Shown piece by piece: positions 1-64,000 of a DNA stretch of 64,000 nucleotides. The stretch lies in the NCBI RefSeq assembly GCF_947493125.1, contig NZ_CANLQB010000003.1:1-64000 (forward strand), written 5' to 3'. Source of the stretch: an uncultured Roseobacter sp. (GTDB taxonomy: Bacteria > Pseudomonadota > Alphaproteobacteria > Rhodobacterales > Rhodobacteraceae). A model generated the notes under the pieces. The model did not search any database, was not told the DNA's origin, and saw only the letters and a program-made list of their open reading frames with translations. Position numbers and translations under genes: made by a program. Every line of letters starts with the position of its first letter. Position 1 is the stretch's first letter.

Positions 1-1
1 C

Positions 2-76
2 ACCTTGGACGAGATCAACCACGGCTTTGAGCTGATGCACGAGGGCAAATCCATCAGGGCTGTGGTGGAGTTCTGA
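2..76 (+). CDS. S-(hydroxymethyl)glutathione dehydrogenase, C-terminal tail (partial)
   Basis: Only the last 24 codons are inside the window. They read as the end of a class III zinc alcohol dehydrogenase, with the characteristic ending around INHGFELMHEGKSIRAVV. The enzyme oxidises the glutathione-formaldehyde adduct to S-formylglutathione. The next gene, five bases after the stop, is the hydrolase for that product, which supports the call. The fragment is too short for domain analysis, so the identification rests on the tail motif and the neighbour. Confidence 0.72.
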   Translation, partial: TLDEINHGFELMHEGKSIRAVVEF

Positions 77-80
77 GCGC

Positions 81-905
81 ATGGAGCTGGTGTCGGAAAA
101 TCGCAGCTTCGGGGGCCAACAGCGGGTCTACAGACACCCGTCGAACACCTGCGGCTGCGAGATGACTTTCGCCGCCTATCTGCCCCCGCAGGCCAAGGAC
201 GGGCCCGTGCCTGTCCTATGGTACCTGAGCGGTCTGACCTGCACCCATGAAAATGCGATGACCAAAGGCGGGTTTCAGGAGCATGCCGCCGAGCATGGGC
301 TCGCGGTGATCTTCCCCGATACCTCCCCGCGTGGTGACAGCGTCAGCGATGACGAGGCCTATGACCTGGGGCAGGGCGCAGGGTTCTATGTGAATGCGAC
401 GCGCAACCCGTGGAAAAACAACTACCGCATGTACGACTATATCGTCAGCGAGCTCCGCTCGATTGTGGTGGACAACCTGCCTGTTCGCGACCGGCACGGC
501 ATCACCGGCCATTCGATGGGCGGGCATGGTGCGATCACGATCGCGATCCGCAACGCAGGCCTGTTCGACTCGCTGTCGGCCTTCGCGCCGATCGCCAACC
601 CGACGAAGTCGGACTGGGGCCGCAAGCAGCTCAGCGCCTATCTGGGAGATGATGAGAGCAGCTGGGCGGAACATGATGCCACATTGTTGCTGCAGGAATA
701 TGGTTGGAAAGGCGACCTGCTCGTCGATCAGGGCTCCGGCGATCAGTTTCTCGACCTGCTGAAGCCCGAGGCGCTGGCAGACATGATGGCGCGGCGCCGT
801 CAACCCGGACAGGTGCGCATGCAGGACGGGTATGATCACTCCTATTTCTTCGTGAACAGTTTCGCGCGCGATCACGTGCAATGGCATGCGGCCCGTTTGA
901 ATTGA
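81..905 (+). CDS. fghA: S-formylglutathione hydrolase
   Basis: A 274-residue alpha/beta hydrolase of the esterase D family, the usual length for FghA. It splits S-formylglutathione into formate and glutathione, the second step of glutathione-dependent formaldehyde oxidation in the cytoplasm. The nucleophile motif GHSMGGHGA places the catalytic serine at residue 145. The oxyanion region WYLSGLTCT near residue 50 is typical, and the acid and base probably lie in the DQGSGDQFL and DGYDHSYFF stretches. It follows the dehydrogenase tail by five bases, so the two are probably co-transcribed. In this context it would remove the formaldehyde made by the XoxF enzyme downstream. Confidence 0.95.
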   Translation: MELVSENRSFGGQQRVYRHPSNTCGCEMTFAAYLPPQAKDGPVPVLWYLSGLTCTHENAMTKGGFQEHAAEHGLAVIFPDTSPRGDSVSDDEAYDLGQGAGFYVNATRNPWKNNYRMYDYIVSELRSIVVDNLPVRDRHGITGHSMGGHGAITIAIRNAGLFDSLSAFAPIANPTKSDWGRKQLSAYLGDDESSWAEHDATLLLQEYGWKGDLLVDQGSGDQFLDLLKPEALADMMARRRQPGQVRMQDGYDHSYFFVNSFARDHVQWHAARLN

Positions 906-944
906 CCCGACACGACCCAGGCTCAAACCAAGGAAGGTACAAGA

Positions 945-1346
945 ATGGTAAAGACGTTTCTGGCAGCTCTCTCCCTGACGATGCTCCCCGCGATGGCCTT
1001 CGCGGATGGTCATGTCACTGGGGATGCTGCTGCTGGTGAAAAGGTGTTCCGCAAGTGCAAGGCGTGCCACGCCGTGGGTGAGGGCGCCGAGAACAAGGTT
1101 GGGCCGGTTCTGAATGGTGTGGTCGATCGCGCCTTTGGCGCTGTGGAGGGCTTCTCCTATTCGGATGTGCTGATGGAGATGGCCGCCGAGGGCAAGACCT
1201 GGACGCCGGAAGAGCTCGACGCCTTCCTGCAAAAACCCCGCAGCTATCTCAAAGGCACCAAGATGTCCTTTGCCGGGCTGCGCAAGGAGGAAGACCGGGC
1301 CAACGTGATTGCATATCTTGCGAGCTTCCCAGCGGAAGGCTCGTAA
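945..1346 (+). CDS. Periplasmic class I cytochrome c (c550/c2-like)
   Basis: A 133-residue protein with a signal peptide ending near AFADG (about residue 22) and one heme site, CKACH, at residues 38-42. The distal methionine is probably in GTKMSFAGL near residue 107. Sequence around the distal ligand and the C-terminal helix (EEDRANVIAYLASF) is typical of alphaproteobacterial cytochrome c550/c2. It lies between fghA and xoxF in the same direction, so it is a plausible electron carrier between the methanol dehydrogenase system and a terminal oxidase. Its partner cannot be told from sequence alone, because xoxG downstream is the more obvious direct acceptor. Confidence 0.88.
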   Translation: MVKTFLAALSLTMLPAMAFADGHVTGDAAAGEKVFRKCKACHAVGEGAENKVGPVLNGVVDRAFGAVEGFSYSDVLMEMAAEGKTWTPEELDAFLQKPRSYLKGTKMSFAGLRKEEDRANVIAYLASFPAEGS

Positions 1347-1356
1347 GACCACGAAT

Positions 1357-1394
1357 TTCCTGTGCGGCGGGAGGAGAGAACCACCGCGCAGGAA
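1357..1394 (+). other. Inverted repeat upstream of xoxF
   Basis: TTCCTGTGCGG (1357-1367) pairs with CCGCGCAGGAA (1384-1394), an 11-bp stem with one G-U pair and a 16-base loop. It lies in the 123-base gap between the cytochrome gene and the xoxF start. No run of T follows, so it is more likely an RNA-stability or attenuation hairpin than a full terminator. Confidence 0.4.
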
Positions 1395-1469
1395 AGACCT
1401 GATGCCAGGCCCCATGCCGGGCTCGCGCGTCATTCTCGCGGCAATCCCGCCGCACCACAGGGAGGTACT

Positions 1470-3275
1470 ATGATGAAAAAGCTCAAGCTTTTCACGTCTG
1501 GGATCGCTCTTTGCGCCGCCAGTATGGCCTTTGCAAATGACGATCTCATTGCCCAGATGGACAATCCCAGCCAATGGGCGATCCAGACGGGTGACTACAA
1601 GAACCAGCGCTATTCGCAGCTGGATCAGATCAACGCGGAGAATGTGGGCGACCTGCAGGTGGCCTGGACGTTCTCGACCGGTGTTCTGCGCGGGCACGAA
1701 GGCTCGCCGCTGGTGATCGGCGATGTGATGTATGTGCACACGCCGTTCCCGAACATCGTCTATGCGCTCGATCTGGCCAACGAGGGCAAGATCATTTGGA
1801 AATACGAGCCCAAGCAGGACCCGGACGTCATTCCGGTGATGTGCTGTGACACCGTGAACCGCGGTGTGGCCTATGCGGACGGCAAGATCTTCCTGCATCA
1901 GGCGGACACCAAGGTGGTCGCTCTGAATGCGGAAACCGGTGCCGTTGAGTGGGAAGCCCAGAACGGCGACCCGGCGATTGGTGAGACCAACACCGCCACC
2001 GTCCTGCCGATCAAGGACAAGGTGATTGTTGGTATCTCGGGGGGTGAATTCGGTGTCCGCGGTCACACGACGGCCTATGACATGAACACCGGCGAGCTGG
2101 TCTGGCGCGCCTATTCCATGGGGCCGGACAGCGACATCCTGGCTGATCCTGAAAACACCACGCATCTCGGCACGCCGGTGGGCGCGGATTCAGGCACCAA
2201 CACCTGGGAAGGCGATCAGTGGATGATCGGGGGCGGCACCACCTGGGGCTGGTACTCTGCGGATCTGGATGAGAACCTGTTCTACTACGGCACAGGCAAC
2301 CCCTCGACCTGGAACCCCGCACAGCGTCCCGGTGACAACCGCTGGTCGATGACCGTCATGGCGCGTGACATTGACACCGGCATGGCCAAGTGGTTCTACC
2401 AGATGACCCCGCATGACGAGTGGGATTATGACGGCGTGAACGAGATGATCCTGTCCGAGCAGGAGATCGACGGCGAGGAGCGCAAGCTGCTCACACACTT
2501 CGACCGCAACGGTCTGGCCTACACGATGGACCGTGTGTCGGGCGAGTTGCTCGTTGCCGAGAAGTATGACCCCGTGGTGAACTGGACCACGGGCGTCGAT
2601 ATGGACCCGAACTCCGAGACCTATGGACGTCCGGCTGTTGTGGCGCAGTACTCCACCGCGCAGAACGGCGAAGACGTGAACACCACCGGCATCTGCCCGG
2701 CAGCGCTCGGGACCAAGGACCAGCAGCCTGCGGCCTACTCGCCGAAAACGGAGATGTTCTATGTGCCGACAAACCACGTCTGCATGGACTATGAACCCTT
2801 CCGGGTGAGCTATACCGCCGGTCAGCCCTACGTGGGGGCGACGCTCTCGATGTATCCGGCACCCGACAGCCATGGCGGTATGGGCAACTTCATCGCCTGG
2901 GACAACATCAATGGCGAGATCAAATGGTCCATCCCCGAGAAGTTCTCGGTCTGGTCCGGGGCGCTGGCGACCGCGGGTGACATTGTCTTTTATGGGACGC
3001 TCGAGGGTCATCTGAAGGCGGTGCATGCCGACACGGGTGAGGAGCTGTACCGCTTCAAGACACCGTCGGGCATCATCGGCAACGTGATGACCTACGAATC
3101 CGACGGGCGCCAGTATGTCGGCATCCTGTCGGGTGTCGGCGGCTGGGCCGGGATCGGTCTGGCGGCTGGTCTGACCAACCCGAATGACGGCCTTGGTGCC
3201 GTTGGAGGCTATGCCGCGCTGAGCGACTACACAGCCCTGGGCGGTCAGCTGACGGTCTTTGCACTGCCGAACTGA
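1470..3275 (+). CDS. xoxF: Lanthanide-dependent PQQ methanol dehydrogenase
   Basis: A 601-residue quinoprotein alcohol dehydrogenase. The start at 1470 (or 1473) was chosen because GGAGG at 1461-1465 precedes it and a signal peptide ([22 protein letters not shown]) follows; the reading frame stays open upstream to 1362 but lacks such signals. The vicinal cysteine pair that stacks on PQQ is at 125-126. The motif DEWDYDGVN carries the catalytic Asp319 and a second Asp321; MxaF-type calcium enzymes have alanine at the second position, so this is the XoxF lanthanide type. It oxidises methanol, and perhaps formaldehyde, in the periplasm. Genes for its cytochrome and XoxJ follow directly. Confidence 0.96.
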
Positions 3276-3303
3276 TCAAGGCAGGTGCCATAAGCACACG
3301 ATC

Positions 3304-3329
3304 GGCGCGACCTCTCCTGGGGTCGCGCC
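3304..3329 (+). other. Perfect 9-bp hairpin between xoxF and xoxG
   Basis: GGCGCGACC (3304-3312) and GGTCGCGCC (3321-3329) form a perfect 9-bp GC-rich stem with an 8-base loop, 28 bases after the xoxF stop. No T run follows. A stable hairpin here could protect the xoxF message at its 3' end or reduce read-through into the cytochrome gene, which would make XoxF more abundant than its partners. Confidence 0.55.
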
Positions 3330-3389
3330 AGTCCAACAAACAATCGGGCGACAGCGATACGCGGCCCCAGATACAATGGGTGAGATACG

Positions 3390-3899
3390 ATGAAAACCAC
3401 ACACTGCATCCTGGCGCTTTGTCTGGCTGGTGGCTTTGCCGCACCCGCCATGGCGGAAAAAGCCGTGGACCCCGCAATTTATGAAGTCGCCGAGAGCGAG
3501 GATGGCCGCTACTACACCGAAGATGGAACGCCAACCTTCAGCATCACCGAGGACGGTACGGTCGATTGGCTCACCTTTTCGGGCTTCCGGCGCTATCACG
3601 CTGAATGCCACGTCTGCCATGGGCCGGATGGCGAGGGCTCGACCTATGCGCCCGCTGTCAAGAATTCCGCGATTGACCTGGGCTATGACGGATTTTTCGA
3701 CGTGGTGGTGAATGGGCGCGAGAACGGGAATTCGGTCATGCCGCATTTCGGGGAAAACAGGAATGTCATGTGCTATCTTGATGACATCTATGTCTATCTG
3801 AAGGCCCGTGGCCTCGATGCGGTACCGCGCGGGCGACCCGCGAAGAAAGAAGCCAAATCTGATGTGATCCGTGAGGATGAAGATGCCTGCATGGGCTGA
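3390..3899 (+). CDS. xoxG: Cytochrome c-553i type electron acceptor of XoxF
   Basis: A 169-residue protein with a signal peptide (cleavage near PAMAEKA) and a single heme motif CHVCH at residues 73-77. The distal methionine is probably in NSVMPHFGEN. The C-terminal extension is rich in basic and acidic residues. Paracoccus denitrificans has a cytochrome c-553i gene (cycB) in the same place after its xoxF homologue, and in methylotrophs this protein is the dedicated acceptor XoxG. The gene starts 115 bases after xoxF and overlaps xoxJ by 17 bases. Confidence 0.87.
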   Translation: MKTTHCILALCLAGGFAAPAMAEKAVDPAIYEVAESEDGRYYTEDGTPTFSITEDGTVDWLTFSGFRRYHAECHVCHGPDGEGSTYAPAVKNSAIDLGYDGFFDVVVNGRENGNSVMPHFGENRNVMCYLDDIYVYLKARGLDAVPRGRPAKKEAKSDVIREDEDACMG

Positions 3900-4728
3900 G
3901 ACCATTCGAAACCTGACCGTTCCCCTCTTCATGGGGTTCTCCCTCGCGGGGTCCGCAGGTGCACAGACCTCTGATCTGGTGTCGAACAACGCCTTTCGAG
4001 TCTGTGCGGACCCCGCGAATTATCCCATGTCGGCCAAGGACGAGAGCGGCTTCGAAAACAAGCTGGCTGATTTTGTGGCTGCGAAGCTTGATCTGCCGGT
4101 GCAATACACCTGGTATCCGATGGCGACCGGTTTCATCCGAAACACGCTGAAAGCCAAGCAATGCGACGTGGTGATGGGCTATGCCCAAGGCCACGAGCTG
4201 GTGCTCAACACGAACCACTATTTCACATCCGTCTATACGCTGATCGTGCCGCAAGATGGCGATCTGGCCGGGGTAGAGGCGCTGACCGATCCCGCCTTGA
4301 AGGGCAAGCGGGTCGGGATCATCGCGGGCACGCCGCCTGCCGCGCATTTGGCGCGCAACGGTTTGATCGGGAAGTCCAAGGGCTATAACCTCGTCGTCGA
4401 CCGGCGGCACGAGAGCCCCGCGACCGATATGCTCAATGACCTGAAGGCCGGCGAAATCGATGCAGCCGTACTCTGGGGCCCGCTTGGGGGGCCGCTGGTC
4501 AAGACAGAGTACCCCGATTTCAAAGTCATTCCTCTGATCAAGGAAGAGCTGCCGCCGCGCCTCTTCTATCGCATTACGATGGGCGTGCGGCAGGGCGAGA
4601 AAGTCTGGCAGCGCCAGCTCAACTCGCTGATCCGCCGCAATCAGGATGAGATCAACGCCCTGCTCGTCGAGGCAGGTGTGCCCCTGGTCACCGATCTCGG
4701 CACCGAGGTCATGGAGATCTCCAATTGA
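3883..4728 (+). CDS. xoxJ: XoxJ-like periplasmic binding-fold protein
   Basis: A 281-residue periplasmic protein with the fold of family 3 solute-binding proteins. The start at 3883 was chosen because GAGG lies six bases upstream; start codons at 3871 and 3877 are in frame. A signal peptide (about 27 residues, ending GSAGA) is followed by an opening segment FRVCADPANYPMS typical of the MxaJ/XoxJ group. XoxJ is thought to help assemble or activate XoxF, although its mechanism is not settled. Position immediately after xoxG supports the name over a transport role. It overlaps the next gene by four bases. Confidence 0.85.
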   Translation: MPAWAETIRNLTVPLFMGFSLAGSAGAQTSDLVSNNAFRVCADPANYPMSAKDESGFENKLADFVAAKLDLPVQYTWYPMATGFIRNTLKAKQCDVVMGYAQGHELVLNTNHYFTSVYTLIVPQDGDLAGVEALTDPALKGKRVGIIAGTPPAAHLARNGLIGKSKGYNLVVDRRHESPATDMLNDLKAGEIDAAVLWGPLGGPLVKTEYPDFKVIPLIKEELPPRLFYRITMGVRQGEKVWQRQLNSLIRRNQDEINALLVEAGVPLVTDLGTEVMEISN

Positions 4729-5279
4729 TCAGGGCCGTGCTCGTGGGGGCGTGGTTAGCGCTGCCGCTTGCGAGCATGGCCCAAACAGTTCCCGAGCCAT
4801 CTGACTACCGAACCGATCACTATCGCGCGCCCGTCCCCGCCACGTTGCTCGGGGCCACAGTCGTCGGTCCCGAGGAAGCACATGCGCTTTGGGAAAGGGA
4901 TGATGCTGCCTTTATCGACGTAATGCCGCAACCACCCAAGCCCGCCAATCTACCCAAGGGTACGATCTGGCGGGACAAACCCCGCCACACGATTCCGGGC
5001 GCGATCTGGCTTCCCAACGTTGGGTATGGGGCGATTGCGGATATCACCGCCGATTACTTCAAAACCGGCCTTGAAAAAATCACCGAAGGCGATCCGACCC
5101 ACCCGGTCGTGATCTTCTGCCTGGAAGACTGCTGGATGAGTTGGAACGCGGCGAAACGCGCGCTGGAGTGGGGATATACGTCCGTTTACTGGCTGCCCGA
5201 AGGCACCAACGGCTGGCAGCTTTGGGGCTACCCGCTGGAAAAGGTAAAGCCGGAAGACGGCCAACCACAGACCAACTAG
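4725..5279 (+). CDS. PQQ-dependent catabolism-associated CXXCW-motif protein (rhodanese-like)
   Basis: A 184-residue secreted protein with a signal peptide ending near SMAQ (residue 20). It starts at TTG 4725, overlapping the xoxJ stop, with GGAG eight bases upstream. The key motif is CLEDCW (Cys132 and Cys136) followed by MSWNAAKRALEWGY, which marks the family found next to PQQ dehydrogenases. The overall layout, with a PGAIWLPNVGYG segment before the cysteine loop, resembles a rhodanese domain in which the cysteine pair replaces the usual single active cysteine. A redox or sulfur-relay role with the SoxYZ-like neighbour is plausible but not shown. Confidence 0.85.
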   Translation: MIRAVLVGAWLALPLASMAQTVPEPSDYRTDHYRAPVPATLLGATVVGPEEAHALWERDDAAFIDVMPQPPKPANLPKGTIWRDKPRHTIPGAIWLPNVGYGAIADITADYFKTGLEKITEGDPTHPVVIFCLEDCWMSWNAAKRALEWGYTSVYWLPEGTNGWQLWGYPLEKVKPEDGQPQTN

Positions 5280-6092
5280 TCAGAAGCCCGCCAGCTCCTT
5301 GTGCGCGTGGCTTACAGTGCCGTCCGTATCCGTCATGGTCACATCCACGGATTGCGTGCTGCGCGGCACAGCGAGCCCGAGACGCGGGTTTTCGGACAGC
5401 GAGATCGAGCCCGTCAGATCGACAAACCCCGCACCATCGAGATTAATCTCAACCGTTTCGACATAACGCATCGGGATGAACAAGAGCGAGATTTGGTCCA
5501 TTTGCATCCCCGAATGCGAGGGATGCGAGATATCCACATCCATCTTGCTGAGGCGTGAGGCAAGGCTGGTTAGCTTGCCACTGTCCACACCCGGCACGGT
5601 GCCCAGCACATCGATGTGCATCTGGCCCAACGTTGCGAGCGCAAGCTCCGGATCGGTTCCGGGCGGAGCCGCACAAGCGCCCTGGCCGGAGGTTTTCACG
5701 AAGGTCTCGGAGACAAACAGCCGGCCATCGGAGGTCTCGGCAATCACATGCATCGGCGTGGGGCCGTTTACGCGCATGGTGATGTCGAAATAGAAGCCCG
5801 GCTGCGGGGTTTCTAGGTCAAACACGGCCGAGACCGGCATCGGGTTCTCATCAAGCACCACGGTGACCTTGGCGATCTGGGCGCCTGGCGGGGCGATGAT
5901 CTGCGCCGCAAGATCGGTGCGCGCGTCATCGAAAGTGCGATAGGGCGCGTCGATTGCGATGAGACTGTCGCCATTGAGCATGACCCGATCACCATAGAGC
6001 TGTTCTTTCACAGAGTCCCAGGCCTCGTTGCTCGCAAACGCGGGCAAGATGGTCCACGACAGCACCGCGGCTGCCAGTGCCAGATGTTTCAT
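5280..6092 (-). CDS. Quinoprotein dehydrogenase-associated SoxYZ-like carrier protein
   Basis: A 270-residue secreted protein. The start at 6092 gives a clean signal peptide (MKHLALAAAVLSWTILPAFA), is preceded by GGAGG, and overlaps the upstream gene by four bases; an in-frame start at 6140 was set aside. The N-terminal half resembles SoxY and ends in GQGACAAPPG, where the cysteine matches the carrier residue of SoxY. The C-terminal half resembles SoxZ, so this is the fused form known beside quinoproteins. SoxYZ carries sulfur intermediates on that cysteine. What this variant carries is unknown. Its stop abuts that of the CXXCW gene, which runs towards it. Confidence 0.84.
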   Translation of the reverse strand: MKHLALAAAVLSWTILPAFASNEAWDSVKEQLYGDRVMLNGDSLIAIDAPYRTFDDARTDLAAQIIAPPGAQIAKVTVVLDENPMPVSAVFDLETPQPGFYFDITMRVNGPTPMHVIAETSDGRLFVSETFVKTSGQGACAAPPGTDPELALATLGQMHIDVLGTVPGVDSGKLTSLASRLSKMDVDISHPSHSGMQMDQISLLFIPMRYVETVEINLDGAGFVDLTGSISLSENPRLGLAVPRSTQSVDVTMTDTDGTVSHAHKELAGF

Positions 6093-7033
6093 TCTGCCTC
6101 CTCCAGCAAAAACGTACCAAAGGCGCGGGGGCCATCGCACGTGTCGATCTCTTCTATCACAGAAAGGCTTTCGGCGTCGAAAATAGTGACTGTATTATCG
6201 AACCAATTCGCGACGACGATGCGGGTGCCATCCGCGGTGGCATCGACGCCTTCGGGATATTCGCCCGTTTCCAGCTTAGCCATTGGCTCCAGCGTCGCGA
6301 GGTCTATCACGCTCAAGCTGTCTTCGTATTGGTTGGTCACGAAGGCGCGACCCCCGGCAAAGGCCACGCCATAGGGCCGAGCTCCAACTGGAACCGCTGC
6401 AAGGACCTCGCTGTTCAGAGCGTCGATCACCGTCACATCGTTGCTGCCCACATTCCCGACGAAGAGCCGCCCGTCAGGCGCAAAGCGCAGACCAAACGGG
6501 CGGCTACCTGCCTCAAGACGCGTGCGCAGTCTCAGAGTCTCGGCGTCAAAGATCGAAACCTGATCCGCGTCGCGATCCGCAGAGGCAAGATAACGCCCAT
6601 CGTCCGACAGCGCGAGCCCAGCCGGGGCCGCGCCAACAGCAAGCTCCGCCACGACCTGCAAAGAGGTGTCATCCAGCACCCAGATGCGGGCGTTGTACCA
6701 GTCGGAGACGAAGAGGTGCCCGCGCGCTGTGTCATGCGTAAGGCCAATCGGGCCACCGTCCAGTTGCACGGACACCAGCGGCTCTCCCGACAGCAAATCA
6801 TGTTTGCGGACGGTCTTGCTGTCAGCGGCGACCGTGAAGACCGCCGTTTCAGACACGGCGATGCCAGCCGGTTTGCCGGGGACAGACCAGCGGGCGATCT
6901 CTTCACCCGCGGTGATGTCCAGAACGCTCACCGCGTCCCCGGTCTGGCAGGTGACAAAGGCCAGATCGCGCGCGGAACACAAGGTGCCAGCGACGATCAG
7001 CGCAGTGGCGAGATTAAGAGCCCGGCGCACCAA
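6089..7033 (-). CDS. Periplasmic YVTN-type beta-propeller protein
   Basis: A 314-residue protein made of repeated blades, for example VSVLDITAGEEIARW, VTVIDALNSEVLAAVPVG and LSVIDLATLEPMAKLETG, each about 42 residues long, giving roughly seven blades. A signal sequence ends near CSARD. Such propellers recur beside PQQ dehydrogenases and probably serve as protein or cofactor binding platforms in the periplasm. It lies in a tightly overlapping four-gene run on this strand (8041 to 5280). A second, distinct propeller is at 9392. Confidence 0.85.
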   Translation of the reverse strand: MVRRALNLATALIVAGTLCSARDLAFVTCQTGDAVSVLDITAGEEIARWSVPGKPAGIAVSETAVFTVAADSKTVRKHDLLSGEPLVSVQLDGGPIGLTHDTARGHLFVSDWYNARIWVLDDTSLQVVAELAVGAAPAGLALSDDGRYLASADRDADQVSIFDAETLRLRTRLEAGSRPFGLRFAPDGRLFVGNVGSNDVTVIDALNSEVLAAVPVGARPYGVAFAGGRAFVTNQYEDSLSVIDLATLEPMAKLETGEYPEGVDATADGTRIVVANWFDNTVTIFDAESLSVIEEIDTCDGPRAFGTFLLEEAE

Positions 7034-7562
7034 AGCGCTCGGTCAGAGCATCAAGCCCGGCCTGATATACCCCGGTGACCGCAGCAATTGCGGCTTCGTC
7101 GTTCAGCTCTTCGGGCGGGTCATTGTTGGGATAACCGCGATAAAACGCGCCGCGCCATTCGACGATCGACCCGCCGCCATCGCGCGGCATCACGGTCAGG
7201 TGCGAGGAGTAATTCGTGACCGGCAGCACCTCGACCTGCACATCGGTGATCCGGTACGAATAGCTCATCTTCTCATCGCTGAACTTGTAGAGGATTTCCG
7301 AAATGGTTGGCCCATCTGCGGCACCCAGGGTCAACACCCGCGTGGCGTCTATCTCATTGCCGTTCTCGCCTGCCGTTTCATGCACAGCAGGGTGCCAGGA
7401 CATGTCCTGAAAATTTCTGATGGTGGCCCAGACCTCTGCCGGATCGGCGGCCACCTCGGTGGTCAACGTCACCTTTTGCCGGGTCGGCCCATGCGCCAGG
7501 GCCAGCCCCGGCGTGACAAACGCCGCCACACAAGCCGCCAGGAATACGCGTTTCTTCATCAT
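7014..7562 (-). CDS. Secreted SRPBCC-fold protein
   Basis: A 182-residue protein with a signal peptide (MMKKRVFLAACVAAFVTPGLALA) and an SRPBCC (START/polyketide cyclase-like) domain. The opening VTLTTEVAADPAEVWATIRNF and the terminal helix (EEELNDE through DALTERFG) are characteristic. The fold binds hydrophobic ligands in a deep pocket. Secreted members are rare and occur in this quinoprotein neighbourhood. The ligand is unknown. It overlaps the propeller gene by 20 bases and the upstream gene by four, so the set is translated as a coupled operon. Confidence 0.8.
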   Translation of the reverse strand: MMKKRVFLAACVAAFVTPGLALAHGPTRQKVTLTTEVAADPAEVWATIRNFQDMSWHPAVHETAGENGNEIDATRVLTLGAADGPTISEILYKFSDEKMSYSYRITDVQVEVLPVTNYSSHLTVMPRDGGGSIVEWRGAFYRGYPNNDPPEELNDEAAIAAVTGVYQAGLDALTERFGAPGS

Positions 7563-8041
7563 TTCTCCTCCACGAAAAACCTGTTCTTCAAGATGTAGCG
7601 CATGCCGCGCTGCCAGCTTTCGTCGGTGTTGCCGCGAATATCGACGACCCCGCCCTTGACCATGTCGCCGGTCTCAGCCGCGCGCAGTTGCAGGTTGATC
7701 GCGAGGATCAGATCCGACACTTTCTGCACCTCGCCCACCAGCGAATAGTCGGCGCCCAGCTGCACCGCGATGCGGGTGTCGCAGCCGTAGCATTTGGCCA
7801 GATTGACCACTCGGTCGATCTCCGTGCGCGCAGGCTCGATATCAACCAGCACATAGCCTTCCTGCATGAACCGCTCCGCCACCATCTCTTCCAGAACCGC
7901 GAGCCTTGCCTGCTCTGCCGTGTTCTCTCCGGACGCACTGGTCTGCAGCGATGTGTCCAGCAACGTCAGGCCAAAAAACGCCACGCGTTCCTGTGCGTGA
8001 ACGCCAGTGGCGGCAAGCAGGGCTAAGACGGTTAATCGCAT
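7559..8041 (-). CDS. Periplasmic DUF2380/DUF3280-like protein
   Basis: A 160-residue secreted protein with a short signal peptide ending near GVHAQ. The body resembles the DUF2380/DUF3280 group, which has a fold like outer-membrane assembly or curli-type nucleotide-free binding domains (segments RVAFFGLTLLDTSLQ, YVLVDIEPARTEI and YSLVGEVQKVSDLILAINLQL). A cysteine pair, CYGC, sits in the middle (about residue 81). It is the first gene of the leftward accessory operon, and its start faces the rightward binding-protein gene across a shared promoter region. Function is not known. Confidence 0.72.
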   Translation of the reverse strand: MRLTVLALLAATGVHAQERVAFFGLTLLDTSLQTSASGENTAEQARLAVLEEMVAERFMQEGYVLVDIEPARTEIDRVVNLAKCYGCDTRIAVQLGADYSLVGEVQKVSDLILAINLQLRAAETGDMVKGGVVDIRGNTDESWQRGMRYILKNRFFVEEK

Positions 8042-8190
8042 GTGTCTGTTCTTAAAAAATAAGAATCGTCCTTTATGGTGCGGCTGCTAGGCTGTTTTCC
8101 ACAACCCGGCCAATAGTATCGGTTCACACGATTCCGATGGACGGGGATAAACGGGAGGCCCGGCAGAACGACCGGGCAGGGGAGGTTCAC
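8042..8190. promoter_or_regulatory. Divergent promoter region of the xox accessory genes, with a 17-bp palindrome
   Basis: This gap separates two divergent operons of the quinoprotein block. At 8049-8065 there is a perfect inverted repeat, TTCTTA-AAAAA-TAAGAA, placed seven bases from the leftward start. It could be an operator for co-regulation of both arms, or part of an AT-rich core promoter. No regulator gene is nearby in this block. Confidence 0.45.
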
Positions 8191-9378
8191 GTGCATCGCC
8201 TGCACAGGTCGCTGTTTGCGGCCCTTGCTATCATTTTCACTACTGACTCTGCTTGGGCGATCGACGTCAAGGCGGCGGTCCTGCGCATCGACTATCCGAC
8301 TTTGCTGCCGATCAGCCGCTATGATCTTCCCCCGGACGATCTTGGGTTTGGCGGCGCCGCGCTCGCGGATGAGGACAACGGCACGACGGGTGGCTTTCTT
8401 GGACACACCTATGAGACGACCACCGTGGCGGTTCCACCGGAAGAGGCCGACGCCGCGATGGCACAAATCCTCGCCGACGGTATCAAGCTGGTGGTTCTTC
8501 AGTCCCGCAAGGAAGACCTGCTGCGCCTGACAGATCAGGCGGCGGAGGCGGGCGCATTGGTCTTCAACGCGCGTGCGCCAGAAGTAGAGCTGCGGGATGC
8601 GTCCTGCCGCGGAAACCTGCTCCACACCGCACCCTCGCACGGCATGAAAGCGGACGCCGTGGCCCAGTTTGCCGTGTGGAAGAAATGGACGGAGTGGTTT
8701 CTGATTTCGGGCTCGAACCCGGAGGACGTCGCGCTGGCGGAAGCCTACCGCAAGGCCGCGCTCAAGTTCGGGGCGGAGGTTGTCGAGGATCGCACCTTCG
8801 ACGACACAGGCGGCTCACGGCGCACCGATTCCGGCCATGTGATGGTCCAGCGCCAGCTGCCTGCCTTCACCCAGGATGCGGATGACCATGATGTGGTGAT
8901 CGCCGCGGACGAGACCGACTATTTCGCGCGCTATCTGAGCTATCACCTCTGGACGCCGCGGCCCGTGATGGGCTCGGGCGGTCTGGTGCCCACAAGCTTC
9001 CATGGGGCGCACGAAGCCTATGGCGCCACGCAATACCAGACCCGGTTTGAGGCGCTGACCGGGCGTTATGCGCGGCCCGAAGACTACAACGTCTGGCTCG
9101 CCCTGCGGGTGGTCGGCGAAGCGGTGACCCGGGCGAATACCGCCGAGCCTGATGGCGTGCGGGATTATGCGATCTCGGATGAATTCGAGCTGGCCGCCTT
9201 CAAAGGGCAGAAGGTCACCTTTCGCGACTGGAACGGCCAGCTACGTCAGCCGATCCTGCTCTATGACGGCATGATAACGGTCAGCGTGAGCCCACAAGAA
9301 GGCTTCCTGCACCAAAGCTCACCGCTCGACACGATGGGTCTCGACCGGCCCGAATCGAGCTGCACCGCCTTCGACTAA
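8191..9378 (+). CDS. ABC-type binding protein of the PQQ alcohol dehydrogenase system
   Basis: A 395-residue secreted protein of the periplasmic binding protein type I fold. The GTG at 8191 was chosen because GGGGAGG lies eight bases upstream and a signal peptide (HRLHRSLFAALAIIFTTDSAWA) follows; the open frame extends to an ATG at 8137. It matches in style the binding protein found with PQQ-dependent alcohol dehydrogenases, including the early segment KAAVLRIDYPTLLPISRYD. Homologous proteins in methylotrophs have been tied to lanthanide uptake clusters, which is only an analogy here. A propeller gene follows 13 bases later. Confidence 0.8.
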   Translation: MHRLHRSLFAALAIIFTTDSAWAIDVKAAVLRIDYPTLLPISRYDLPPDDLGFGGAALADEDNGTTGGFLGHTYETTTVAVPPEEADAAMAQILADGIKLVVLQSRKEDLLRLTDQAAEAGALVFNARAPEVELRDASCRGNLLHTAPSHGMKADAVAQFAVWKKWTEWFLISGSNPEDVALAEAYRKAALKFGAEVVEDRTFDDTGGSRRTDSGHVMVQRQLPAFTQDADDHDVVIAADETDYFARYLSYHLWTPRPVMGSGGLVPTSFHGAHEAYGATQYQTRFEALTGRYARPEDYNVWLALRVVGEAVTRANTAEPDGVRDYAISDEFELAAFKGQKVTFRDWNGQLRQPILLYDGMITVSVSPQEGFLHQSSPLDTMGLDRPESSCTAFD

Positions 9379-9391
9379 TCGGAGATACGAA

Positions 9392-10363
9392 ATGAAATCA
9401 TTTTTATTCTCGACTGCTCTGGCCGCGCTGCTTGCCGTCCCGGCCTACGCGGGAAAGGCGTTCATCTCGAACGAGCGCGGCAACACGATCACCGTGGTGA
9501 ACACTGAGACCTGGGAGGTGGAAACTGAATTCTTTGCGGGCAACCGGCCGCGGGGCATCACCACGAGCCCCGACGGCAGCGTCATCTATGTTTGCGCTTC
9601 CGACGACAATCTGGTGCGGGTCTTCGATGCCACCACCTATGAGGAGCTGCCCAGCCTGCCGTCCGGACCGGACCCGGAGCTCTTTATCTTGGAGCCCTCC
9701 GGCAAGCGGCTCTACATCGCGAATGAAGACGACAATCTGGTGACCGTCGTCGATACCGAGACCCGTATGGTCCTGGCCGAAGTGCCGGTGGGTGTGGAGC
9801 CCGAGGGGATGGGGATGAGCCCGGATGCGAAGTTCGTGGTGAATACCTCGGAAACCACCAACATGGCGCATTTCATTTCCACCGAGGACTACAAGATCAA
9901 GCATAACATCCTTGTGGACCAGCGCCCGCGCTACGCGCATTACACGGCAGACGGCAAACGGCTCTTTGTGACGTCTGAAATCGGCGGGACTGTGTCGGTG
10001 ATGGATATCGCCGAGGACGGCGCGCCAACGGTGGTCGGCAAGATCAGCTTTGAGGTGGCGGGCGTTCAACCGGAGTGGCTGCAACCCGTAGGTGCACGAG
10101 TGACGGCTGATGGCACCCGGCTCTTCGTGGCGCTGGGGCCCGCAAACCGAGTCGCGGTGATCGACGCGCAAAGTCTTGAGGTGCTCGACTACATCCTCGT
10201 TGGACAGCGGGTCTGGCAGCTCGATTTCACGCCGGATGAGAAGTACCTTTTGACCACCAATGGCAACTCCAACGACATCACCGTGATTGATGTGGAGAAG
10301 GAACAGGCCATCAAATCCATTCAGGTCGGACAACAGCCCTGGGGCGTTGTGGCCATCGACTGA
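9392..10363 (+). CDS. PQQ-dependent catabolism-associated beta-propeller protein
   Basis: A 323-residue secreted YVTN-type propeller (signal peptide ends AYAGKA). Blades include ITVVNTETWEVETEFFAGN, VRVFDATTYEELPSLPSG and VTVVDTETRMVLAEVPVG, and the last blade closes with IKSIQVGQQPWGV. This is the propeller type that pairs with the binding protein just upstream in PQQ alcohol dehydrogenase clusters. It may dock the binding protein, the dehydrogenase or a ligand. It is distinct from the propeller at 6089-7033. Confidence 0.86.
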   Translation: MKSFLFSTALAALLAVPAYAGKAFISNERGNTITVVNTETWEVETEFFAGNRPRGITTSPDGSVIYVCASDDNLVRVFDATTYEELPSLPSGPDPELFILEPSGKRLYIANEDDNLVTVVDTETRMVLAEVPVGVEPEGMGMSPDAKFVVNTSETTNMAHFISTEDYKIKHNILVDQRPRYAHYTADGKRLFVTSEIGGTVSVMDIAEDGAPTVVGKISFEVAGVQPEWLQPVGARVTADGTRLFVALGPANRVAVIDAQSLEVLDYILVGQRVWQLDFTPDEKYLLTTNGNSNDITVIDVEKEQAIKSIQVGQQPWGVVAID

Positions 10364-10395
10364 AACACGCAAGGACAATCGGAGAGAGAGAACGG

Positions 10396-10833
10396 ATGAA
10401 AAAACTGATGACAGCTGCGGCGCTTGCGATGATGTGCAGCCCGGTTATGGCAGGCCCCCTGTGCGACGATCTGGGCTTTGCGGGCCTTCTGGCCAAGTGC
10501 AATCGCGGTGAGGACATCCCGCTGACCCTCGCGTCCGGTCAGCCGCTCGGAGAGGATGTGGTCCTGCAGTCCGGCGCTTACTACACGCTAGTGGTCACAG
10601 CGGACGGCTCGGCGGAACTGGCCATCGAAGGGCCAAGCTTCTTCCGGGCGATCTGGATGAACGAAATCGTCATCAACAAGATCGAGATCCGCCCCATGGC
10701 TATCGACAGCATCGAGTTCGACAAGGCTGGAGTGGCCGAGCTGTCCTTTATCGCGATCAAACCCGGCAGCCACACCATAAAGATCCCTGGCTCGACCGGC
10801 GAGACACAATCCATGACCATTTCCATACAGTAA
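10396..10833 (+). CDS. Secreted protein of unknown function in the xox block
   Basis: A 145-residue protein with a clear signal peptide (MKKLMTAAALAMMCSPVMAG) and a ribosome site GGAGAG just upstream. The mature part has two cysteines near its N-terminus (CDDLGFAGLLAKC), then an all-beta C-terminal half ending in AELSFIAIKPGSHTI and ETQSMTISIQ, which looks like an immunoglobulin-like or cupredoxin-like sandwich without recognisable copper ligands. No family could be named. It is co-directional with, and 32 bases from, the propeller gene. Confidence 0.7.
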   Translation: MKKLMTAAALAMMCSPVMAGPLCDDLGFAGLLAKCNRGEDIPLTLASGQPLGEDVVLQSGAYYTLVVTADGSAELAIEGPSFFRAIWMNEIVINKIEIRPMAIDSIEFDKAGVAELSFIAIKPGSHTIKIPGSTGETQSMTISIQ

Positions 10834-10844
10834 CCTCGGAGCAC

Positions 10845-11099
10845 ATGATGAAATACATCCTCACCTTGACCGCCACCGCCCTTATCTCTGGCCCGGCCTT
10901 GGCCGAAGCGCACCTCGATGCTCAGACCATCGAGAAGATCGAAGCGATGCTGACGTCCATCGAATGCCAGATGGACCCGGATGATATCGAAGTAGAAGAC
11001 GACGGCTACGACCTTGATGACGTGATCTGCAAGGGCGGCAACCAGTTCGACATCAAGCTCGACAAGGACCTCAACGAGGTCAGCCGCCGGGCGGAGTAG
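10845..11099 (+). CDS. Small acidic secreted PepSY-like protein
   Basis: An 84-residue protein with a signal peptide ending near ALAEAH (residue 22). The mature part is strongly acidic (MDPDDIEVEDDGYDLDDV), has two cysteines that could form a disulfide, and ends with FDIKLDKDLNEVSRR, a pattern like a PepSY domain. It begins 11 bases after the preceding gene. The acidic cluster could bind cations, which is notable beside a lanthanide enzyme, but it does not fit an EF-hand loop. Confidence 0.7.
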   Translation: MMKYILTLTATALISGPALAEAHLDAQTIEKIEAMLTSIECQMDPDDIEVEDDGYDLDDVICKGGNQFDIKLDKDLNEVSRRAE

Positions 11100-11126
11100 C
11101 GCCAAGACCGAGAGAGGATCAGCGCC

Positions 11127-12092
11127 GTGCGTTTAATCCATGTGATTTCGATAGTGCTGATGTCATTGGCAGCACCCAGCCTTGCCAATGACCTTCCGAC
11201 CATCCGGGCCGCCGTGCTCAAGATCGGCACGGTCAACTGGGAACTCGCGACAATCACCGAAAACGGGCTGGACCGGGCGAACGGCTTCGTCCTCGAGGTC
11301 CAGCCCTTCGCTGACAACAGCGGCACCCGCATCGCCGTGGAAGGTGGCCAGGCCGACATGGCCGTGGCCGACTGGATCTGGGTCGCCCGCCAACGCGCGG
11401 CGGGCAAGGACTATGTTTTCATCCCTTACTCTAAGGCGGTGGGCGGCGTGGTCATCCCCGCCAGCAGTTCGGCCGAAACGCTGGCTGACCTCGCGGGCGG
11501 CAAGATCGGCATCGCGGGTGGGCCGCTCGACAAGTCCTGGCTGATCCTGCGCGCCTATGCGCAGCAGAAATACGATATGGATCTGAAGTCCGAGACCGAG
11601 CAGGTCTATGGTGCGCCGCCCCTCATCTTCAAATCCACCATGGGCGAGGAATATGCAGGGTCGATCAACTTCTGGCACTTTCTGGCTAAGAACAAGGCCG
11701 CTGGGATGCGGCAGCTGATCTCGGTGGAAGAGGCGGGCCAGGCGCTTGGCCTCGACACCAACACCCCGCTGCTCGGCTACTATATGAAAGAGAGCTTTCT
11801 CGCCGATCATCCGGGCTTGGAACAGAGCTTTTTCGAGGCCAGCCGCGCCGCCAAGGACAAACTTGCAGGCTCGGAGGATGCTTGGGTGTCCATACGTCCC
11901 CGTATGAATGCCGCAACCGATGCACAATACGACCAGCTCAGAGCCGACTGGATCGCAGGCATCCCTGATCGCGCGCCGGTCGATGAGGCCGCCGCCGACA
12001 AGATGCTGAGCCTGATGAGCGATCTGGGTGGCCCGGAGCTTGTCGGCGGGGCCACATCTATCCCCGCTGGCCTTTTTGCCGATGTAAAGTAA
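11127..12092 (+). CDS. NitT/TauT-type ABC transporter substrate-binding protein
   Basis: A 321-residue periplasmic binding protein with a GTG start and a signal peptide ending near SLAND. Segments such as ANGFVLEVQPFADNSGTRIAV and GQADMAVADWIWVARQRAAG are typical of the family that feeds nitrate, sulfonate, thiamine-precursor and related transporters. It is followed 10 bases later by its permease and then an ATPase. The ligand is unknown; its location at the end of the xox block suggests something needed by methanol oxidation, such as a metal complex or a cofactor precursor. Confidence 0.84.
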   Translation: MRLIHVISIVLMSLAAPSLANDLPTIRAAVLKIGTVNWELATITENGLDRANGFVLEVQPFADNSGTRIAVEGGQADMAVADWIWVARQRAAGKDYVFIPYSKAVGGVVIPASSSAETLADLAGGKIGIAGGPLDKSWLILRAYAQQKYDMDLKSETEQVYGAPPLIFKSTMGEEYAGSINFWHFLAKNKAAGMRQLISVEEAGQALGLDTNTPLLGYYMKESFLADHPGLEQSFFEASRAAKDKLAGSEDAWVSIRPRMNAATDAQYDQLRADWIAGIPDRAPVDEAAADKMLSLMSDLGGPELVGGATSIPAGLFADVK

Positions 12093-12101
12093 CATCGCCC
12101 G

Positions 12102-12851
12102 ATGCAGGCTGCGCGGCTCACACCTCTTCTCTCTCTCGCTGGGCTGCTCTCGCTGTGGGTCGTGGCGGCCGTTCTCACGGACGATGCTCAGATCCTGCCA
12201 AAACCCTGGCAGCTGGGGCCGCTTTTCCTCCAGGAAGCAGGTTCCGGCGAGCTGTGGAGCCATCTTTTGGCGACGATCATCCGCGTGCTCTGGGCGTTCG
12301 GCTTAGCGATGACACTCGGCACCCTGCTGGGCCTCATCATGGGCCGCTCCCCGCGCACGAATGCTTGGCTGGACCCATGGCTCGTCGTGTTCCTCAACCT
12401 GCCAGCACTGGTGCTGATCGTGCTGTGCTATCTCTGGATCGGGCTCACCGAGGCCGCAGCGATCATCGCGGTGACGCTCAACAAGGTGCCCAATGTGGCT
12501 GTGGTGATCCGCGAAGGGGCCCGCGCCCTCGACCCCGATCTCGACGCCATGGCGCAGGTCTACAAGATGCCATGGCTTTCGCGGATGCGGCATGTGATCT
12601 TCCCGCAGCTTGCGCCCTTCATCGCTGCCGCCGCGCGCTCCGGCGTCGCCGTGATCTGGAAGATCGTGCTCGTGGTCGAGTTTCTGGGGCGCTCGTCTGG
12701 CATCGGCTTCCAGATCCACCTTTACTTCCAGCTCTTCGATGTCGCTATGGTCCTCGTTTATGCCTTTTCATTCATCTGTGTGATGCTGCTGGTAGAATGG
12801 CTCCTGTTGCAGCCGTTTGAGCGCAGCACGCGACGCTGGAGAACAGCGTGA
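12102..12851 (+). CDS. ABC transporter permease, NitT/TauT type
   Basis: A 249-residue membrane protein with about six membrane segments. The cytoplasmic coupling loop reads EGARALDPDLDAMAQVY, the EAA-type motif contacting the ATPase. It sits between the binding protein and the ATPase, and its stop overlaps the ATPase start by four bases (GTGA). It forms the channel of the importer encoded at 11127-13495. Confidence 0.88.
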   Translation: MQAARLTPLLSLAGLLSLWVVAAVLTDDAQILPKPWQLGPLFLQEAGSGELWSHLLATIIRVLWAFGLAMTLGTLLGLIMGRSPRTNAWLDPWLVVFLNLPALVLIVLCYLWIGLTEAAAIIAVTLNKVPNVAVVIREGARALDPDLDAMAQVYKMPWLSRMRHVIFPQLAPFIAAAARSGVAVIWKIVLVVEFLGRSSGIGFQIHLYFQLFDVAMVLVYAFSFICVMLLVEWLLLQPFERSTRRWRTA

Positions 12852-13495
12852 TCGAGGTCAATATTGAGTCGAAGGCGTTTGGCAGCACACCCGTGCTTGG
12901 ACCAATTCGTTTTGGTGTGAGGGCAGGTGAAACAGTTGCTCTGACCGGCCCGTCCGGGATCGGGAAATCGACAGTTCTGCGAATTCTGGCTGGGATTGAC
13001 GAGCAGTTTGAAGGCACGATTACCCGGCCAGACGAGGTGGCTTTCGTCTTTCAGGAGCCAACGCTACTGCCATGGCGATCCGTTCTCAAAAACATATTGG
13101 TGCCGCATCCTCGACTGACGCCGCAACAAGGACATGAGGCGTTGAAGAGCGTCGGACTGGAAGACAAGGCAGAGTTCTTTCCCAATCAGTTGTCATTGGG
13201 ACAGCAGCGCAGGCTGTCTCTCGCCAGGGCCTTTGCGCGGACGCCCGAACTTCTGATCATGGATGAGCCATTTGTATCCTTGGACGCGGAGACTGCGGAC
13301 GAGATGATGAGGCTGACTGAGAAACTCATAGTTGCACATCAGCCGGCCGCACTGTTCGTGACACATGATCGGCGAGAGGCGGAAAGACTGGCTGATCGAG
13401 TAATTCTTCTGGAGCATAAGCCCACCGGCGCAGAGATTGCCCGGGATGGCAATGAGGTGACTGCAGCGGAAATCGATGGTGTTGGTCCGGGATAA
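12848..13495 (+). CDS. ABC transporter ATP-binding protein, NitT/TauT type
   Basis: A 215-residue ATPase with Walker A GPSGIGKST near residue 34, a Q-loop in FVFQEPTLLPW, the signature LSLGQQRRLSLARA, Walker B LLIMDEPFVSLD and the H-loop LFVTHDRREAERLAD. It is slightly shorter than the usual 240-260 residues of this group. The signature LSLGQ departs a little from LSGGQ. It powers the importer with the two preceding genes. Confidence 0.9.
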   Translation: MIEVNIESKAFGSTPVLGPIRFGVRAGETVALTGPSGIGKSTVLRILAGIDEQFEGTITRPDEVAFVFQEPTLLPWRSVLKNILVPHPRLTPQQGHEALKSVGLEDKAEFFPNQLSLGQQRRLSLARAFARTPELLIMDEPFVSLDAETADEMMRLTEKLIVAHQPAALFVTHDRREAERLADRVILLEHKPTGAEIARDGNEVTAAEIDGVGPG

Positions 13496-14144
13496 GGTCA
13501 GCGTGCACATGTATTCGAAAACGCTTTGGATTGTGGGAAAGCGTGGAGCTCCTCCGACGAAAGCCGGCTGATTGGTGCCCCCTGGCCGTCGCGCTGTTTT
13601 CCTTGGCTCACCATTCAAGCAAACGCGGAGTATTCAGCACCCTCGTTGCAATGATTGATCAAAGGTGAACGGTCTAGATGAGCACGGCCCTGCGTATCAT
13701 GCGACGCATCAAGCGCCACCGCTCAGAGCCAATGAGTGAACCGACTGCCCGCCAATTCGGTCTGCACGCGACCGACGTGTGCCGGTGAGGTTGGGAGCTC
13801 TTTGCGGTAACGACCGGAGGTTTGCCCGGCATGAATGTTGGCCGTGAAGACCGGTACAGGCGTATGCGGAGATGATCCGCCACGCGGTTCAAATACTCCT
13901 GGGGAGTGGGCTGGATCAGAAAACCTCTCCGGTCCGCAGTCGCCAGTTTGTTCGCTCATGTGTCAGCTATTTTGTGGGTTTTATGGCCCATGTTGTTGAA
14001 ACCTAAACGCCGGTTGGTCAGCATCAGCAAAACGACATCCAAGTGCGAGATTTGCGAACTGGGTGTCTTTGACAAAGCGATCCAAGCGCGCAATCATCTG
14101 AGTACAAATCCTTTTTTTGGGGGGCGAAGGTTTTGCAAAGCCAT
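13496..14144. other. Intergenic stretch without a convincing gene
   Basis: About 650 bases between the ABC operon and the dehydrogenase gene. Short open frames exist on both strands but none has a ribosome site plus a recognisable protein. A 7-bp inverted repeat, ACGCTTT/AAAGCGT, at 13521-13544 may mark the end of the ABC transcript. A run of seven T and six G lies at about 14112-14124, just before the next gene. Confidence 0.5.
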
Positions 14145-15191
14145 ATGAATGCTGTGAGATGTGATGGATTTGGCGGACAGCACAGATTCATCAATGACGT
14201 GCCAGTGCCCGAACCCGGGCCCGGTGAGGTTCTTGTCCGCGTTGACCTCTCCGGGATCTGCGCTGCGGACCGCGCCATGTACGATGGGACCGGGCCCTGG
14301 GAACTGAATTTCCCTTTCATCCCGGGGCATGAATTCACAGGCACTGTGGTCGCCTTGGGAGAGGGGAGCGGTGCGCGCCACGGTGTATCGGAAGGCGACC
14401 GTGCAGTGGCCGAGCTCAATATCACCTACGGCAATGACTTCTTCCGTCAGCGGGGGCTCTATCATTTGTCCGACCGAATGGATGTGCTGGGTGCGACCTT
14501 GAACGGGGCGTGGGCTGAATACATGCTCTATCCGGCAGATGCGGTGGTTCACAAGGTTCCTGCGCCGTTGAGCGACGCCGCGGCCTGTTACGCCGAACCG
14601 CTCGCCAATGCGATCCATGGTGTCGAACGCGCCAGTATTCAGTTTCAGGATGTCGTTGTGGTCTCGGGCGCGGGTCCGATTGGCATGGGCATGCTTCAGG
14701 CTGCGCGACTGAAGTCTCCCCGGACGCTGATACTGGTGAACCCGGGGGCGCCAAAACGGGAGCTTGCCCTGTCGCTGGGTGCGGATATGGCCTTCGCGCC
14801 CGACGACCCGAAGCTGCGTGACGCCATCGGCGATCTCACCGGAGGGCGCGGTGCAGATGTGTTTTTGGAGGCTTCCGGCCAGACTGCTGCTTTCAGCGTG
14901 GGACTGGAGCTTCTGCGCAAGCGCGGCACACTTGTCGTCTTCGGTGTCTACAAGGAACCCGCAACAGTGGACTTGAATGTCTTTGGTGAGTTCAAGGAGC
15001 TCAATATCCTGGGCGGTCATCTGGCGCCCTTCACCTATGCGACAGCGCTGGATCTCATGGCGCGCGGACTGATTGACGGGGATGCTTGCGTCACGCACAG
15101 ATATCCATTGGAGGCCTTCAAGGAGGCGATCAAGCGCACACCGCAGGATGGTGAAGTACAGATCAAAGTTGTTCTGGATCCAAGCAGTTAG
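14145..15191 (+). CDS. Medium-chain (zinc-type) sugar/polyol dehydrogenase
   Basis: A 348-residue dehydrogenase (TTG 14133 is an alternative start). The catalytic zinc ligands are visible: Cys in SGICAADR, the GHEFTG histidine and the glutamate in YAEPLANA. The nucleotide-binding motif is GAGPIGMG. The structural-zinc loop, normally with four cysteines, reads ELNITYGNDFFRQRGLYHL and has none. It is related to threitol, sorbitol and similar polyol dehydrogenases. Its stop overlaps the stop of the ABC permease coming from the other side, and it probably oxidises the imported sugar or polyol. Confidence 0.83.
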   Translation: MNAVRCDGFGGQHRFINDVPVPEPGPGEVLVRVDLSGICAADRAMYDGTGPWELNFPFIPGHEFTGTVVALGEGSGARHGVSEGDRAVAELNITYGNDFFRQRGLYHLSDRMDVLGATLNGAWAEYMLYPADAVVHKVPAPLSDAAACYAEPLANAIHGVERASIQFQDVVVVSGAGPIGMGMLQAARLKSPRTLILVNPGAPKRELALSLGADMAFAPDDPKLRDAIGDLTGGRGADVFLEASGQTAAFSVGLELLRKRGTLVVFGVYKEPATVDLNVFGEFKELNILGGHLAPFTYATALDLMARGLIDGDACVTHRYPLEAFKEAIKRTPQDGEVQIKVVLDPSS

Positions 15192-16162
15192 CGCATTTTT
15201 CGCTGCGCCACCGCCAGAGCCAGCGCAGACACGAGGATGATCCCCGACAGGGCGTCCTTGACGTTGAAATTCAAGCCCATCAGGTTCAGTCCGTTGACAA
15301 CCATGCCGAGAAAGAGAACGCCGGCAATCGTTCCGAGGACATTGGGGCGCCCCCGCGGGTGCAAAGCGGCACCGATGAAAACGGCGGCAATCGCGTCGAG
15401 GAGGTATGAGAAGCCTGAAAGTGGCGTGAACATGCGAATGGATGCAGCCGCGATCAATCCGCCGATGGCGCAGGTCATCGCCGCCACAATGTAGCTCGCG
15501 ATCAGGACGCGGTTTACCCTGATACCGGCCACGATCGAGGCCAAGCGTTGCATACCCATGGCGTGGATGCGTCGCCCGTGGATGGAACGCTCCAGAACCA
15601 GAAAGTAGATCACGCAGAGCACGGCGGCGACAATGACCTCGACGGGTACGCCGCCGATATCTCCCATGGCCAGGTTCCGAAACTCATCCGGCATCCGCCT
15701 GTGTGAGATCGGTCCGCCGCCATTGGTAAAAATACGCTGAACCGAAGAGCCGATAAAGAACGTGCCCAAGGTTGCCATGAACGGGCTGATGCGCAACCCG
15801 ACAACGAGAATGGCGTTCACGATACCTACGATAGAGCCGCCCGAGACCCCGAGCGCCGCGGCTGTGATCCAGTCCGCGCCGTAGCTCTTCATCGCGACGA
15901 TGGCGAACGCGGCGCCGAAATCGAGCGCGATGCCGACCGACAGGTCGATACCTCCCGTGGCGACGATGAGTGTCATGCCGAGGGCGACAATGAGCAGGAT
16001 TGCTGAACCCTCGACTATGTTCAGCAGGTTTCCGCCCTGAAGGAATACCGGGTTCCAGGCGGCGAAGAACACAAAAAACGCAAAGAACGCCAAGAGAAAT
16101 CCGAACCTGACGAACAGATGTCGCAGCAGCGACGATGACCGGTTGGAGGTAAGCTCCGTCAT
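15188..16162 (-). CDS. Sugar ABC transporter permease (RbsC/YjfF type)
   Basis: A 324-residue membrane protein of the ribose/galactofuranose permease family, with about eight to ten membrane segments. ATGGIDLSVGIALDFGAA is the conserved GxDLSVG motif of this family. It overlaps the first permease gene by four bases (ATGA), and with it forms a heterodimeric channel. It is the last gene of the leftward importer operon and converges on the dehydrogenase gene. Confidence 0.88.
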   Translation of the reverse strand: MTELTSNRSSSLLRHLFVRFGFLLAFFAFFVFFAAWNPVFLQGGNLLNIVEGSAILLIVALGMTLIVATGGIDLSVGIALDFGAAFAIVAMKSYGADWITAAALGVSGGSIVGIVNAILVVGLRISPFMATLGTFFIGSSVQRIFTNGGGPISHRRMPDEFRNLAMGDIGGVPVEVIVAAVLCVIYFLVLERSIHGRRIHAMGMQRLASIVAGIRVNRVLIASYIVAAMTCAIGGLIAAASIRMFTPLSGFSYLLDAIAAVFIGAALHPRGRPNVLGTIAGVLFLGMVVNGLNLMGLNFNVKDALSGIILVSALALAVAQRKMR

Positions 16163-17133
16163 CGGCGGCCCCGCTGCGCCAAAGCGCCAAAGGCTACGAC
16201 CGCCAGGATCAAGCTGCCTTTGATGAGACCGGTCCAGAATACGTTGACACCCATGGATTTAAACCCAATCGAGATGGCAGCCACCAGCACGGCGCCAAGA
16301 ACGGCACCCCAAAGTGTGACGACCCGGCGGCCCGAAAAGGCGGCGCCCAGAAAGGTGGCCAATACCATCTCGAGCATGAGATTGTTCTCGACGCCAGGTG
16401 ATGAGCCTGAGCCGCGGGCCAAAACAAAGAAACTCGCGATGAACCCGGTTGTCGCTGCCAAGATGAACGATGCTGATTGAAGCTTCTTGACATCAAGGCC
16501 AGATGTCTCTGCAGCATCCCGGCTGCCTCCAACGGCCTGCATGTTCAGGCCAATACGGGTGCGATGTGCCAGGTGGTAGAAGCTGAGCGCGATCAGCGCG
16601 ACAATGGGGATGCCCACCGGAACGCCTGCAATCTGCCCGTCGCGCAGCCACAATATGACCGGATCGCTGACGTTGATGCGGCGACTGGAGGTGACCACGT
16701 TATTGACGCCGACGACTGCGACGAACATGGACAGCGTGGTCAGGAGAGGCGTCATGCCTATTCTGGTGACAAGCAATGCGTTGATTGCGCCAACCAGCAG
16801 GGCGGCCCCTGCCGCAAGGGCCACTGCCACGGGCAAGCTTCCGTTCGTCGCCAGCCATTGTGCGATGATCCCAGCGCACAGGACCGCCGTCGCCGGGATG
16901 GACAGGTCTATGCCACCGGAGACGACATCGTCGCCCCCCGCCATCACAACGAAAGCCAACCCCATGCAGATGATAACAACAGGCAGACTTTGATTGAGGA
17001 TGAGCTTGAAGCTGAGGAGACTGAAGAAGTTGTGCGCCTCGAATGCGATATAGGCGAGCAGCAGCGCGAAGATGAGCAGGGGGGCCGTATCGACCAAACG
17101 AGACAGGCGACCGGGGCTACCATGTTCAGCCAT
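16159..17133 (-). CDS. Sugar ABC transporter permease (RbsC/YtfT type)
   Basis: A 324-residue membrane permease paired with the one at 15188-16162. The conserved motif is AGGDDVVSGGIDLSIPA, a variant of the usual GGIDLSVG. A cytoplasmic segment, AVGGSRDAAETSGLDVKKLQ, corresponds to the ATPase-coupling helix. It overlaps the ATPase gene by eight bases. Confidence 0.88.
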   Translation of the reverse strand: MAEHGSPGRLSRLVDTAPLLIFALLLAYIAFEAHNFFSLLSFKLILNQSLPVVIICMGLAFVVMAGGDDVVSGGIDLSIPATAVLCAGIIAQWLATNGSLPVAVALAAGAALLVGAINALLVTRIGMTPLLTTLSMFVAVVGVNNVVTSSRRINVSDPVILWLRDGQIAGVPVGIPIVALIALSFYHLAHRTRIGLNMQAVGGSRDAAETSGLDVKKLQSASFILAATTGFIASFFVLARGSGSSPGVENNLMLEMVLATFLGAAFSGRRVVTLWGAVLGAVLVAAISIGFKSMGVNVFWTGLIKGSLILAVVAFGALAQRGRR

Positions 17134-18640
17134 GGGCGGCCTCGGTCGGTTCCGCGCCCGTTGTTACGGAGATCAAATGATCCAGCGAGAGGTCACTGGC
17201 ATCAAGAACGCTGACGATCTCTCCGCGCATCATCACTGCGATGCGATCACATATTCCGATCAGCTCGCCCGGGTCGGACGAGGACACGATGACCCCGGAG
17301 CCGTCTTTTGCCAGCCGATCAACGAGGGCATAGATCTCCGAGCGCGCGCCGACGTCGACGCCCACGGTGGGTTCGTCTAGCAGATACACATCGGCATTCT
17401 TCAAGAGCCAGCGGCCAAGCACCACCTTTTGCTGATTGCCGCCACTCAAGAGCCGGACAACCTTTTCGGGGTCAGAAGGCCGGATATCGAGCGCGGAAAT
17501 CTGTTCTTCGGTCTGCTGGCGTGCCCGTCGTCGGTTTTCAAGGCCAAAACGCGAGATTGCATCAAGCGTCGCAAGCGTCACATTCTCGGAAACCGTCATG
17601 GGCAGCACCAAACCGTCATGGCGACGGTCCCGTGGGACGAGGACGATGCCGGCGTCAATGGCATCCTTTGGTGCGCGCATGCGGAGTTGGCGCGATCTGA
17701 GCCGAAGCGTTCCGCTCGTCGAGCGTCGGAGGCCGTAGATCGTATCGATCAACTCCTCACGACCGGATCCGATAAGCCCGGCAATGCCAAGGATCTCACC
17801 CGCCCGCAATCTGAATGAAACGTTCCGGAATCCCGTGCCAGAATAGTTCTCCAGTTCCAGCAAGGACGCTTGTGGCGTCCGCCTGTTTTCGGGATAGAGG
17901 TCTTCCAATTCGCGCCCGACCATGGCTGCGATCAGGTCCTGACCTGTGCTGTCTTCGATATCGTCAAAGACGCTCACGCTCCTGCCGTTGCGAAAGACTG
18001 TGACGCGGTCGCAGATATCCGTGATTTCGTTGAGATAATGCGAGACGTAAAGGATCGAGATGCCACGGTCCTTCAGGCGTGCGATCGCGTGCATGAGCGT
18101 GGCGCATTCTTCGCTGGCCAGGGGGGCCGTCGGTTCATCGAAGACAACCACCTTTGCGGCCTCGTCAATGAGGGCCCTTGCGATCTGTACCAGTTTGCGT
18201 TCCGCGGTGCCCAAATCCCGTATGAGCCGGTTTCCCGGAATGGAAACAGCCAGCACATCCCGCAGGAATGCTTCGGCACGCCTGCGCATTCCGCCTGTAT
18301 CCAGACCGAAACGTCCTCTGACCTCCTGACCCATGAACACGGATTCTGTGACCGTAAAGTGCGGCACGAGGTGCAGCTCTTGATGAATGAACCGCACACC
18401 CGCTGCGTGGACTGACTCGGGCGTGATGGGGTCGATGACCCGGCCACCTATGGTCAGGCGGCCGCCATCCGGAACGTAGACGCCTGCAAGAACCTTAATG
18501 ATCGTTGATTTGCCAGCACCGTTTTCACCAACCAAGCCATGGACCTCACCGCTGCGAATGTCCAGCGATGCCTTGTCCAGGGCAAGGACACCTGGAAAAG
18601 ACTTGGTGACTTGGTCGAGGTGAAGAAGACGATTGGACAC
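17126..18640 (-). CDS. Sugar ABC transporter ATP-binding protein, tandem ATPase (RbsA type)
   Basis: A 504-residue protein with two ATPase domains. The first has Walker A GENGAGKSTIIKV near residue 38 and Walker B VVFDEPTAPL. The second has a degenerate Walker A (GLIGSGREELID) and the signature LSGGNQQKVVLGRWL with VYLLDEPTVGVDVG. This two-domain arrangement with an altered second P-loop is normal for ribose-type importers. It energises the two permeases downstream. Confidence 0.92.
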   Translation of the reverse strand: MSNRLLHLDQVTKSFPGVLALDKASLDIRSGEVHGLVGENGAGKSTIIKVLAGVYVPDGGRLTIGGRVIDPITPESVHAAGVRFIHQELHLVPHFTVTESVFMGQEVRGRFGLDTGGMRRRAEAFLRDVLAVSIPGNRLIRDLGTAERKLVQIARALIDEAAKVVVFDEPTAPLASEECATLMHAIARLKDRGISILYVSHYLNEITDICDRVTVFRNGRSVSVFDDIEDSTGQDLIAAMVGRELEDLYPENRRTPQASLLELENYSGTGFRNVSFRLRAGEILGIAGLIGSGREELIDTIYGLRRSTSGTLRLRSRQLRMRAPKDAIDAGIVLVPRDRRHDGLVLPMTVSENVTLATLDAISRFGLENRRRARQQTEEQISALDIRPSDPEKVVRLLSGGNQQKVVLGRWLLKNADVYLLDEPTVGVDVGARSEIYALVDRLAKDGSGVIVSSSDPGELIGICDRIAVMMRGEIVSVLDASDLSLDHLISVTTGAEPTEAAHG

Positions 18641-18683
18641 TTGGGTGACCCTCTGGACGCCGCAACACTGTTTGGATGAATAA

Positions 18684-18711
18684 GGGCCGATCCAACAGCG
18701 CAGATCGGCCC
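18684..18711 (-). terminator. Hairpin between binding-protein and ATPase genes
   Basis: GGGCCGATC (18684-18692) and GATCGGCCC (18703-18711) form a perfect 9-bp stem with a 10-base loop in the 92-base gap. There is no strong T run on the transcribed strand. Such a hairpin after the first gene of a sugar importer operon is common and would raise the level of the binding protein over the membrane parts, by stopping or stabilising the message. Confidence 0.6.
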
Positions 18712-18732
18712 AGACACACAGATGTCAGGGGT

Positions 18733-19704
18733 TTACTCGAGCGATCCGTAGCCTAGGGAGCTATATGCCGCCTTGGCCTCTTCTGCGCCGTTGACCGGGA
18801 CCACATCCACATAGGTTTGCGGAAGCAACGTCTCACCCGCGAAGTGGCGCGCGACATTCATTGCCGCTGTTGAGCCTATGAGGTTTGGCTGTTGTGCCAC
18901 ATTGGCGACAAAGGGGCTGCCGTCCTCGGCCATAATTTCCAGCGTGTCTGGTCCGCCGTCCAGGGCCGTTACGATGATATCGGTCCGACCGGTTTCTTCA
19001 AGCGCCTGAACCACGCCAATGGCAGGCTGGTCCCAGCAGCCGACATGGATGGCGTCGATTGTGCCTTCCGGGTATTGGCTAAGAAGATCAAGGGTCTGCT
19101 TTCTGGCATCTTCCGGTGCGTTGGCGAATTCCTCCGCCAGTTCAGGCTGGATGATCTCAATTCCGGGGTAATCCTGCAGTACGTATTTCCAAAGTCCGGT
19201 ACGGATCCCGCAAATGCGCAATGCGTTCTCAAAGGCATTGAAGACGGCGACCTTACCCTCTCCTCCAATGGCGTCCGCCATATAGCGTCCGATGGTCGTG
19301 CCCATGTAGTAGTTGTCCGATGTGGTGTTATTGACCGCATGCGGGCTTGGATGATCGACAGTGAAAACCGGAATGCCAGCGGACTTGAGCGCTTCGAACT
19401 TCGGCTCGACCGCTCCATCCCCAAGGATGGAGATCACGGCATCGACACCCGATGTGAGCAGCACATCGTGGTTGTCTGCGTGGACCTGATTGTCCCGCCC
19501 CCCATCGACCGGCACGACCTCGCCGCCCAGTTTTTCGACGGTCGATGTGGCCCCGTTGAACGCTTCCCGGTCCCAAAAGTGCTGGGTCCCGACAACGGCC
19601 ACGCCAATACGTTTTCCTTCGAGACTAAGACCCTCGTCAGCTTGAGCGGTCATTGTCGAAAGTGCCACGACAGCGAGACCTAAAATCGAAGATTTGAAAG
19701 TCAT
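18733..19704 (-). CDS. Sugar ABC transporter substrate-binding protein (periplasmic binding protein type 1)
   Basis: A 323-residue secreted protein of the RbsB/YtfQ family. A signal peptide ends near MTAQADE. RIGVAVVGTQHFWDREAFNGA is the typical first strand and ligand-contact loop, and GVDAVISILGD and IDAIHVGCWDQPAIG are further hallmarks. The cysteines in RICGIRTG and VGCWD are unusual for this group. It is the first gene of the operon, facing the SorC regulator across the promoter region. The sugar bound cannot be named from sequence. Confidence 0.88.
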   Translation of the reverse strand: MTFKSSILGLAVVALSTMTAQADEGLSLEGKRIGVAVVGTQHFWDREAFNGATSTVEKLGGEVVPVDGGRDNQVHADNHDVLLTSGVDAVISILGDGAVEPKFEALKSAGIPVFTVDHPSPHAVNNTTSDNYYMGTTIGRYMADAIGGEGKVAVFNAFENALRICGIRTGLWKYVLQDYPGIEIIQPELAEEFANAPEDARKQTLDLLSQYPEGTIDAIHVGCWDQPAIGVVQALEETGRTDIIVTALDGGPDTLEIMAEDGSPFVANVAQQPNLIGSTAAMNVARHFAGETLLPQTYVDVVPVNGAEEAKAAYSSLGYGSLE

Positions 19705-19774
19705 TCTTCTCCTCCCAGAGCGACTGTTGTTTTAAGTCTAGAGGCAAGCATGCAGTATTACAAAAGTCAAATAA

Positions 19775-19790
19775 TTTTACATGTGTAAAA
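19775..19790. promoter_or_regulatory. Candidate operator, 16-bp palindrome
   Basis: TTTTACATGTGTAAAA is a perfect 7-2-7 inverted repeat in the AT-rich gap between the divergent importer operon (start 19704) and the SorC-family regulator (start 19920). A related half-site, ATTACAAAAG, occurs about 18 bases to the left. The placement fits an operator read by the adjacent regulator. Confidence 0.55.
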
Positions 19791-19919
19791 GTTTTGCCTT
19801 TTGTTGGTTTTGCTAATCAAATGTCATAGTCATCTATTGACAACTGCCGCGACTTTATCTTTCAACATCGCGCTAGGCTTCGCAAACTGCAGCAGACGGA
19901 AAAAGAACGAGCGCGCTAA

Positions 19920-20915
19920 ATGGCCTCGAAACTGCGAAAAAACTCCCAGGATAAACGCGCGCTCCTCGCGAATGTTGCGCTGCTCTATTACGGTGAGGGC
20001 CTGACGCAAAATGACATCGCCAGCAGGATTGATGTTGCGCGCACAACCGTTGTGAACTTGCTGAAAGAGGCGCGGGAAGAAGGAGTTGTGGATATTCGCG
20101 TAGATGGCAAGAGCCTCGCGAGTTCAACGGCTTCTCTGCGATTACGTGACAAATATGGTCTAGAAGAAGTCTACATCGCCAGCACCCTGAACGAGGCCAA
20201 GCCAAATTCGCCGGAAGAAGTGATGCGGCAGCTGGGACGTGTCGGTTCGACCGCGCTTTCCGAAACGATCCAGCAAGGAGATCGCCTCGGTATCGCGTGG
20301 GGGCTTCCGGTTCAGGCCGTGGCTGACCAGATGCTGGTGACAGAGACACCCGGCGTCGAAGTCTATCAGATGATCGGTTCTCTGATCTCCGATTTTGTTC
20401 CGGCGTCGGAGAAATGCTCGATCGATATTGCCACAAAACTTGGCGCCCCATGCTACACCCTGCACGCGCCTGCGCTCGCTTCGACCGCTGAGGTCGCGGC
20501 AATCCTCGAAGCGGAACCGACCATCAAGGCACAGCTTGCAGCTCTGAAGACTCTGGACACCGCGGTTGTTTCCATCGGTGATGTCACCGACACCACACCG
20601 ATGGCTTTGTCAGGAATGGTCACGCGTCAAGAACTTGCGCGTGCCCGATCCGCGGGTGCAGTCGGGATACTATGTTGCCGCTACATCGATAGGAACGGTG
20701 ATCTCCTGTCTTTGCCACCTGATGATCGGATCATCGCAGCGCGCCTTGACGACATTCGGCGCGCCCGTCGCCGATTGATGGTCGTCGGAGGAGACAGCCG
20801 TGTGGAGGCGACGCGTGCGGCCATAAAGGGCGGGTACGTGACGCACTTGTGTACGGACAAATCTCTTGCTGAGATGTTGTTGACAGACCCGTCCAATGAG
20901 CCCGCAATGGGGTAG
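19920..20915 (+). CDS. SorC/DeoR-family sugar-binding transcriptional regulator
   Basis: A 331-residue regulator. The N-terminal winged helix includes YYGEGLTQNDIASRIDVARTT, with the recognition helix near residues 35-50, and the C-terminal two-thirds is the SorC effector domain related to sugar-phosphate isomerases (GDRLGIAWG, VVSIGDVTDTTPM and GVVGILCCRYID-like segments). These regulators respond to phosphorylated sugars. It is divergent from the importer and likely controls it and the nearby dehydrogenase. Confidence 0.88.
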   Translation: MASKLRKNSQDKRALLANVALLYYGEGLTQNDIASRIDVARTTVVNLLKEAREEGVVDIRVDGKSLASSTASLRLRDKYGLEEVYIASTLNEAKPNSPEEVMRQLGRVGSTALSETIQQGDRLGIAWGLPVQAVADQMLVTETPGVEVYQMIGSLISDFVPASEKCSIDIATKLGAPCYTLHAPALASTAEVAAILEAEPTIKAQLAALKTLDTAVVSIGDVTDTTPMALSGMVTRQELARARSAGAVGILCCRYIDRNGDLLSLPPDDRIIAARLDDIRRARRRLMVVGGDSRVEATRAAIKGGYVTHLCTDKSLAEMLLTDPSNEPAMG

Positions 20916-21212
20916 AATCGCGACGAGGGCTTTCACAATCTGATATGGATGAGCGTGCTGCTCGGAGAGGCGCCGTGCCGTTGCGACCTCGCAATATGAA
21001 GGTCGCGGGTGTCATATCGTCTTGCTTGGCAAAAATGCAGTCATCAGTGTTACAAGGTGCAACGCAGAAAACCGATTGGTTTGTATTCTCTCAAAGAGAA
21101 GATCTGGATCTCACCTGGAAATAGGCTTTGGCCAAAAATGATCCGACGCGGATCGCTGCCTTATATGAAAGCTGCTTCTGGCCTGCCCTTCTATATCGCG
21201 CGCCGCGATAGC

Positions 21213-22970
21213 CTACTGGATGTTCCTTAGCATGCTGATGGACTTGCTCGGCGGTTCGCCAAATTCCTGCCGGTAGAGCTTGGCGAAGTTGCTGACACTC
21301 GAAAACCCAGCGGCATGGGCGATCTCTGCGACGGTGTTGTATTGATCAAGCAGGATCAGGTTGCGCGCGAAATTGAGCCGGACCGATCTGATAACGGACG
21401 CGGGTGATTGCCCGTTGGCCTCCTTCAGCCGTCGACCAAGTGTCTTCTGGCTCACCGCGAGCGAGGCGGCCAGTTTCTCAACCCCAAAGCTTTGATCGGC
21501 CACGTTGTCGAGGATGGATTCTGTGGCGCGCTCCAAGAACTGCCGATTGATGGGCAGGTGCTGCTTCCCGTCGGGATCATCCGCCAGTGCTGCCTCAAGG
21601 GCTTCGAGGCGGGCCATGGTCGTCCGCTCTGTCTGGGTGCGCTGCTCTTCGATGTATTTGATATGCCGCCCCAGTGCGGCCAGTTCCACAACGGCAGACC
21701 GGCGCTCCGCTTGCATCGACCGCACCACCACCGATATGGCCAACATCATGAAAAGGGTCTCGCCCACAATGGCGGCAATGTACCCCAGGGACAGCGGTCG
21801 CGCGAGCACGACGTCAAAGACCGAGTTCGCCAGAGTGATGTCAACGGGCACCAGAAACGCGTAAACCGCTACGAAAAGCCCGCCGCTCAGCGCGATCAGG
21901 GAGCCCGCAATCGGCCAGGCTTGCGGAAGCCCGGCACGTATTTTGTGAATGGCCACGACCAGAAGGATCAGCGGGCTGACGAAGTAAATCAGATGCAGTG
22001 GCATCGCAAGGTGCCACGGATCCATAACGGCCAATGCCGTGACCACAACAATCACTGCAGAAAGAGACTGAAACAGCCGCCGCCAGCTGCGAGGGTCTGC
22101 ATCTACATTCAGCAGAACGCGGCAGTATTGCACATTGGCCAGAATTCCCAACCCGGCAAATCCTTCGGTGATCGGCGTCAGCGTGACCGCAGGTAGCGTC
22201 ACATCGAAGAGCTCGTTCAACCAGCCATCATAGATGAAGGTGAACATGAAGAGGCAAAGCAGATAGAGCGCGTAGTACTGATAAAAGCGCCGGTCGATTT
22301 GTCGGAACACGATCAGGCTCAGAAGCGCGATCGTGGCGACATACGCCAAGAAGAGCACCGTCATCAGGAGGGTGACCGTGGTCCAGTCGGAAAAAAGATC
22401 TGCCGACATGATTGCTGCGGTGATTGTGGGCTCGAACGTGCCGGTGATCCGCAGGTAGAACACCCGAGGGTCGCCCGGTTGCAGGGCAAGCGGCAACCCG
22501 GTCCTGATCGCCGCGCTGTCCGTGTCTTCGGGGCGGATGACGCGACCGGCGCGGGACATCTCGACGAGCGTGCCGTCCTGCTCCTCAAACAAAACCACCT
22601 CGTCGAAGATCTTCTCGATGAAGGTGACGAACACGTCCTGTTCTTCGGCAGACGGGTTCGCGATGGAAAACCGCAGCCAAAGGGCTTGGGACGGCACCGG
22701 AGCATCGAAGAGACCGCTGCAATTCGGAGGATAAAAGCTCTGGCTGAGGATGCTGTCCGGGCCAACCGTCCCGGTCGGGTCCAGGAAGGCTTCCGCGCGC
22801 AGCGCCTGCATCTGATCGTCAGATGTGCCGGACAGCCTATGGACGACCGGAGACGCATCTTCCGGCGTCAGGCATGCAAGGGCTTGGCCGCTTCTCTCCT
22901 CCGCTCCTGCCGGTACGGCGATGATGGACAACACAAGCAGCACGCAGACAATCACATATGTCCTGATCAT
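21213..22970 (-). CDS. Membrane-anchored AraC-family regulator with 7TMR-DISM sensor
   Basis: A 585-residue protein; the start at 22970 gives a signal peptide (MIRTYVIVCVLLVLSIIAVPAGA) after a GGGGGG stretch, although the frame stays open upstream to 23102. A periplasmic beta-rich domain (about residues 30-170, 7TMR-DISM extracellular type) is followed by seven membrane helices (about 175-390), a coiled coil (IEEQRTQTERTTMARLEALE) and a C-terminal AraC DNA-binding domain with two helix-turn-helices (VEKLAASLAVSQKTLGRRL and VAEIAHAAGFSSVSNFAKLY). It appears to sense an external ligand and act on DNA directly from the membrane. No target gene is obvious nearby. Confidence 0.85.
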   Translation of the reverse strand: MIRTYVIVCVLLVLSIIAVPAGAEERSGQALACLTPEDASPVVHRLSGTSDDQMQALRAEAFLDPTGTVGPDSILSQSFYPPNCSGLFDAPVPSQALWLRFSIANPSAEEQDVFVTFIEKIFDEVVLFEEQDGTLVEMSRAGRVIRPEDTDSAAIRTGLPLALQPGDPRVFYLRITGTFEPTITAAIMSADLFSDWTTVTLLMTVLFLAYVATIALLSLIVFRQIDRRFYQYYALYLLCLFMFTFIYDGWLNELFDVTLPAVTLTPITEGFAGLGILANVQYCRVLLNVDADPRSWRRLFQSLSAVIVVVTALAVMDPWHLAMPLHLIYFVSPLILLVVAIHKIRAGLPQAWPIAGSLIALSGGLFVAVYAFLVPVDITLANSVFDVVLARPLSLGYIAAIVGETLFMMLAISVVVRSMQAERRSAVVELAALGRHIKYIEEQRTQTERTTMARLEALEAALADDPDGKQHLPINRQFLERATESILDNVADQSFGVEKLAASLAVSQKTLGRRLKEANGQSPASVIRSVRLNFARNLILLDQYNTVAEIAHAAGFSSVSNFAKLYRQEFGEPPSKSISMLRNIQ

Positions 22971-23261
22971 CGACCCCCCAATCGAGAATGTGTGTGTGCC
23001 GAGTGTTCTATGCGAATTCGCAACGCTCGGCTGCACTGGTTTGGGACAAATTTGAGCGCGTTTCGGCCAAATCCGCCTCGCCCCGTTCTCTTTGCGCTTC
23101 AAAGCTGGCTTTGATGATGCTCGTAAATCGTATGCAATTCAACTTTGGCGAGAACTTCCGTGAGGCCGGTACAGGCCATGCGCCCGCGCCATCTGTGTTC
23201 TGGTGCGCATGAAACGTCCCGAGGGCCTGTCGAGCAGGACTATTTATAGGGAGACATAGAT

Positions 23262-23879
23262 ATGACCATCAAAGGCATCGCTCTCGCTGTAACTCTGGCC
23301 GCAGTCACCGCAACATCAGGTTTCGCAGCCACCGTCACATTGAATGTCGCCGGTGGCGACCTGCTCCGTCCCTCGAACATCTCCGTAAGTGAAACCTTCT
23401 GCGACGTCGACTTCATTGATGGAAGCTATGCCGGGTTCGTTGACGGCTGCGAAGACACGTCGGACTTTGTTTTCTGGACTGCGTCTAAGGCCGGGGCCGC
23501 TGTTACAATTCTGCTCTCGAGCGTGTTTGTGGACGGCCTGCTTGGCAACTTCAATGCGCCCCCCGAGCTTAAGAGAGGCATTGAGCGCCGGGTCGGGGGC
23601 GAATTTCAGATCCCTTGCGCGCGACCTTGGTTCTTCGTCACTGTCATATCTTTGTCTAGCTCTGCGTCTGCGGCGACCGACCAAGTTTTCGAGGCCTGGT
23701 CCTCGAGCATCCAAGGTGGCCGGTCGTTTGACGCAGGAGACAGGTATGCCCGCTTTACGCAATCTGCCGCCTCCCTTGGTCCTCTGCCAGCCTATCGGGT
23801 TGTCGCGCTTGCTAGTTTCGACAGTCTCGGAGTGTCGCGGTCACGGCGCATAGCGGCTGCGGCGGGCTGGATACAATGA
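23262..23879 (+). pseudogene. Degenerate VPLPA-CTERM-type exported protein
   Basis: The frame codes for 205 residues with a clear ribosome site (GGGAGA) and signal peptide (ending TSGFAA). Its C-terminus, LGPLPAYRVVALASFDSLG then VSRSRRIAAAAG, lines up with the consensus VPLPA, hydrophobic leucine-rich helix and basic tail of the VPLPA-CTERM sorting signal. Several core residues have become Y, R, S or D, so the helix is broken. The middle has no recognised domain. The likeliest reading is a decayed member of this family; a divergent working protein is possible. Confidence 0.45.
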
Positions 23880-23918
23880 ACCCTGAAGGATTGCCTCCTC
23901 GATATCGCATCGCAGCCC

Positions 23919-26219
23919 ATGGATGACCATGCTCACGCGGAGGCTTTCGCGCCACGGACCGACGGCAGCGCCACAGCTCACACAGGGTCCGCGGCGGCCG
24001 GAAAGGCTATTCCAGGAGGCCACATTCCGGGGCTCCGCGACTTGCCCGCCATCCTCTCCGCCGGGCTGATTTGCGGCCTGCTGACTGCGATGTTTGCCAT
24101 CTCTGCGGCCGCGTTGCTGTTCTCAACAGTGCTGAGCACTCATATCACCCTGGCCATCGGAATCTGCCTGTTCGGAACCATCGTGCTGAATGTCGTGATC
24201 GCGCTATCCAGCTCCTGCCCGGGGATGCTGTCGGTGACACAGGAGGTAACCGTGGTCACACTGGCGGTGATCGCAGCTTCGATCCACGGGGGCATGTTCG
24301 GCACCCACAGCGAAGCGGAGACCCTGGCGACGATCATCGTGATGATCGGGCTGGCTACCGCATTGACCGGCGCGGCACTCTTTGCGATGGGGAGTTTCCG
24401 GCTCGGCCGGCTGATCCGGTTTATACCCTATCCGGTGGTCGCAGGGTTCCTAGCCGGAATGGGCTGGTTGATCGTGGCAGGTGCGCTGGCGGTGATCTTG
24501 GGCGATCCAGTCACTGCGAAGACCCTGCCTGCGCTGGTTGACGCCGATGCCATGGCCAAATGGGTGCCTGCGGTAGCCTTCGCAGCTGTCGTGGATGTTG
24601 CGGCGCGCCGGAGCGGAAGCCCGTTTGTCTTACCGATAGCCATAGCACTGTTTCTCGCCCTGTTTCACACCGGTGTCTGGTTGTTTGATCTCTCGGCCGC
24701 GGATCTGCAGCGTGACGGCTGGCTCTTCGCGCCACCGCATGACGGGGCGATAGATCTGCCGTTTCATGGCAACCCCTTGGCTCTGGCCGACTGGACGACG
24801 ATCTGGTCAGAACTGCCAAAGATATCTGCGCTCCTGGCGATAAGCGCCGCGGCATTGCTCTTCGCTGCGAGCGGCATTGAGCTTTCCCTGCGCCGGGATA
24901 TCGACCTCGACCGAGAGCTCCGGGCCGCGGGTCTTGCAAACATGGTGGCAGGTTCCGGAGGCGGCGCCGCGGGATTCCAGGGATTGGGGCTCACGATCCT
25001 GGCACATCACTTGGGCGCAGCTTACCGCATCACCGGCCTGCTGGTCGCGGGGGTGTGTACCGCGATCCTGGTTTTCGGCGGGTCATTGCTGAGCGTCGTT
25101 CCGGTCCCGCTCTTTGGTGGCCTGCTCCTCTGGATTGGTGGTGGCCTTCTTTATCAGTGGTTGATCGGGGTCTTCGCCAGCGTATCGCGTCGCGAATATG
25201 TGGTTGTGGTGCTGATCGTTCTCCTCATGGTCACCGTCGGTTTGCTGGAAGGGATCGCCGCGGGTGTTTTCGCAGCGGCGGCGCTTTTTACCGCGGAATA
25301 CGCTCGCGTTGATGTGGTGAAATATGCAGTCAACGGAAAAACTTATACCAGCCGCACCGAACACGCCCCGGATGATCGCGCCTATCTGCGGAGACATGGA
25401 GATCAGATCTGTATCCTAAGACTGCAGGGCTTCATCTTTTTCGGCAGCGTACATCAGTTGTATCAGCAGGCCCGGGACTGCTTTGAGATATGCGGAACGG
25501 CGGGGGGCCGCTTTCTCGTGCTGGATTGCCGGGATGTGACCGGGTTTGACTCATCCGCCATTCAAGGGCTGAGCAAAATCTGCGACATCGTTCAGAAACA
25601 GGACGGTCGATTGGTCATCGTTGCTCTCAAACCCGTCATGTCCAAACGCCTCAACAAGCTACTGCTGAAAGCGGAAGCCGACCCGGCAATACTCTATTTC
25701 GACGAGGCAGATGCGGCCGTCGCATGGTGTGAAGATCGCCTGTTGCTGGACGGCACCTCTGGCCGACGCCCGGAAGCAACACCACATATTGCAGAACAGC
25801 TGGCCGCCTGCCTGAAGGATGCAGATGCCTTTGCGACCATGAAGCCGTATTTGAAAAGGATCGCGCTCAGACCGCAGGAGATGCTGATCCGCCAACAGGA
25901 TGCGGGGACAGACATTTACTTCATTGAAAAAGGTCTCATCAAGGTGCACCTCGACAGCCCTGCAACCCTTCCCGTTCATCTGCGAACACTTGGACCAGGA
26001 ACCATCGTCGGGGAAATGTCCGTCTTTCTTGAGCGGGAGCGCACCGCGTCGGCAACCGCCGAAACGGCTGCTACAGTTTGGCGCCTGAGTCAGCAGGATT
26101 TGAAGCGGATGACGCTGTTGAACCCCGCTTTGGCCGATGCGCTGAACAGGTATTTCCTGAGGACGATCGCGGAACGTCTCGATCAATCAAATCGCCTCGT
26201 CCGATCTCTTACTGATTGA
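23919..26219 (+). CDS. SulP-family anion transporter with STAS and cyclic-nucleotide-binding-like domains
   Basis: A 766-residue membrane protein. After a 40-residue soluble N-terminus come about 10-14 membrane segments (to about residue 460) of the SulP/SLC26 family. A STAS domain (about 490-600) includes DCRDVTGFDSSAIQGLSKI, and a C-terminal cNMP-binding-like domain (about 640-755) includes RQQDAGTDIYFIEKGLI and GTIVGEMSVFLERERTASATA. Substrates in this family include sulfate, bicarbonate and dicarboxylates; this one is not assignable. The last domain suggests control by a nucleotide or another small ligand. It stands alone. Confidence 0.88.
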   Translation: MDDHAHAEAFAPRTDGSATAHTGSAAAGKAIPGGHIPGLRDLPAILSAGLICGLLTAMFAISAAALLFSTVLSTHITLAIGICLFGTIVLNVVIALSSSCPGMLSVTQEVTVVTLAVIAASIHGGMFGTHSEAETLATIIVMIGLATALTGAALFAMGSFRLGRLIRFIPYPVVAGFLAGMGWLIVAGALAVILGDPVTAKTLPALVDADAMAKWVPAVAFAAVVDVAARRSGSPFVLPIAIALFLALFHTGVWLFDLSAADLQRDGWLFAPPHDGAIDLPFHGNPLALADWTTIWSELPKISALLAISAAALLFAASGIELSLRRDIDLDRELRAAGLANMVAGSGGGAAGFQGLGLTILAHHLGAAYRITGLLVAGVCTAILVFGGSLLSVVPVPLFGGLLLWIGGGLLYQWLIGVFASVSRREYVVVVLIVLLMVTVGLLEGIAAGVFAAAALFTAEYARVDVVKYAVNGKTYTSRTEHAPDDRAYLRRHGDQICILRLQGFIFFGSVHQLYQQARDCFEICGTAGGRFLVLDCRDVTGFDSSAIQGLSKICDIVQKQDGRLVIVALKPVMSKRLNKLLLKAEADPAILYFDEADAAVAWCEDRLLLDGTSGRRPEATPHIAEQLAACLKDADAFATMKPYLKRIALRPQEMLIRQQDAGTDIYFIEKGLIKVHLDSPATLPVHLRTLGPGTIVGEMSVFLERERTASATAETAATVWRLSQQDLKRMTLLNPALADALNRYFLRTIAERLDQSNRLVRSLTD

Positions 26220-26565
26220 GATCGCCGACTGGCAGTCTCGTGTCTGGTTTAAGCAGGCATCCGCGGGCTGGAAAATGCTGACACCAAGACGAGATCACCT
26301 CTGGGGGCTGTCTTTAGTTTTTCGTCACTTTGAAACGTGGATCCGCCGGTAAGCATGAGAGCATTTTTCTGAGCAGATCTTTCGCCTGAGACACACATGA
26401 GGGCACCCGCTGGTCGTCAAGACGATCCTAGTGGGCGTCGCGGCCATTAGGCGTGCAACAGGACGCGGGCAGACCTCATTCTCAAGGTGTCTGCGTCTGC
26501 TCCGGTTGATCTGCAGTCGAGCGACACTAGCATGAGAAGTCATCAGACAAACGAACGGTCGCCGC
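26220..26565. other. Intergenic gap before glgB
   Basis: About 345 bases with no supported gene on either strand. It must contain the promoter for the glgB unit, but no clear promoter, operator or terminator pattern was recognised. Confidence 0.5.
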
Positions 26566-28782
26566 TTGAAACCTAGAACCGAGATACTTAACCGCCTGAT
26601 CACGGGCACTCATGACGACCCTTTTGGCGTTCTTGGCCCACACCGGTCTGAGGATGGCCAGAACATGGTGACTGTGTTCCTGCCCGATGCAGCAGCGATC
26701 GCCGCAGTTCAAGAGGAGACCGACGCGACGGAACTCCGACCAGTGACAGGTGCTCCAGGCGTGTTCGAGGGCGTTATAGAAAAGGGTCCGGGCTATCGCC
26801 TGCGTGCCACCATGGCTGGCGGTCGGGTCTGGACATTTGAGGATGCCTACAGGTTTGGCCCCGTCATTGGTCAGATTGACGAACATCTGATCAGCGAAGG
26901 CACCCATGGACGGCTTTGGGAGGTTCTCGGCGCGCATGTCATGGAGCATGAGGGCGTCGTCGGCACCCATTTTGCGGTCTGGGCGCCAAATGCGCGGCGC
27001 GTCTCCGTTGTGGGCGGGTTCAACAACTGGGACGGGCGTCGCCATCCGATGGGGCGCCGTGGCGCTTCGGGCATTTGGGAAATCTTTCTTCCTGATATCG
27101 GTGACGGAGAGGCCTACAAGTACGAGGTGCTTGGTGCAGACGGTGTGCTGCAACCGTTGAAATCCGATCCCGTGGGTTTCGGCTCCGAACATCCGCCAAA
27201 AAATGCCTCGGTCGTGCGGGACATTCGTGGCTATGGCTGGAGCGACAGCGAGTGGATGGCGAACAGAGGGGAAAGGAACGACCGTTCAGCCCCGATTTCA
27301 ATCTACGAAGTGCATCTCGGCTCCTGGCGCCGCAAAGACGATGGACGACCGATCTCCTACCGCGAAGCCGCGGAGGAACTGGTCGATTACGCCGTTGATA
27401 TGGGCTTTACCCACATCGAGTTGATGCCCATCAGCGAGTACCCCTTTGACGGCTCCTGGGGGTATCAACCCGTCGGTCTTTTCGCACCCACGATCCGTCA
27501 CGGCCCCCCACATGAGTTTCGTAATCTCGTCGATGCCGCGCATGCCAGAGGTCTTGGCGTGATCCTGGATTGGGTGCCAGGGCATTTTCCGACAGATGGC
27601 CACGGGCTTGGCCAGTTCGATGGCACGGCGCTCTATGAACATGCCGACCCCCGTGAAGGCTTTCACCAGGACTGGAACACGCTGATTTACAACTATGGCC
27701 GGAGCGAGGTGAAAAACTACCTGGTCGCGAACGCGCGCTACTGGTTGGATGAGTACCACATTGACGGCCTTCGTGTAGATGCCGTGGCGTCGATGCTCTA
27801 CCGCGACTACTCCCGCAAGGAGGGTGAGTGGGTGCCCAACAAAGATGGGGGGCGCGAAAACTACGAAGCGATCGCTATGCTGCGAGACATGAACACAACC
27901 ACCTATGGCGATCAGCCTGGTATTCTGACCATCGCGGAGGAGAGCACGGCATATCCGGGCGTGTCTCGGCCTGTGTCAGAGGGGGGGCTCGGTTTTGGGT
28001 TCAAGTGGAACATGGGGTGGATGAACGACACGCTCAACTACATGAAAACAGACCCGGTGCATCGCAAGCACCACCATCACAAGATGACGTTTGGCCTGAC
28101 CTACGCGTTCTCCGAGAATTTCGTGCTCCCGATCAGCCACGATGAGGTCGTGCATGGCAAGGGTTCGATGCTCGGCAAGATGCCAGGCGGGACCGAGCAG
28201 CGCTTCGCCAACCTGCGGACATATTACGCGTTCATGTGGGGGCATCCAGGCAAGAAGCTGCTCTTCATGGGGCAGGAATTCGGGCAGATCGGCGAGTGGA
28301 ACTACGCGAGCGAAGTGGACTGGTCCGCGCTGGATGATGCGCGGCACGCAGGCTTGCAACGGTTAGTCCGCGATCTGAATACGCTCTACAGGAGCGCGCC
28401 TGCACTCCACGAGAAGGACGCGCAGCAGGACGGTTTTCAGTGGATTGAGGCCGATGATGCGGCGAACTCGGTCTATGCCTGGATCAGGCGCGGAACCGGA
28501 GACGTGCCGAATGTCGTCGTGGTCTGCAACTTCACGCCGGTGAAACTTGGAGAATATAGGATCGGGCTGCCGATGTCGGGCGTGTGGACTGAAGCTTTGA
28601 ACACAGACGCGCGCATCTACGGTGGACAGGGACGGGGCAATATGGGGGCAATTGAGGCGAGGCCGGCCCCCGAACATGATCAACCTGCCAGCGCAGAGAT
28701 TTATCTCCCGCCACTCTCGGCCATCTTCCTTGTGTATCAGGCATCGTTAGGCCAGCCTGCTGATTCCGGCGCAAGTGATTGA
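26566..28782 (+). CDS. glgB: 1,4-alpha-glucan branching enzyme
   Basis: A 738-residue GH13 branching enzyme that makes alpha-1,6 branches in glycogen. With the TTG start at 26566 the catalytic residues fall at Asp405 (DGLRVDAVA), Glu458 (IAEEST) and Asp526 (SHDEVVHGKGSM), the same numbers as in the E. coli enzyme, which supports this start; an in-frame stop at 26533 blocks extension. The order is an N-terminal domain, a CBM48-like module (about 110-215) and the catalytic barrel. glgA, glgC and glgP are not in the window, so this gene is away from a full glycogen operon. A GH13 gene follows 12 bases later. Confidence 0.94.
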   Translation: MKPRTEILNRLITGTHDDPFGVLGPHRSEDGQNMVTVFLPDAAAIAAVQEETDATELRPVTGAPGVFEGVIEKGPGYRLRATMAGGRVWTFEDAYRFGPVIGQIDEHLISEGTHGRLWEVLGAHVMEHEGVVGTHFAVWAPNARRVSVVGGFNNWDGRRHPMGRRGASGIWEIFLPDIGDGEAYKYEVLGADGVLQPLKSDPVGFGSEHPPKNASVVRDIRGYGWSDSEWMANRGERNDRSAPISIYEVHLGSWRRKDDGRPISYREAAEELVDYAVDMGFTHIELMPISEYPFDGSWGYQPVGLFAPTIRHGPPHEFRNLVDAAHARGLGVILDWVPGHFPTDGHGLGQFDGTALYEHADPREGFHQDWNTLIYNYGRSEVKNYLVANARYWLDEYHIDGLRVDAVASMLYRDYSRKEGEWVPNKDGGRENYEAIAMLRDMNTTTYGDQPGILTIAEESTAYPGVSRPVSEGGLGFGFKWNMGWMNDTLNYMKTDPVHRKHHHHKMTFGLTYAFSENFVLPISHDEVVHGKGSMLGKMPGGTEQRFANLRTYYAFMWGHPGKKLLFMGQEFGQIGEWNYASEVDWSALDDARHAGLQRLVRDLNTLYRSAPALHEKDAQQDGFQWIEADDAANSVYAWIRRGTGDVPNVVVVCNFTPVKLGEYRIGLPMSGVWTEALNTDARIYGGQGRGNMGAIEARPAPEHDQPASAEIYLPPLSAIFLVYQASLGQPADSGASD

Positions 28783-28794
28783 GCGACCCACACG

Positions 28795-31182
28795 ATGTCT
28801 GAGGACCCGAAAATGCCACTCAAGGATACGATAAGCTTCATCGAACAGGCAGCCCATGCGGAGGTGGCGGCGACACACAAGGCGCTGACCACCGCCGAGA
28901 GCACGTTCGAAGCCGAGCGCGACATTGCGCGCCGACTTGGAGGCCGGCTGGTCGATGGCATGGCCGTCTTTGGGTTCTGGACACCTGAATTGCTCGATTC
29001 ACGTGTCCCGACAAGCGACATCTTCCTGGAGGTGCTTCGCGCCGTCGATCCCATCGACCTGACGCGGTCTCACCAGGAGGTGAATTTCGAGCTTGGCTAC
29101 GTGCCTGTGCTCCGTGAGGACGCCTATTGTTTCACGGCTGTCGAAGGCTTGCGACCGGGCAGCGCAGAGGTCGTCGGCGATTTCTATGCGCTGACCTGGC
29201 GCGACGCCGAAGACAAATGGCATCGCATCCTCGATCCGCTTGCCGCATCGCTGCCATTCGGGGCCATGGCGCCCGCAGAGCTCTACGACTTGGAGGCCAT
29301 GCACGCGCACCGGGAGGACAGGGCGTACTTCGAGGCGCTCAAAGGCGCGGAGCCGCACAAGTTTGGCCCTCCGGAAAACATTCTGCAAATCCACGTCCCG
29401 ACCGCCACGGCAGGTGGCACGCTTGCAAGCCTGACCCGGCACTATCAGCGCCTGGCCGAACGGGTCGCACGCGGTTTGCCGATGGAACCAGCCGACCAGT
29501 TGTTTCTCGGCTATGATGCGGTCCAGCTTCTCCCGGTTGAACCGACCACTGTCTATGAGGCTGGCCCGGACTTCTGGCAAGAAAGTGATCCGACCAGCGA
29601 CAGCGTGTCAGTGTCGCTTTTGCGCCCGGACACAACAAACTGGGGCTATGACGTCGTCATCTCGGGCATGGCCACGGTGAACCCCGTCCTGCTCGAAACG
29701 GGCCGGCCCGATGAACTGGTGGAACTTGCTGCGACACTCCACACCTTCCCGTCCAAACCGAAAGCGCTGATCTTCGATGTTGTGTTCGGTCACTCCGACA
29801 ACCAGGGCTTGAACGCCTTGAACGGTCACTACTTCGCCGGACCCAACATGTATGGCCAGAACCTCGATTATCAGAATACGGCGGTGCGGGCGATCCTTCT
29901 GGAAATGCAGCGTCGCAAGGTGAATTTCGGCGCAGATGGGGTGCGTGTCGATGGTGCGCAGGACTTCAAGTGGTGGGATGCCGCTGCACAGGAGCTCCGC
30001 CATGACGATGAGTATCTTCAGTCAATGGCCGATATCGTCCAGGAGGTCGCGGGAACGGACTACCGACCTTGGTTCATTTTCGAGGATGGCCGACCATGGC
30101 CGGAAGAGGACTGGGAACTGTCCTCCTCCTATCGGTCAGTCATCGAAAGCCAGCGCGATGACGACGTGTTCCAGTGGGGCCCGCTGACGTTTGCGCACAA
30201 CACGCCCTTTCTCTACACATTCTGGCTCTCGAAGTATTGGCGCATCCGCGAGATGGTCACGGTTGGTGAAAACTGGATCTCGGGTACGTCGAACCACGAC
30301 ACCTTGCGCCGGGGAACGCAAGTGAGCCCTAAACTCAACATCAATACGCGGCTTGGGCGGACGCGGATGGAGATCCTCGACAAGGCATATGACAACCCGG
30401 CTGTTCATGTGCTGACCTATGTGACGATGCCGGGGGTGCCGATGGACTTCCTGAACGCCATGGCGCGGGCATCCTGGGGATTTATCCGCAATCAGGATGA
30501 TCGCTATGGGGTCAAGGTCGTGGCCGAAGAAGCGATCAGCCTCAAATGGCAGGTGGACGAGTACAGCTACTCGATGCCGGGGAGTTTTCGGCGCCTGAAG
30601 GCGCTTGGCTATGAAACGCGTGAAGAGCTGGCGCGCTTCCTGGAGTTCCTGCCGGCCTTGGTGGAGGTCACCGAATATGACCTTGAAGAGATCGCGCGGC
30701 TTTTGAATGCGTCAGAGCCGGCCCTGGCAGGCCCGGACTTCTCCGTCGAGACACTCAAGCAGATCGCGCGGGCGTGGATGGATGACATGCACGACTACTG
30801 CAATGTTTCGAACTCGTTGTCATCGCTTGATGCCGAGCAGGCCGCATTCTGTCTCGAGGTCCGAGACTTCCGCAGCGCCCGGCCTTGGCTCAGGCAGAAC
30901 TATGGACCAAAAGATCAGTTCGACTACTTGCACCCGATCAATGGCCGGACCGTATTTACCTCGCTGCGGCATGGCCCGAGTGGCGAGCAGGTTTTAACGA
31001 TCTCGCACATGGAGGGGAAGCCTCTCGAAGAGACGGATCCCCTGGATTTGCCGCTGCCGGGGATCGACGGTGGTGGTTGGCGCGTGGCCTTGCGCACTCC
31101 TTCAATTGGCCCGGATTACACGGGCGGGCCGATCACCTTGAGAGACTCCATGTCACTTGTCTATGTCCGCGAGGGTGGTTAG
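28795..31182 (+). CDS. GH13 family hydrolase, probably glucosylglycerol hydrolase
   Basis: A 795-residue GH13 enzyme (ATG 28813, preceded by GAGGA, is an alternative start giving 789 residues). The barrel has the nucleophile Asp386 in DGVRVDGAQDF, the acid Glu430 in FIFEDGRPWP and Asp502 in TSNHDTLRRG. The long N-terminal part and the DGAQDF form resemble proteins annotated as glucosylglycerol hydrolase, which breaks down the osmolyte glucosylglycerol. Assignment is from memory of that family and could be wrong within GH13. No glucosylglycerol synthesis gene is present. It is probably co-transcribed with glgB. Confidence 0.65.
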   Translation: MSEDPKMPLKDTISFIEQAAHAEVAATHKALTTAESTFEAERDIARRLGGRLVDGMAVFGFWTPELLDSRVPTSDIFLEVLRAVDPIDLTRSHQEVNFELGYVPVLREDAYCFTAVEGLRPGSAEVVGDFYALTWRDAEDKWHRILDPLAASLPFGAMAPAELYDLEAMHAHREDRAYFEALKGAEPHKFGPPENILQIHVPTATAGGTLASLTRHYQRLAERVARGLPMEPADQLFLGYDAVQLLPVEPTTVYEAGPDFWQESDPTSDSVSVSLLRPDTTNWGYDVVISGMATVNPVLLETGRPDELVELAATLHTFPSKPKALIFDVVFGHSDNQGLNALNGHYFAGPNMYGQNLDYQNTAVRAILLEMQRRKVNFGADGVRVDGAQDFKWWDAAAQELRHDDEYLQSMADIVQEVAGTDYRPWFIFEDGRPWPEEDWELSSSYRSVIESQRDDDVFQWGPLTFAHNTPFLYTFWLSKYWRIREMVTVGENWISGTSNHDTLRRGTQVSPKLNINTRLGRTRMEILDKAYDNPAVHVLTYVTMPGVPMDFLNAMARASWGFIRNQDDRYGVKVVAEEAISLKWQVDEYSYSMPGSFRRLKALGYETREELARFLEFLPALVEVTEYDLEEIARLLNASEPALAGPDFSVETLKQIARAWMDDMHDYCNVSNSLSSLDAEQAAFCLEVRDFRSARPWLRQNYGPKDQFDYLHPINGRTVFTSLRHGPSGEQVLTISHMEGKPLEETDPLDLPLPGIDGGGWRVALRTPSIGPDYTGGPITLRDSMSLVYVREGG

Positions 31183-31468
31183 CGGGGACGTTTCTCGCAC
31201 CAGCTTTGGTCAAAACGGAAGGAGGGCCGAGGGTTGTGACAGCATTCCGTCCGCCAACCCGGTCACGAATTTGGCAATACGTTTCCTCGTTATCACCTCT
31301 TTTCGGATAGAGCGGTCCGAGCGCTGACTCCGGCTCGTTATAGACATGCGGATCCGTTGAGAGGCGCATTCACTCCCGGTCGGACTGTCGGTCCAGTCGC
31401 TGATCAAGCTCCGGGAGTTCTGGTTTCGTCACTGGCGTCCCTCTGCAGTGCTGGTACGCACCCACTGT

Positions 31469-31484
31469 CGTTGCATTTGCAACG
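31469..31484. promoter_or_regulatory. Candidate operator upstream of hmgA
   Basis: CGTTGCATTTGCAACG is a 7-2-7 perfect inverted repeat 46 bases before the hmgA start, in the 348-base gap after the GH13 gene. The rest of that gap shows no gene. The repeat is well placed for a regulator of aromatic amino acid breakdown (MarR- or IclR-type), but no such regulator gene is in the neighbourhood. Confidence 0.5.
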
Positions 31485-31530
31485 AATATGAAGGTAAGCT
31501 CAGAATCAGTCTTCAGATCAGGAGAGCGGG

Positions 31531-32892
31531 ATGAACGAGCACGCCTTGCCGACGGACATGACGATCGCTCCAGACGGGGCAGGAACGACCCAAGGCTACA
31601 TGCCTGGGTTTGGGAACGACTTCGAGACCGAGGCCTTGCCGGGAGCCTTGCCTCAGGGGATGAACTCGCCGCAGAAGGTCAACTACGGGCTCTACGGGGA
31701 GCAATTGTCAGGCACGGCTTTCACCGCGCCCAGCCATCAGAACGAGCGGACCTGGTGCTATCGCATCCGGCCTTCGGTGAAGCATTCACACCGGTATGAG
31801 CGCATCGATCTGCCGTACTGGAAATCCGCCCCGCACATCCCGCAGGATGTGACCTCACTGGGACAGTATCGCTGGGACCCGGTGCCGCATGCGGACGACG
31901 GGCTGACCTGGCTGACGGGCATGCGCACCATGACCACGGCGGGCGATGTGAACACCCAAGTGGGTATGGCCAGTCATATCTATCTGGTGACCGACAGCAT
32001 GGTGGATAGCTACTTCTATTCCGCCGACTCAGAGCTGCTCGTGGTTCCGCAGGAAGGCCACCTGCGGTTTTGTACCGAGTTGGGGGTGATTGACCTTGAG
32101 CCAAAGGAAATCGCAATCCTACCGCGCGGACTGCTCTACCGCGTTGAGGTGCTGGAAGGCCCGGCGCGCGGCTTTGTCTGTGAAAACTACGGGCAAAAGT
32201 TCGATCTTCCCGGTCGGGGTCCGATTGGCGCAAACTGCATGGCCAACCGGCGCGATTTCAAGACGCCTGTGGCGGCCTATGAGGACCGCGAGGTGCCCTC
32301 CACCGTGACGATCAAATGGTGCGGCCAGTTCCATGAGACGAAGATCGGGCATAGCCCGCTGGACGTTGTTGCCTGGCATGGCAACTACGCGCCCTGCAAA
32401 TATGATCTGCGCACCTATTGCCCGGTCGGTGCGATCCTCTTTGATCACCCCGATCCGTCGATCTTCACTGTTCTGACTGCGCCAAGTGGCGTTGAAGGAA
32501 CGGCAAACATTGATTTTGTGCTGTTCCGCGAGCGCTGGATGGTGGCGGAGGACACCTTCCGCCCGCCTTGGTATCACAAGAACGTCATGTCCGAGCTGAT
32601 GGGCAACATCTATGGCCAGTATGACGCCAAGCCGCAGGGCTTCGTTCCCGGCGGGATGAGCCTGCACAACATGATGTTGCCGCATGGGCCGGACAAGGAG
32701 GCCTTTGAGAAGGCGTCGAATGCAAATCTTGGCCCGGACAAGCTCGACAACACGATGTCGTTCATGTTCGAAACCCGCTTCCCGCAGCACCTGACGGAAT
32801 TTGCCGCAAGGGAAGCCCCGCTGCAGGACGATTACATCGACTGCTGGGACGATATTGAACGAAAGTTCGACGGGACGCCGGGCAAGAAATAG
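31531..32892 (+). CDS. hmgA: Homogentisate 1,2-dioxygenase
   Basis: A 453-residue iron dioxygenase, the normal family length. It opens the ring of homogentisate to maleylacetoacetate in tyrosine and phenylalanine breakdown. Characteristic segments are [20 protein letters not shown] near the N-terminus, [11 protein letters not shown] and [16 protein letters not shown]; the iron ligands are expected in the last region and in [16 protein letters not shown] good ribosome site, GGAGAGCGGG, precedes the start. It leads the operon to fahA and beyond. Confidence 0.96.
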
Positions 32893-32936
32893 AGATCAGC
32901 TGCGTCCGTGCCGATCCCGAACAGCGAAAGACAAAC

Positions 32937-34193
32937 ATGACCACATTGCGCCGATCCTGGGTGGCAACCGCCAATAGCGCCGAGACGCCGTTCCCGCTCA
33001 ACAACCTCCCTTATGGAGTGTTTTCGGTGAGTGGGTCCGACCGCCGCTGCGGCGTCGCCATTGGTGACCAGGTCCTCGATCTGGCCGCGCTTGAGGCCGC
33101 GGGCATCCTGACATTTGGCACGCCGTTCATTCAGTCATGGAATGCCTTTATGGCGATGGGCCGTCCGGCATGGACAGATTTGCGGACAAGGCTGACGGCC
33201 CTCCTGGCCGCAGACAGCGTTGATCGTGATCGCGTGGAGCCGCACCTGATCACCCAGAAGGGCACCGATCTTCACCTGCCTATCGCCGTCAGCGAATTTA
33301 CAGATTTCTACGCGGGACGGCATCATGCCTTGAACGTCGGCACGATGTTTCGTGGTGCGGAGAACGCGCTGCCGCCGAACTGGCTGCATATTCCCATCGG
33401 ATATAATGGCCGCGCTTCATCGGTGCTGGTGTCGGGCACGAATGTGCGCCGACCCTGGGGGCAGCTGAAAGGACCCAACGACGATGCGCCGCGCTTTGGG
33501 CCATCGGCCCGCTTTGACATCGAACTGGAGATGGGCGCCATCGTGGGAACTCCGAGCGACGGGCCGATCACGGTGCGCGAGGCCGATGCCAATATCTTCG
33601 GCTACGTCCTCCTGAACGATTGGTCCGCGCGCGATATTCAGGCCTGGGAGTATCAACCCTTGGGGCCGTTTCAGGCCAAGGCGACCGCGACCTCGATCAG
33701 CCCATGGATTGTCACGGCTGAGGCCTTGAAACCATTCCGCTGTCATACGCCTGCGCGGGAGGTCGAATTGTTGGATCACCTGAAGGACGATGGGCCGATG
33801 CTCTTTGATATTGACCTGGAGGTCACCCTTGCGCCCAAAGGCAGAGAGGCCAGCACGATTGCCCGTACGAACTACAACGAGATGTATTACTCCGCCGCCC
33901 AGCAGCTTGCACATCACACGACCTCGGGTTGCGCGATGCGGACTGGTGATCTTCTCGGCTCCGGCACAATCTCCGGGCCGGAGAAGCAAAACCGCGGCTC
34001 GCTGCTTGAGATGAGTTGGGGCGGCAAGGAGCCCATCACTCTGGACACCGGCGAGACCCGCAGCTTTATCGAAGATGGCGACACGCTCACATTGAAGGGA
34101 AGTGCCCGGGGAGATGGCTATACCATTGGCTTCGGCGATTGTACCGGCACCCTACTGCCCGCCCTCGACGATCCGTACGCGCGCGACGCATAG
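32937..34193 (+). CDS. fahA: Fumarylacetoacetase
   Basis: A 418-residue protein of the FAH family that hydrolyses fumarylacetoacetate to fumarate and acetoacetate, the last step of the homogentisate pathway. The N-terminal SH3-like domain (about 20-120) is followed by the catalytic domain with FTDFYAGRHHALNVGTMFRG (catalytic histidine) and the metal-binding FDIELEMGAIVG and LLNDWSARDIQAWEYQPLG. It lies 44 bases after hmgA. The intervening enzyme, maleylacetoacetate isomerase, is not encoded in this window. Confidence 0.96.
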   Translation: MTTLRRSWVATANSAETPFPLNNLPYGVFSVSGSDRRCGVAIGDQVLDLAALEAAGILTFGTPFIQSWNAFMAMGRPAWTDLRTRLTALLAADSVDRDRVEPHLITQKGTDLHLPIAVSEFTDFYAGRHHALNVGTMFRGAENALPPNWLHIPIGYNGRASSVLVSGTNVRRPWGQLKGPNDDAPRFGPSARFDIELEMGAIVGTPSDGPITVREADANIFGYVLLNDWSARDIQAWEYQPLGPFQAKATATSISPWIVTAEALKPFRCHTPAREVELLDHLKDDGPMLFDIDLEVTLAPKGREASTIARTNYNEMYYSAAQQLAHHTTSGCAMRTGDLLGSGTISGPEKQNRGSLLEMSWGGKEPITLDTGETRSFIEDGDTLTLKGSARGDGYTIGFGDCTGTLLPALDDPYARDA

Positions 34194-34206
34194 CAAAGGA
34201 ACGACC

Positions 34207-35157
34207 ATGGCCAAGGCATTCGCGTCCCAAGGGGACCTCACCGAAAAGACCATCACCTTCGACGAGATCGGTGACGGTCTTTGGGCGTTCACGGCGGAGG
34301 GTGATCCCAACTCAGGAGTGATCATTGGCGATGATAGCGTGATGATCGTCGAGGCGCAGGCGACGCCGCGCCTTGCCGGCAAGGTGATCGAAAAGGTCCG
34401 CGAAGTGACCGACAAGCCGATCAGCCATGTGGTTCTGACGCATTATCACGCGGTGCGCGTGCTCGGCGCCTCTGCGTTCAATGCCGATCAGATCATTATG
34501 TCCGATACCGCACGCGCCATGGTCGTGGAGCGCGGTCAGGAGGATTGGGACAGTGAATTTCAACGCTTCCCCCGCCTGTTCGAAGGTCATGAGAGCATCC
34601 CGGGCCTGACTTACCCCACGACAACCTTCAGCAACAGTATGACGGTTTATATGGGCCGTCGCCGCGTTGACATCCGCCACATTGGCCGGGCCCATACCGC
34701 AGGCGACGCGATCATCCATGTGCCCGATCAGAACGTGATGTTTACCGGCGATATCGTGGAGGACCATTCCGCCTGCTATTGCGGCGACGGGCATTTTGCC
34801 GACTGGGGCAGCACGCTCGACAAGATCAAGGCCTATGATGTCGATGCGATTGCCCCGGGACGGGGGGGAGCGCTGATCGGGAAGGACGCTGTGGACCGGG
34901 CCATTGAAAGCACCCGGGACTTCGTGAACAGCACCTATGCGCCTGCGGCCCGGGTGGCGGCGCGCGGCGGATCGCTCAAGGAGGCATGGAACGCTGTGCG
35001 CGCAGCCTGCGACCCGAAATTCAAGGACTATGCGATTTACGAGCATTGTCTGCCCTTCAACGTCAGCCGCGCCTACGACGAGGCCCGCGGCATCGACACA
35101 CCCCGCATCTGGACAGACAAGCGTGATCTGGAGATGTGGGAACAACTGCAAGGCTGA
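34207..35157 (+). CDS. MBL-fold hydrolase with an incomplete metal site
   Basis: A 316-residue metallo-beta-lactamase-fold protein, in the SoxH-like group found in homogentisate operons. The usual HxHxDH motif reads HYHAVR (His79, His81, then Val83 and Arg84), the next ligands are His163 (RAHTAGD) and Asp182 (FTGDIVED), and the final GHG motif reads GRG (Arg219). Thus the first metal site is kept, while Asp, His and His of the second are replaced by Val, Arg and Arg. The reaction is unknown. The gene sits 13 bases after fahA and 37 bases before the monooxygenase. Confidence 0.85.
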   Translation: MAKAFASQGDLTEKTITFDEIGDGLWAFTAEGDPNSGVIIGDDSVMIVEAQATPRLAGKVIEKVREVTDKPISHVVLTHYHAVRVLGASAFNADQIIMSDTARAMVVERGQEDWDSEFQRFPRLFEGHESIPGLTYPTTTFSNSMTVYMGRRRVDIRHIGRAHTAGDAIIHVPDQNVMFTGDIVEDHSACYCGDGHFADWGSTLDKIKAYDVDAIAPGRGGALIGKDAVDRAIESTRDFVNSTYAPAARVAARGGSLKEAWNAVRAACDPKFKDYAIYEHCLPFNVSRAYDEARGIDTPRIWTDKRDLEMWEQLQG

Positions 35158-35194
35158 GCCACCAACGGCGCAGGCTCCGTTCAACAGGCGACCC

Positions 35195-36820
35195 ATGTTC
35201 GAAGACAGATATTCGCTCGCATTCAAACTCTATCCTTACAAGAGAAGCGCTGATCAGGACGCTGATACCGTTGTGCGCCACCCGGTCGTGGTGGTTGGCG
35301 GTGGTCCAATTGGCTTGGCCACCGCGCTCGACCTGGGGCGTCAGGGCGTGCCGGTCGTTTTGCTGGATGATCACGAGGGTGTCGGAATGGGCAGCCGTGC
35401 GATTTGTTTCGCCAAGCGCACCTTGGATATTGCCGACCGATGGGGATGTGGCACAGCGATGCTGGACAAGGGGGTCGTCTGGAATGTCGGCCGGGTGTTC
35501 CAGGACGACCGACAGGTGTTCGAATTCAATTTGCAGCCCGAGGAGGGGCATGCAAACCCGGCCTTCATCAACCTGCAGCAGCCCTTCTTTGAAAAATTCA
35601 TCTTCGAGCAGATCTGCGAGGAGCAAAGGAAGGGTGCACCGATCGAGATCAGGGGCAAGAACCGCGTCGACCACGTGGCCAGCTTCGATGACCACGTGGT
35701 GCTTGAGGTCGCCACGCCTGAAGGTCCCTATACGTTGGAGGCGGAGTGGGTCGTCGGATGTGATGGGGCAAGCTCACCCTTGCGCGGCATGCTGGGGCTT
35801 GGCTTTGAGGGGCGCGTGTTCGAAGACAGCTTCCTGATTGCGGACATCAAGATGACATCCGATGACTTCCCGACAGAGCGTTGGTTCTGGTTTGAACCGT
35901 ACTTCAAATCCGGTGCTTCGACTTTGCTTCACAAGCAGCCGGATGACATCTGGCGCGTTGATTTCCAGATTGGATGGGACGTCGACCGCGCAGAAGAATT
36001 GAAGGAAGAGAATATTCGCCGCCGACTCGACGCGATGCTGGGGGGTGACGTCGAGTACGAAATCGTCTGGTCGTCGATCTACACGTTCCAGTGTCGTCGG
36101 ATGGAGAAGTTCCGTCATGGGCGCGTTCTCTTTGCCGGTGACAGCGCGCATCAGGTATCGCCCTTCGGTGCGCGTGGGGCCAATTCCGGCATCCAGGACG
36201 TGGACAATCTGGGCTGGAAACTCGGCCTGGTCGTTAGGGGTATAGCGCCGGAACAGCTTCTCGACACATATGATGACGAGCGCATCTTTGCGGCGGATGA
36301 AAACATCCTGAATTCCACACGAGCCACGGAGTTCATCACGCCCAAGTCAAAGGTGAGCCACACTTTCAGAAACGCCGTTCTGAAACTGGCCGAGCAGCAC
36401 GCGTTTGCGCGCCCGATGGTGAACTCCGGTCGACTGTCCGTGCCGTGTGTCTACGACGCCTCGCCGCTCAATGGGCCGGACGACCTGCCAGACGGACCAG
36501 AGCAGACCCGGGTTGGAAGCAGCTGCAAAGATGCACCGCTGGGCGACGGCTTTCTTTTGCAGCAGCTGGGCGACGATTTCGCCGTCCTGGCGCTGAACAC
36601 TGAGGTTCCGACATCAATCCAGGTCGGCGACATCCCGGTACGCACAGTTGCAGTTGCGACGTCGGACGAATCCTTTGGCGCCTTGTCCGAGCGCTACCTC
36701 GGAGCGGCGAAAAGTGCTGTCTACCTGATCCGGCCCGATCAACATGTGGCGGGGCGCTGGTCGACTTTCGATGAGACCGCCGTACACGCGGCGACGCTGA
36801 AAGCCTGCGGAAGGGACTGA
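35195..36820 (+). CDS. FAD-dependent aromatic-ring monooxygenase (MhpA-like)
   Basis: A 541-residue flavoprotein of the aromatic hydroxylase family. The start at 35195 leaves the MBL gene; the frame is open further upstream to 34937, but that stretch only overlaps the MBL gene. The motifs are GGGPIGLATALDLG (FAD binding), the middle region YTFQCRRMEKFRHGRVLFAG, and GDSAHQVSPFGARGANSGIQD (FAD ribityl contact). It may hydroxylate a phenolic compound entering the homogentisate route. A DUF2783 protein follows three bases after its stop. Confidence 0.88.
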   Translation: MFEDRYSLAFKLYPYKRSADQDADTVVRHPVVVVGGGPIGLATALDLGRQGVPVVLLDDHEGVGMGSRAICFAKRTLDIADRWGCGTAMLDKGVVWNVGRVFQDDRQVFEFNLQPEEGHANPAFINLQQPFFEKFIFEQICEEQRKGAPIEIRGKNRVDHVASFDDHVVLEVATPEGPYTLEAEWVVGCDGASSPLRGMLGLGFEGRVFEDSFLIADIKMTSDDFPTERWFWFEPYFKSGASTLLHKQPDDIWRVDFQIGWDVDRAEELKEENIRRRLDAMLGGDVEYEIVWSSIYTFQCRRMEKFRHGRVLFAGDSAHQVSPFGARGANSGIQDVDNLGWKLGLVVRGIAPEQLLDTYDDERIFAADENILNSTRATEFITPKSKVSHTFRNAVLKLAEQHAFARPMVNSGRLSVPCVYDASPLNGPDDLPDGPEQTRVGSSCKDAPLGDGFLLQQLGDDFAVLALNTEVPTSIQVGDIPVRTVAVATSDESFGALSERYLGAAKSAVYLIRPDQHVAGRWSTFDETAVHAATLKACGRD

Positions 36821-36823
36821 GAG

Positions 36824-37009
36824 ATGGCCAAGCTTATTACACATCCAAACATGGCCTCGCCTGACGATTTCTATGCCGATCTCATTGCCGCGCACGAGGG
36901 CAAGTCCGATGCCGAAAGCGAGGCCTTTAACGCCCGGCTCATTCTGGTTCTGGCCAATCACATTGGCGATCAGGCTGTCTTGAAGGAAGCGCTCGTCGCT
37001 TCGCAATAG
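36824..37009 (+). CDS. DUF2783 small protein
   Basis: A 61-residue soluble protein with the sequence style of DUF2783 (NMASPDDFYADLIAAHEGKS, NARLILVLANHIGDQAVL). It starts three bases after the monooxygenase and is regularly its neighbour in Rhodobacteraceae, so it may be a subunit or stability partner of that enzyme. It has no membrane segment or metal motif. The 251 bases to the next gene contain nothing recognised, and no maleylacetoacetate isomerase follows. Confidence 0.8.
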   Translation: MAKLITHPNMASPDDFYADLIAAHEGKSDAESEAFNARLILVLANHIGDQAVLKEALVASQ

Positions 37010-37260
37010 AGTTTCCGAAGCCTGAGACCTCAACGAGCGCCAGGCCGAACACATGTGGAAAGCTTGTTCCTGCTATGGCTGCTGGCACCGGCGGCCTCAC
37101 ATCCGCTGCGGCCTTCGCCCACGCCCCACGATGACCAAAGCGATCTGCCGGGCAGCAGGTTTTTGCGCACCGACCCGTCGAGCCGCTTTAGGGGTCGCGA
37201 AGGACCGTTGCTCCAGACATACACGGCATAGTTGATGGCGCAGCCTACAAAGGGATTTGT

Positions 37261-39120
37261 ATGACACAGCACCGCACGAGTACGACGCCTAGCCTCAAAC
37301 CACACACACAGAGCCAAGACCAACGCACAGCGGCCGTGAGCCGAGAGACTCCGACACTGGGTTTTGAGGTCGCTGATCGCTGGGAGGGAGGGTTCCTGGG
37401 TGAGATCACGCTCACCAATATGACCGGCCAGACCATAGCAGACTGGTTTTTGAACTTTGACACCACGGGGTTTGCAATCCGTGATGCCTGGGGCGGAGAT
37501 CTGAGAACCCACGGCAATATGGCCTATCTTGAGGCCAAGGGGTGGACGACCAATATCGCACCAGGTCAGTCCGTCACCTTCGGCTTCTCGGCAGTCGGCG
37601 CATCGCCTTCAGAGCTGGGAAGTCTCGGTTTTAAGGCGAATGTGGATGATGGCAGCGTGATCACAGTGCCAGAGGACGCGGATCCCGAAAACTGGAATTC
37701 GACACAGCCAGATGAGACCGGCACCACGCTCCCGGTTGGCGGCGCGGACGGGGCGCCTTTTGGCGCAGCTGATTACGAGGTCGTGCTGAATAAATCGATG
37801 TTGTTCTACTATGCCAATTACGCAGGCGATCTGCCGGATGATCACCCGATTTCATGGCGATGGGATGCGACACTCGATGATGGTGCCGAGGTGGGACGTG
37901 ATCTGTCCGGCGGCATGTTCGATGCGGGTGATCATGTGAAGTTCGGCTTGCCCATGGCGGGCACCGCGACAACCCTCGCCTGGGGCGGGCTCGCCTTTGA
38001 AGACGGGTACAAGGACACCGGCGCCTACGCGGCGCTGAGCGAACATCTGCGCCAATTGAACGACTACTTTCTGAATGCCTATGACGATAAGGGCACGGCA
38101 GACCTCTCCGACGACGTGTTCCATGCTCAGGTTGGCGATGGCAACGCAGATCACGCCTTTTGGGGTGCTCCAGAAGACATGCTGATGGAGCGCCCGGTCT
38201 ATTCCGTTGATGCCGAGAATCCGGGGACCGAGGTCACGGCGCAGACCGCGGCAGCCCTGGCGTCAGCATCCATGTTCTTCCGTGCGCAAGGCGACACGGC
38301 CTATGCAGATGAATTGCTTGAGAAGGCCCAGCAGCTGTTCTCTTTCTCTGAGAGATATCTGGGAAACTACACTGACACCGTCACGGATGCTGCGCAGTTC
38401 TACAACTCCTGGAGCGGGTATGCTGATGAGTTGTCATGGGCCGCAAACTGGCTGTACCAGGCGACGGACGATGACGCGTATTTGCAGAAATCCGAGGACT
38501 ATTACGTGGAGCCGAATACGGCCTTCGCCTTCGGCTGGGAGAACATGAGCAACGGAACCGCGCTTCTGCTCGCACAGCAGACCGGAGACGAGCGCTACGT
38601 TGATGATCTCGACCGGCATCTGGACTATTGGATGACGGAGATTGCGACCACACCTGGAACCGACACCAACGATGGGCTGGCCTGGGTCGATGAATGGGGG
38701 GCGAACCGCTATGCCGCCAATACATCGCTTCTGGCCACGGTTCACGCGAAGCACCTCGCCTACGCTGATCCTGCGAGCAATGCTGATCGGATAGAGGATT
38801 TGCTGGACTTTGCCGGTGATCAGCTGGATTTCATGATGGGCGACAACCCTGATGAGCAAAGTTTCGTGGTCGGGTTCGGCGAGACTTTCCCGCTCAATCC
38901 TCATCATCGTGGCGCATCGGGTACAACCCATGTGGGAGATCCCGCACCAAACGCTTACACTCTTCATGGCGCGGTGGTCGGTGGTCCCACCTTGAATGGT
39001 TCCTATGAGGACGTCCGCAGCAACTATGTGTTGAATGAGGTCGCAACAGATTACAACGCTGGCTTCTCGGGCGCATTGGCGGGCGTCTATGAGAGCCTGG
39101 TTTACGACGACTGGATGTGA
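37261..39120 (+). CDS. GH9 endoglucanase with an N-terminal CBM2-like module
   Basis: A 619-residue cellulase. Residues about 32-125 resemble a family 2 cellulose-binding module (VADRWEGGFLGEITLTN ... APGQSVTFGFSAVG), followed by a linker and a GH9 catalytic domain (about 170-619). Catalytic residues are Asp221 and Asp224 in GGMFDAGDHVKF, His548-His549-Arg550 in NPHHRGASG and the acid Glu593 in VLNEVATDYNAG. No signal peptide is visible: the protein starts MTQHRTSTTPSLKPH, and the frame upstream (to the stop at 37189) has no other start codon. How it leaves the cell is unclear. It is a lone gene after the homogentisate operon. Confidence 0.9.
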   Translation: MTQHRTSTTPSLKPHTQSQDQRTAAVSRETPTLGFEVADRWEGGFLGEITLTNMTGQTIADWFLNFDTTGFAIRDAWGGDLRTHGNMAYLEAKGWTTNIAPGQSVTFGFSAVGASPSELGSLGFKANVDDGSVITVPEDADPENWNSTQPDETGTTLPVGGADGAPFGAADYEVVLNKSMLFYYANYAGDLPDDHPISWRWDATLDDGAEVGRDLSGGMFDAGDHVKFGLPMAGTATTLAWGGLAFEDGYKDTGAYAALSEHLRQLNDYFLNAYDDKGTADLSDDVFHAQVGDGNADHAFWGAPEDMLMERPVYSVDAENPGTEVTAQTAAALASASMFFRAQGDTAYADELLEKAQQLFSFSERYLGNYTDTVTDAAQFYNSWSGYADELSWAANWLYQATDDDAYLQKSEDYYVEPNTAFAFGWENMSNGTALLLAQQTGDERYVDDLDRHLDYWMTEIATTPGTDTNDGLAWVDEWGANRYAANTSLLATVHAKHLAYADPASNADRIEDLLDFAGDQLDFMMGDNPDEQSFVVGFGETFPLNPHHRGASGTTHVGDPAPNAYTLHGAVVGGPTLNGSYEDVRSNYVLNEVATDYNAGFSGALAGVYESLVYDDWM

Positions 39121-39491
39121 ATTCGTCACCGGGGTTGGGCACTTATGTCGCGCAGCCGCGCCCACACCGGTCTTTGAGCGCTTAGAAAGGTGAGTGCGAT
39201 CAAAGGGTGCTGCGTCACAGCCGCACAGTTCAGCACACCCCTCACCGCCCCGGCCTAATCGGGCCCGATTTCCAAGGGCATTTTGGGGCAGCGGCCGGAC
39301 GATGCTCAGTCATTTGAACAAGCTGGCGCTCTCAGGCGCGAGTGCACCTCATCTTCACGACTGATGAGACACGGTGACTTTGTCCTTAGGTGACGCCGTA
39401 AGTCATTGAAATGTATCATGCCAAAATGCATCGTTGAAATCAAAGTGTCCTTCTTTTTCACCCACTTTGTCCAACGCGTTGCAAACAAAGA

Positions 39492-39517
39492 GCCCGTCGA
39501 ACGAAGCTTCAACGGGC
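39492..39517 (-). terminator. Hairpin with T-rich tail, leftward
   Basis: GCCCGTCGAA (39492-39501) and TTCAACGGGC (39508-39517) form a 10-bp stem with one mismatch and a 6-base loop. On the leftward strand it is followed by TCTTTGTTTG, as in an intrinsic terminator. It would end a transcript coming from the fragment at 39547-39720. Confidence 0.5.
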
Positions 39518-39546
39518 CATGATGTTACAAATGGGGGCTTTCCGAA

Positions 39547-39720
39547 CTAGTTTGGCTCACCCAACTCATGTGTGAGCTCGGTCTTGGCAACATCGGATCT
39601 CCGGAAGAACTTGGGTGACTTGGCAACCGAGATAGCAACTGGGCAATCCAGGCTTTCTAGCAGTTTAGCCACGGCCGTGCGGGACAAGCCATTTAAGGCC
39701 GGGTGACCCGCTTTCGGGAT
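39547..39720 (-). pseudogene. Fragment resembling an AlpA/excisionase-type helix-turn-helix protein
   Basis: The leftward frame ends in GLSRTAVAKLLESLDCPVAI then SVAKSPKFFRRSDVAK, which has the layout of the HTH_17/AlpA family (recognition helix, a wing with a basic RRSD motif). There is no convincing start or upstream domain, so this is at best a remnant of a mobile-element regulator. The right boundary is approximate. A terminator-like hairpin lies 30 bases downstream. Confidence 0.25.
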
Positions 39721-40162
39721 TTCGTGTTGATGCGCGCGACAGTCATCAGGACATATTCGAAAAGCTCGTATTGACCGCCAACGCGGGATCACTGTCGCAT
39801 GTCTGGGTGAATGGGACGCAGGTTGACAGCGCAGCAACACGCTTATCCCAACCTGCTTGATTTGCCGGATGCTTACCAAAATACTTGGAAGACTGATTTG
39901 TAGCCAAAACACTGCGAACGTATCTGTGTTTAAGTGAGGCTTGATGCACAAGATGCCGCAGCACAGTGGCAAACCAATCTTAGGGAGCTCCAAGCTTCAC
40001 TAGTGCAATTCTCGGCACCCGAATGATGTGTGAAGGTCACAACACGGCCCTTTGCTGCCATCTGCAATGCTATTGAGCGCCGCATTGCAGCTTTCCCATT
40101 CCTGCCATTCTTTTGATCTCAAGCATTTCGATGGCTTGATCGTTGACCTTGGGAGAATGCGG

Positions 40163-40936
40163 TCATCCAATCCGCCTCAAGTGCCATACCTGCTCGACCG
40201 GGTAGCTCCTGGCCCAGTCGGCGGGGATCGCGGCGCGCGTTCCCGAAGCCAGCTGGGGGGCGTAGAGTTCCTGGTATCTTGCGACGTCAAAGCCGATCTC
40301 GGCAAACAAGTCCATCCAGGACGAGATCGTCAGGTTGAAGCACACGCCGGTCGGTTCGAACTCGACCTCCGTCCAATCCGCGCCCCACATGCCCCGGTAG
40401 GGGCGGTGCAGCGTGCGGACGGCGGGCGATCCGTCGAGGGGTGAGCAGATCAGCGAGAGCGGATGGTTGCCCAGGAACACAAGCTGCCCGCCCGGACGCA
40501 GCAATCGCCAGGCTTCCCGCAGCCACTTGTCCGGTGGGCACCAGATCGATGCGCCATATTCCGAGATCGCGAAGTCGAACGCGGCATCCGGAAGACCGGT
40601 CGCCTCGGCGTTGCCCTCGATGAACGCAATATCCGCGCCGTGCTCCGCCGCAAGACCGAGGGCCGTGGTCAGCTGTTCGGCCGAGATATCGATCGCCGTC
40701 ACCCGCGCGCCCCTTCGCGCCATCCACCCCGAGACATATCCGGTGCCACAGCCGAGTTCGATGGCATCCATATCTGTCATGTCCGCCGGAAGCATGCTCA
40801 GATCCTCTTCCGCGTTCCCCCAGGTGCCCCATTCCGGTGTCTCGAGGCGCCAGAGCCGCTCGGCGATGGTCACCCAGTTGACGGCGTCGGCATTCCAGAT
40901 CGCCTTGTTGGTCGACAGGTAATCGCGTGTCATCAT
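40163..40936 (-). CDS. Class I SAM-dependent methyltransferase
   Basis: A 257-residue enzyme; the start at 40936 follows GGAG AACGTC, a good ribosome site (a longer frame to 41515 only shadows the neighbouring gene). Motif I is AIELGCGTGYVSGWMAR, followed by VTAIDISAEQL and the acidic LLRPGGQLVFLGNHPLS strand. The C-terminal half (LHRPYRGMWGADWTEVEFEP) is typical of a group acting on small molecules. The acceptor is unknown. It starts 27 bases downstream of the acyl-CoA dehydrogenase-like gene, in the same operon. Confidence 0.84.
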   Translation of the reverse strand: MMTRDYLSTNKAIWNADAVNWVTIAERLWRLETPEWGTWGNAEEDLSMLPADMTDMDAIELGCGTGYVSGWMARRGARVTAIDISAEQLTTALGLAAEHGADIAFIEGNAEATGLPDAAFDFAISEYGASIWCPPDKWLREAWRLLRPGGQLVFLGNHPLSLICSPLDGSPAVRTLHRPYRGMWGADWTEVEFEPTGVCFNLTISSWMDLFAEIGFDVARYQELYAPQLASGTRAAIPADWARSYPVEQVWHLRRIG

Positions 40937-40962
40937 GACGTTCTCCGACGCTGCCAGTACGC

Positions 40963-42108
40963 CTACGGCGTCCTGCAGAGCATTTCGCCCGCATGGACAT
41001 AGAGCTGGTCCGTGGGCATGGGGTGCATGGCCGCTGCGCGCGCGTCGCGAAGCAGGCGCTCGATCTCCGACGATCTGAGATAGCCGGCGGCGCCCACGAT
41101 TGCCGCGCACAGTCCGCACGTCGCCATCACGTTTTCGGACAGGATGGATTTTCGCACCAGGACGTCGGTCGCGCGTTCGGGCGAGGGGTCGAATTGCAGC
41201 TCCTGGACCAGGGCAACCATGTCCTGATGCGCGAGTTTCGCGGTGGTGTGGGCGGCCTCCAACTCGCCGATCCGGGCATGGCGCAGGCTGTCCGGCCTCT
41301 CCCGGCATACGGCGTCTATCGCCAGGTCTCGCGCACGGTCGGCAATGCCCATGTAGCAGGACATGATCAATGTTGGCGCGACGGTCAGAATGACGTGGAA
41401 AAGCGGGTGCAGCCCCTCGGCCGGCCGCCGGAGCGTGATCGCGCTTTCGGGCACCAAGACACCGTCGAGTTTGACATCGACGGTCCCGGTCCCGCGCATT
41501 CCGTGCGCCCGCCATTCGCCGCAGACCTGCAGACCATCGGCGTCATAGGAAATCGCGAAGTGCAGCACCTCGGGTATGCCCGCCTCGCCTTCGGTGCGGG
41601 CCGACGTCACCAGGACGTCGCCGGCCGGCGCGCCGGAGACGAAGGTCTTGTGGGCATCGACCCGAAATCCGCCCTCGACCGGCCGCGCCGTGCCGCTCGA
41701 GGCGATCCAGTCCTTGGCAACCGTAGTCGTTATCAGCGCCTCGTTCGCGGCCACCTTTCGCAACAGCGCCTCACCCGGGCGGCCGAGGCGCGCATTGACG
41801 ATATTCGTCGCGACCACATGCTGATGCATCGAGAGGCAGAGCGCCGTCGAAGGACACGCCTGCGCCAGCGACCGAAGGAATGCGGTCATCTCGGAGAAGT
41901 CCGCCCCGCCGCCCCCGAAGGCGGCGGGGACCATGGCAGAAAGGACCTTGCGATCCTTCAGGTCCTGAACGTTCTGGCCCGCGAACGCGTCGGATGCATC
42001 CAGGTCTGTGACGCGGCCGGCGAAGACCGGGACAAGGTCGCTCAGCGCGGTTGCTAGGCGGTTGGGAGTGTTCGATCCGTTCATGTCCACCAGACCAATC
42101 CTGCTCAT
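40963..42108 (-). CDS. Acyl-CoA dehydrogenase-fold flavoprotein
   Basis: A 381-residue protein with the acyl-CoA dehydrogenase fold. The start at 42108 was chosen because its ATGA overlaps the stop of the upstream gene; starts at 42144 and 42084 are possible. The N-terminal helical domain, a beta domain (IASSGTARPVEGGFRVDAHK, HGMRGTGTVDVKLDGVLVP) and a C-terminal helical bundle are recognisable. The usual glutamate base could not be placed, and some members of this fold are flavin monooxygenases, so the reaction is left open. Its operon context (secreted protein, methyltransferase, HxlR regulator) suggests modification of a small aromatic or lipid-like compound. Confidence 0.82.
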   Translation of the reverse strand: MSRIGLVDMNGSNTPNRLATALSDLVPVFAGRVTDLDASDAFAGQNVQDLKDRKVLSAMVPAAFGGGGADFSEMTAFLRSLAQACPSTALCLSMHQHVVATNIVNARLGRPGEALLRKVAANEALITTTVAKDWIASSGTARPVEGGFRVDAHKTFVSGAPAGDVLVTSARTEGEAGIPEVLHFAISYDADGLQVCGEWRAHGMRGTGTVDVKLDGVLVPESAITLRRPAEGLHPLFHVILTVAPTLIMSCYMGIADRARDLAIDAVCRERPDSLRHARIGELEAAHTTAKLAHQDMVALVQELQFDPSPERATDVLVRKSILSENVMATCGLCAAIVGAAGYLRSSEIERLLRDARAAAMHPMPTDQLYVHAGEMLCRTP

Positions 42109-42725
42109 GACGGTGCAAACAGCGCAACCTGCACCATGCGGCACGCATTAGGTCCGGGTTCTCCCTGTGCCCGCGCGGTCACGGGAAAGGGCGGCGGGAT
42201 GCTGTCGTCGCTGCAGCCGCCACGATAGGTGCTCAGCATCTCGAGCTCGCGCCCGGCAATGACCGGCCCGTGATCCTGCAGGATCAGGTGAACCTCCAGG
42301 TCATCGGTCTCCAGAATACCGCGGTCGAAGAACGCGTTGTTCAGTTGTCCGACCGGCTGGTAGGCGGTCATGCTCAACGTCCCGTCCGCCCCCACGACCG
42401 CGCCACCGACATAACCCGCATCGGATTCCACGATGTCGGTCCGCACCAACGCGTCCTTGCCCGAACACATCTCGGCCTCGCACTGGCCGGGTTCATTGAA
42501 CACGACCATCCAGTAGGTATAGACGTGGCCGGCAATAAGACCGCTGGTGCTGAGGCTGACATGGATGCCGTCGGGGCCCCGGATCAGGGTCGAGCCGCCA
42601 CCTTCCACCACCTCGACATCCCCTTGCGAGGGGTGGGTCCTGACCTCGACGGTCTGGATTTCGGCAGCCGCCGGTGTTGCCGCCAGCATGCCAGCCGCCA
42701 GCGCGTATTTCATGAATTCCTGCAT
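42105..42725 (-). CDS. Secreted protein of unknown function
   Basis: A 206-residue protein with a signal peptide (MQEFMKYALAAGMLAATPAAA; an internal ATG at 42713 is also plausible). The mature part is beta-rich with two cysteine pairs (GQCEAEMCSG and a late RGGCSDDSIPPPFPV ... NACRM). It reminds one of extracellular CHRD-like or superoxide-dismutase-like sandwich proteins, but no family is claimed. It overlaps the flavoprotein gene by four bases, so they are linked. Confidence 0.65.
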   Translation of the reverse strand: MQEFMKYALAAGMLAATPAAAEIQTVEVRTHPSQGDVEVVEGGGSTLIRGPDGIHVSLSTSGLIAGHVYTYWMVVFNEPGQCEAEMCSGKDALVRTDIVESDAGYVGGAVVGADGTLSMTAYQPVGQLNNAFFDRGILETDDLEVHLILQDHGPVIAGRELEMLSTYRGGCSDDSIPPPFPVTARAQGEPGPNACRMVQVALFAPS

Positions 42726-42855
42726 CGTATCGGCCCTCCGGTGATTGCGCAGGATCAGCCTATGGCGGCCACCCGCCCCGCATCCACTTCAATAGCTGAA
42801 GTCAGACTTCGGGCCCCAACCCGGCGGGCCCTGCGGGTGCAGGTCGGGATGGCGT

Positions 42856-43566
42856 CTATTTTCTGGGGTGTTTGTTCAGCCCAACCTTGGAGAAATGGCT
42901 GAGCATGAACCATGTCGAGAACGCTTTGATTTCTGAAGCAGAGCCATCGAGCGTGATCGCGCCCCTTTCGAGCGCGGCTCCGAGGCTGACATGGCCGAGC
43001 CAGATCTCGACCAATGTCCGGATATGAGCGGTGATCGCGATATCGACCTCATGGCCGGGGTCCTTAACGCAGACCTCGATATCTTCGGGTTCGAAGACAA
43101 TCCAGTAGGTGCGTTTCTTCTGCGGCACGCCGTCGAGCAGGAACGACGCGACCCGCCGGGTCTTCCGCCTGTCTCCACGAAGCAGCGTCAGCTGCCGCAG
43201 CTCCCAAAAGAGAACGTCCGGGTCGAGGTTCTCGTCCGCGACGATCTCGCGGCGCAGCCATTGCTGCGCCCAGGTCCCCATCTCATCAAGAATGGGAAAG
43301 AGGGCGCGCCCGGACTCCGTCAGCCCGTACTCCGAAGCCCCGGACGTCTGTCCGGGGCGCCGCTTTATGATGCCGGCCTGTTCAAGCTGCCTGAGGCGGC
43401 TCGACAAGGTTGCCGACGACATGTTCGGTGCACTCTTCTGGATGTCCGAAAACCTCGTCGCCCCACAGAAGAAGGCCCGCAAGATCAGGGTTGTCCAGCG
43501 GTTGCACAAGATCTCCGAAGTCAACGCGATCGGGCAAAACTGCTGGTATCCCTGGGGTGTTGTCAT
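42856..43566 (-). CDS. HxlR-family transcriptional regulator with C-terminal SCP2-like domain
   Basis: A 236-residue regulator; the start at 43566 gives the expected MTTPQGYQQFCPIALTSEIL opening. The winged helix (residues about 15-105) includes ILCNRWTTLILRAFFCGATR, the typical N-terminal cysteine and tryptophan of HxlR proteins and SSATLSSRLRQLEQAGII. The second half resembles a sterol-carrier-type domain, as in several HxlR regulators of aromatic metabolism. It lies upstream of the three-gene operon in the same direction and is its likely controller. Confidence 0.85.
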   Translation of the reverse strand: MTTPQGYQQFCPIALTSEILCNRWTTLILRAFFCGATRFSDIQKSAPNMSSATLSSRLRQLEQAGIIKRRPGQTSGASEYGLTESGRALFPILDEMGTWAQQWLRREIVADENLDPDVLFWELRQLTLLRGDRRKTRRVASFLLDGVPQKKRTYWIVFEPEDIEVCVKDPGHEVDIAITAHIRTLVEIWLGHVSLGAALERGAITLDGSASEIKAFSTWFMLSHFSKVGLNKHPRK

Positions 43567-43899
43567 CGATGAAGGCTCTGCGATATGTGACCCGAAATCA
43601 AGGTCAGAGATGCAGAGGAGGGCCACCTGGCAACAGATCGACCGGGAGACCCGGCGGCGTCCTCGGATCTGTCTGTGGTCGGCCCATAGCGGTCACGCGA
43701 CACCGGCAAAGGATGCTGCGGTCGCAGCCCGCTTAGCGGCCATTCGCTGCAACGCGAGATCGACGCGCTTGTTGAGATCGGAGACGCGGGACAAAGCGAC
43801 CGGGCTCTGCCGCGAATCGGATGTCCGCTCTGGGAGAACGTGGCAAAAATTCAATTCAGCCAATGGCAAACCGCCGGAGATTTGCTGCTATCCAGATAG
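43567..43899. other. Intergenic gap with a repeat remnant
   Basis: No gene is supported on either strand. At 43711-43732 the sequence GGATGCTGCGGTCGCAGCCC resembles the intergenic repeat copies at 44957 and 50872. Confidence 0.4.
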
Positions 43900-44676
43900 C
43901 TACGCCTTCCGGGCACTTACGACGAAATGAGTCAGCGCATAGAAAAACCTGCCCTCGGTAGCCAATGCCTTTTGCTCTTCCAACCATGCCGAGGCTTCGC
44001 TCTCCGGAACATGGTTGTTGTCGGCCGCGTATCGGACCATCAATTGCATCATCATTGTCGCAAGCCCGTCTGGCTTCAGCGTATGATCGCATGTTGTCAT
44101 CGGCGTGACGCCTTCAACGACAAAGCCTTCGTCTCGCATGATGGAAGGCAATACTGCAGGGAGATCGCGCTGCGTGAAGTGACGATCCCAAGAAGCGATC
44201 ATGCGATTCATACGATCCCTGTCGTCGCTGAACCACACGAGACTATCGAGATGAATGTCTCCGATGACAAGTTTGCCGCCGGGTTTGAGCACGCGATATG
44301 CCTCGGCAATTGCTCCGGGAACATCGTCAAGGTATTCAAAAACTTGCACTGAGACGGCTTTGTCCACAGTGCCGGTGGTTATCGGCAAATCATTGGCCGT
44401 ACCGATCAGGATTTCAACCCAATCAAATCCCTTGCAACGCTCCTTCGCCGGGACAAGCATATCTTCGCTGGGATCAATGCCAATTGCCTTGCCACCCGAT
44501 CCAACGGCTCGGGCTAACTCCAATGTCAGCAAACCATTTCCACAGCCAATATCGACAATTGTTTCATTGGCCTTGGGGCAAAGCGCATCGAACGAAGCTT
44601 GGCGTCTCCGCGTGATATCCGCGCCTTGATAGACGATGTCCAAAAGCCGCGTTGTTTCCTGGTCGAACTTCAACAT
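43900..44676 (-). CDS. Class I SAM-dependent methyltransferase (UbiE/ArsM-like)
   Basis: A 258-residue methyltransferase. The start at 44676 matches the common family opening (MLKFDQETTRLLDIVYQG); a TTG at 44748 has no ribosome site. Motif I is TIVDIGCGNGLLTLELARA, then GIDPSEDMLVPAKE and the acceptor-side VLKPGGKLVIGDIHLDSL. No cysteine pairs of arsenite methyltransferases were seen. The acceptor is unknown. It stands alone on this strand, flanked by repeat copies on both sides, which suggests an acquired segment. Confidence 0.84.
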   Translation of the reverse strand: MLKFDQETTRLLDIVYQGADITRRRQASFDALCPKANETIVDIGCGNGLLTLELARAVGSGGKAIGIDPSEDMLVPAKERCKGFDWVEILIGTANDLPITTGTVDKAVSVQVFEYLDDVPGAIAEAYRVLKPGGKLVIGDIHLDSLVWFSDDRDRMNRMIASWDRHFTQRDLPAVLPSIMRDEGFVVEGVTPMTTCDHTLKPDGLATMMMQLMVRYAADNNHVPESEASAWLEEQKALATEGRFFYALTHFVVSARKA

Positions 44677-44956
44677 CGCCCGATCAAGACACACAAATTC
44701 TCGGCGATCAACACTTAGCCCAAGCTGTGTTGCGTTACAGACGTTCAAGGCTCTTGGGGGTCACTAACTTTCTGCCAAAGAACCCAGTTTGAACCTGACA
44801 CGTTTTTTCCGCGTCGTTGTAAGCCGGCACTCGTCTAAAGTGCAGCATCGGTCAGTCTTGGGCTCACTCCGGACCTCGGATGCGGCGCAGAATCTAATAG
44901 CAGAGCGCGCATGAATGGTTCAGGACGGCCCAAACCAGACACTCGTCTTGGCAACT

Positions 44957-44990
44957 GATGCTGCGGTGCGGCTTCCCGAAAGCGGACACT
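44957..44990. repeat. Intergenic repeat copy 2
   Basis: GATGCTGCGGTGCGGC followed by TTCCCGAAAGCGGACACT. It shares GATGCTGCGGTGC with the copies at 50872 and, with changes, at 43711. Such elements occur between genes across Rhodobacteraceae genomes. The rest of 44677-45017 shows no gene. Confidence 0.45.
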
Positions 44991-45017
44991 AGAAATTTCC
45001 AGCTTCCTGCCAGTCAA

Positions 45018-45599
45018 TCAAAAGAGATCAGGTTTGTTCGTCCGCCGTTCCGCTAGCGCTCGATAGAGCGCTGGAGGCGACACTCCGATCCAATCAGCGA
45101 CACGCACCCACCCGCCTAATTCCGGCGGACCGTAAAGCTCGAGATAGGCATCAAGGCGATCTACCACCTTCCGCAAACGCATGATCTCAATGCGGGTCCG
45201 GAGGTTCTGCAGTTCTCTCGCGGTGCGTTCAAAGGCTTTGACCGAAAGTCGCTTTGATGTGGCAGAGTTCTCAAGGCTCGCCTTCAACTCGGTCTTTGAA
45301 ATCAGAGAGACCTTTGTCGGCATTTCGGTGACAGCATCGCAATGATAGCGATCCGCAAAGAGGGATGCTTCGGCAACTAGTTCTGTTGCCTCGGCCGTGT
45401 GCAGGGTCAAGAGCCCGCCGTCTTGCAGCGCACGCCGAAGAGAAATCCGTCCTTCTCTGACGAGAAACGCCCAATCGACGCTATCATCTCGACGAAACAG
45501 CGTTTCGCCTTCATGCAGCGAGCGTTCTGGCGCGCCATCAAAACAGTGAGCCCAATATTCCGACATGATTTCTATCATGTTCAGTTTCACCCGCGTCAT
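45018..45599 (-). CDS. Crp/Fnr-family transcriptional regulator
   Basis: A 193-residue regulator; the start at 45599 follows CCAGGG. An N-terminal cNMP-binding-like beta-roll (SLHEGETLFRRDDSVDWAFL, VREGRISLRRAL) leads to a long dimer helix and a C-terminal helix-turn-helix that is shorter than usual (WVRVADWIGVSPPALYRALAER). No cysteine cluster for an iron-sulfur centre is present. It diverges from the Spy-like gene at 45644 across a 44-base gap, so it probably controls that gene or the copper island next to it. Confidence 0.82.
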   Translation of the reverse strand: MTRVKLNMIEIMSEYWAHCFDGAPERSLHEGETLFRRDDSVDWAFLVREGRISLRRALQDGGLLTLHTAEATELVAEASLFADRYHCDAVTEMPTKVSLISKTELKASLENSATSKRLSVKAFERTARELQNLRTRIEIMRLRKVVDRLDAYLELYGPPELGGWVRVADWIGVSPPALYRALAERRTNKPDLF

Positions 45600-45643
45600 G
45601 CAATACCCTGGTCCCAACGCTGGATCGAACAAGGACTTCAACA

Positions 45644-46240
45644 ATGCGTATAGCAAACGTCGCACTTCTTATGATGGCTTTGCCCGCTGTCGCGTTGTCT
45701 CAGACCCATGATGGAAGTTATGGATCGACGCCTTCGGTTTACGCAGGCGAAGAAACGCGCCTGATTAAGTCTCTTTCGGAACAAGACTTGGAAGAAATCG
45801 CGCGCGGCGGCGGATGGGGACTTGCGCGAGCAGCCGAACTCAATGGTGTTCCAGGGCCAACGCACCTCCTCGAACTAGCGGATCAAATCGGGCTGAGCGA
45901 GCGGCAGCGCGACGACATCGAGGCGATCCGAGCGCAGATGCAAGCAGACGCCATAACGGCCGGGGAGCGTTTCGTGGCGGCGGAACATGCGTTGGACACA
46001 GCCTTTCAACACGGAGCCCCAGATGCTCTGGCGCTTGAGCGGCTGGTGAAAGAAGCAGGTCAAGCGCGGGCAACCCTCCGCTTTGTTCATCTCGATGCGC
46101 ATCTGTTGACCTTGCCATTGCTGACCGACGCTCAAATCAGCCGGTACTCGGTATTGCGCGGCTATTCAGATGATCCCTGTGCCTCTGTTCCAGTCGGGCA
46201 TGATCCGGAGATGTGGCGCAGCCATAACGGATGCAACTAG
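45644..46240 (+). CDS. Periplasmic Spy/CpxP-like protein
   Basis: A 198-residue secreted protein (signal peptide ends VALSQ) with a long helical body. LLELADQIGLSERQRDDIEAIR and the late LLTLPLLTDAQISRYSVLRGY are LTxxQ-type repeats of the Spy/CpxP and CnrX-like metal-sensing group. Such proteins are chaperones or metal sensors in the periplasm. It is 65 bases before a CsoR-type site and heads the copper island. The ribosome site AAGGAC precedes the start. Confidence 0.75.
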   Translation: MRIANVALLMMALPAVALSQTHDGSYGSTPSVYAGEETRLIKSLSEQDLEEIARGGGWGLARAAELNGVPGPTHLLELADQIGLSERQRDDIEAIRAQMQADAITAGERFVAAEHALDTAFQHGAPDALALERLVKEAGQARATLRFVHLDAHLLTLPLLTDAQISRYSVLRGYSDDPCASVPVGHDPEMWRSHNGCN

Positions 46241-46283
46241 GCTTGATCGCGGCGACACATCCTCGTGACTTGTCAAAGCCTTA

Positions 46284-46300
46284 TACCCCCAGTAGGTATT
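46284..46300. promoter_or_regulatory. CsoR-type operator, site 1
   Basis: ATACCCCCAGTAGGTAT has the ATACC...GGTAT ends and the C-rich centre of copper-sensor (CsoR) operators. It lies immediately upstream of the gene at 46305, and the csoR gene is 2.6 kb away. TTGTCA at 46271-46276 could be a -35 element, with the operator over the -10 region. A second, better site is at 49207-49229. Confidence 0.6.
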
Positions 46301-46304
46301 GGCT

Positions 46305-46640
46305 ATGGTTCGTTTGGTTCTGTCGATCATTCTTGTTGTTGCATTCGCGAGTGCATCCACCGCGTCTGTGACGCATGGCTTGAACCATGGATCGGGCCAC
46401 GCAGACCACCACGCCGAAATGTCAAAAAGCGATCCATTGGCTGATGCTGAGACGGCACTCACGGGCTGCTGCGACGCCACCAGCGGCATGGGGTCAATGC
46501 CCTGTTTTGGCGATCTCGCGGCCACATCGGCGATTTCGCCAGCCCATCTTGCAAATAATACGGTCGTCGCTGGGACGTATGCTGATTGCGATTTTTCAAA
46601 CCTGACGCTGGCTGTCCCAACCGGTCCTCCGAAAGTCTGA
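46305..46640 (+). CDS. Small exported His/Cys-rich protein of the copper island
   Basis: A 111-residue protein starting MVRLVLSIILVVAFASAST, with a signal-like hydrophobic N-terminus. The mature part has HGLNHGSGHADHHAEM, then a Cys-Cys pair and two further cysteines (GCCDATSGMGSMPCFG, YADCDFS). The content suggests metal binding. It is just after the first CsoR-type site. No family was recognised. The predicted ribosome site (TAGGT) is weak and overlaps the operator. Confidence 0.65.
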   Translation: MVRLVLSIILVVAFASASTASVTHGLNHGSGHADHHAEMSKSDPLADAETALTGCCDATSGMGSMPCFGDLAATSAISPAHLANNTVVAGTYADCDFSNLTLAVPTGPPKV

Positions 46641-46698
46641 GCGGCAACGGGCGCTTGCCCGCCATTCATTCAACTTTCTAATCAAAGGACCGACAAAC

Positions 46699-47166
46699 AT
46701 GATCACTCGTCGTCACTTCACTACCCTATCCGCAACAGCTCTTATCATGGCTGCCCTGCCTGCTCGGGCAAGCACGCCAATGCGCGTTCTCGCTTCGCCC
46801 GGCTGCGGGTGCTGTCACGCCTGGGCTGACCTGGCTCGCGCTCGCGGCTACGCCGTGACCGTCGAGGAACTGACCGATCCCGAGGCGCAAAAGTCAGAGC
46901 GCGGCATTCCGCTTGAGCTCGCCTCCTGTCACACCATTGAAGCGGATGGTTATGTCTTCGAAGGGCATGTGCCGTTCGAAGCACTGGAAACAGTCTTGCA
47001 GGATCGCCCAGACATCACTGGGCTTGCTGTTCCGGGCATGCCGATGGGTTCTCCTGGCATGGGCGACGACCCGTCCGCCCGCTACGATGTCATTGCATTT
47101 GGTGGAAATGCTGGCACCGGCACGCTATACTACCGCGCTGGCACGGCGCAGCCGTTCGACACCTGA
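46699..47166 (+). CDS. DUF411 copper-associated protein
   Basis: A 155-residue protein with a twin-arginine-like signal (MITRRHFTTLSATALIMAALPA). The motif SPGCGCCHAWADLARARGY and the late ELASCHTIEADGYVFEGHVP are the core of DUF411, a family found in copper and other metal resistance operons, where the cysteines are thought to bind the metal. Its stop overlaps the start of the cytochrome gene (TGATG). Export as a folded, metal-loaded protein is possible given the RR pair. Confidence 0.87.
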   Translation: MITRRHFTTLSATALIMAALPARASTPMRVLASPGCGCCHAWADLARARGYAVTVEELTDPEAQKSERGIPLELASCHTIEADGYVFEGHVPFEALETVLQDRPDITGLAVPGMPMGSPGMGDDPSARYDVIAFGGNAGTGTLYYRAGTAQPFDT

Positions 47167-47630
47167 TGGTAAGTCGGAAAGCCGTTTTGCTAACCGGTGG
47201 GCTCACGCTCGCCGGTTTCGCAGCCGCATTTGTTCTGGCGCAACCTTCCCAAACGGTTGGTATTTTGACGCCTGACGACACCGAAGTGATCGCCGTGGGT
47301 CAAAGCATCTACGCCGACCAATGTGCTGCTTGCCATGGTGCGCGCCTAGAGGGGCAGCCAAACTGGCGGATGCGTGGAGAAGATGGACTGCTGCCAGCAC
47401 CGCCACATGACGCAACGGGCCATACGTGGCACCATGATGATGAAACGCTTTTTACCCTGACCAAATATGGGCTTGCCGGTCAGATGGAGAACGCGCCACC
47501 GTCCGGCATGCCTGTCTATGATGGTGTACTCACCGATGACGAGATCATTGCGGTGCTGTCTTTCATCAAGTCGACTTGGCCTGACGACCTTCGTCAGTAT
47601 CACGACGAACTGAACGCCCAGTCCGAATAG
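47166..47630 (+). CDS. Cytochrome c of the copper island
   Basis: A 154-residue protein with an N-terminal membrane segment (KAVLLTGGLTLAGFAAAFVLA) that may be a signal or an anchor. It has a single heme motif, CAACH, in YADQCAACHGARLEGQP and a distal methionine in PSGMPVYDGVLTDDEI. It is a monoheme class I cytochrome. In copper operons such cytochromes may accept electrons in copper or sulfur handling, which is inferred only. It sits between DUF411 and copC. Confidence 0.84.
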   Translation: MVSRKAVLLTGGLTLAGFAAAFVLAQPSQTVGILTPDDTEVIAVGQSIYADQCAACHGARLEGQPNWRMRGEDGLLPAPPHDATGHTWHHDDETLFTLTKYGLAGQMENAPPSGMPVYDGVLTDDEIIAVLSFIKSTWPDDLRQYHDELNAQSE

Positions 47631-47642
47631 AGGAAAATTCAG

Positions 47643-47987
47643 ATGATCAAACAAACTCTTCTAGGCTTGGCAGTCGTAGTTGCTCCCGCTCTTGCCTTTG
47701 CCCATTCGAAGTCTGAGGCCACAACACCCGCCGACGGTGCGACAGTCACAGAAGTGCCGGAGCTTTCAATGCGGTTCGATGATCCGATGCGCATCATTTC
47801 AGTCACGCTCACCTCTCCAGATGGCGACGTCGAAATCGAACGCGAGACCGGTATGGACCCCGCTACGGAGTTTCGCGCCTTGCCATTGGAAGAGCTTGCG
47901 CCTGGAAGCTATCGCTTCGACTGGCGCGGTATGGCGTCGGACGGCCACCCGATGCAGGGCAGCTTCTCCTTCACGGTCGCTGAGTGA
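47643..47987 (+). CDS. copC: Copper resistance protein CopC
   Basis: A 114-residue periplasmic protein with a signal peptide ending AFAHS. The mature N-terminus begins with His, as in CopC, where that histidine is a Cu(II) ligand. The segment ATTPADGATVTEVPELSMRF and the end GHPMQGSFSFTVAE are typical. It binds copper in the periplasm and works with CopD, whose gene overlaps it by four bases. A good ribosome site, AGGA, precedes it. Confidence 0.9.
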   Translation: MIKQTLLGLAVVVAPALAFAHSKSEATTPADGATVTEVPELSMRFDDPMRIISVTLTSPDGDVEIERETGMDPATEFRALPLEELAPGSYRFDWRGMASDGHPMQGSFSFTVAE

Positions 47988-48862
47988 CAGGCCTCGCACC
48001 GATCGACGGTCTTGTTGTTTTGGCCATCTTGGCCAAAGCGATTGGCTATGGCGCGGCTTTGCTCGCGATGGGGGGCGTGCTGTTTTCGGTCGTCTTTGCC
48101 AAGCACGCAGAGGCATCGGTCCTGCGCCTTGCCAAGCAGCTTGCTGTCTGTGCAGCGCTCGTCGGTCTTGCCGTATTGGCCATCCGGTTCGGCATTCGCG
48201 CAGCAAGAATATCTGGGATGGGTTTCGACGGCGCGACCGACCCAATGATGCTCGGCTTCGTTTGGGAAAGTCCACTTGGAACCGCCGCGATTTGGCGCGG
48301 GATAGGCGAACTTGCGATACTTGCAATCCTGCTGCCGCGATTTGGGCACTGGATCTCTCTGGTGGGGAGCGTCGCCATAGCTACATCTTTCGCGCAGGTC
48401 GGCCACGCGCTTGGGGAGCCCAGATCGGCCCTTGCAGTCCTGATTGTTCTCCATCTTCTGGCCGCTGCTTTCTGGGTTGGTGCTTTGATACCTTTGCGGC
48501 GGGCGGCACTTGCTCCTGACGGTGCTGATCTGTTGCACTATTTCGGTAATCTCGCCGCTGGCGGAGTGGCGGCTCTAATCCTCGCAGGCACATCGCTCGC
48601 TTGGCTGCTTTCAGGCTCTACCACTGCGTTATTTGGAACAGCCTATGGTTTGGCACTACTGGTCAAAGTCGCGATTGTTGCGGTCCTCCTCGGCTTTGCA
48701 ACTTGGAATAAGCTGAGGCTTGTTCCCGCTTTGCGTTCTCAGAAGCCCGGTGCAGTCCATGCCCTGAGGAGGTCTATTTCAATGGAAAAAATGGCTGTGG
48801 CCCTGATCCTGTTGGCAACTGCGACACTGACCAGCGTGACCACACCGCCCGTCAATCTTTGA
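47984..48862 (+). CDS. copD: Copper transporter CopD
   Basis: A 292-residue membrane protein with about eight membrane helices. LVVLAILAKAIGYGAALLAMGGVLF and VGHALGEPRSALAVLIVLHLLAAAFWVG match the CopD family, with histidines at VGHALG and LHLLAAAFW that could bind copper. It is thought to move copper into the cytoplasm together with CopC. It starts at GTG overlapping the copC stop and converges with csoR four bases away. Confidence 0.88.
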   Translation: MTGLAPIDGLVVLAILAKAIGYGAALLAMGGVLFSVVFAKHAEASVLRLAKQLAVCAALVGLAVLAIRFGIRAARISGMGFDGATDPMMLGFVWESPLGTAAIWRGIGELAILAILLPRFGHWISLVGSVAIATSFAQVGHALGEPRSALAVLIVLHLLAAAFWVGALIPLRRAALAPDGADLLHYFGNLAAGGVAALILAGTSLAWLLSGSTTALFGTAYGLALLVKVAIVAVLLGFATWNKLRLVPALRSQKPGAVHALRRSISMEKMAVALILLATATLTSVTTPPVNL

Positions 48863-48866
48863 CCTC

Positions 48867-49139
48867 TTAACCGCGCGCCTTGTCGAGCAATTCAAGGAGT
48901 TCGGTGAACTTCGCCCGCTGGTCCTCCCGATCACCGGATGCAAGCGCATCTTCGATGCAATGGGATGCATGATCATCGATCACGAGCTTTTCGACACCTT
49001 TCAAGGCTGCGCGTACAGCCGCGATCTGTGTCAGGACATCAACACAATAGCGGTCTTCTTCCACCATCCGGGCAATCCCGCGGACCTGACCCTCAAGGCG
49101 CTTCAGACGTTTCAAAGTGGCTTCGCGGTTTTCGTGCAT
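48867..49139 (-). CDS. csoR: CsoR copper-sensing repressor
   Basis: A 90-residue helical regulator. The start at 49139 fits the family (MHENREATLKRLKRLEGQVR); longer frames to 49199 are possible. The Cu(I) ligands of CsoR, Cys32 (RYCVDV), His57 and Cys61 (DDHASHC), are all present; RcnR-type nickel sensors have a different set. It is expected to repress in the absence of copper by binding C/G-rich palindromes. One such site lies in its own upstream region at 49207-49229 and another at 46284-46300. Confidence 0.92.
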   Translation of the reverse strand: MHENREATLKRLKRLEGQVRGIARMVEEDRYCVDVLTQIAAVRAALKGVEKLVIDDHASHCIEDALASGDREDQRAKFTELLELLDKARG

Positions 49140-49206
49140 AGTCTCTTTTCGCATGGTGGCCGACAAAAAGTCGAGTGAGTGCGGAACCAAAGCTCGCACT
49201 CTTGAT

Positions 49207-49229
49207 TATATACCCTATGGGGGTATATA
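49207..49229. promoter_or_regulatory. CsoR-type operator, site 2
   Basis: TATATACCC (49207-49215) and GGGTATATA (49221-49229) form a perfect 9-bp inverted repeat with a 5-base centre, in the gap between csoR (leftward) and the glutaredoxin-MauE gene (rightward). It matches the ATACCC/GGGTAT pattern of CsoR operators and overlaps TATATA, a likely -10 element. It should control both genes. Confidence 0.72.
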
Positions 49230-49271
49230 GAAATGAGAAATGCCTACGCCAATAAATCGTCGGAGAAGCCA

Positions 49272-50057
49272 ATGCCCAAAGACACCCGCGACGTTGCTAA
49301 CATTGATACAAATCCGGCCGAAGTGGCGGTGGGCAAGACAGCTGTGCTTTACCGGATGGCGCTACCAGATCATCTCTGCCCATCAGGTCAAAAGGCGCGC
49401 TGGCTTCTTGAACGTCAGGGATATGATGTCGATGACCGGCTTTTCCGAACCCGTTCCGAAGTTGACGCTTTCAAGGCCGAGCACGACGTCAAGACGACGC
49501 CCCAAGCATGGATCGAAGGCGAACGCGTTGGCGGCTACACGGACCTGCGCGAAAAGCTGACCGGCTGGGATCCGGAGGCAACCACTTATCGACCCGTCCT
49601 CTACCTCTTTGCTGTCGCTGCGCTCACCGCAATTGCGCTATCAATCGGGTTCCTTGGCGCAATCACTTGGCAGACACTCGGCTGGTTCATCTCAGTCTCA
49701 ATGATCCTTCTCGGCATGCAGAAACTGCGCGATATCGAGGGCTTCTCTACGATGTTCCTCAACTACGACCTTCTTGCGCGAAGGTGGGTACCCTACGCAT
49801 ATATCTATCCATTTGTAGAAACAGGCGCGGGCATCCTAATGACCGGCATGATCCTGACTTGGGTGTCAGCTCCCGCGGCACTTTTCGTTGCTGGTATTGG
49901 GGCTGTCAGTGTCTTCAAGGCCGTCTACATCGACAAACGTGAGCTTAAATGCGCATGCGTTGGTGGAAATTCAAACGTTCCGCTTGGGTTTGTGAGCCTT
50001 ACCGAAAACCTGATGATGGTCGGGATGGCGGTCGTGATGCTTTGGCTGATGGTTTGA
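49272..50057 (+). CDS. Glutaredoxin-MauE/DoxX fusion membrane protein
   Basis: A 261-residue protein. The start at 49272 was chosen because GGAGAAG lies just upstream; a start at 49233 would sit against the CsoR operator. A glutaredoxin domain (about 15-105) has CPSG instead of CPYC (DHLCPSGQKARWLLERQGYD) and TTPQAWIEGERVGGYTDL. Four membrane helices follow, ending in CACVGGNSNVPLGFVSLTEN, typical of MauE/DoxX redox-associated proteins. It may move reducing power across the membrane. It appears under CsoR control. Confidence 0.83.
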   Translation: MPKDTRDVANIDTNPAEVAVGKTAVLYRMALPDHLCPSGQKARWLLERQGYDVDDRLFRTRSEVDAFKAEHDVKTTPQAWIEGERVGGYTDLREKLTGWDPEATTYRPVLYLFAVAALTAIALSIGFLGAITWQTLGWFISVSMILLGMQKLRDIEGFSTMFLNYDLLARRWVPYAYIYPFVETGAGILMTGMILTWVSAPAALFVAGIGAVSVFKAVYIDKRELKCACVGGNSNVPLGFVSLTENLMMVGMAVVMLWLMV

Positions 50058-50183
50058 GCCAAAGCGGTTCAACTTTCTGACTGGTCATCCGACACCAAAA
50101 GGGAAGTTGAGGTTATGTGTTATCCTTCCGTGTCAACAAAGGGTTGTCGTTTCGGGAGGGCATGGCGGATCGGAGGATCAGTC

Positions 50184-50816
50184 ATGGAAACACCAAACCT
50201 GCCAGCCATTCGCGCACTTCGCCCTGCATGGAACAAAGGTCGCATCGTCGGTCAGAAACGACCCCTGAAACCCAAGCATGTCTGGGCGATCCGTGTCCGC
50301 CTTGAATTGGCTGAGAACCATCGCGATCTCGCATTGTTCAACATGGCGATCGACAGCAAGTTGCGCGGGTGTGATCTAGTGAAGATGAAGGTGGTTGACG
50401 TCATGGCATCCGGCCAAATTAAGGAACGGGCGTCGGTGTTACAAAGCAAGACACAGAAACCGGTACGGTTTGAGATATCGGAAGGGACTAGATCGTCAGT
50501 TGAGAAATGGATGGAAGACGAATTGATGAACGGGTCAGAATATCTTTGGCTAGGGCGTTTTCACGAACGACTGCACATTTCGACCCGTCAATACGCCCGG
50601 ATCGTACGCGACTGGATCACTTCGATCGGCCTTGAAGCGACGGCCTATGGCACCCATTCGATGCGCCGCACCAAGGTTACGCAGATCTATAAAAAGACGG
50701 GAAATCTCCGAGCCGTGCAGCTACTGCTTGGTCACACCAAGATGGATAGCACGGTCCGATATCTCGGCGTCGAACTTGAAGACGCGTTAGCTATCGCGGA
50801 AGCCATTGAAATCTAA
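50184..50816 (+). CDS. Tyrosine recombinase
   Basis: A 210-residue site-specific recombinase; the ATG at 50184 follows GGAGG. Catalytic residues can be placed: Arg61 (KLRGCDLV), Lys near 89-92, His158 and Arg161 (THSMRRTK), His184 (LLGHTKMD) and the nucleophile Tyr193 (VRYLGVE). It has the catalytic domain but only a short N-terminus, with no full core-binding domain, as in a group of stand-alone integrases. No tRNA or attachment repeat was recognised beside it. Its presence at the end of the copper island fits mobility. Confidence 0.86.
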   Translation: METPNLPAIRALRPAWNKGRIVGQKRPLKPKHVWAIRVRLELAENHRDLALFNMAIDSKLRGCDLVKMKVVDVMASGQIKERASVLQSKTQKPVRFEISEGTRSSVEKWMEDELMNGSEYLWLGRFHERLHISTRQYARIVRDWITSIGLEATAYGTHSMRRTKVTQIYKKTGNLRAVQLLLGHTKMDSTVRYLGVELEDALAIAEAIEI

Positions 50817-50871
50817 AACCTAGGGCCGCCTGCAAGGGACGGCCCAGACCGGACCTTCGCTCCATGATCTC

Positions 50872-50910
50872 GATGCTGCGGTGCAGCCCGACAAACCGGC
50901 TGTTCGCCGC
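50872..50910. repeat. Intergenic repeat copy 3
   Basis: GATGCTGCGGTGCAGCCCG followed by ACAAACCGGCTGTTCGCCGC. It shares its first 13 bases exactly with the copy at 44957. It lies between the recombinase and the decayed transglutaminase gene. A hairpin, GGGCCG/CGGCCC, at 50823-50846 may end the recombinase transcript. The remaining bases to 51002 show nothing. Confidence 0.45.
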
Positions 50911-51002
50911 AGATGCAAAATCGAGGTAAGTTCGAACTCACAGTTCGCAGGAAATGGCGGACATGTAGCCCGACCGAAAGACCGGCCGTTTACCACCGGG
51001 TC

Positions 51003-51784
51003 TCAAAGTCCGGAAATCCTTCCCGAGACGTTTTTCTCCGTCGGGGAGATCCAGCCAAGGCTCGCCGTCAACGGGACCTCTGCCGCATCCATGCCGACGC
51101 CGATCCGCACGATCTGCGACGCCTCCGCCATGCCCTCACGCTTCGCCAGCGTCTACGCCCCGCATGTCGACCCCCGGGATTTTCATGCGGTCGCCGAGGA
51201 ACACTTGGACGGCATTTGACACCTGATCGACACGACGGGCATGGCGGAGGCGCGCGCAAGGGTGATGAGCACATGCGCAAAGTCCTGACAGACGCCCTAC
51301 CGTTGAACGAAGGTATCGATGACAGTCGTCTGCGCCGTGCTGGACCCCCGGACATATTCGAAGCGCCGAAATATCCGGTCCCGTATCCCAGCGATGCACT
51401 GCCCACGTTGCAAGTGACCGAACTCGGCGGCGACGAAGCTCCGGAATTCATCCGAGTGGCAGTAGCGTGCCGGCATCAGTACTGGACGACGTCCCCAGGA
51501 AGAAGATGCGGCGGCACCTTGTCCAGCGCAGCAGTATCCAGAGACAGCCGGTCAATTTCGAGCTTTGCGGAGTAGACGCACTTAACGCCCTAGGACGTTT
51601 GCAGCAGGGTTCTGGCGCCAAGTCCGGTCTCCGCGGCGGTCTCTGCGACATGGTCAGGCGCGCCGATATCGAAAGTTTCCGACAGGACCTTCTGGTCCGC
51701 AAAGCGCGGGGCGCGCACCTGAAGGGCCAGATTGGCTGGTTGGGCGATGTCATAGGCAAGCCGTACGTCGATATCGACAATCAT
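51003..51784 (-). pseudogene. Transglutaminase-like protein, decayed and internally inverted
   Basis: On this strand the pieces of a bacterial transglutaminase-family protein can be followed in order: the N-terminal beta domain (MIVDIDVRLAYDIAQPANL), a stop near 51580, LSLDTAALDKVPPHLLPGDVV, a stop and frameshift near 51480, MPARYCHSDEFRSFVAAEFG, and the active-site region with GVCQDFAHVLITLARASAMP preceded by an in-frame TAG. The next part, SVYAPHVDPRDFHAVAEEHL, lies on the opposite strand, and GMAEASQIVRIGVGMDAAEV ends the gene on this strand again. A TGA interrupts the inverted part. It overlaps the DUF4112 start by four bases, so it was the last gene of that operon. It cannot make a full protein. 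Confidence 0.88.
51120..51252. repeat. 16-bp inverted repeats bounding an inverted 101-bp segment
   Basis: CGCCTCCGCCATGCCC (51120-51135) and its exact reverse complement (51237-51252) flank 51136-51236. The flanked bases encode the missing central part of the transglutaminase-like gene, but on the opposite strand. Turning the segment round restores the order ARASAMP-SRFASVYAPHV ... HLIDTT-GMAEASQIV with no break at either joint. The repeats are natural coding sequence of the gene (ASAMP and GMAEA). Confidence 0.88.
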
Positions 51785-52149
51785 GAGCTATCCTTCGCAG
51801 TCTCTGAAGCGTCTGCCAATTCCTTGCGCAGCAGCGCGACATTTCGATTGTTCGCCTTGAACACGAGATCGAACGCGTCTCCGAGAAGAGGCACCGCGCC
51901 GATAACAAGGTCCAGCCCGGCGTTTGCCGCCATACGAACAATCGTGCGCTTGCGTGCGCCAAGCCTGTAGCCTTGATAGATGAGATAGGCCGATGGCCCG
52001 AGCGATGCGAGGTCACCTGCACCCGGAATGAGCCCGAGAAGAGAGTCCCATCCAAACCGAATGGGTGTGCCCGGTATCCGGAACCGACTGTCCAGTAGCG
52101 TGGAGAGGCGGTCGAGCTTATCGATCTCGGAACCAGGCACGCCGCTCAC
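51781..52149 (-). CDS. DUF4112 protein
   Basis: A 122-residue protein of the DUF4112 family. LDSRFRIPGTPIRFGWDSLLGLIPGAGDLAS is the family core (a hydrophobic, glycine- and proline-rich stretch), and GAVPLLGDAFDLVFKANNRN is the second conserved block. It probably associates with the inner membrane. Its function is unknown. It overlaps the YqaE gene upstream by four bases and the transglutaminase remnant downstream by four. Confidence 0.88.
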   Translation of the reverse strand: MSGVPGSEIDKLDRLSTLLDSRFRIPGTPIRFGWDSLLGLIPGAGDLASLGPSAYLIYQGYRLGARKRTIVRMAANAGLDLVIGAVPLLGDAFDLVFKANNRNVALLRKELADASETAKDSS

Positions 52150-52304
52150 TTGCGCGCGACGATGTAGACCGCATGCACAAGCCCCGGGATATACCCAAGC
52201 AGTGTCAGCAGGATGTTGAGCCAGAAGTGTTTCCCAAACCCTACCTGCAAGAAGACGCCAAGCGGCGGAATGATGACGGAGAGGATGATGCGGATAAGGT
52301 CCAT
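52146..52304 (-). CDS. YqaE/Pmp3-family membrane peptide
   Basis: A 52-residue membrane peptide with two hydrophobic helices. IIPPLGVFLQVGFGKHFWLN and LLGYIPGLVHAVYIVARK match the YqaE/Pmp3 family, which responds to osmotic and membrane stress. The start at 52304 heads the operon, and its stop overlaps the DUF4112 start (ATGA). Confidence 0.9.
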   Translation of the reverse strand: MDLIRIILSVIIPPLGVFLQVGFGKHFWLNILLTLLGYIPGLVHAVYIVARK

Positions 52305-52406
52305 GAGCGCTCTCTTCTGAGATTTTTTTCGGGGAGTCCCGCAGCGTATCGCAGGTTGCGCCGAAATTGGCGAGGTCAGGCGTCTTAATCTGTGTTAACT
52401 TCTGGT

Positions 52407-53191
52407 ATGTCCGAAGAATATCAAAGCTGCCTTGTCAGTCGACTGTCCCGTTTCGTGTCCCTCACCGATCACGAATGTGCATTCATTGCAGAGATGGAAA
52501 AGGATGAACACCCGCGCAAGAAAGGCCGGTCGGTTGTCAGCGTCGGGGATCGAACCGAGGGGATCATGGTCCTCAAGACAGGGTGGGCGGTGGTAAAAGC
52601 GGACAGCTCGGACGGGCGCAGTCAAATCCTGCGCGTGTATTTGCCGGGCGAGGTCATGGGACTGGCCGAAATCGGATCGTCACGCGCCAATCATCGCATC
52701 ACGATGCAGACGGACGGTGTGATCTGCCCATTCCCTAGGAGCGGTTTGGCACCGCTCTACAGCGAATATCCTCGTCTCGGTGCCTTGCTGACGGGGGTTG
52801 GCAGTCTTGATCAGATCGCGCTGCGTCATCACGCCAGCAGTCTTGGGTGATGGATGCGTCCGGCAAGCTGAAGTTCTGGTTGCTGCAACTCCGGTCGCGG
52901 TTGGAGGTGGCCAATGTCGGTCTTGGCAACCGGTTTCAGGTGCCCTTCAGCCAGGTCGAGATCGGACAGGCGGTCGGGCTGACGTCGATCTATGTCAACA
53001 AACTGCTGCGCCGGTTTGTCGAAAACGGAGACATTGAGATCGAGCGCCCCTACGTCCGCCTGCTCAAGCGGGACGAATGGGAAAACGATTGCGAATTCGT
53101 CAACGCCTTCGTTGACATGGACACGTCCTGGTTCCCACCTGCAATCGAGACGGAGACGACCGGCTCGGCCGAACTGGTCAAGCCGGCCTGA
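52407..53191 (+). pseudogene. Crp/Fnr-family regulator split by a frameshift
   Basis: The first frame (52407-52850) gives the cNMP-binding-like half, from MSEEYQSCLVSRLSRFVSL to DQIALRHHASSLG, then stops at TGA 52848. The second (52847-53191) gives the dimer helix and DNA-binding half, MDASGKLKFWLLQLRSRL to PFSQVEIGQAVGLTSIYVNK and the end. Homologues read straight through (RHHAS-x-LGRMDASGKL-like), so one base was lost near 52845. The halves overlap as GTGATGG, so the second could still be made by reinitiation. In intact relatives this is a stress-type regulator of the Crp/Fnr family. Confidence 0.78.
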
Positions 53192-53194
53192 GGG

Positions 53195-53692
53195 TCATGC
53201 AGCCGCATCCTTGTTGATCCCGCTTGTCGCAAGCTCGGTCATGGCACGGTCGCCATCATAGGATGCATCAAGGCATTTCTTGAGCGCTGCCACATCCTCA
53301 TCCAGCTCCAGCCGGTCAGCGAAGGCGGCAAGACAGCCGTATCCCGCAATGGCGTAGTGGACCAGCCGCTGGTATTGCGTGATGATCATCGCGTCTTTGG
53401 TCGCGTCCTCACCAAATGTCTCTTCGATCGCATGGGCTCGTGCTTCTTTCACGAGGCCTTCCATGCCTTTGCAGTGCGCGCCGCTCGGATTTTCGTCGTG
53501 ACCTTCGGAAATTTTCTTGAGGGCGGTGATGCCGTCCTGAATACCGTCCGCTCCGGCGTTGAGAGCGTCGGACAGGTCCTTGTCGCTTGCCGCCTGCGCC
53601 ATCTCCTTGGTGACATCCAGCGCCTGTACGTTGGCGCTGTGGATATCCTTGAGCTGTTCAAGATAGAGGTCTTCCAGAGTGTCGATGCTCAT
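53195..53692 (-). CDS. DUF892 (YciE/YciF-like) ferritin-fold protein
   Basis: A 165-residue four-helix protein of the DUF892/YciF family. TLEDLYLEQLKDIHSANVQAL is the first helix of the family, and AHAIEETFGEDATKDAMIIT and YAIAGYGCLAAFADRL are further conserved helices with candidate metal ligands. Members are general stress proteins of ferritin-like fold. It ends against the Crp/Fnr remnant and starts facing a cluster of envelope stress genes. Confidence 0.88.
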   Translation of the reverse strand: MSIDTLEDLYLEQLKDIHSANVQALDVTKEMAQAASDKDLSDALNAGADGIQDGITALKKISEGHDENPSGAHCKGMEGLVKEARAHAIEETFGEDATKDAMIITQYQRLVHYAIAGYGCLAAFADRLELDEDVAALKKCLDASYDGDRAMTELATSGINKDAAA

Positions 53693-53886
53693 GTTCGATC
53701 CTTTCGAGGTGAGCTTTCACGCTAACTGGAATCGGCCACCGCAACAGAGACGATCTGGCTGGAGCGTCCTTCGAATGGGCAAATGCTAAACCAGATTAGC
53801 GTCTGCGCCCCGCATCACAAACCTCAACCGCCTAAGCTGCTCACAGCGGGGCTGACCACAGTCACGCCCCATCAGAGGAGCCCCTA

Positions 53887-53955
53887 ATGCATAACGTCTT
53901 TTACCTCATCGGACTGATCGTCGTCGTTTTGGCTGTCATCAGTTTTCTGTTCTGA
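53887..53955 (+). CDS. 22-residue membrane peptide
   Basis: ATG 53887 follows AGGAG and encodes MHNVFYLIGLIVVVLAVISF-LF, a single hydrophobic helix, ending at TGA 53953. Similar one-helix peptides sit in front of stress operons in related bacteria. It is 19 bases upstream of the next gene and too short for automatic gene finding. Confidence 0.6.
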   Translation: MHNVFYLIGLIVVVLAVISFLF

Positions 53956-53974
53956 ACCTGAAGTGGAGAGATTC

Positions 53975-54457
53975 ATGTCGACACAAAAAACTCCGGACCA
54001 AACGTCTGCCCATTCCGACGCATCGCAGGCCAAGCAGAAAGCAGGCGAAATGACGGAGAACGCGAAATCCGCCGCCCGTGACGTCGCGCAAGATGCCGCC
54101 TCCGCTGCAAAGGATCATGCGGAGACCGCCAAGTCATCGGTTGCCGACGAGATGTCGGGTGTTGCGTCAGCGCTTCGCACCGCAGCCGAAGAGATGCGCA
54201 GCGGCTCTCCGCAAGAACGCACCTTCGGTCAAATCGCCGAAGGTCTGGCCGATGCGTCCGAGGCGATGCGCAACAAGGATCTGAGTGAGATGGTGCAGGA
54301 TGTCAGCGCCTTCGCCCGCAAGAACCCATTGGTGTTTCTCGGTGGCGCTGCCCTGATCGGCTTTGCGGCCACTAGGTTCGCCAAAGCGTCCAACACCCGT
54401 GATCCGCAGGCAATCCTCACCGCGCGTGGAACCACACCGCACGGAGAGATCTCATGA
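53975..54457 (+). CDS. Alanine-rich stress protein with C-terminal membrane helix
   Basis: A 160-residue protein; the ATG at 53975 follows GGAGAG. The N-terminal half is a low-complexity helix rich in Ala, Lys and Asp (AAKDHAETAKSSVADEMSGV), like LEA-type or nutrient-stress proteins, and the C-terminal half ends with a membrane helix, NPLVFLGGAALIGFAATRF. It overlaps the DUF1469 gene by four bases and is the first of a three-gene operon with it and the DUF3618 gene. Confidence 0.8.
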   Translation: MSTQKTPDQTSAHSDASQAKQKAGEMTENAKSAARDVAQDAASAAKDHAETAKSSVADEMSGVASALRTAAEEMRSGSPQERTFGQIAEGLADASEAMRNKDLSEMVQDVSAFARKNPLVFLGGAALIGFAATRFAKASNTRDPQAILTARGTTPHGEIS

Positions 54458-54855
54458 GCGACAACACGACAAACAAGAGCGCGGGTCATCTTCTGTCTGA
54501 TGTAATGAGCAACGTCGGTGGCCTGGTGCGCAATGAGGTCGACCTCGCCCGCGCCGAAATCAGCGAGAACGTCACCAAGGCGGGTGTCGCCCTTGGCCTG
54601 ATCGCCGGTGCAGCCATCATCGCCCTGGTCGCTCTGAATGTTCTGGCCGCCGCACTCGTGGCGGCGCTCACCGATATTGGTCTGGAAGCCGGTTGGTCAT
54701 CGCTGATCGTTGGCACCGCACTTGGCATCATTGCCTTTGCTTTGATCAGCAAGGGCGTGAACGACCTCAAACTCTCAAGCCTCGCACCGACGCGGACAGT
54801 GAAGAACGTCCAACGCGATGCCGCAGCCGTGAAGGACGCCTACGATGACAAATGA
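54454..54855 (+). CDS. DUF1469 (phage-holin-like) membrane protein
   Basis: A 133-residue protein with an amphipathic N-terminal helix (LVRNEVDLARAEISENVTKA) and two membrane helices (GVALGLIAGAAIIALVALNV, SLIVGTALGIIAFALISK). This is the Phage_holin_3_6/DUF1469 type that regularly pairs with DUF3618 in stress operons; despite the name it is chromosomal and not a lysis protein. It overlaps both neighbours. Confidence 0.9.
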   Translation: MSDNTTNKSAGHLLSDVMSNVGGLVRNEVDLARAEISENVTKAGVALGLIAGAAIIALVALNVLAAALVAALTDIGLEAGWSSLIVGTALGIIAFALISKGVNDLKLSSLAPTRTVKNVQRDAAAVKDAYDDK

Positions 54856-55963
54856 GACCCGCAGCCCGAAAGAAATCGAACGCGAGATCGAAGATCAGCG
54901 GTCCGACCTGACCTCCAATCTGGAGGACCTGCAGGACAAGTTTTCACTCGACACCATCGTTCGCCAGATCAGCGATCAGTTTCGCGAACACGGTGGCGAC
55001 ATGGGCCGCTCGATCTCCAATCAGGTCAAAGCCAACCCGATCCCGCTGGCGCTCACCGGCATCGGTCTGGCCTGGCTGATATTTGGAGATTCCCAGCAGC
55101 CGCAGCCACGTCACCGCGCTTCCGATGATTTAGACGATGACCGCTACAGTTCGGCAGAAGGCGAGTTTCACCGCAATCGTGCCGAGCGCGGAATGCCTTA
55201 CACGCCGCCGAAAACGCTTAGTACGCGATCCTCTTCGGAGCCCTCCTGGGCGCGGGATCACGATGACGAAGACAGCCCTTCGGTGGCAAACCGTCTGTCC
55301 AGCAGTGCCGAAGCCGTGAAGGACAAGGCGGCGGATGGCGCACAATCGGTGAAGGGCGGCCTCGCAAGCGCTGGCTCGGCGCTCGGCGATGCCGCGTCTT
55401 CCGCTAAATCGACGGCGGGAACTGCGACGCAATCCGTAAAGCAGGGTCTGGCCACGGTGAGACACCGTATCGCGGAGGGCACCGAGACGCTAACCGAAGA
55501 AGGCCGCAAGCGTGTGATCGCCGCACGTCAGAAAGCCGTGGAAATGCGCCGCTCCGCGGCGCGGTCAATGCACCAGGGAACGGATGCGGCGGTTGACTTT
55601 TATGATCAGCAGCCGTTGGTCGTTGGCGCGCTCGCACTCGCCGTCGGTGCCGCGTTGGGCGGGGCTTTGCCGCGCACAAAGGCCGAAGACGATCTGATGG
55701 GCGCGCAGAGTGACAGCCTCTATGACGAAGCCGAGCGCATCTTGGAGGAGGAAAAAGCGAAGGCGCTGTCCATTGCGGGCTCAGTGAAAGATGAAGTCAA
55801 GGACATCGCAGCAGAGACCAAGGCCGACATGGACAGTGGCGCGCCCGGCGATAAATCCGCTGTCGAGGCGATTGGTGACAAGGCCAAAAACGCGGCAGAA
55901 CGGGTTGCGAAGACGGCCAAATCCGAAGCGCAGGACAAGAATCTGGGCAAGCCCAAGTCCTGA
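54845..55963 (+). CDS. DUF3618 membrane-associated protein
   Basis: A 372-residue protein. The N-terminal DUF3618 domain is clear (SPKEIEREIEDQRSDLTSNL), followed by a membrane helix near NPIPLALTGIGLAWLIFG. The rest is long, repetitive and rich in Ala, Ser, Lys and Glu (SAEAVKDKAADGAQSVKGGL), with a second helix, QPLVVGALALAVGAALGGAL, and an acidic helical tail. It is longer than the usual 120-250 residues. It is the third gene of the operon and probably supports the envelope under osmotic stress. Confidence 0.88.
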   Translation: MTNETRSPKEIEREIEDQRSDLTSNLEDLQDKFSLDTIVRQISDQFREHGGDMGRSISNQVKANPIPLALTGIGLAWLIFGDSQQPQPRHRASDDLDDDRYSSAEGEFHRNRAERGMPYTPPKTLSTRSSSEPSWARDHDDEDSPSVANRLSSSAEAVKDKAADGAQSVKGGLASAGSALGDAASSAKSTAGTATQSVKQGLATVRHRIAEGTETLTEEGRKRVIAARQKAVEMRRSAARSMHQGTDAAVDFYDQQPLVVGALALAVGAALGGALPRTKAEDDLMGAQSDSLYDEAERILEEEKAKALSIAGSVKDEVKDIAAETKADMDSGAPGDKSAVEAIGDKAKNAAERVAKTAKSEAQDKNLGKPKS

Positions 55964-56027
55964 TAAATCCGGGAGAGGCCATTCGGCCCTTTCCTGCCTT
56001 CTCATCTCCCAAACCTGAGGTTATGTC

Positions 56028-56975
56028 ATGCCACGCGGCCGCTCTGCCGAGACCCCGACCGACATCACGGCCCGCGGCTGGAAGGATATTGCCTTTCGGC
56101 TCAAGGACGAGATCTTCGCCGACCGGGTCGGGCTGATTGCGGCCGGAATTGCCTTTTACGGGTTGTTGGCCCTTTTCCCCGCCATAACCGCGCTTATTGC
56201 CATCAGTGGGTTGATGGTCGAACCGAGCCAGATCGTCGATCAGCTGGAACGCCTTTCAGGCCTAATGCCGTAAGACGTGATCGCAATTGTCACGAGGCAG
56301 GCCACCGCCGTGGCCGGGTCCCGCGAAGGCGGCCTCGGCCTTGCGGCACTCGCCGGCGTTCTGATCGCGCTTTATTCAGCCTCGAAAGGTATGGCGAGCC
56401 TCATCGAAGGCATCAACTTCGCTTACGACGAGGATGAAGATCGCGGGTTCATAAAGCTCAAACTTGTCACATTTGCCTTGACGCTTTTTCTGATGGTCGG
56501 CCTGCTGGTCGCCTTGATGGCAACCCTTGGCTTGCCCGCGGTTCTGGCACTTCTGAAATTTGGTCCGGTGTTCGAGGTCTTCATGACGGTCGGCCTTTGG
56601 ATCGGGCTATTCTGTCTGACCGTCTTTGGCCTTTCCGTGCTCTACCGCTATGCGCCGTCTCGCGATGAACCGGAATGGAAATGGGGCTCGCCCGGCGCAA
56701 TCGTCGCCTGCCTCATCTGGGTCATCGCCTCGGCCGGCCTTGCGTTCTACGTTGGGAATTTCGGGTCTTACAACGAAAGCTTCGGGACGCTGGCCGGGGT
56801 GGTCGTTCTGCTGATGTGGTTCTGGATATCCGCCTTCATTATCCTGCTGGGCGCGGAGCTGAATGCCGAGATGGAGGCGCAAACGCGCGCTGACACGACA
56901 CAAGGCCCCGATGAACCGATGGGATTGCGCCAGGCAGTGAAGGCCGATACTTCGGGCGAGGCCACAAAGTCATGA
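56028..56975 (+). pseudogene. YihY/BrkB-family membrane protein with an in-frame stop
   Basis: Frame is kept over 316 codons except for a TAA at codon 82 (56271-56273), between LERLSGLMP and DVIAIVTRQATAV. Relatives have one continuous protein with a residue such as Gln here, so a single C-to-T change would explain it. A GTG at 56277 could restart the C-terminal 232 residues. The sequence has the family membrane segments (IAFYGLLALFPAITALIAIS, LALYSASKGMASLIEGINFAYDE-like). It is probably inactive unless read through. Confidence 0.82.
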
Positions 56976-56991
56976 TGCTGCAATCCGCCGC

Positions 56992-57969
56992 ATGCTGAAC
57001 TGGGTTTTCTGGGGCCTCGCTCTTATCATTATCATCACCACGCTCCTGCCGCTGACCAGCAGCGCGACCTGGTGGGTCCGCATGTGGGATTTTCCACGCC
57101 TGCACATCGCCGGAGTGGCACTGCTAACCCTGCTCGCTTGCCTGCCCTTCGCGATGTCCCAGAAGCCTCTTCTGGCAGCCGCTTTGATTGCTGTGATGGT
57201 CTATCAGGGTATGCAGATCTTCCCCTACACACCACTGGCGCGTACGGAAGTCGACATCGCAGGTGCACCGTCTCCGGCGGAGGAGATGTCACTCCTGTCG
57301 CTGAACGTGCTGATGGAAAACACCCGGCATCATGATCTGATCGCAATTCTAGAACGCGAAGACCCGGATGTCTTACTTCTGATGGAAACCGATGACACGT
57401 GGCACGCAGCCTTGTCACAGACGCTCGCCCGCTACCCAACCATCAAGTCACACATCGCCAATTACCACTATGGACTGATCTTTGCCACGCGGCTGGAAAC
57501 GTCCGGCGTCGAGCTGCTGTGGCCCTTGGCCGATGATACGCCCGCCGTCAGGGCGGTGATGACGTCCCCAAGCGGTGCCGCATTCAACTTCATCGGTCTG
57601 CATCCGCGGCCCCCCGTGTTCGGCAACACGACGGCCGTGCGCGACAGGCAGATCAAGGAGGTCGCCTTGATGACCAAATCGTCCGAACGGCCGACTGTCG
57701 TGATGGGGGATTTCAACGATGTTGCCTGGTCCTGGACCACGAAGCGTTTCAAACGATACTGCGATCTTCTGGAGCCACGCGTGGGACGCGGCATGATGTC
57801 CAGCTTCCACGCGGAGTATCCGTTCATGCGCCTACCGATCGATCAGATGTTCATGACAAAGGACGTCGGGCTGGTGTCGTTCCGCAGGCTAGAGCCTTTC
57901 GGGTCCGATCACTTCCCGATGGCGGCCACCGCTTTCATCCTCAATCAAAGGCCGAACGATGGACAGTAA
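56992..57969 (+). CDS. Membrane-anchored endonuclease/exonuclease/phosphatase family protein
   Basis: A 325-residue protein with three N-terminal membrane helices (about 1-85) and a periplasm-facing or cytoplasmic EEP-fold domain. Motifs are SLNVLMENTRHHDLIAILER, the metal-site GDFNDVAWS (Asp, Asn) and the end GSDHFPMAAT. EEP proteins cleave phosphodiesters or phosphomonoesters. The usual early E-motif reads LLLMETDDTW. The substrate is unknown. It starts 16 bases after the BrkB gene and overlaps the next gene by 11 bases. Confidence 0.84.
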   Translation: MLNWVFWGLALIIIITTLLPLTSSATWWVRMWDFPRLHIAGVALLTLLACLPFAMSQKPLLAAALIAVMVYQGMQIFPYTPLARTEVDIAGAPSPAEEMSLLSLNVLMENTRHHDLIAILEREDPDVLLLMETDDTWHAALSQTLARYPTIKSHIANYHYGLIFATRLETSGVELLWPLADDTPAVRAVMTSPSGAAFNFIGLHPRPPVFGNTTAVRDRQIKEVALMTKSSERPTVVMGDFNDVAWSWTTKRFKRYCDLLEPRVGRGMMSSFHAEYPFMRLPIDQMFMTKDVGLVSFRRLEPFGSDHFPMAATAFILNQRPNDGQ

Positions 57970-59092
57970 GCCGGCCAAGCCGTCGGCCAAGGCACAGCCA
58001 CGGCGTCGGCCTGCTGCGTTGCGGAACCGCTTGGAGGTCCCGCTCATCGGCATTTTCGGTTTACTGCTGTTGCAGGCTCTGGTCTGGGCCAGCGATTTTC
58101 TGATACCGGTTACTGCCGCATGTCTTGGCTATTTCGTCCTGAACCGACCCCGTCGTATTCTGTCCAGGCTCGGGATCGCGCCGATTGTCTCGGCCGCTTT
58201 GTTCACTGCCTTTCTGACAGCCCTCATCATACTCTTGCTTAGGCAACTCAGCGCACCGGCGGCGCAGTTCATTGAGGACCTGCCGTCACTTATGGATGAA
58301 ATCAAGCAAAAGCTCTCCGCAGCGGGTGGCACCTTGGAAGCCATCAATGACGCGACCGTTGCGGCCGAGGAGATCATCGAAGATCAAAACGCCGAAACAG
58401 TGGAGGTCGAGGTAGTGTCCAACACAGGCATCGCCACGACTCTCTTCAGCATGGCGCCCGGTTTCCTCAGCCGGATTCTCTTCGCGCTGATCCTGTTGTT
58501 CTTCCTGATTGCATCGGGGGACATATTCCTGACCAAGACCGTGCAAAGCTTCGAGCGGTTTGCCGACAAGCGGCGCGCCGTGGAGGTCGTGCATTCGATC
58601 GAGGATCGTCTGGGATACTATCTGGGCGGCATTGCGTTCATCAACGCGGGCCTTGGGCTTGCCGTGGCCATTGCGACGCATCTCTGGGGTTTGCCGAACG
58701 CGATCATCTTCGGCTTCATGGCCTTCGGGCTCAATTTCGTACCGTTCCTGGGCGGGCTGATGGGCGCGGCCATTGCGGCCGCCGTCGCATTCGTCACTCT
58801 TGACGGGACGTTGGCCGCAGCAGGTGTATTTGCGACTTACATCGCGCTAACTTTCATCGAAGGTCAGTTCATCACACCGCTTATAATTTCGCGCAGAATG
58901 CGGTTGAACACTCCGGTCGTTTTCCTATTTGTCGCCTTCTTCGCTTGGATCTGGTCGATCATCGGAATGATCGTCGCTCTGCCCATCTTGATCGTGCTCA
59001 AGATCGCCTGTGATGAGACCAAATCACCGCAGACCCTCGCCGGGTTTCTGGGGGATCTGGACGACACCTCGGGGAGCGACGTCCGGGACTAG
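57959..59092 (+). CDS. AI-2E family transporter (YdiK-type)
   Basis: A 377-residue membrane protein of the AI-2E superfamily with about eight helices. Conserved segments are FGFMAFGLNFVPFLGGLMGA and FIEGQFITPLIISRRMRLN. The middle has an extra, charged loop (ATVAAEEIIEDQNAETVEVEV). Family members export or exchange small molecules; some are Na+/H+ antiporters, and a true autoinducer role is only one possibility. It overlaps the EEP gene, indicating co-expression. Confidence 0.86.
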   Translation: MDSKPAKPSAKAQPRRRPAALRNRLEVPLIGIFGLLLLQALVWASDFLIPVTAACLGYFVLNRPRRILSRLGIAPIVSAALFTAFLTALIILLLRQLSAPAAQFIEDLPSLMDEIKQKLSAAGGTLEAINDATVAAEEIIEDQNAETVEVEVVSNTGIATTLFSMAPGFLSRILFALILLFFLIASGDIFLTKTVQSFERFADKRRAVEVVHSIEDRLGYYLGGIAFINAGLGLAVAIATHLWGLPNAIIFGFMAFGLNFVPFLGGLMGAAIAAAVAFVTLDGTLAAAGVFATYIALTFIEGQFITPLIISRRMRLNTPVVFLFVAFFAWIWSIIGMIVALPILIVLKIACDETKSPQTLAGFLGDLDDTSGSDVRD

Positions 59093-59130
59093 ATGGCTGG
59101 CGGCGGCCCGCACCGCCAGCCGATCTCCGC

Positions 59131-59265
59131 TCAGGTCTTCCTGCGAACAAGGCGCGCCACGAATATCAGCATAAAGGCACCAGCAGCGGCAACGATCAAC
59201 TGACCGATCCACCCGCCAAGCGTCGCGCCGATGATCAGTGATCCGATCCATCCTACTCCAGTCAT
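59131..59265 (-). CDS. Small membrane protein, YeaQ/YmgE-like
   Basis: A 44-residue peptide with a ribosome site AAGGA before its ATG at 59265. The sequence (GWIGSLIIGATLGGWIGQLI then VAAAGAFMLIFVARLVRRKT) has the Gly-rich double helix of the GlsB/YeaQ/YmgE stress membrane proteins but is about half their length. It faces the AI-2E gene and is close to the PRC-barrel gene's terminator. Confidence 0.65.
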   Translation of the reverse strand: MTGVGWIGSLIIGATLGGWIGQLIVAAAGAFMLIFVARLVRRKT

Positions 59266-59342
59266 TCTTTAGGTCCTTCTTCGAGAGTTGAGGAGAGGTG
59301 TTATGCAAGCGGCATCTCGGCGCTCACGCTGTACTTATTTAC

Positions 59343-59378
59343 AAAAAAAAATGCCGCCGCCGGAGGGACACCGGCGGC
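59343..59378 (-). terminator. Rho-independent terminator of the PRC-barrel gene
   Basis: On the leftward strand, GCCGCCGG (59378-59371) and CCGGCGGC (59363-59356) form an 8-bp GC stem with a 7-base loop, followed after a short GC stretch by nine T (59351-59343). It lies 59 bases past the stop of the gene at 59437-60510 and is a typical intrinsic terminator. Confidence 0.88.
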
Positions 59379-59436
59379 AGCGAACTCGTTACCTACACCA
59401 TCAAGATACGTTCCGGTGCCCGCATCAATCTGACAC

Positions 59437-60510
59437 TCAGTCGAGACCGAGTTGCTCGGCCAGGCGCAGACCGGGGTCGAGCACGCGCACTTCTGTCTCG
59501 CGATACTCAGGCATGTTCTCCAGCTTGGACTGCGTGAACTCGGGCAGGATCAGCTCGTCTTTGCGCAGGATCAGTTTCTCGACCGGCACTGCGACTTCAT
59601 TTTCGCCCATGCCAAGGAAACCGCCAACGCCGATGATGGCCACTAGCGTTTGACCGCGTATACCGATGAAATCGACCTCGCCCACGTCTTCACCGGTTTC
59701 AGTGGCAACGCTCCGCCCGATCAAGTCTTCGGCCTTGCGGTCAAAGATCGGCAGCACCTTTACCGTCTCCTGATAGCGGGCGCGGTCCTCGTCAGCCATG
59801 TTCCCGGCCGCATCCGCTTTAAAATCCTCCATGACAACGCGCGCCTGCATCTGTTCAACCTCGACATTCGCTGCGCCGCCATCGACGACGTTGACCTCTG
59901 GCTCCTCGCTGGTGACGGACACATTGGCGCTCTCGCCTTGCTCCAGATTCACTTGCGCGTCGGCCTGCGTCACGTCGATCCGGGCCTCCTGCGCATCAGA
60001 GATATTGACCTGCGCCTCGCCTTGCTGGAATTCCACGCGCGGCTGCGCTTCCTGGATGGTGATCTTCGGCTCCGGGCGAATGAATCGTACGACAGGTTCG
60101 GGCTGATCAAGGTCAATTATTGGCTCACCGGTCTCAACATCCACTTCAGGCTTGGGTACCATCACGGTGACAACAGGCTCGGGGATCACGACCGTGATCT
60201 GCGGCTGGGCCTGTTCAACGGTGATGATCGGGGCCTGTTGGCGAACCTTCACGGTGGGTTCCGGCACCACCACGGTGATCTCTGGTTGCGGTTGCTCGAC
60301 CGTGACCACGGGCTGGCCTTGTGTCACTTCAAAGTTGGGGTCTGGCACGGTCACATTGACGGTTGCATCTTCCTGCTTGACGACCACCTGTCCGACTTCA
60401 GCGGGAACGACGGTCGCGTCGGTTTCGGTCGTCGACTGGGCGAGAGCGCCCGTTGCGGCCAACGCGCCGATGGCGGCAGTGCCGAGGAGTGTTTTCAGTG
60501 TCGGGCTCAT
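59437..60510 (-). CDS. Exported PRC-barrel protein with a repetitive beta-strand region
   Basis: A 357-residue protein; the start at 60510 gives a signal peptide ending in GALAQS (an in-frame start at 60582 is less likely). Residues about 45-235 are short repeats of eight to ten residues of the form P-x-V-x-V (QPEITVVVPEPTVKV, QPQITVVIPEPVVTV), predicting stacked beta strands. Residues about 245-325 are a PRC-barrel (DLIGRSVATETGEDVGEVDF, NEVAVPVEKLIL). It probably acts at the cell envelope. It diverges from the second PRC-barrel gene and ends at a strong terminator. Confidence 0.84.
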   Translation of the reverse strand: MSPTLKTLLGTAAIGALAATGALAQSTTETDATVVPAEVGQVVVKQEDATVNVTVPDPNFEVTQGQPVVTVEQPQPEITVVVPEPTVKVRQQAPIITVEQAQPQITVVIPEPVVTVMVPKPEVDVETGEPIIDLDQPEPVVRFIRPEPKITIQEAQPRVEFQQGEAQVNISDAQEARIDVTQADAQVNLEQGESANVSVTSEEPEVNVVDGGAANVEVEQMQARVVMEDFKADAAGNMADEDRARYQETVKVLPIFDRKAEDLIGRSVATETGEDVGEVDFIGIRGQTLVAIIGVGGFLGMGENEVAVPVEKLILRKDELILPEFTQSKLENMPEYRETEVRVLDPGLRLAEQLGLD

Positions 60511-60947
60511 ATAGTTTCCTTCGCATGACCGGGATCGAGCACTGCCCGGAGGCGTGCGCTCAAATCGTGTGACCTCGGACAAAGTTGATTTCCGGATTGG
60601 CTCGAGCGCCCCATTTACGACGCGCCTTTGTCTTACCGCCGGATGCCTGAACCGACAGAAATGCCAGCCCTTGAAGCTGTCATAGAACTAGCAGTTTCTG
60701 CCGTGATGAGGTGGCCCGAGGCACTAATCCCTGACAAGTTTTCCGACTTTCATGCCCCCGATCCGACGTCGGTGCCTGTTGATCAAGGCAGCCCGAAGCG
60801 GCCGGTGGAACAGAAACCACCGAAGCGGGCATCTTAAATACTGTTCCAGTTTAATGCTTGGGCATTTCGCCTTGCGCGAAGGATGGCCACGGAGCGCCTG
60901 AGAGCGCAATTGTCTGGATACACGAAGAAAATATTGGAGACGTCAGA
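60511..60947. other. Divergent gap between two PRC-barrel genes
   Basis: No gene is supported here. At 60833-60856 it contains CTTAAAT-A-CTGT-TCC-AGTTTA, a sequence with a near copy at 62186-62208; both lie 90-160 bases upstream of rightward stress-type genes. Confidence 0.45.
60833..60856 (+). promoter_or_regulatory. Shared upstream motif, copy 1
   Basis: CTTAAAT-A-CTGT-TCC-AGTTTA matches CTTAAAT-C-CTGT-CCT-AGTTTA at 62186-62208 at 18 of 21 positions. It stands about 92 bases before the PRC-barrel gene at 60948. It may be a binding site or alternative sigma-factor promoter shared by stress genes. A weaker relative, CTTAATCTGTGTTAACTT, lies before the Crp/Fnr remnant at 52407. Confidence 0.4.
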
Positions 60948-61367
60948 ATGAAAAAACTTTCCGTAACAGCCCTGATCGCCGTGATCGCCACAGGCCCGGC
61001 TCTTGCCGAAGCCCACATGGACACCGCGAACATGATCCGGACGCGCGACATCACCGGCGGCGACATCTACACGCTCAATGGCCCGATGGATGAGGATACC
61101 TGGGGCAACTGGGAAGCTGAGGGCGTCGGTCCCGACTGGAATGATATCGGGGAAATCGAAGACGTCATTCTCGACCGCGACGGCCAGATGATTGGTGTTG
61201 TCGCTGAAGTCGGCGGCTTTCTCGACATCGGCGACAAGCACGTGTTCGTCCCCGTGGATGACATCCGCCTTACGCCGGTGGACGACAAAACCTATGTGAT
61301 CGTCACCCGAAAGACCGAAGAGCAACTCGAAGAGATGGACTCGGTCGACGAAGCATGGTGGAACTGA
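60948..61367 (+). CDS. Exported PRC-barrel protein
   Basis: A 139-residue protein; the start at 60948 follows GGAGA and gives a signal peptide ending in ALAEAH. One PRC-barrel domain (about 35-125) includes TLNGPMDEDTWGNWEAEG, DIGEIEDVILDRDGQMIGVV and HVFVPVDDIRLTPVD. PRC-barrel proteins of this exported type are common in stress loci, and their ligands are unknown. It is followed by a strong hairpin. Confidence 0.86.
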   Translation: MKKLSVTALIAVIATGPALAEAHMDTANMIRTRDITGGDIYTLNGPMDEDTWGNWEAEGVGPDWNDIGEIEDVILDRDGQMIGVVAEVGGFLDIGDKHVFVPVDDIRLTPVDDKTYVIVTRKTEEQLEEMDSVDEAWWN

Positions 61368-61389
61368 CCTAAAGGTCTGTAACCCAAGC

Positions 61390-61412
61390 GAAGTGGCCCG
61401 CCGGGCCACTTC
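61390..61412 (+). terminator. Hairpin after the PRC-barrel gene
   Basis: GAAGTGGCCC (61390-61399) and GGGCCACTTC (61403-61412) form a perfect 10-bp stem with a 3-base loop, 22 bases after the stop. Only a weak T run (CGTCTC) follows, but the stem is strong enough to end transcription. Confidence 0.7.
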
Positions 61413-61448
61413 CGTCTCACCCATCCGCGGATACCATGGTCAAACGTT

Positions 61449-62093
61449 GTGCTTCACGAGACGTCCACACCAAAAGTCAGTGACCAACCACTGCTCATGA
61501 TCGCATTGGGCTGGGCCGCCATTCTCGGCTGTGCCGTTTTCAGCATATCGATCCTCATTGCCGATTTTGTTGTTCCAGACCACGATTGGATCGCCGACAC
61601 GATCAGCGACCTTGGCGCGGGCCGGTACGAGTTCATCGTGGACATCGGCATCTACGCGTTTTCCGGATCGCTGATTTGCACCGCCTTGCTGTCTGCTCAT
61701 GTGCATATGGGCGGGTGGAAGTGGAGCGTCGGCATCGTGGGCCTGGCCCTGCTCGGCTTGCTGGTGTTCCTGATTGGCGCCCGCAACGAATATGGTGATC
61801 GTGACTCGGACGGTGTCGTGATCCACATCTATCTGGTCTATGGCCTTGGCGCGATCATGGCGGCGGTGCCATGGCTGATGTCCCAGGGGGCCCGTCGAGC
61901 GGGCGGGCGCTACGGGGCGATCCTTGTCGCAATATCGCTGATTTGGGTTGTATCGGCCCCGGTCTTCTTCCTTCTGCCGGATTCTGTGGATGGTCTCTAT
62001 GAACGCTATCTCGGTGTGATCGCCTTTGCCTTGGTGATCACGCTTGCTCGGCTGTTCATCAAGCGTGGACAGATGCTTCATGGGGCGCGTTAG
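61449..62093 (+). CDS. DUF998 membrane protein
   Basis: A 214-residue membrane protein with six helices of the DUF998 family. The first helix, ALGWAAILGCAVFSISILIADF, and HDWIADTISDLGAGRYEF after it are the conserved opening. GTG 61449 is the frame's start, but no ribosome site was seen, and ATG 61497 is possible. Its function is unknown. Confidence 0.78.
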   Translation: MLHETSTPKVSDQPLLMIALGWAAILGCAVFSISILIADFVVPDHDWIADTISDLGAGRYEFIVDIGIYAFSGSLICTALLSAHVHMGGWKWSVGIVGLALLGLLVFLIGARNEYGDRDSDGVVIHIYLVYGLGAIMAAVPWLMSQGARRAGGRYGAILVAISLIWVVSAPVFFLLPDSVDGLYERYLGVIAFALVITLARLFIKRGQMLHGAR

Positions 62094-62185
62094 GCGAATG
62101 TCTGGCCCCGCGCATTGACCCGCGCCCGTTGTCCCTGCCAGCCATGGGCTCGGGCCGAAAGGCGGACACCAGCGTCGACTTGCCG

Positions 62186-62208
62186 CTTAAATCCTGTCCT
62201 AGTTTAGG
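62186..62208 (+). promoter_or_regulatory. Shared upstream motif, copy 2
   Basis: CTTAAAT-C-CTGT-CCT-AGTTTA, near-identical to the copy at 60833, about 138 bases before the CsbD gene at 62346. Nothing else was found in the 252-base gap 62094-62345. Confidence 0.4.
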
Positions 62209-62345
62209 TCTCCGGCTTTTTCCCCGGCACGCAGGGTGGGCAAACCCGGTCATTTGCGTGAAGCCTTTAGATCTAAGGCCACAACACGCTCCGGATTATC
62301 GATCCGAGCTTGCCGTTGTGGCGCAAAAACCAGCTGGAGATAGAT

Positions 62346-62543
62346 ATGAATTGGGATCAGATTCAAGGTAAATGGAACCAAATGACCGGCAACATCAAGG
62401 CACAGTGGGGCGAGCTGACGGATGACGAGATCGCCGAAGTCAATGGCGAGCGGGAAGCGCTCGAAGGCAAGATCCAGGCGAAATACGGAAAATCCAAAGA
62501 AGAAGCCAAGCAGGAAGTCGATGCGTTTCTGAGCAAACACTGA
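62346..62543 (+). CDS. CsbD-family stress protein
   Basis: A 65-residue, highly charged helical protein of the CsbD family. NWDQIQGKWNQMTGNIKAQW is the signature opening, and REALEGKIQAKYGKSKEEAK the second helix. A GGAGA site precedes the ATG at 62346. CsbD proteins rise under general stress; their molecular action is unknown. A hairpin follows. Confidence 0.92.
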   Translation: MNWDQIQGKWNQMTGNIKAQWGELTDDEIAEVNGEREALEGKIQAKYGKSKEEAKQEVDAFLSKH

Positions 62544-62550
62544 CGAGTTC

Positions 62551-62581
62551 GGCGAGACGCCAAAACCAGTGGTGTCTCGCC
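62551..62581 (+). terminator. Hairpin after csbD
   Basis: GGCGAGACGCCA (62551-62562) pairs with TGGTGTCTCGCC (62570-62581), a 12-bp stem with one G-U pair and a 7-base loop, eight bases after the CsbD stop. No long T run follows. Confidence 0.6.
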
Positions 62582-62612
62582 AAACCTGCAATCACCGACC
62601 ATTGAAAAGAAA

Positions 62613-63140
62613 GTGACCGAAATGCTCTTCGAGCCAGACGTTCTAGATGTGGTCGCCCGAGGAACGATCCTTGCAATATTGGCGCTCCTTTGGGTGATCG
62701 TCGCGGTCAGGATAACCGGGCTGCGCGCTTTCTCCAAGATGACGGCCTTCGACTTTGTGGGCACCGTCGCAATCGGCTCATTGCTGGCTGGCGCGAGCCA
62801 GGCAACCGAGTGGGCCGCATTCTTCCAGGCCCTATTTTCGATTGCAGCGCTTCTCGCCGTTCAGGTTGTTGTCGCCAAGCTCAGGCAGTCATCGTCGACA
62901 TTCATGGCGGCCATTCAAAACTGTCCCTTGCTTCTGATGCGAGAAGGCGAAATCATTCAAGCCGCGCTGCACGCAAGTCGCGTGTCAGAGCAAGACCTGC
63001 TGGCCAAGCTCCGAGAGGCCAACGTTCTCGATTTTTCCGAGGTGCGCGCCGTGGTCCTAGAGACAACTGGCGACATTTCGGTCTTGCACGGTCAGGCGGT
63101 TGAGAAACGGCTCCTTCGCGATGTAACTGGCGTTGGCTGA
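62613..63140 (+). CDS. DUF421 (YetF-like) membrane protein
   Basis: A 175-residue protein (ATG 62622 is an alternative start). Three membrane helices in the first 90 residues are followed by the conserved cytoplasmic domain with GLRAFSKMTAFDFVGTVAIGS before it and LLMREGEIIQAALHASRVSE, LREANVLDFSEVRAVVLETTGDISVL in it. This is the YetF/DUF421 family, linked to spore and stress envelopes in other bacteria. The next 288 bases show no gene. Confidence 0.87.
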   Translation: MTEMLFEPDVLDVVARGTILAILALLWVIVAVRITGLRAFSKMTAFDFVGTVAIGSLLAGASQATEWAAFFQALFSIAALLAVQVVVAKLRQSSSTFMAAIQNCPLLLMREGEIIQAALHASRVSEQDLLAKLREANVLDFSEVRAVVLETTGDISVLHGQAVEKRLLRDVTGVG

Positions 63141-63428
63141 CGGCCTCAGTATCGCTGGACCGACCCAGATTGGGCGGCGCCTCTAAAGGAGGCACTGGAC
63201 CGCTGCGTGCCATCGGTCACATTGCATTCGTAGCGGACATGTGTCGGTGCAACGCGCTGAGCTTAGGGGCTACCAGGGCTAAGAGGTCTGCTAAGCGGAC
63301 CAAAGCCGCCTTATGCCGGCTTGATTTGAATGTCGGCTTTCCCATTGATTATTGCATTGCGGATCTCTGACGAGAATGAGCCGAACCTGTTTCCAGGATT
63401 GGCTCGTCCTTGGTTCTAACACAAGGTG

Positions 63429-64000
63429 TCAGGATGTGTAGAACGCGTTGTAGCCAAGTGCGACATCCAGTGAGACGCCCGAGATCGATGCGCCAGCGTC
63501 ACCGGCAAGGAACACCGCGGTGTTCGCAATGTCGACCGGGGCAAGCGCGGGCCTGTCACCGACGGGCAGCATCGGGTTGAGCGCTGCATCTTGCTCGGCG
63601 GCAGTGCTGAGACCCATCGATGCGATCTGTGCTTCGGACCGGTACATCGGGGTATCCACAGGACCAGGTGCGATGGCGTTGACGGTGATGTTGTCTGGCC
63701 CCAGCTCGATCGCCGCTTGCTTCGTCAGGCCAATCACAGCCCACTTGCTGGAAGTGTAGGCACCATTGCCCGGAACACCTTGCCGACCTCCAATGGAACT
63801 GATTGAGATGAGCCGACCACCGCCCCGCTGGCGCAGTGCTGGCGTCGCTGCGCGAAAGGTGTTCGCTACACCCCAGACATTGACATCCAGAACGCTTTTC
63901 CAATCCAACTCGCGCCCATCGGCAAAGCCGTGCCAGCGTACATAGCCTGCATTGGCCACCGCGATGTCCAGACCACCAAAGCGCGAGATCGCTTGGGACA
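63429..64000 (-). CDS. SDR-family oxidoreductase (C-terminal part, cut by the window edge)
   Basis: The leftward frame continues past the window end, so the N-terminal nucleotide-binding Rossmann part is missing. What is present has DIAVANAGYV, the catalytic serine in SISSIGGRQGVPGNG and the YTSSKWAVIGLTKQAA motif with the Tyr and Lys pair, and the late NAIAPGPVDTPMY. It is a classical short-chain dehydrogenase. The substrate is unknown. A hairpin (GAGCCGAACCTG/CAGGATTGGCTC) at 63377-63404 lies beyond its stop and may end the transcript. Confidence 0.88.
   Translation of the reverse strand, partial: SQAISRFGGLDIAVANAGYVRWHGFADGRELDWKSVLDVNVWGVANTFRAATPALRQRGGGRLISISSIGGRQGVPGNGAYTSSKWAVIGLTKQAAIELGPDNITVNAIAPGPVDTPMYRSEAQIASMGLSTAAEQDAALNPMLPVGDRPALAPVDIANTAVFLAGDAGASISGVSLDVALGYNAFYTS

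Follow-up and report, generated by a model that had tools for sequence, protein, structure and literature searches.

A probably fixed inversion of 101 bp flanked by 16-bp inverted repeats in a decayed transglutaminase-like gene of Roseobacter

Results

A transglutaminase-like gene lies on the minus strand of the window (the whole 64,000-nt stretch analysed), with its ATG at 51784 and its C-terminal part reaching down to about 51022 (Table 1). Inside it, positions 51120-51252, made up of two 16-bp arms and the 101 bp between them, read in the gene sense on the plus strand, while both ends of the gene are on the minus strand. The arms are 100% complementary, and the window has no other perfect 16-nt inverted repeat whose spacer is 300 nt or shorter. 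Simulated windows (first-order Markov, n=40) held on average 0.0 perfect inverted repeats of 16 nt and 0.1 of 14 nt, and the repeat thus exceeds the chance expectation for the window. When folded as a single strand, the window segment pairs its arms (z -3.39; 1/200 shuffles as good), and the corresponding segment of the intact paralogue described below folds more weakly (z -0.98; 30/200 shuffles as good).

Table 1. Features of the transglutaminase-like gene in the window
Feature	Position	Strand	Remarks
Decayed transglutaminase-like gene	51022..51784 (C-terminal end approximate)	-	Intact homologues 260 aa, Pfam Transglut_core
N-terminal flank of pseudogene	51253..51784	-	TAGs 51590-51592 and 51297-51299, frame change near 51478; presumably holds the catalytic Cys region
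Inverted-repeat arm, 16 nt	51237..51252	.
Inverted spacer, 101 nt	51136..51236	gene sense on +	TGA at 51217-51219; presumably holds the catalytic His and Asp region
Inverted-repeat arm, 16 nt	51120..51135	.	Exact reverse complement of 51237..51252
C-terminal flank of pseudogene	51022..51119	-	0/98 mismatches vs G002

The window's genome (G000) also carries an intact second copy of the gene, a paralogue on contig C15 in a block of approximately 8 kb that is 76% identical to the window block. This paralogue and the homologue of Roseobacter sp. H9 (G003) each have an uninterrupted 260-aa frame, and both match Transglut_core (PF01841) of the transglutaminase-like superfamily, at E 1.8e-19 and 6.8e-20, respectively. 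The stop-free 65-aa piece of the window gene gave no Pfam match at E 0.01 when searched alone, and the family name therefore rests on the intact homologues. Compared with them, the window gene is a broken relative in which the part that we take to carry the catalytic His and Asp is inverted.

The preliminary description of this DNA had proposed, without naming a strand, that 101 bp of a transglutaminase-like gene are inverted between 16-bp repeats, and had called for a comparison with relatives in which the gene is intact. That comparison, made piece by piece, upheld the proposal. In blastn, positions 50850-51850 aligned to the paralogue (L011/L015) and to G003 (L003/L012) in three pieces each, with the two flanks on the same strand, approximately 51120-51251 on the opposite strand and the change of strand within the arms; identity of the inverted segment was 77.9% to the paralogue and 81.1% to G003. 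With the intact paralogue protein as query, residues 1-104 and 102-258 were found on the minus strand of the window and residues 173-224 on the plus strand. The plus-strand piece 51022-51216, searched against 59 related genomes, gave two matches, one on each strand, in the paralogue, in G003 and in G031. The distance from arm to arm is 45 codons in both the window and the paralogue, and the two align without internal gaps; the inversion is conservative, with no net gain or loss of bases. An alternative in which the plus-strand reading (SAMPSRFASVYAPHVDPRDFHAVAEEHLDGI) represents the normal orientation, with no inversion, was refuted, as the relatives place the flanks on the other strand.

The additional lesions that had been claimed (a TAG, a TGA and a frameshift) are all real. 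The minus-strand TAG at 51590-51592 shares the frame of the ATG and is common to the window and to uncultured Roseobacter sp. isolate 269 (NZ_CANKYM010000002.1; G002), and the G002 copy has further stops and length changes of its own. The TAG at 51297-51299, also on the minus strand, stands in the frame of the homologues after the frame change near 51478 and is private to the window; the TGA lies on the plus strand inside the inverted segment. In the N-terminal flank, the window and G002 share 69 changes that none of five outgroups has, and these are distributed over codon positions 3/1/2 as 41/19/9, the pattern of selection for protein. The 49 differences between the window and G002 are distributed as 19/12/18, the pattern without such selection, indicating that the gene was under constraint for much of the ancestral branch of the pair but no longer after the copies split. 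With their disabling lesions and lost codon constraint, the window copy and the G002 copy are both dead genes. A new plus-strand gene created by the flip (open frame 50881-51219, longer in G002) was also considered and rejected, because the arms and segment differ at 17/133 positions between the copies, with codon positions 3/1/2 at 7/5/5.

The split-strand pattern was present in two of the 19 genus genomes searched, namely the window's genome and G002. In G002, the paralogue protein query matched with residues 173-224 on the strand opposite to that of residues 1-133 and 144-258; its DNA aligns colinearly with the window through the whole gene, inverted segment included, with 91.9% identity over 50850-51850. 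Both assemblies with the flipped allele thus have the same orientation. A contig scan gave 12 loci, among them the G002 copy (L067, inverted) and the copy of uncultured Roseobacter sp. isolate 2-944-J (G010; L060), in which the segment is deleted. By translation, the remaining 10 loci have the segment in normal order; nine are stop-free, and L064 has two stops in the frame read. In a family sample of 295 genomes, 45 had a match at E 1e-30 or better, giving 48 match rows, of which two represent the window gene itself; each of the other 46 spans residues 173-224 in one match, one of these non-inverted rows carrying a TAG. No inverted homologue beyond the window/G002 pair was found in the three surveys (19 genus genomes, 12 loci and 295 family genomes). 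Among plasmid records, 77 matched, none of them reaching 80% query coverage at a single place; among the 40 matches listed, 37 align in the neighbouring YqaE/Pmp3 stretch and three (H15, H29 and H30) align over approximately 130 nt in the arms and segment.

Around the gene, the block 50836-63312 is 97-99% identical to contig C2 of G002 and was probably shared recently; the window gene at 23919-26219 has only a 70% match in G002. The edge of this block is 20 bp past the stop of the integrase gene. The unit carrying this small tyrosine recombinase (PF00589; 50114-50900) occurs in several copies with 76-91% identity in G005, G003 and G010, and G002 has one copy. The terminal part of the unit, approximately 65 bp (50836-50900), is also found by itself as short repeats. 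A Crp/Fnr-type regulator at 52392-53191 is split into two frames (cNMP_binding and HTH_Crp_2), and the matching place holds one 267-aa frame in each of L016, L017, L018 and L019. A one-base gap relative to G002 falls within 52685-52984, in the region of this regulator.

Divergence between the window and G002 is uneven across the gene. Differences number 8/186 in 50836-51021, 0/98 in 51022-51119, 17/133 in the arms and segment and 48/532 in the N-terminal flank; beyond the gene they amount to 0-4% per 300 bp, and third-position divergence in eight genes of these neighbouring stretches is 1.5-4.8%. The diverged stretch begins with a difference at 51135, the final base of one arm, and from there to 51784, about the start of the gene, divergence is approximately 10%. 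Simple decay does not explain this step, since neutral decay over the same time would not be expected to run two- to sixfold above third-position divergence unless the third positions are themselves constrained. A recombination tract with another flipped allele, one predating the remainder of the shared block, would account for the step, in which case the flip would be older still.

The arms were said to derive from codons of the gene itself, those for ASAMP and GMAEA, and the intact homologues bear this out: in intact genes the left arm corresponds to the codons of ASAIPA and the right arm to those of TGMAEA. In the five nearest intact homologues, the best 16-mer complementarity between the arms is 14, 14, 13, 12 and 12 of 16, indicating that the repeat was present, imperfectly, before the flip; it existed because the conserved motifs ASA-I/M-PA and TGMAEA are encoded by almost reverse-complementary codons. 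At least 12/16 was reached in 16 of 39 homologues, or 15 of 38 without one duplicate (L059 and L073 share sequence), counts that are not independent because the homologues are related; this survey left out L064 (Litoreibacter, decayed). As a control, 25 of 2340 random placements with the same spacing in the same genes reached that level. The G002 arms have two mismatches in 14, and one base of a window arm differs from G002 and the five outgroups and pairs with the other arm, as homogenisation of the arms by template switching would produce, though a single base may be due to chance. In the 4.83-Mb genome, the exact 16-mer occurs in two places only, the arms themselves, with four one-mismatch sites elsewhere. 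Allowing up to three mismatches, the window contains six arm matches, including both arms, against 2.05 expected, and 0/100 shuffles reached six.

A second rearrangement was found at the same place. The G010 gene (L060:3001-3669) is 223 codons long and contains ...LARASAMP-VASQIVRIG...; its net loss, 37 codons (111 bp) in frame, runs from just after the left arm into the right arm. In G005, only residues 159-245 of the gene were matched, in normal order. Among the six close loci in five genus genomes (the window, C15, G002, G003, G005 and G010), two are full-length and uninterrupted (C15 and G003).

Discussion

Our preferred explanation, which we consider highly likely, is that inverted repeats of about 15-16 bp gave rise to one conservative inversion in the ancestor of the window and G002 copies, in a dying or dead gene. 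The preliminary description had likewise favoured decay, with a one-time inversion in a dying gene, over a switch. This reading draws support from the flip common to two species, from a shared TAG accompanied by private lesions, from the loss of codon constraint after the split, from an exact repeat that is not dispersed in the genome and from the lack of any inverted homologue outside the pair in the genomes surveyed. No sign of the segment flipping back was found in the assembled sequences or in the relatives.

Other origins of the pattern have to be weighed against it. Inverted repeats can mislead assemblers, but the arms are only 16 bp long, and an assembly error, or a state missing from relatives, had been named as what would overturn the claim; a second Roseobacter species, G002, is in the same state at 8% divergence, so an artefact is extremely unlikely. 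Two independent flips of the same repeat, one per lineage, would accord with a stretch that is about 10% diverged (65/665) while the whole shared block is 97-99% identical, and recurrent, reversible spacer inversions are among the cases described in a yeast study (PMC8604942). However, one ancestor explains both the shared TAG and the shared flip, and the C-terminal flank is identical over 98 bp; two flips therefore seem to us improbable.

The other rival is an active or recently active intragenic inverton, in which a site-specific recombinase would flip the segment and turn the protein on or off, with the tyrosine recombinase at 50184-50816 as the candidate. The locus has the outward appearance of such an element: perfect 16-bp arms stand 101 bp apart within a gene, a Phage_integrase protein (PF00589) is encoded approximately 0.3 kb from the segment, an arm-like match just upstream of the integrase (50153-50169) is 94% complementary over 17 nt to 51124-51140, and the window is enriched in arm matches. 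Intragenic invertons, reportedly described by Chanin et al. in 2024 as inverted repeats in a gene with the intervening DNA reversed, are similar in both respects; unlike them, the present locus offers no evidence of reversibility, no dedicated recombinase that we could find and no orientation with an intact product. Two of the six arm matches are the arms, and the integrase-adjacent match has three mismatches to the 16-mer and was not counted as a site. The genome holds no other exact copy of the arm, the G002 arms are imperfect, and 46/46 other family rows are not inverted. G002 is flipped, yet colinearity ends at 50836 and its integrase unit is on another contig; with the unit not beside the G002 flipped copy and the exact arm without a further copy, the integrase was set aside as the invertase. 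The N-terminal flank, which lies beyond the segment, carries stops and frame changes that disrupt the gene whichever way the segment points, in both the window and G002, so that no functional product was found for either state. Invertons have been defined as DNA flanked by inverted repeats of 10-40 nt and flipped by invertases (PMC11892184), and intragenic examples are cited in a review (PMC11868660); the perfect 16-nt arms, 101 nt apart, fall within that range of repeat size. As judged from the sequences compared, a switch is very unlikely.

A single old inversion could have arisen if the two arms paired during replication or repair, either through polymerase template switching at a fork or through reciprocal strand exchange, and the spacer would then have been flipped with the number of bases unchanged. 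The flip would date to the common ancestor of the window and G002 copies, about when the gene lost its function, and it may have killed the gene or come just after. Both copies would have decayed thereafter, with the intact second copy staying in the window's genome. The strand-exchange mechanism, the length of the arms at the time of the flip and the occurrence of one event rather than two are all inferred. In the yeast cases described by Abraham and Hazkani-Covo in 2021 (PMC8604942), template switching between short inverted repeats in coding DNA homogenises the arms and inverts the spacers. The likeness lies in arms of 10-16 bp in coding sequence, an inverted spacer and arms that are perfect or becoming perfect. 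The differences are that the yeast cases, with arms longer than 9 bp, have spacers of only 2-5 bp, that the present case is from a bacterium, that the window gene is dead and that its mechanism is inferred only. The 101-bp spacer, far above the 2-5 bp of that study, counts against the template-switch explanation.

Given the 111-bp loss at this site in a third species, G010, the repeat may act as a weak hotspot of rearrangement. The near reverse-complementary codons of the two motifs might then constitute a built-in repeat around the His/Asp block that is recurrently rearranged, inverted in the window and G002 and deleted in G010. We regard this as a tentative and rather doubtful idea; if true, the coding of the motif pair would set the gene's own rearrangement hotspot.

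The event itself is of a known kind and of modest interest. It provides a clean natural case of a bacterial inversion of approximately 100 bp between codon-derived 16-bp repeats, for which there are both intact relatives and a second species in the inverted state. It also illustrates that a textbook-looking invertible element, with perfect short repeats, inside a gene and near an integrase, can be a fixed relic, a status revealed by comparison with relatives and not by inspecting one sequence.
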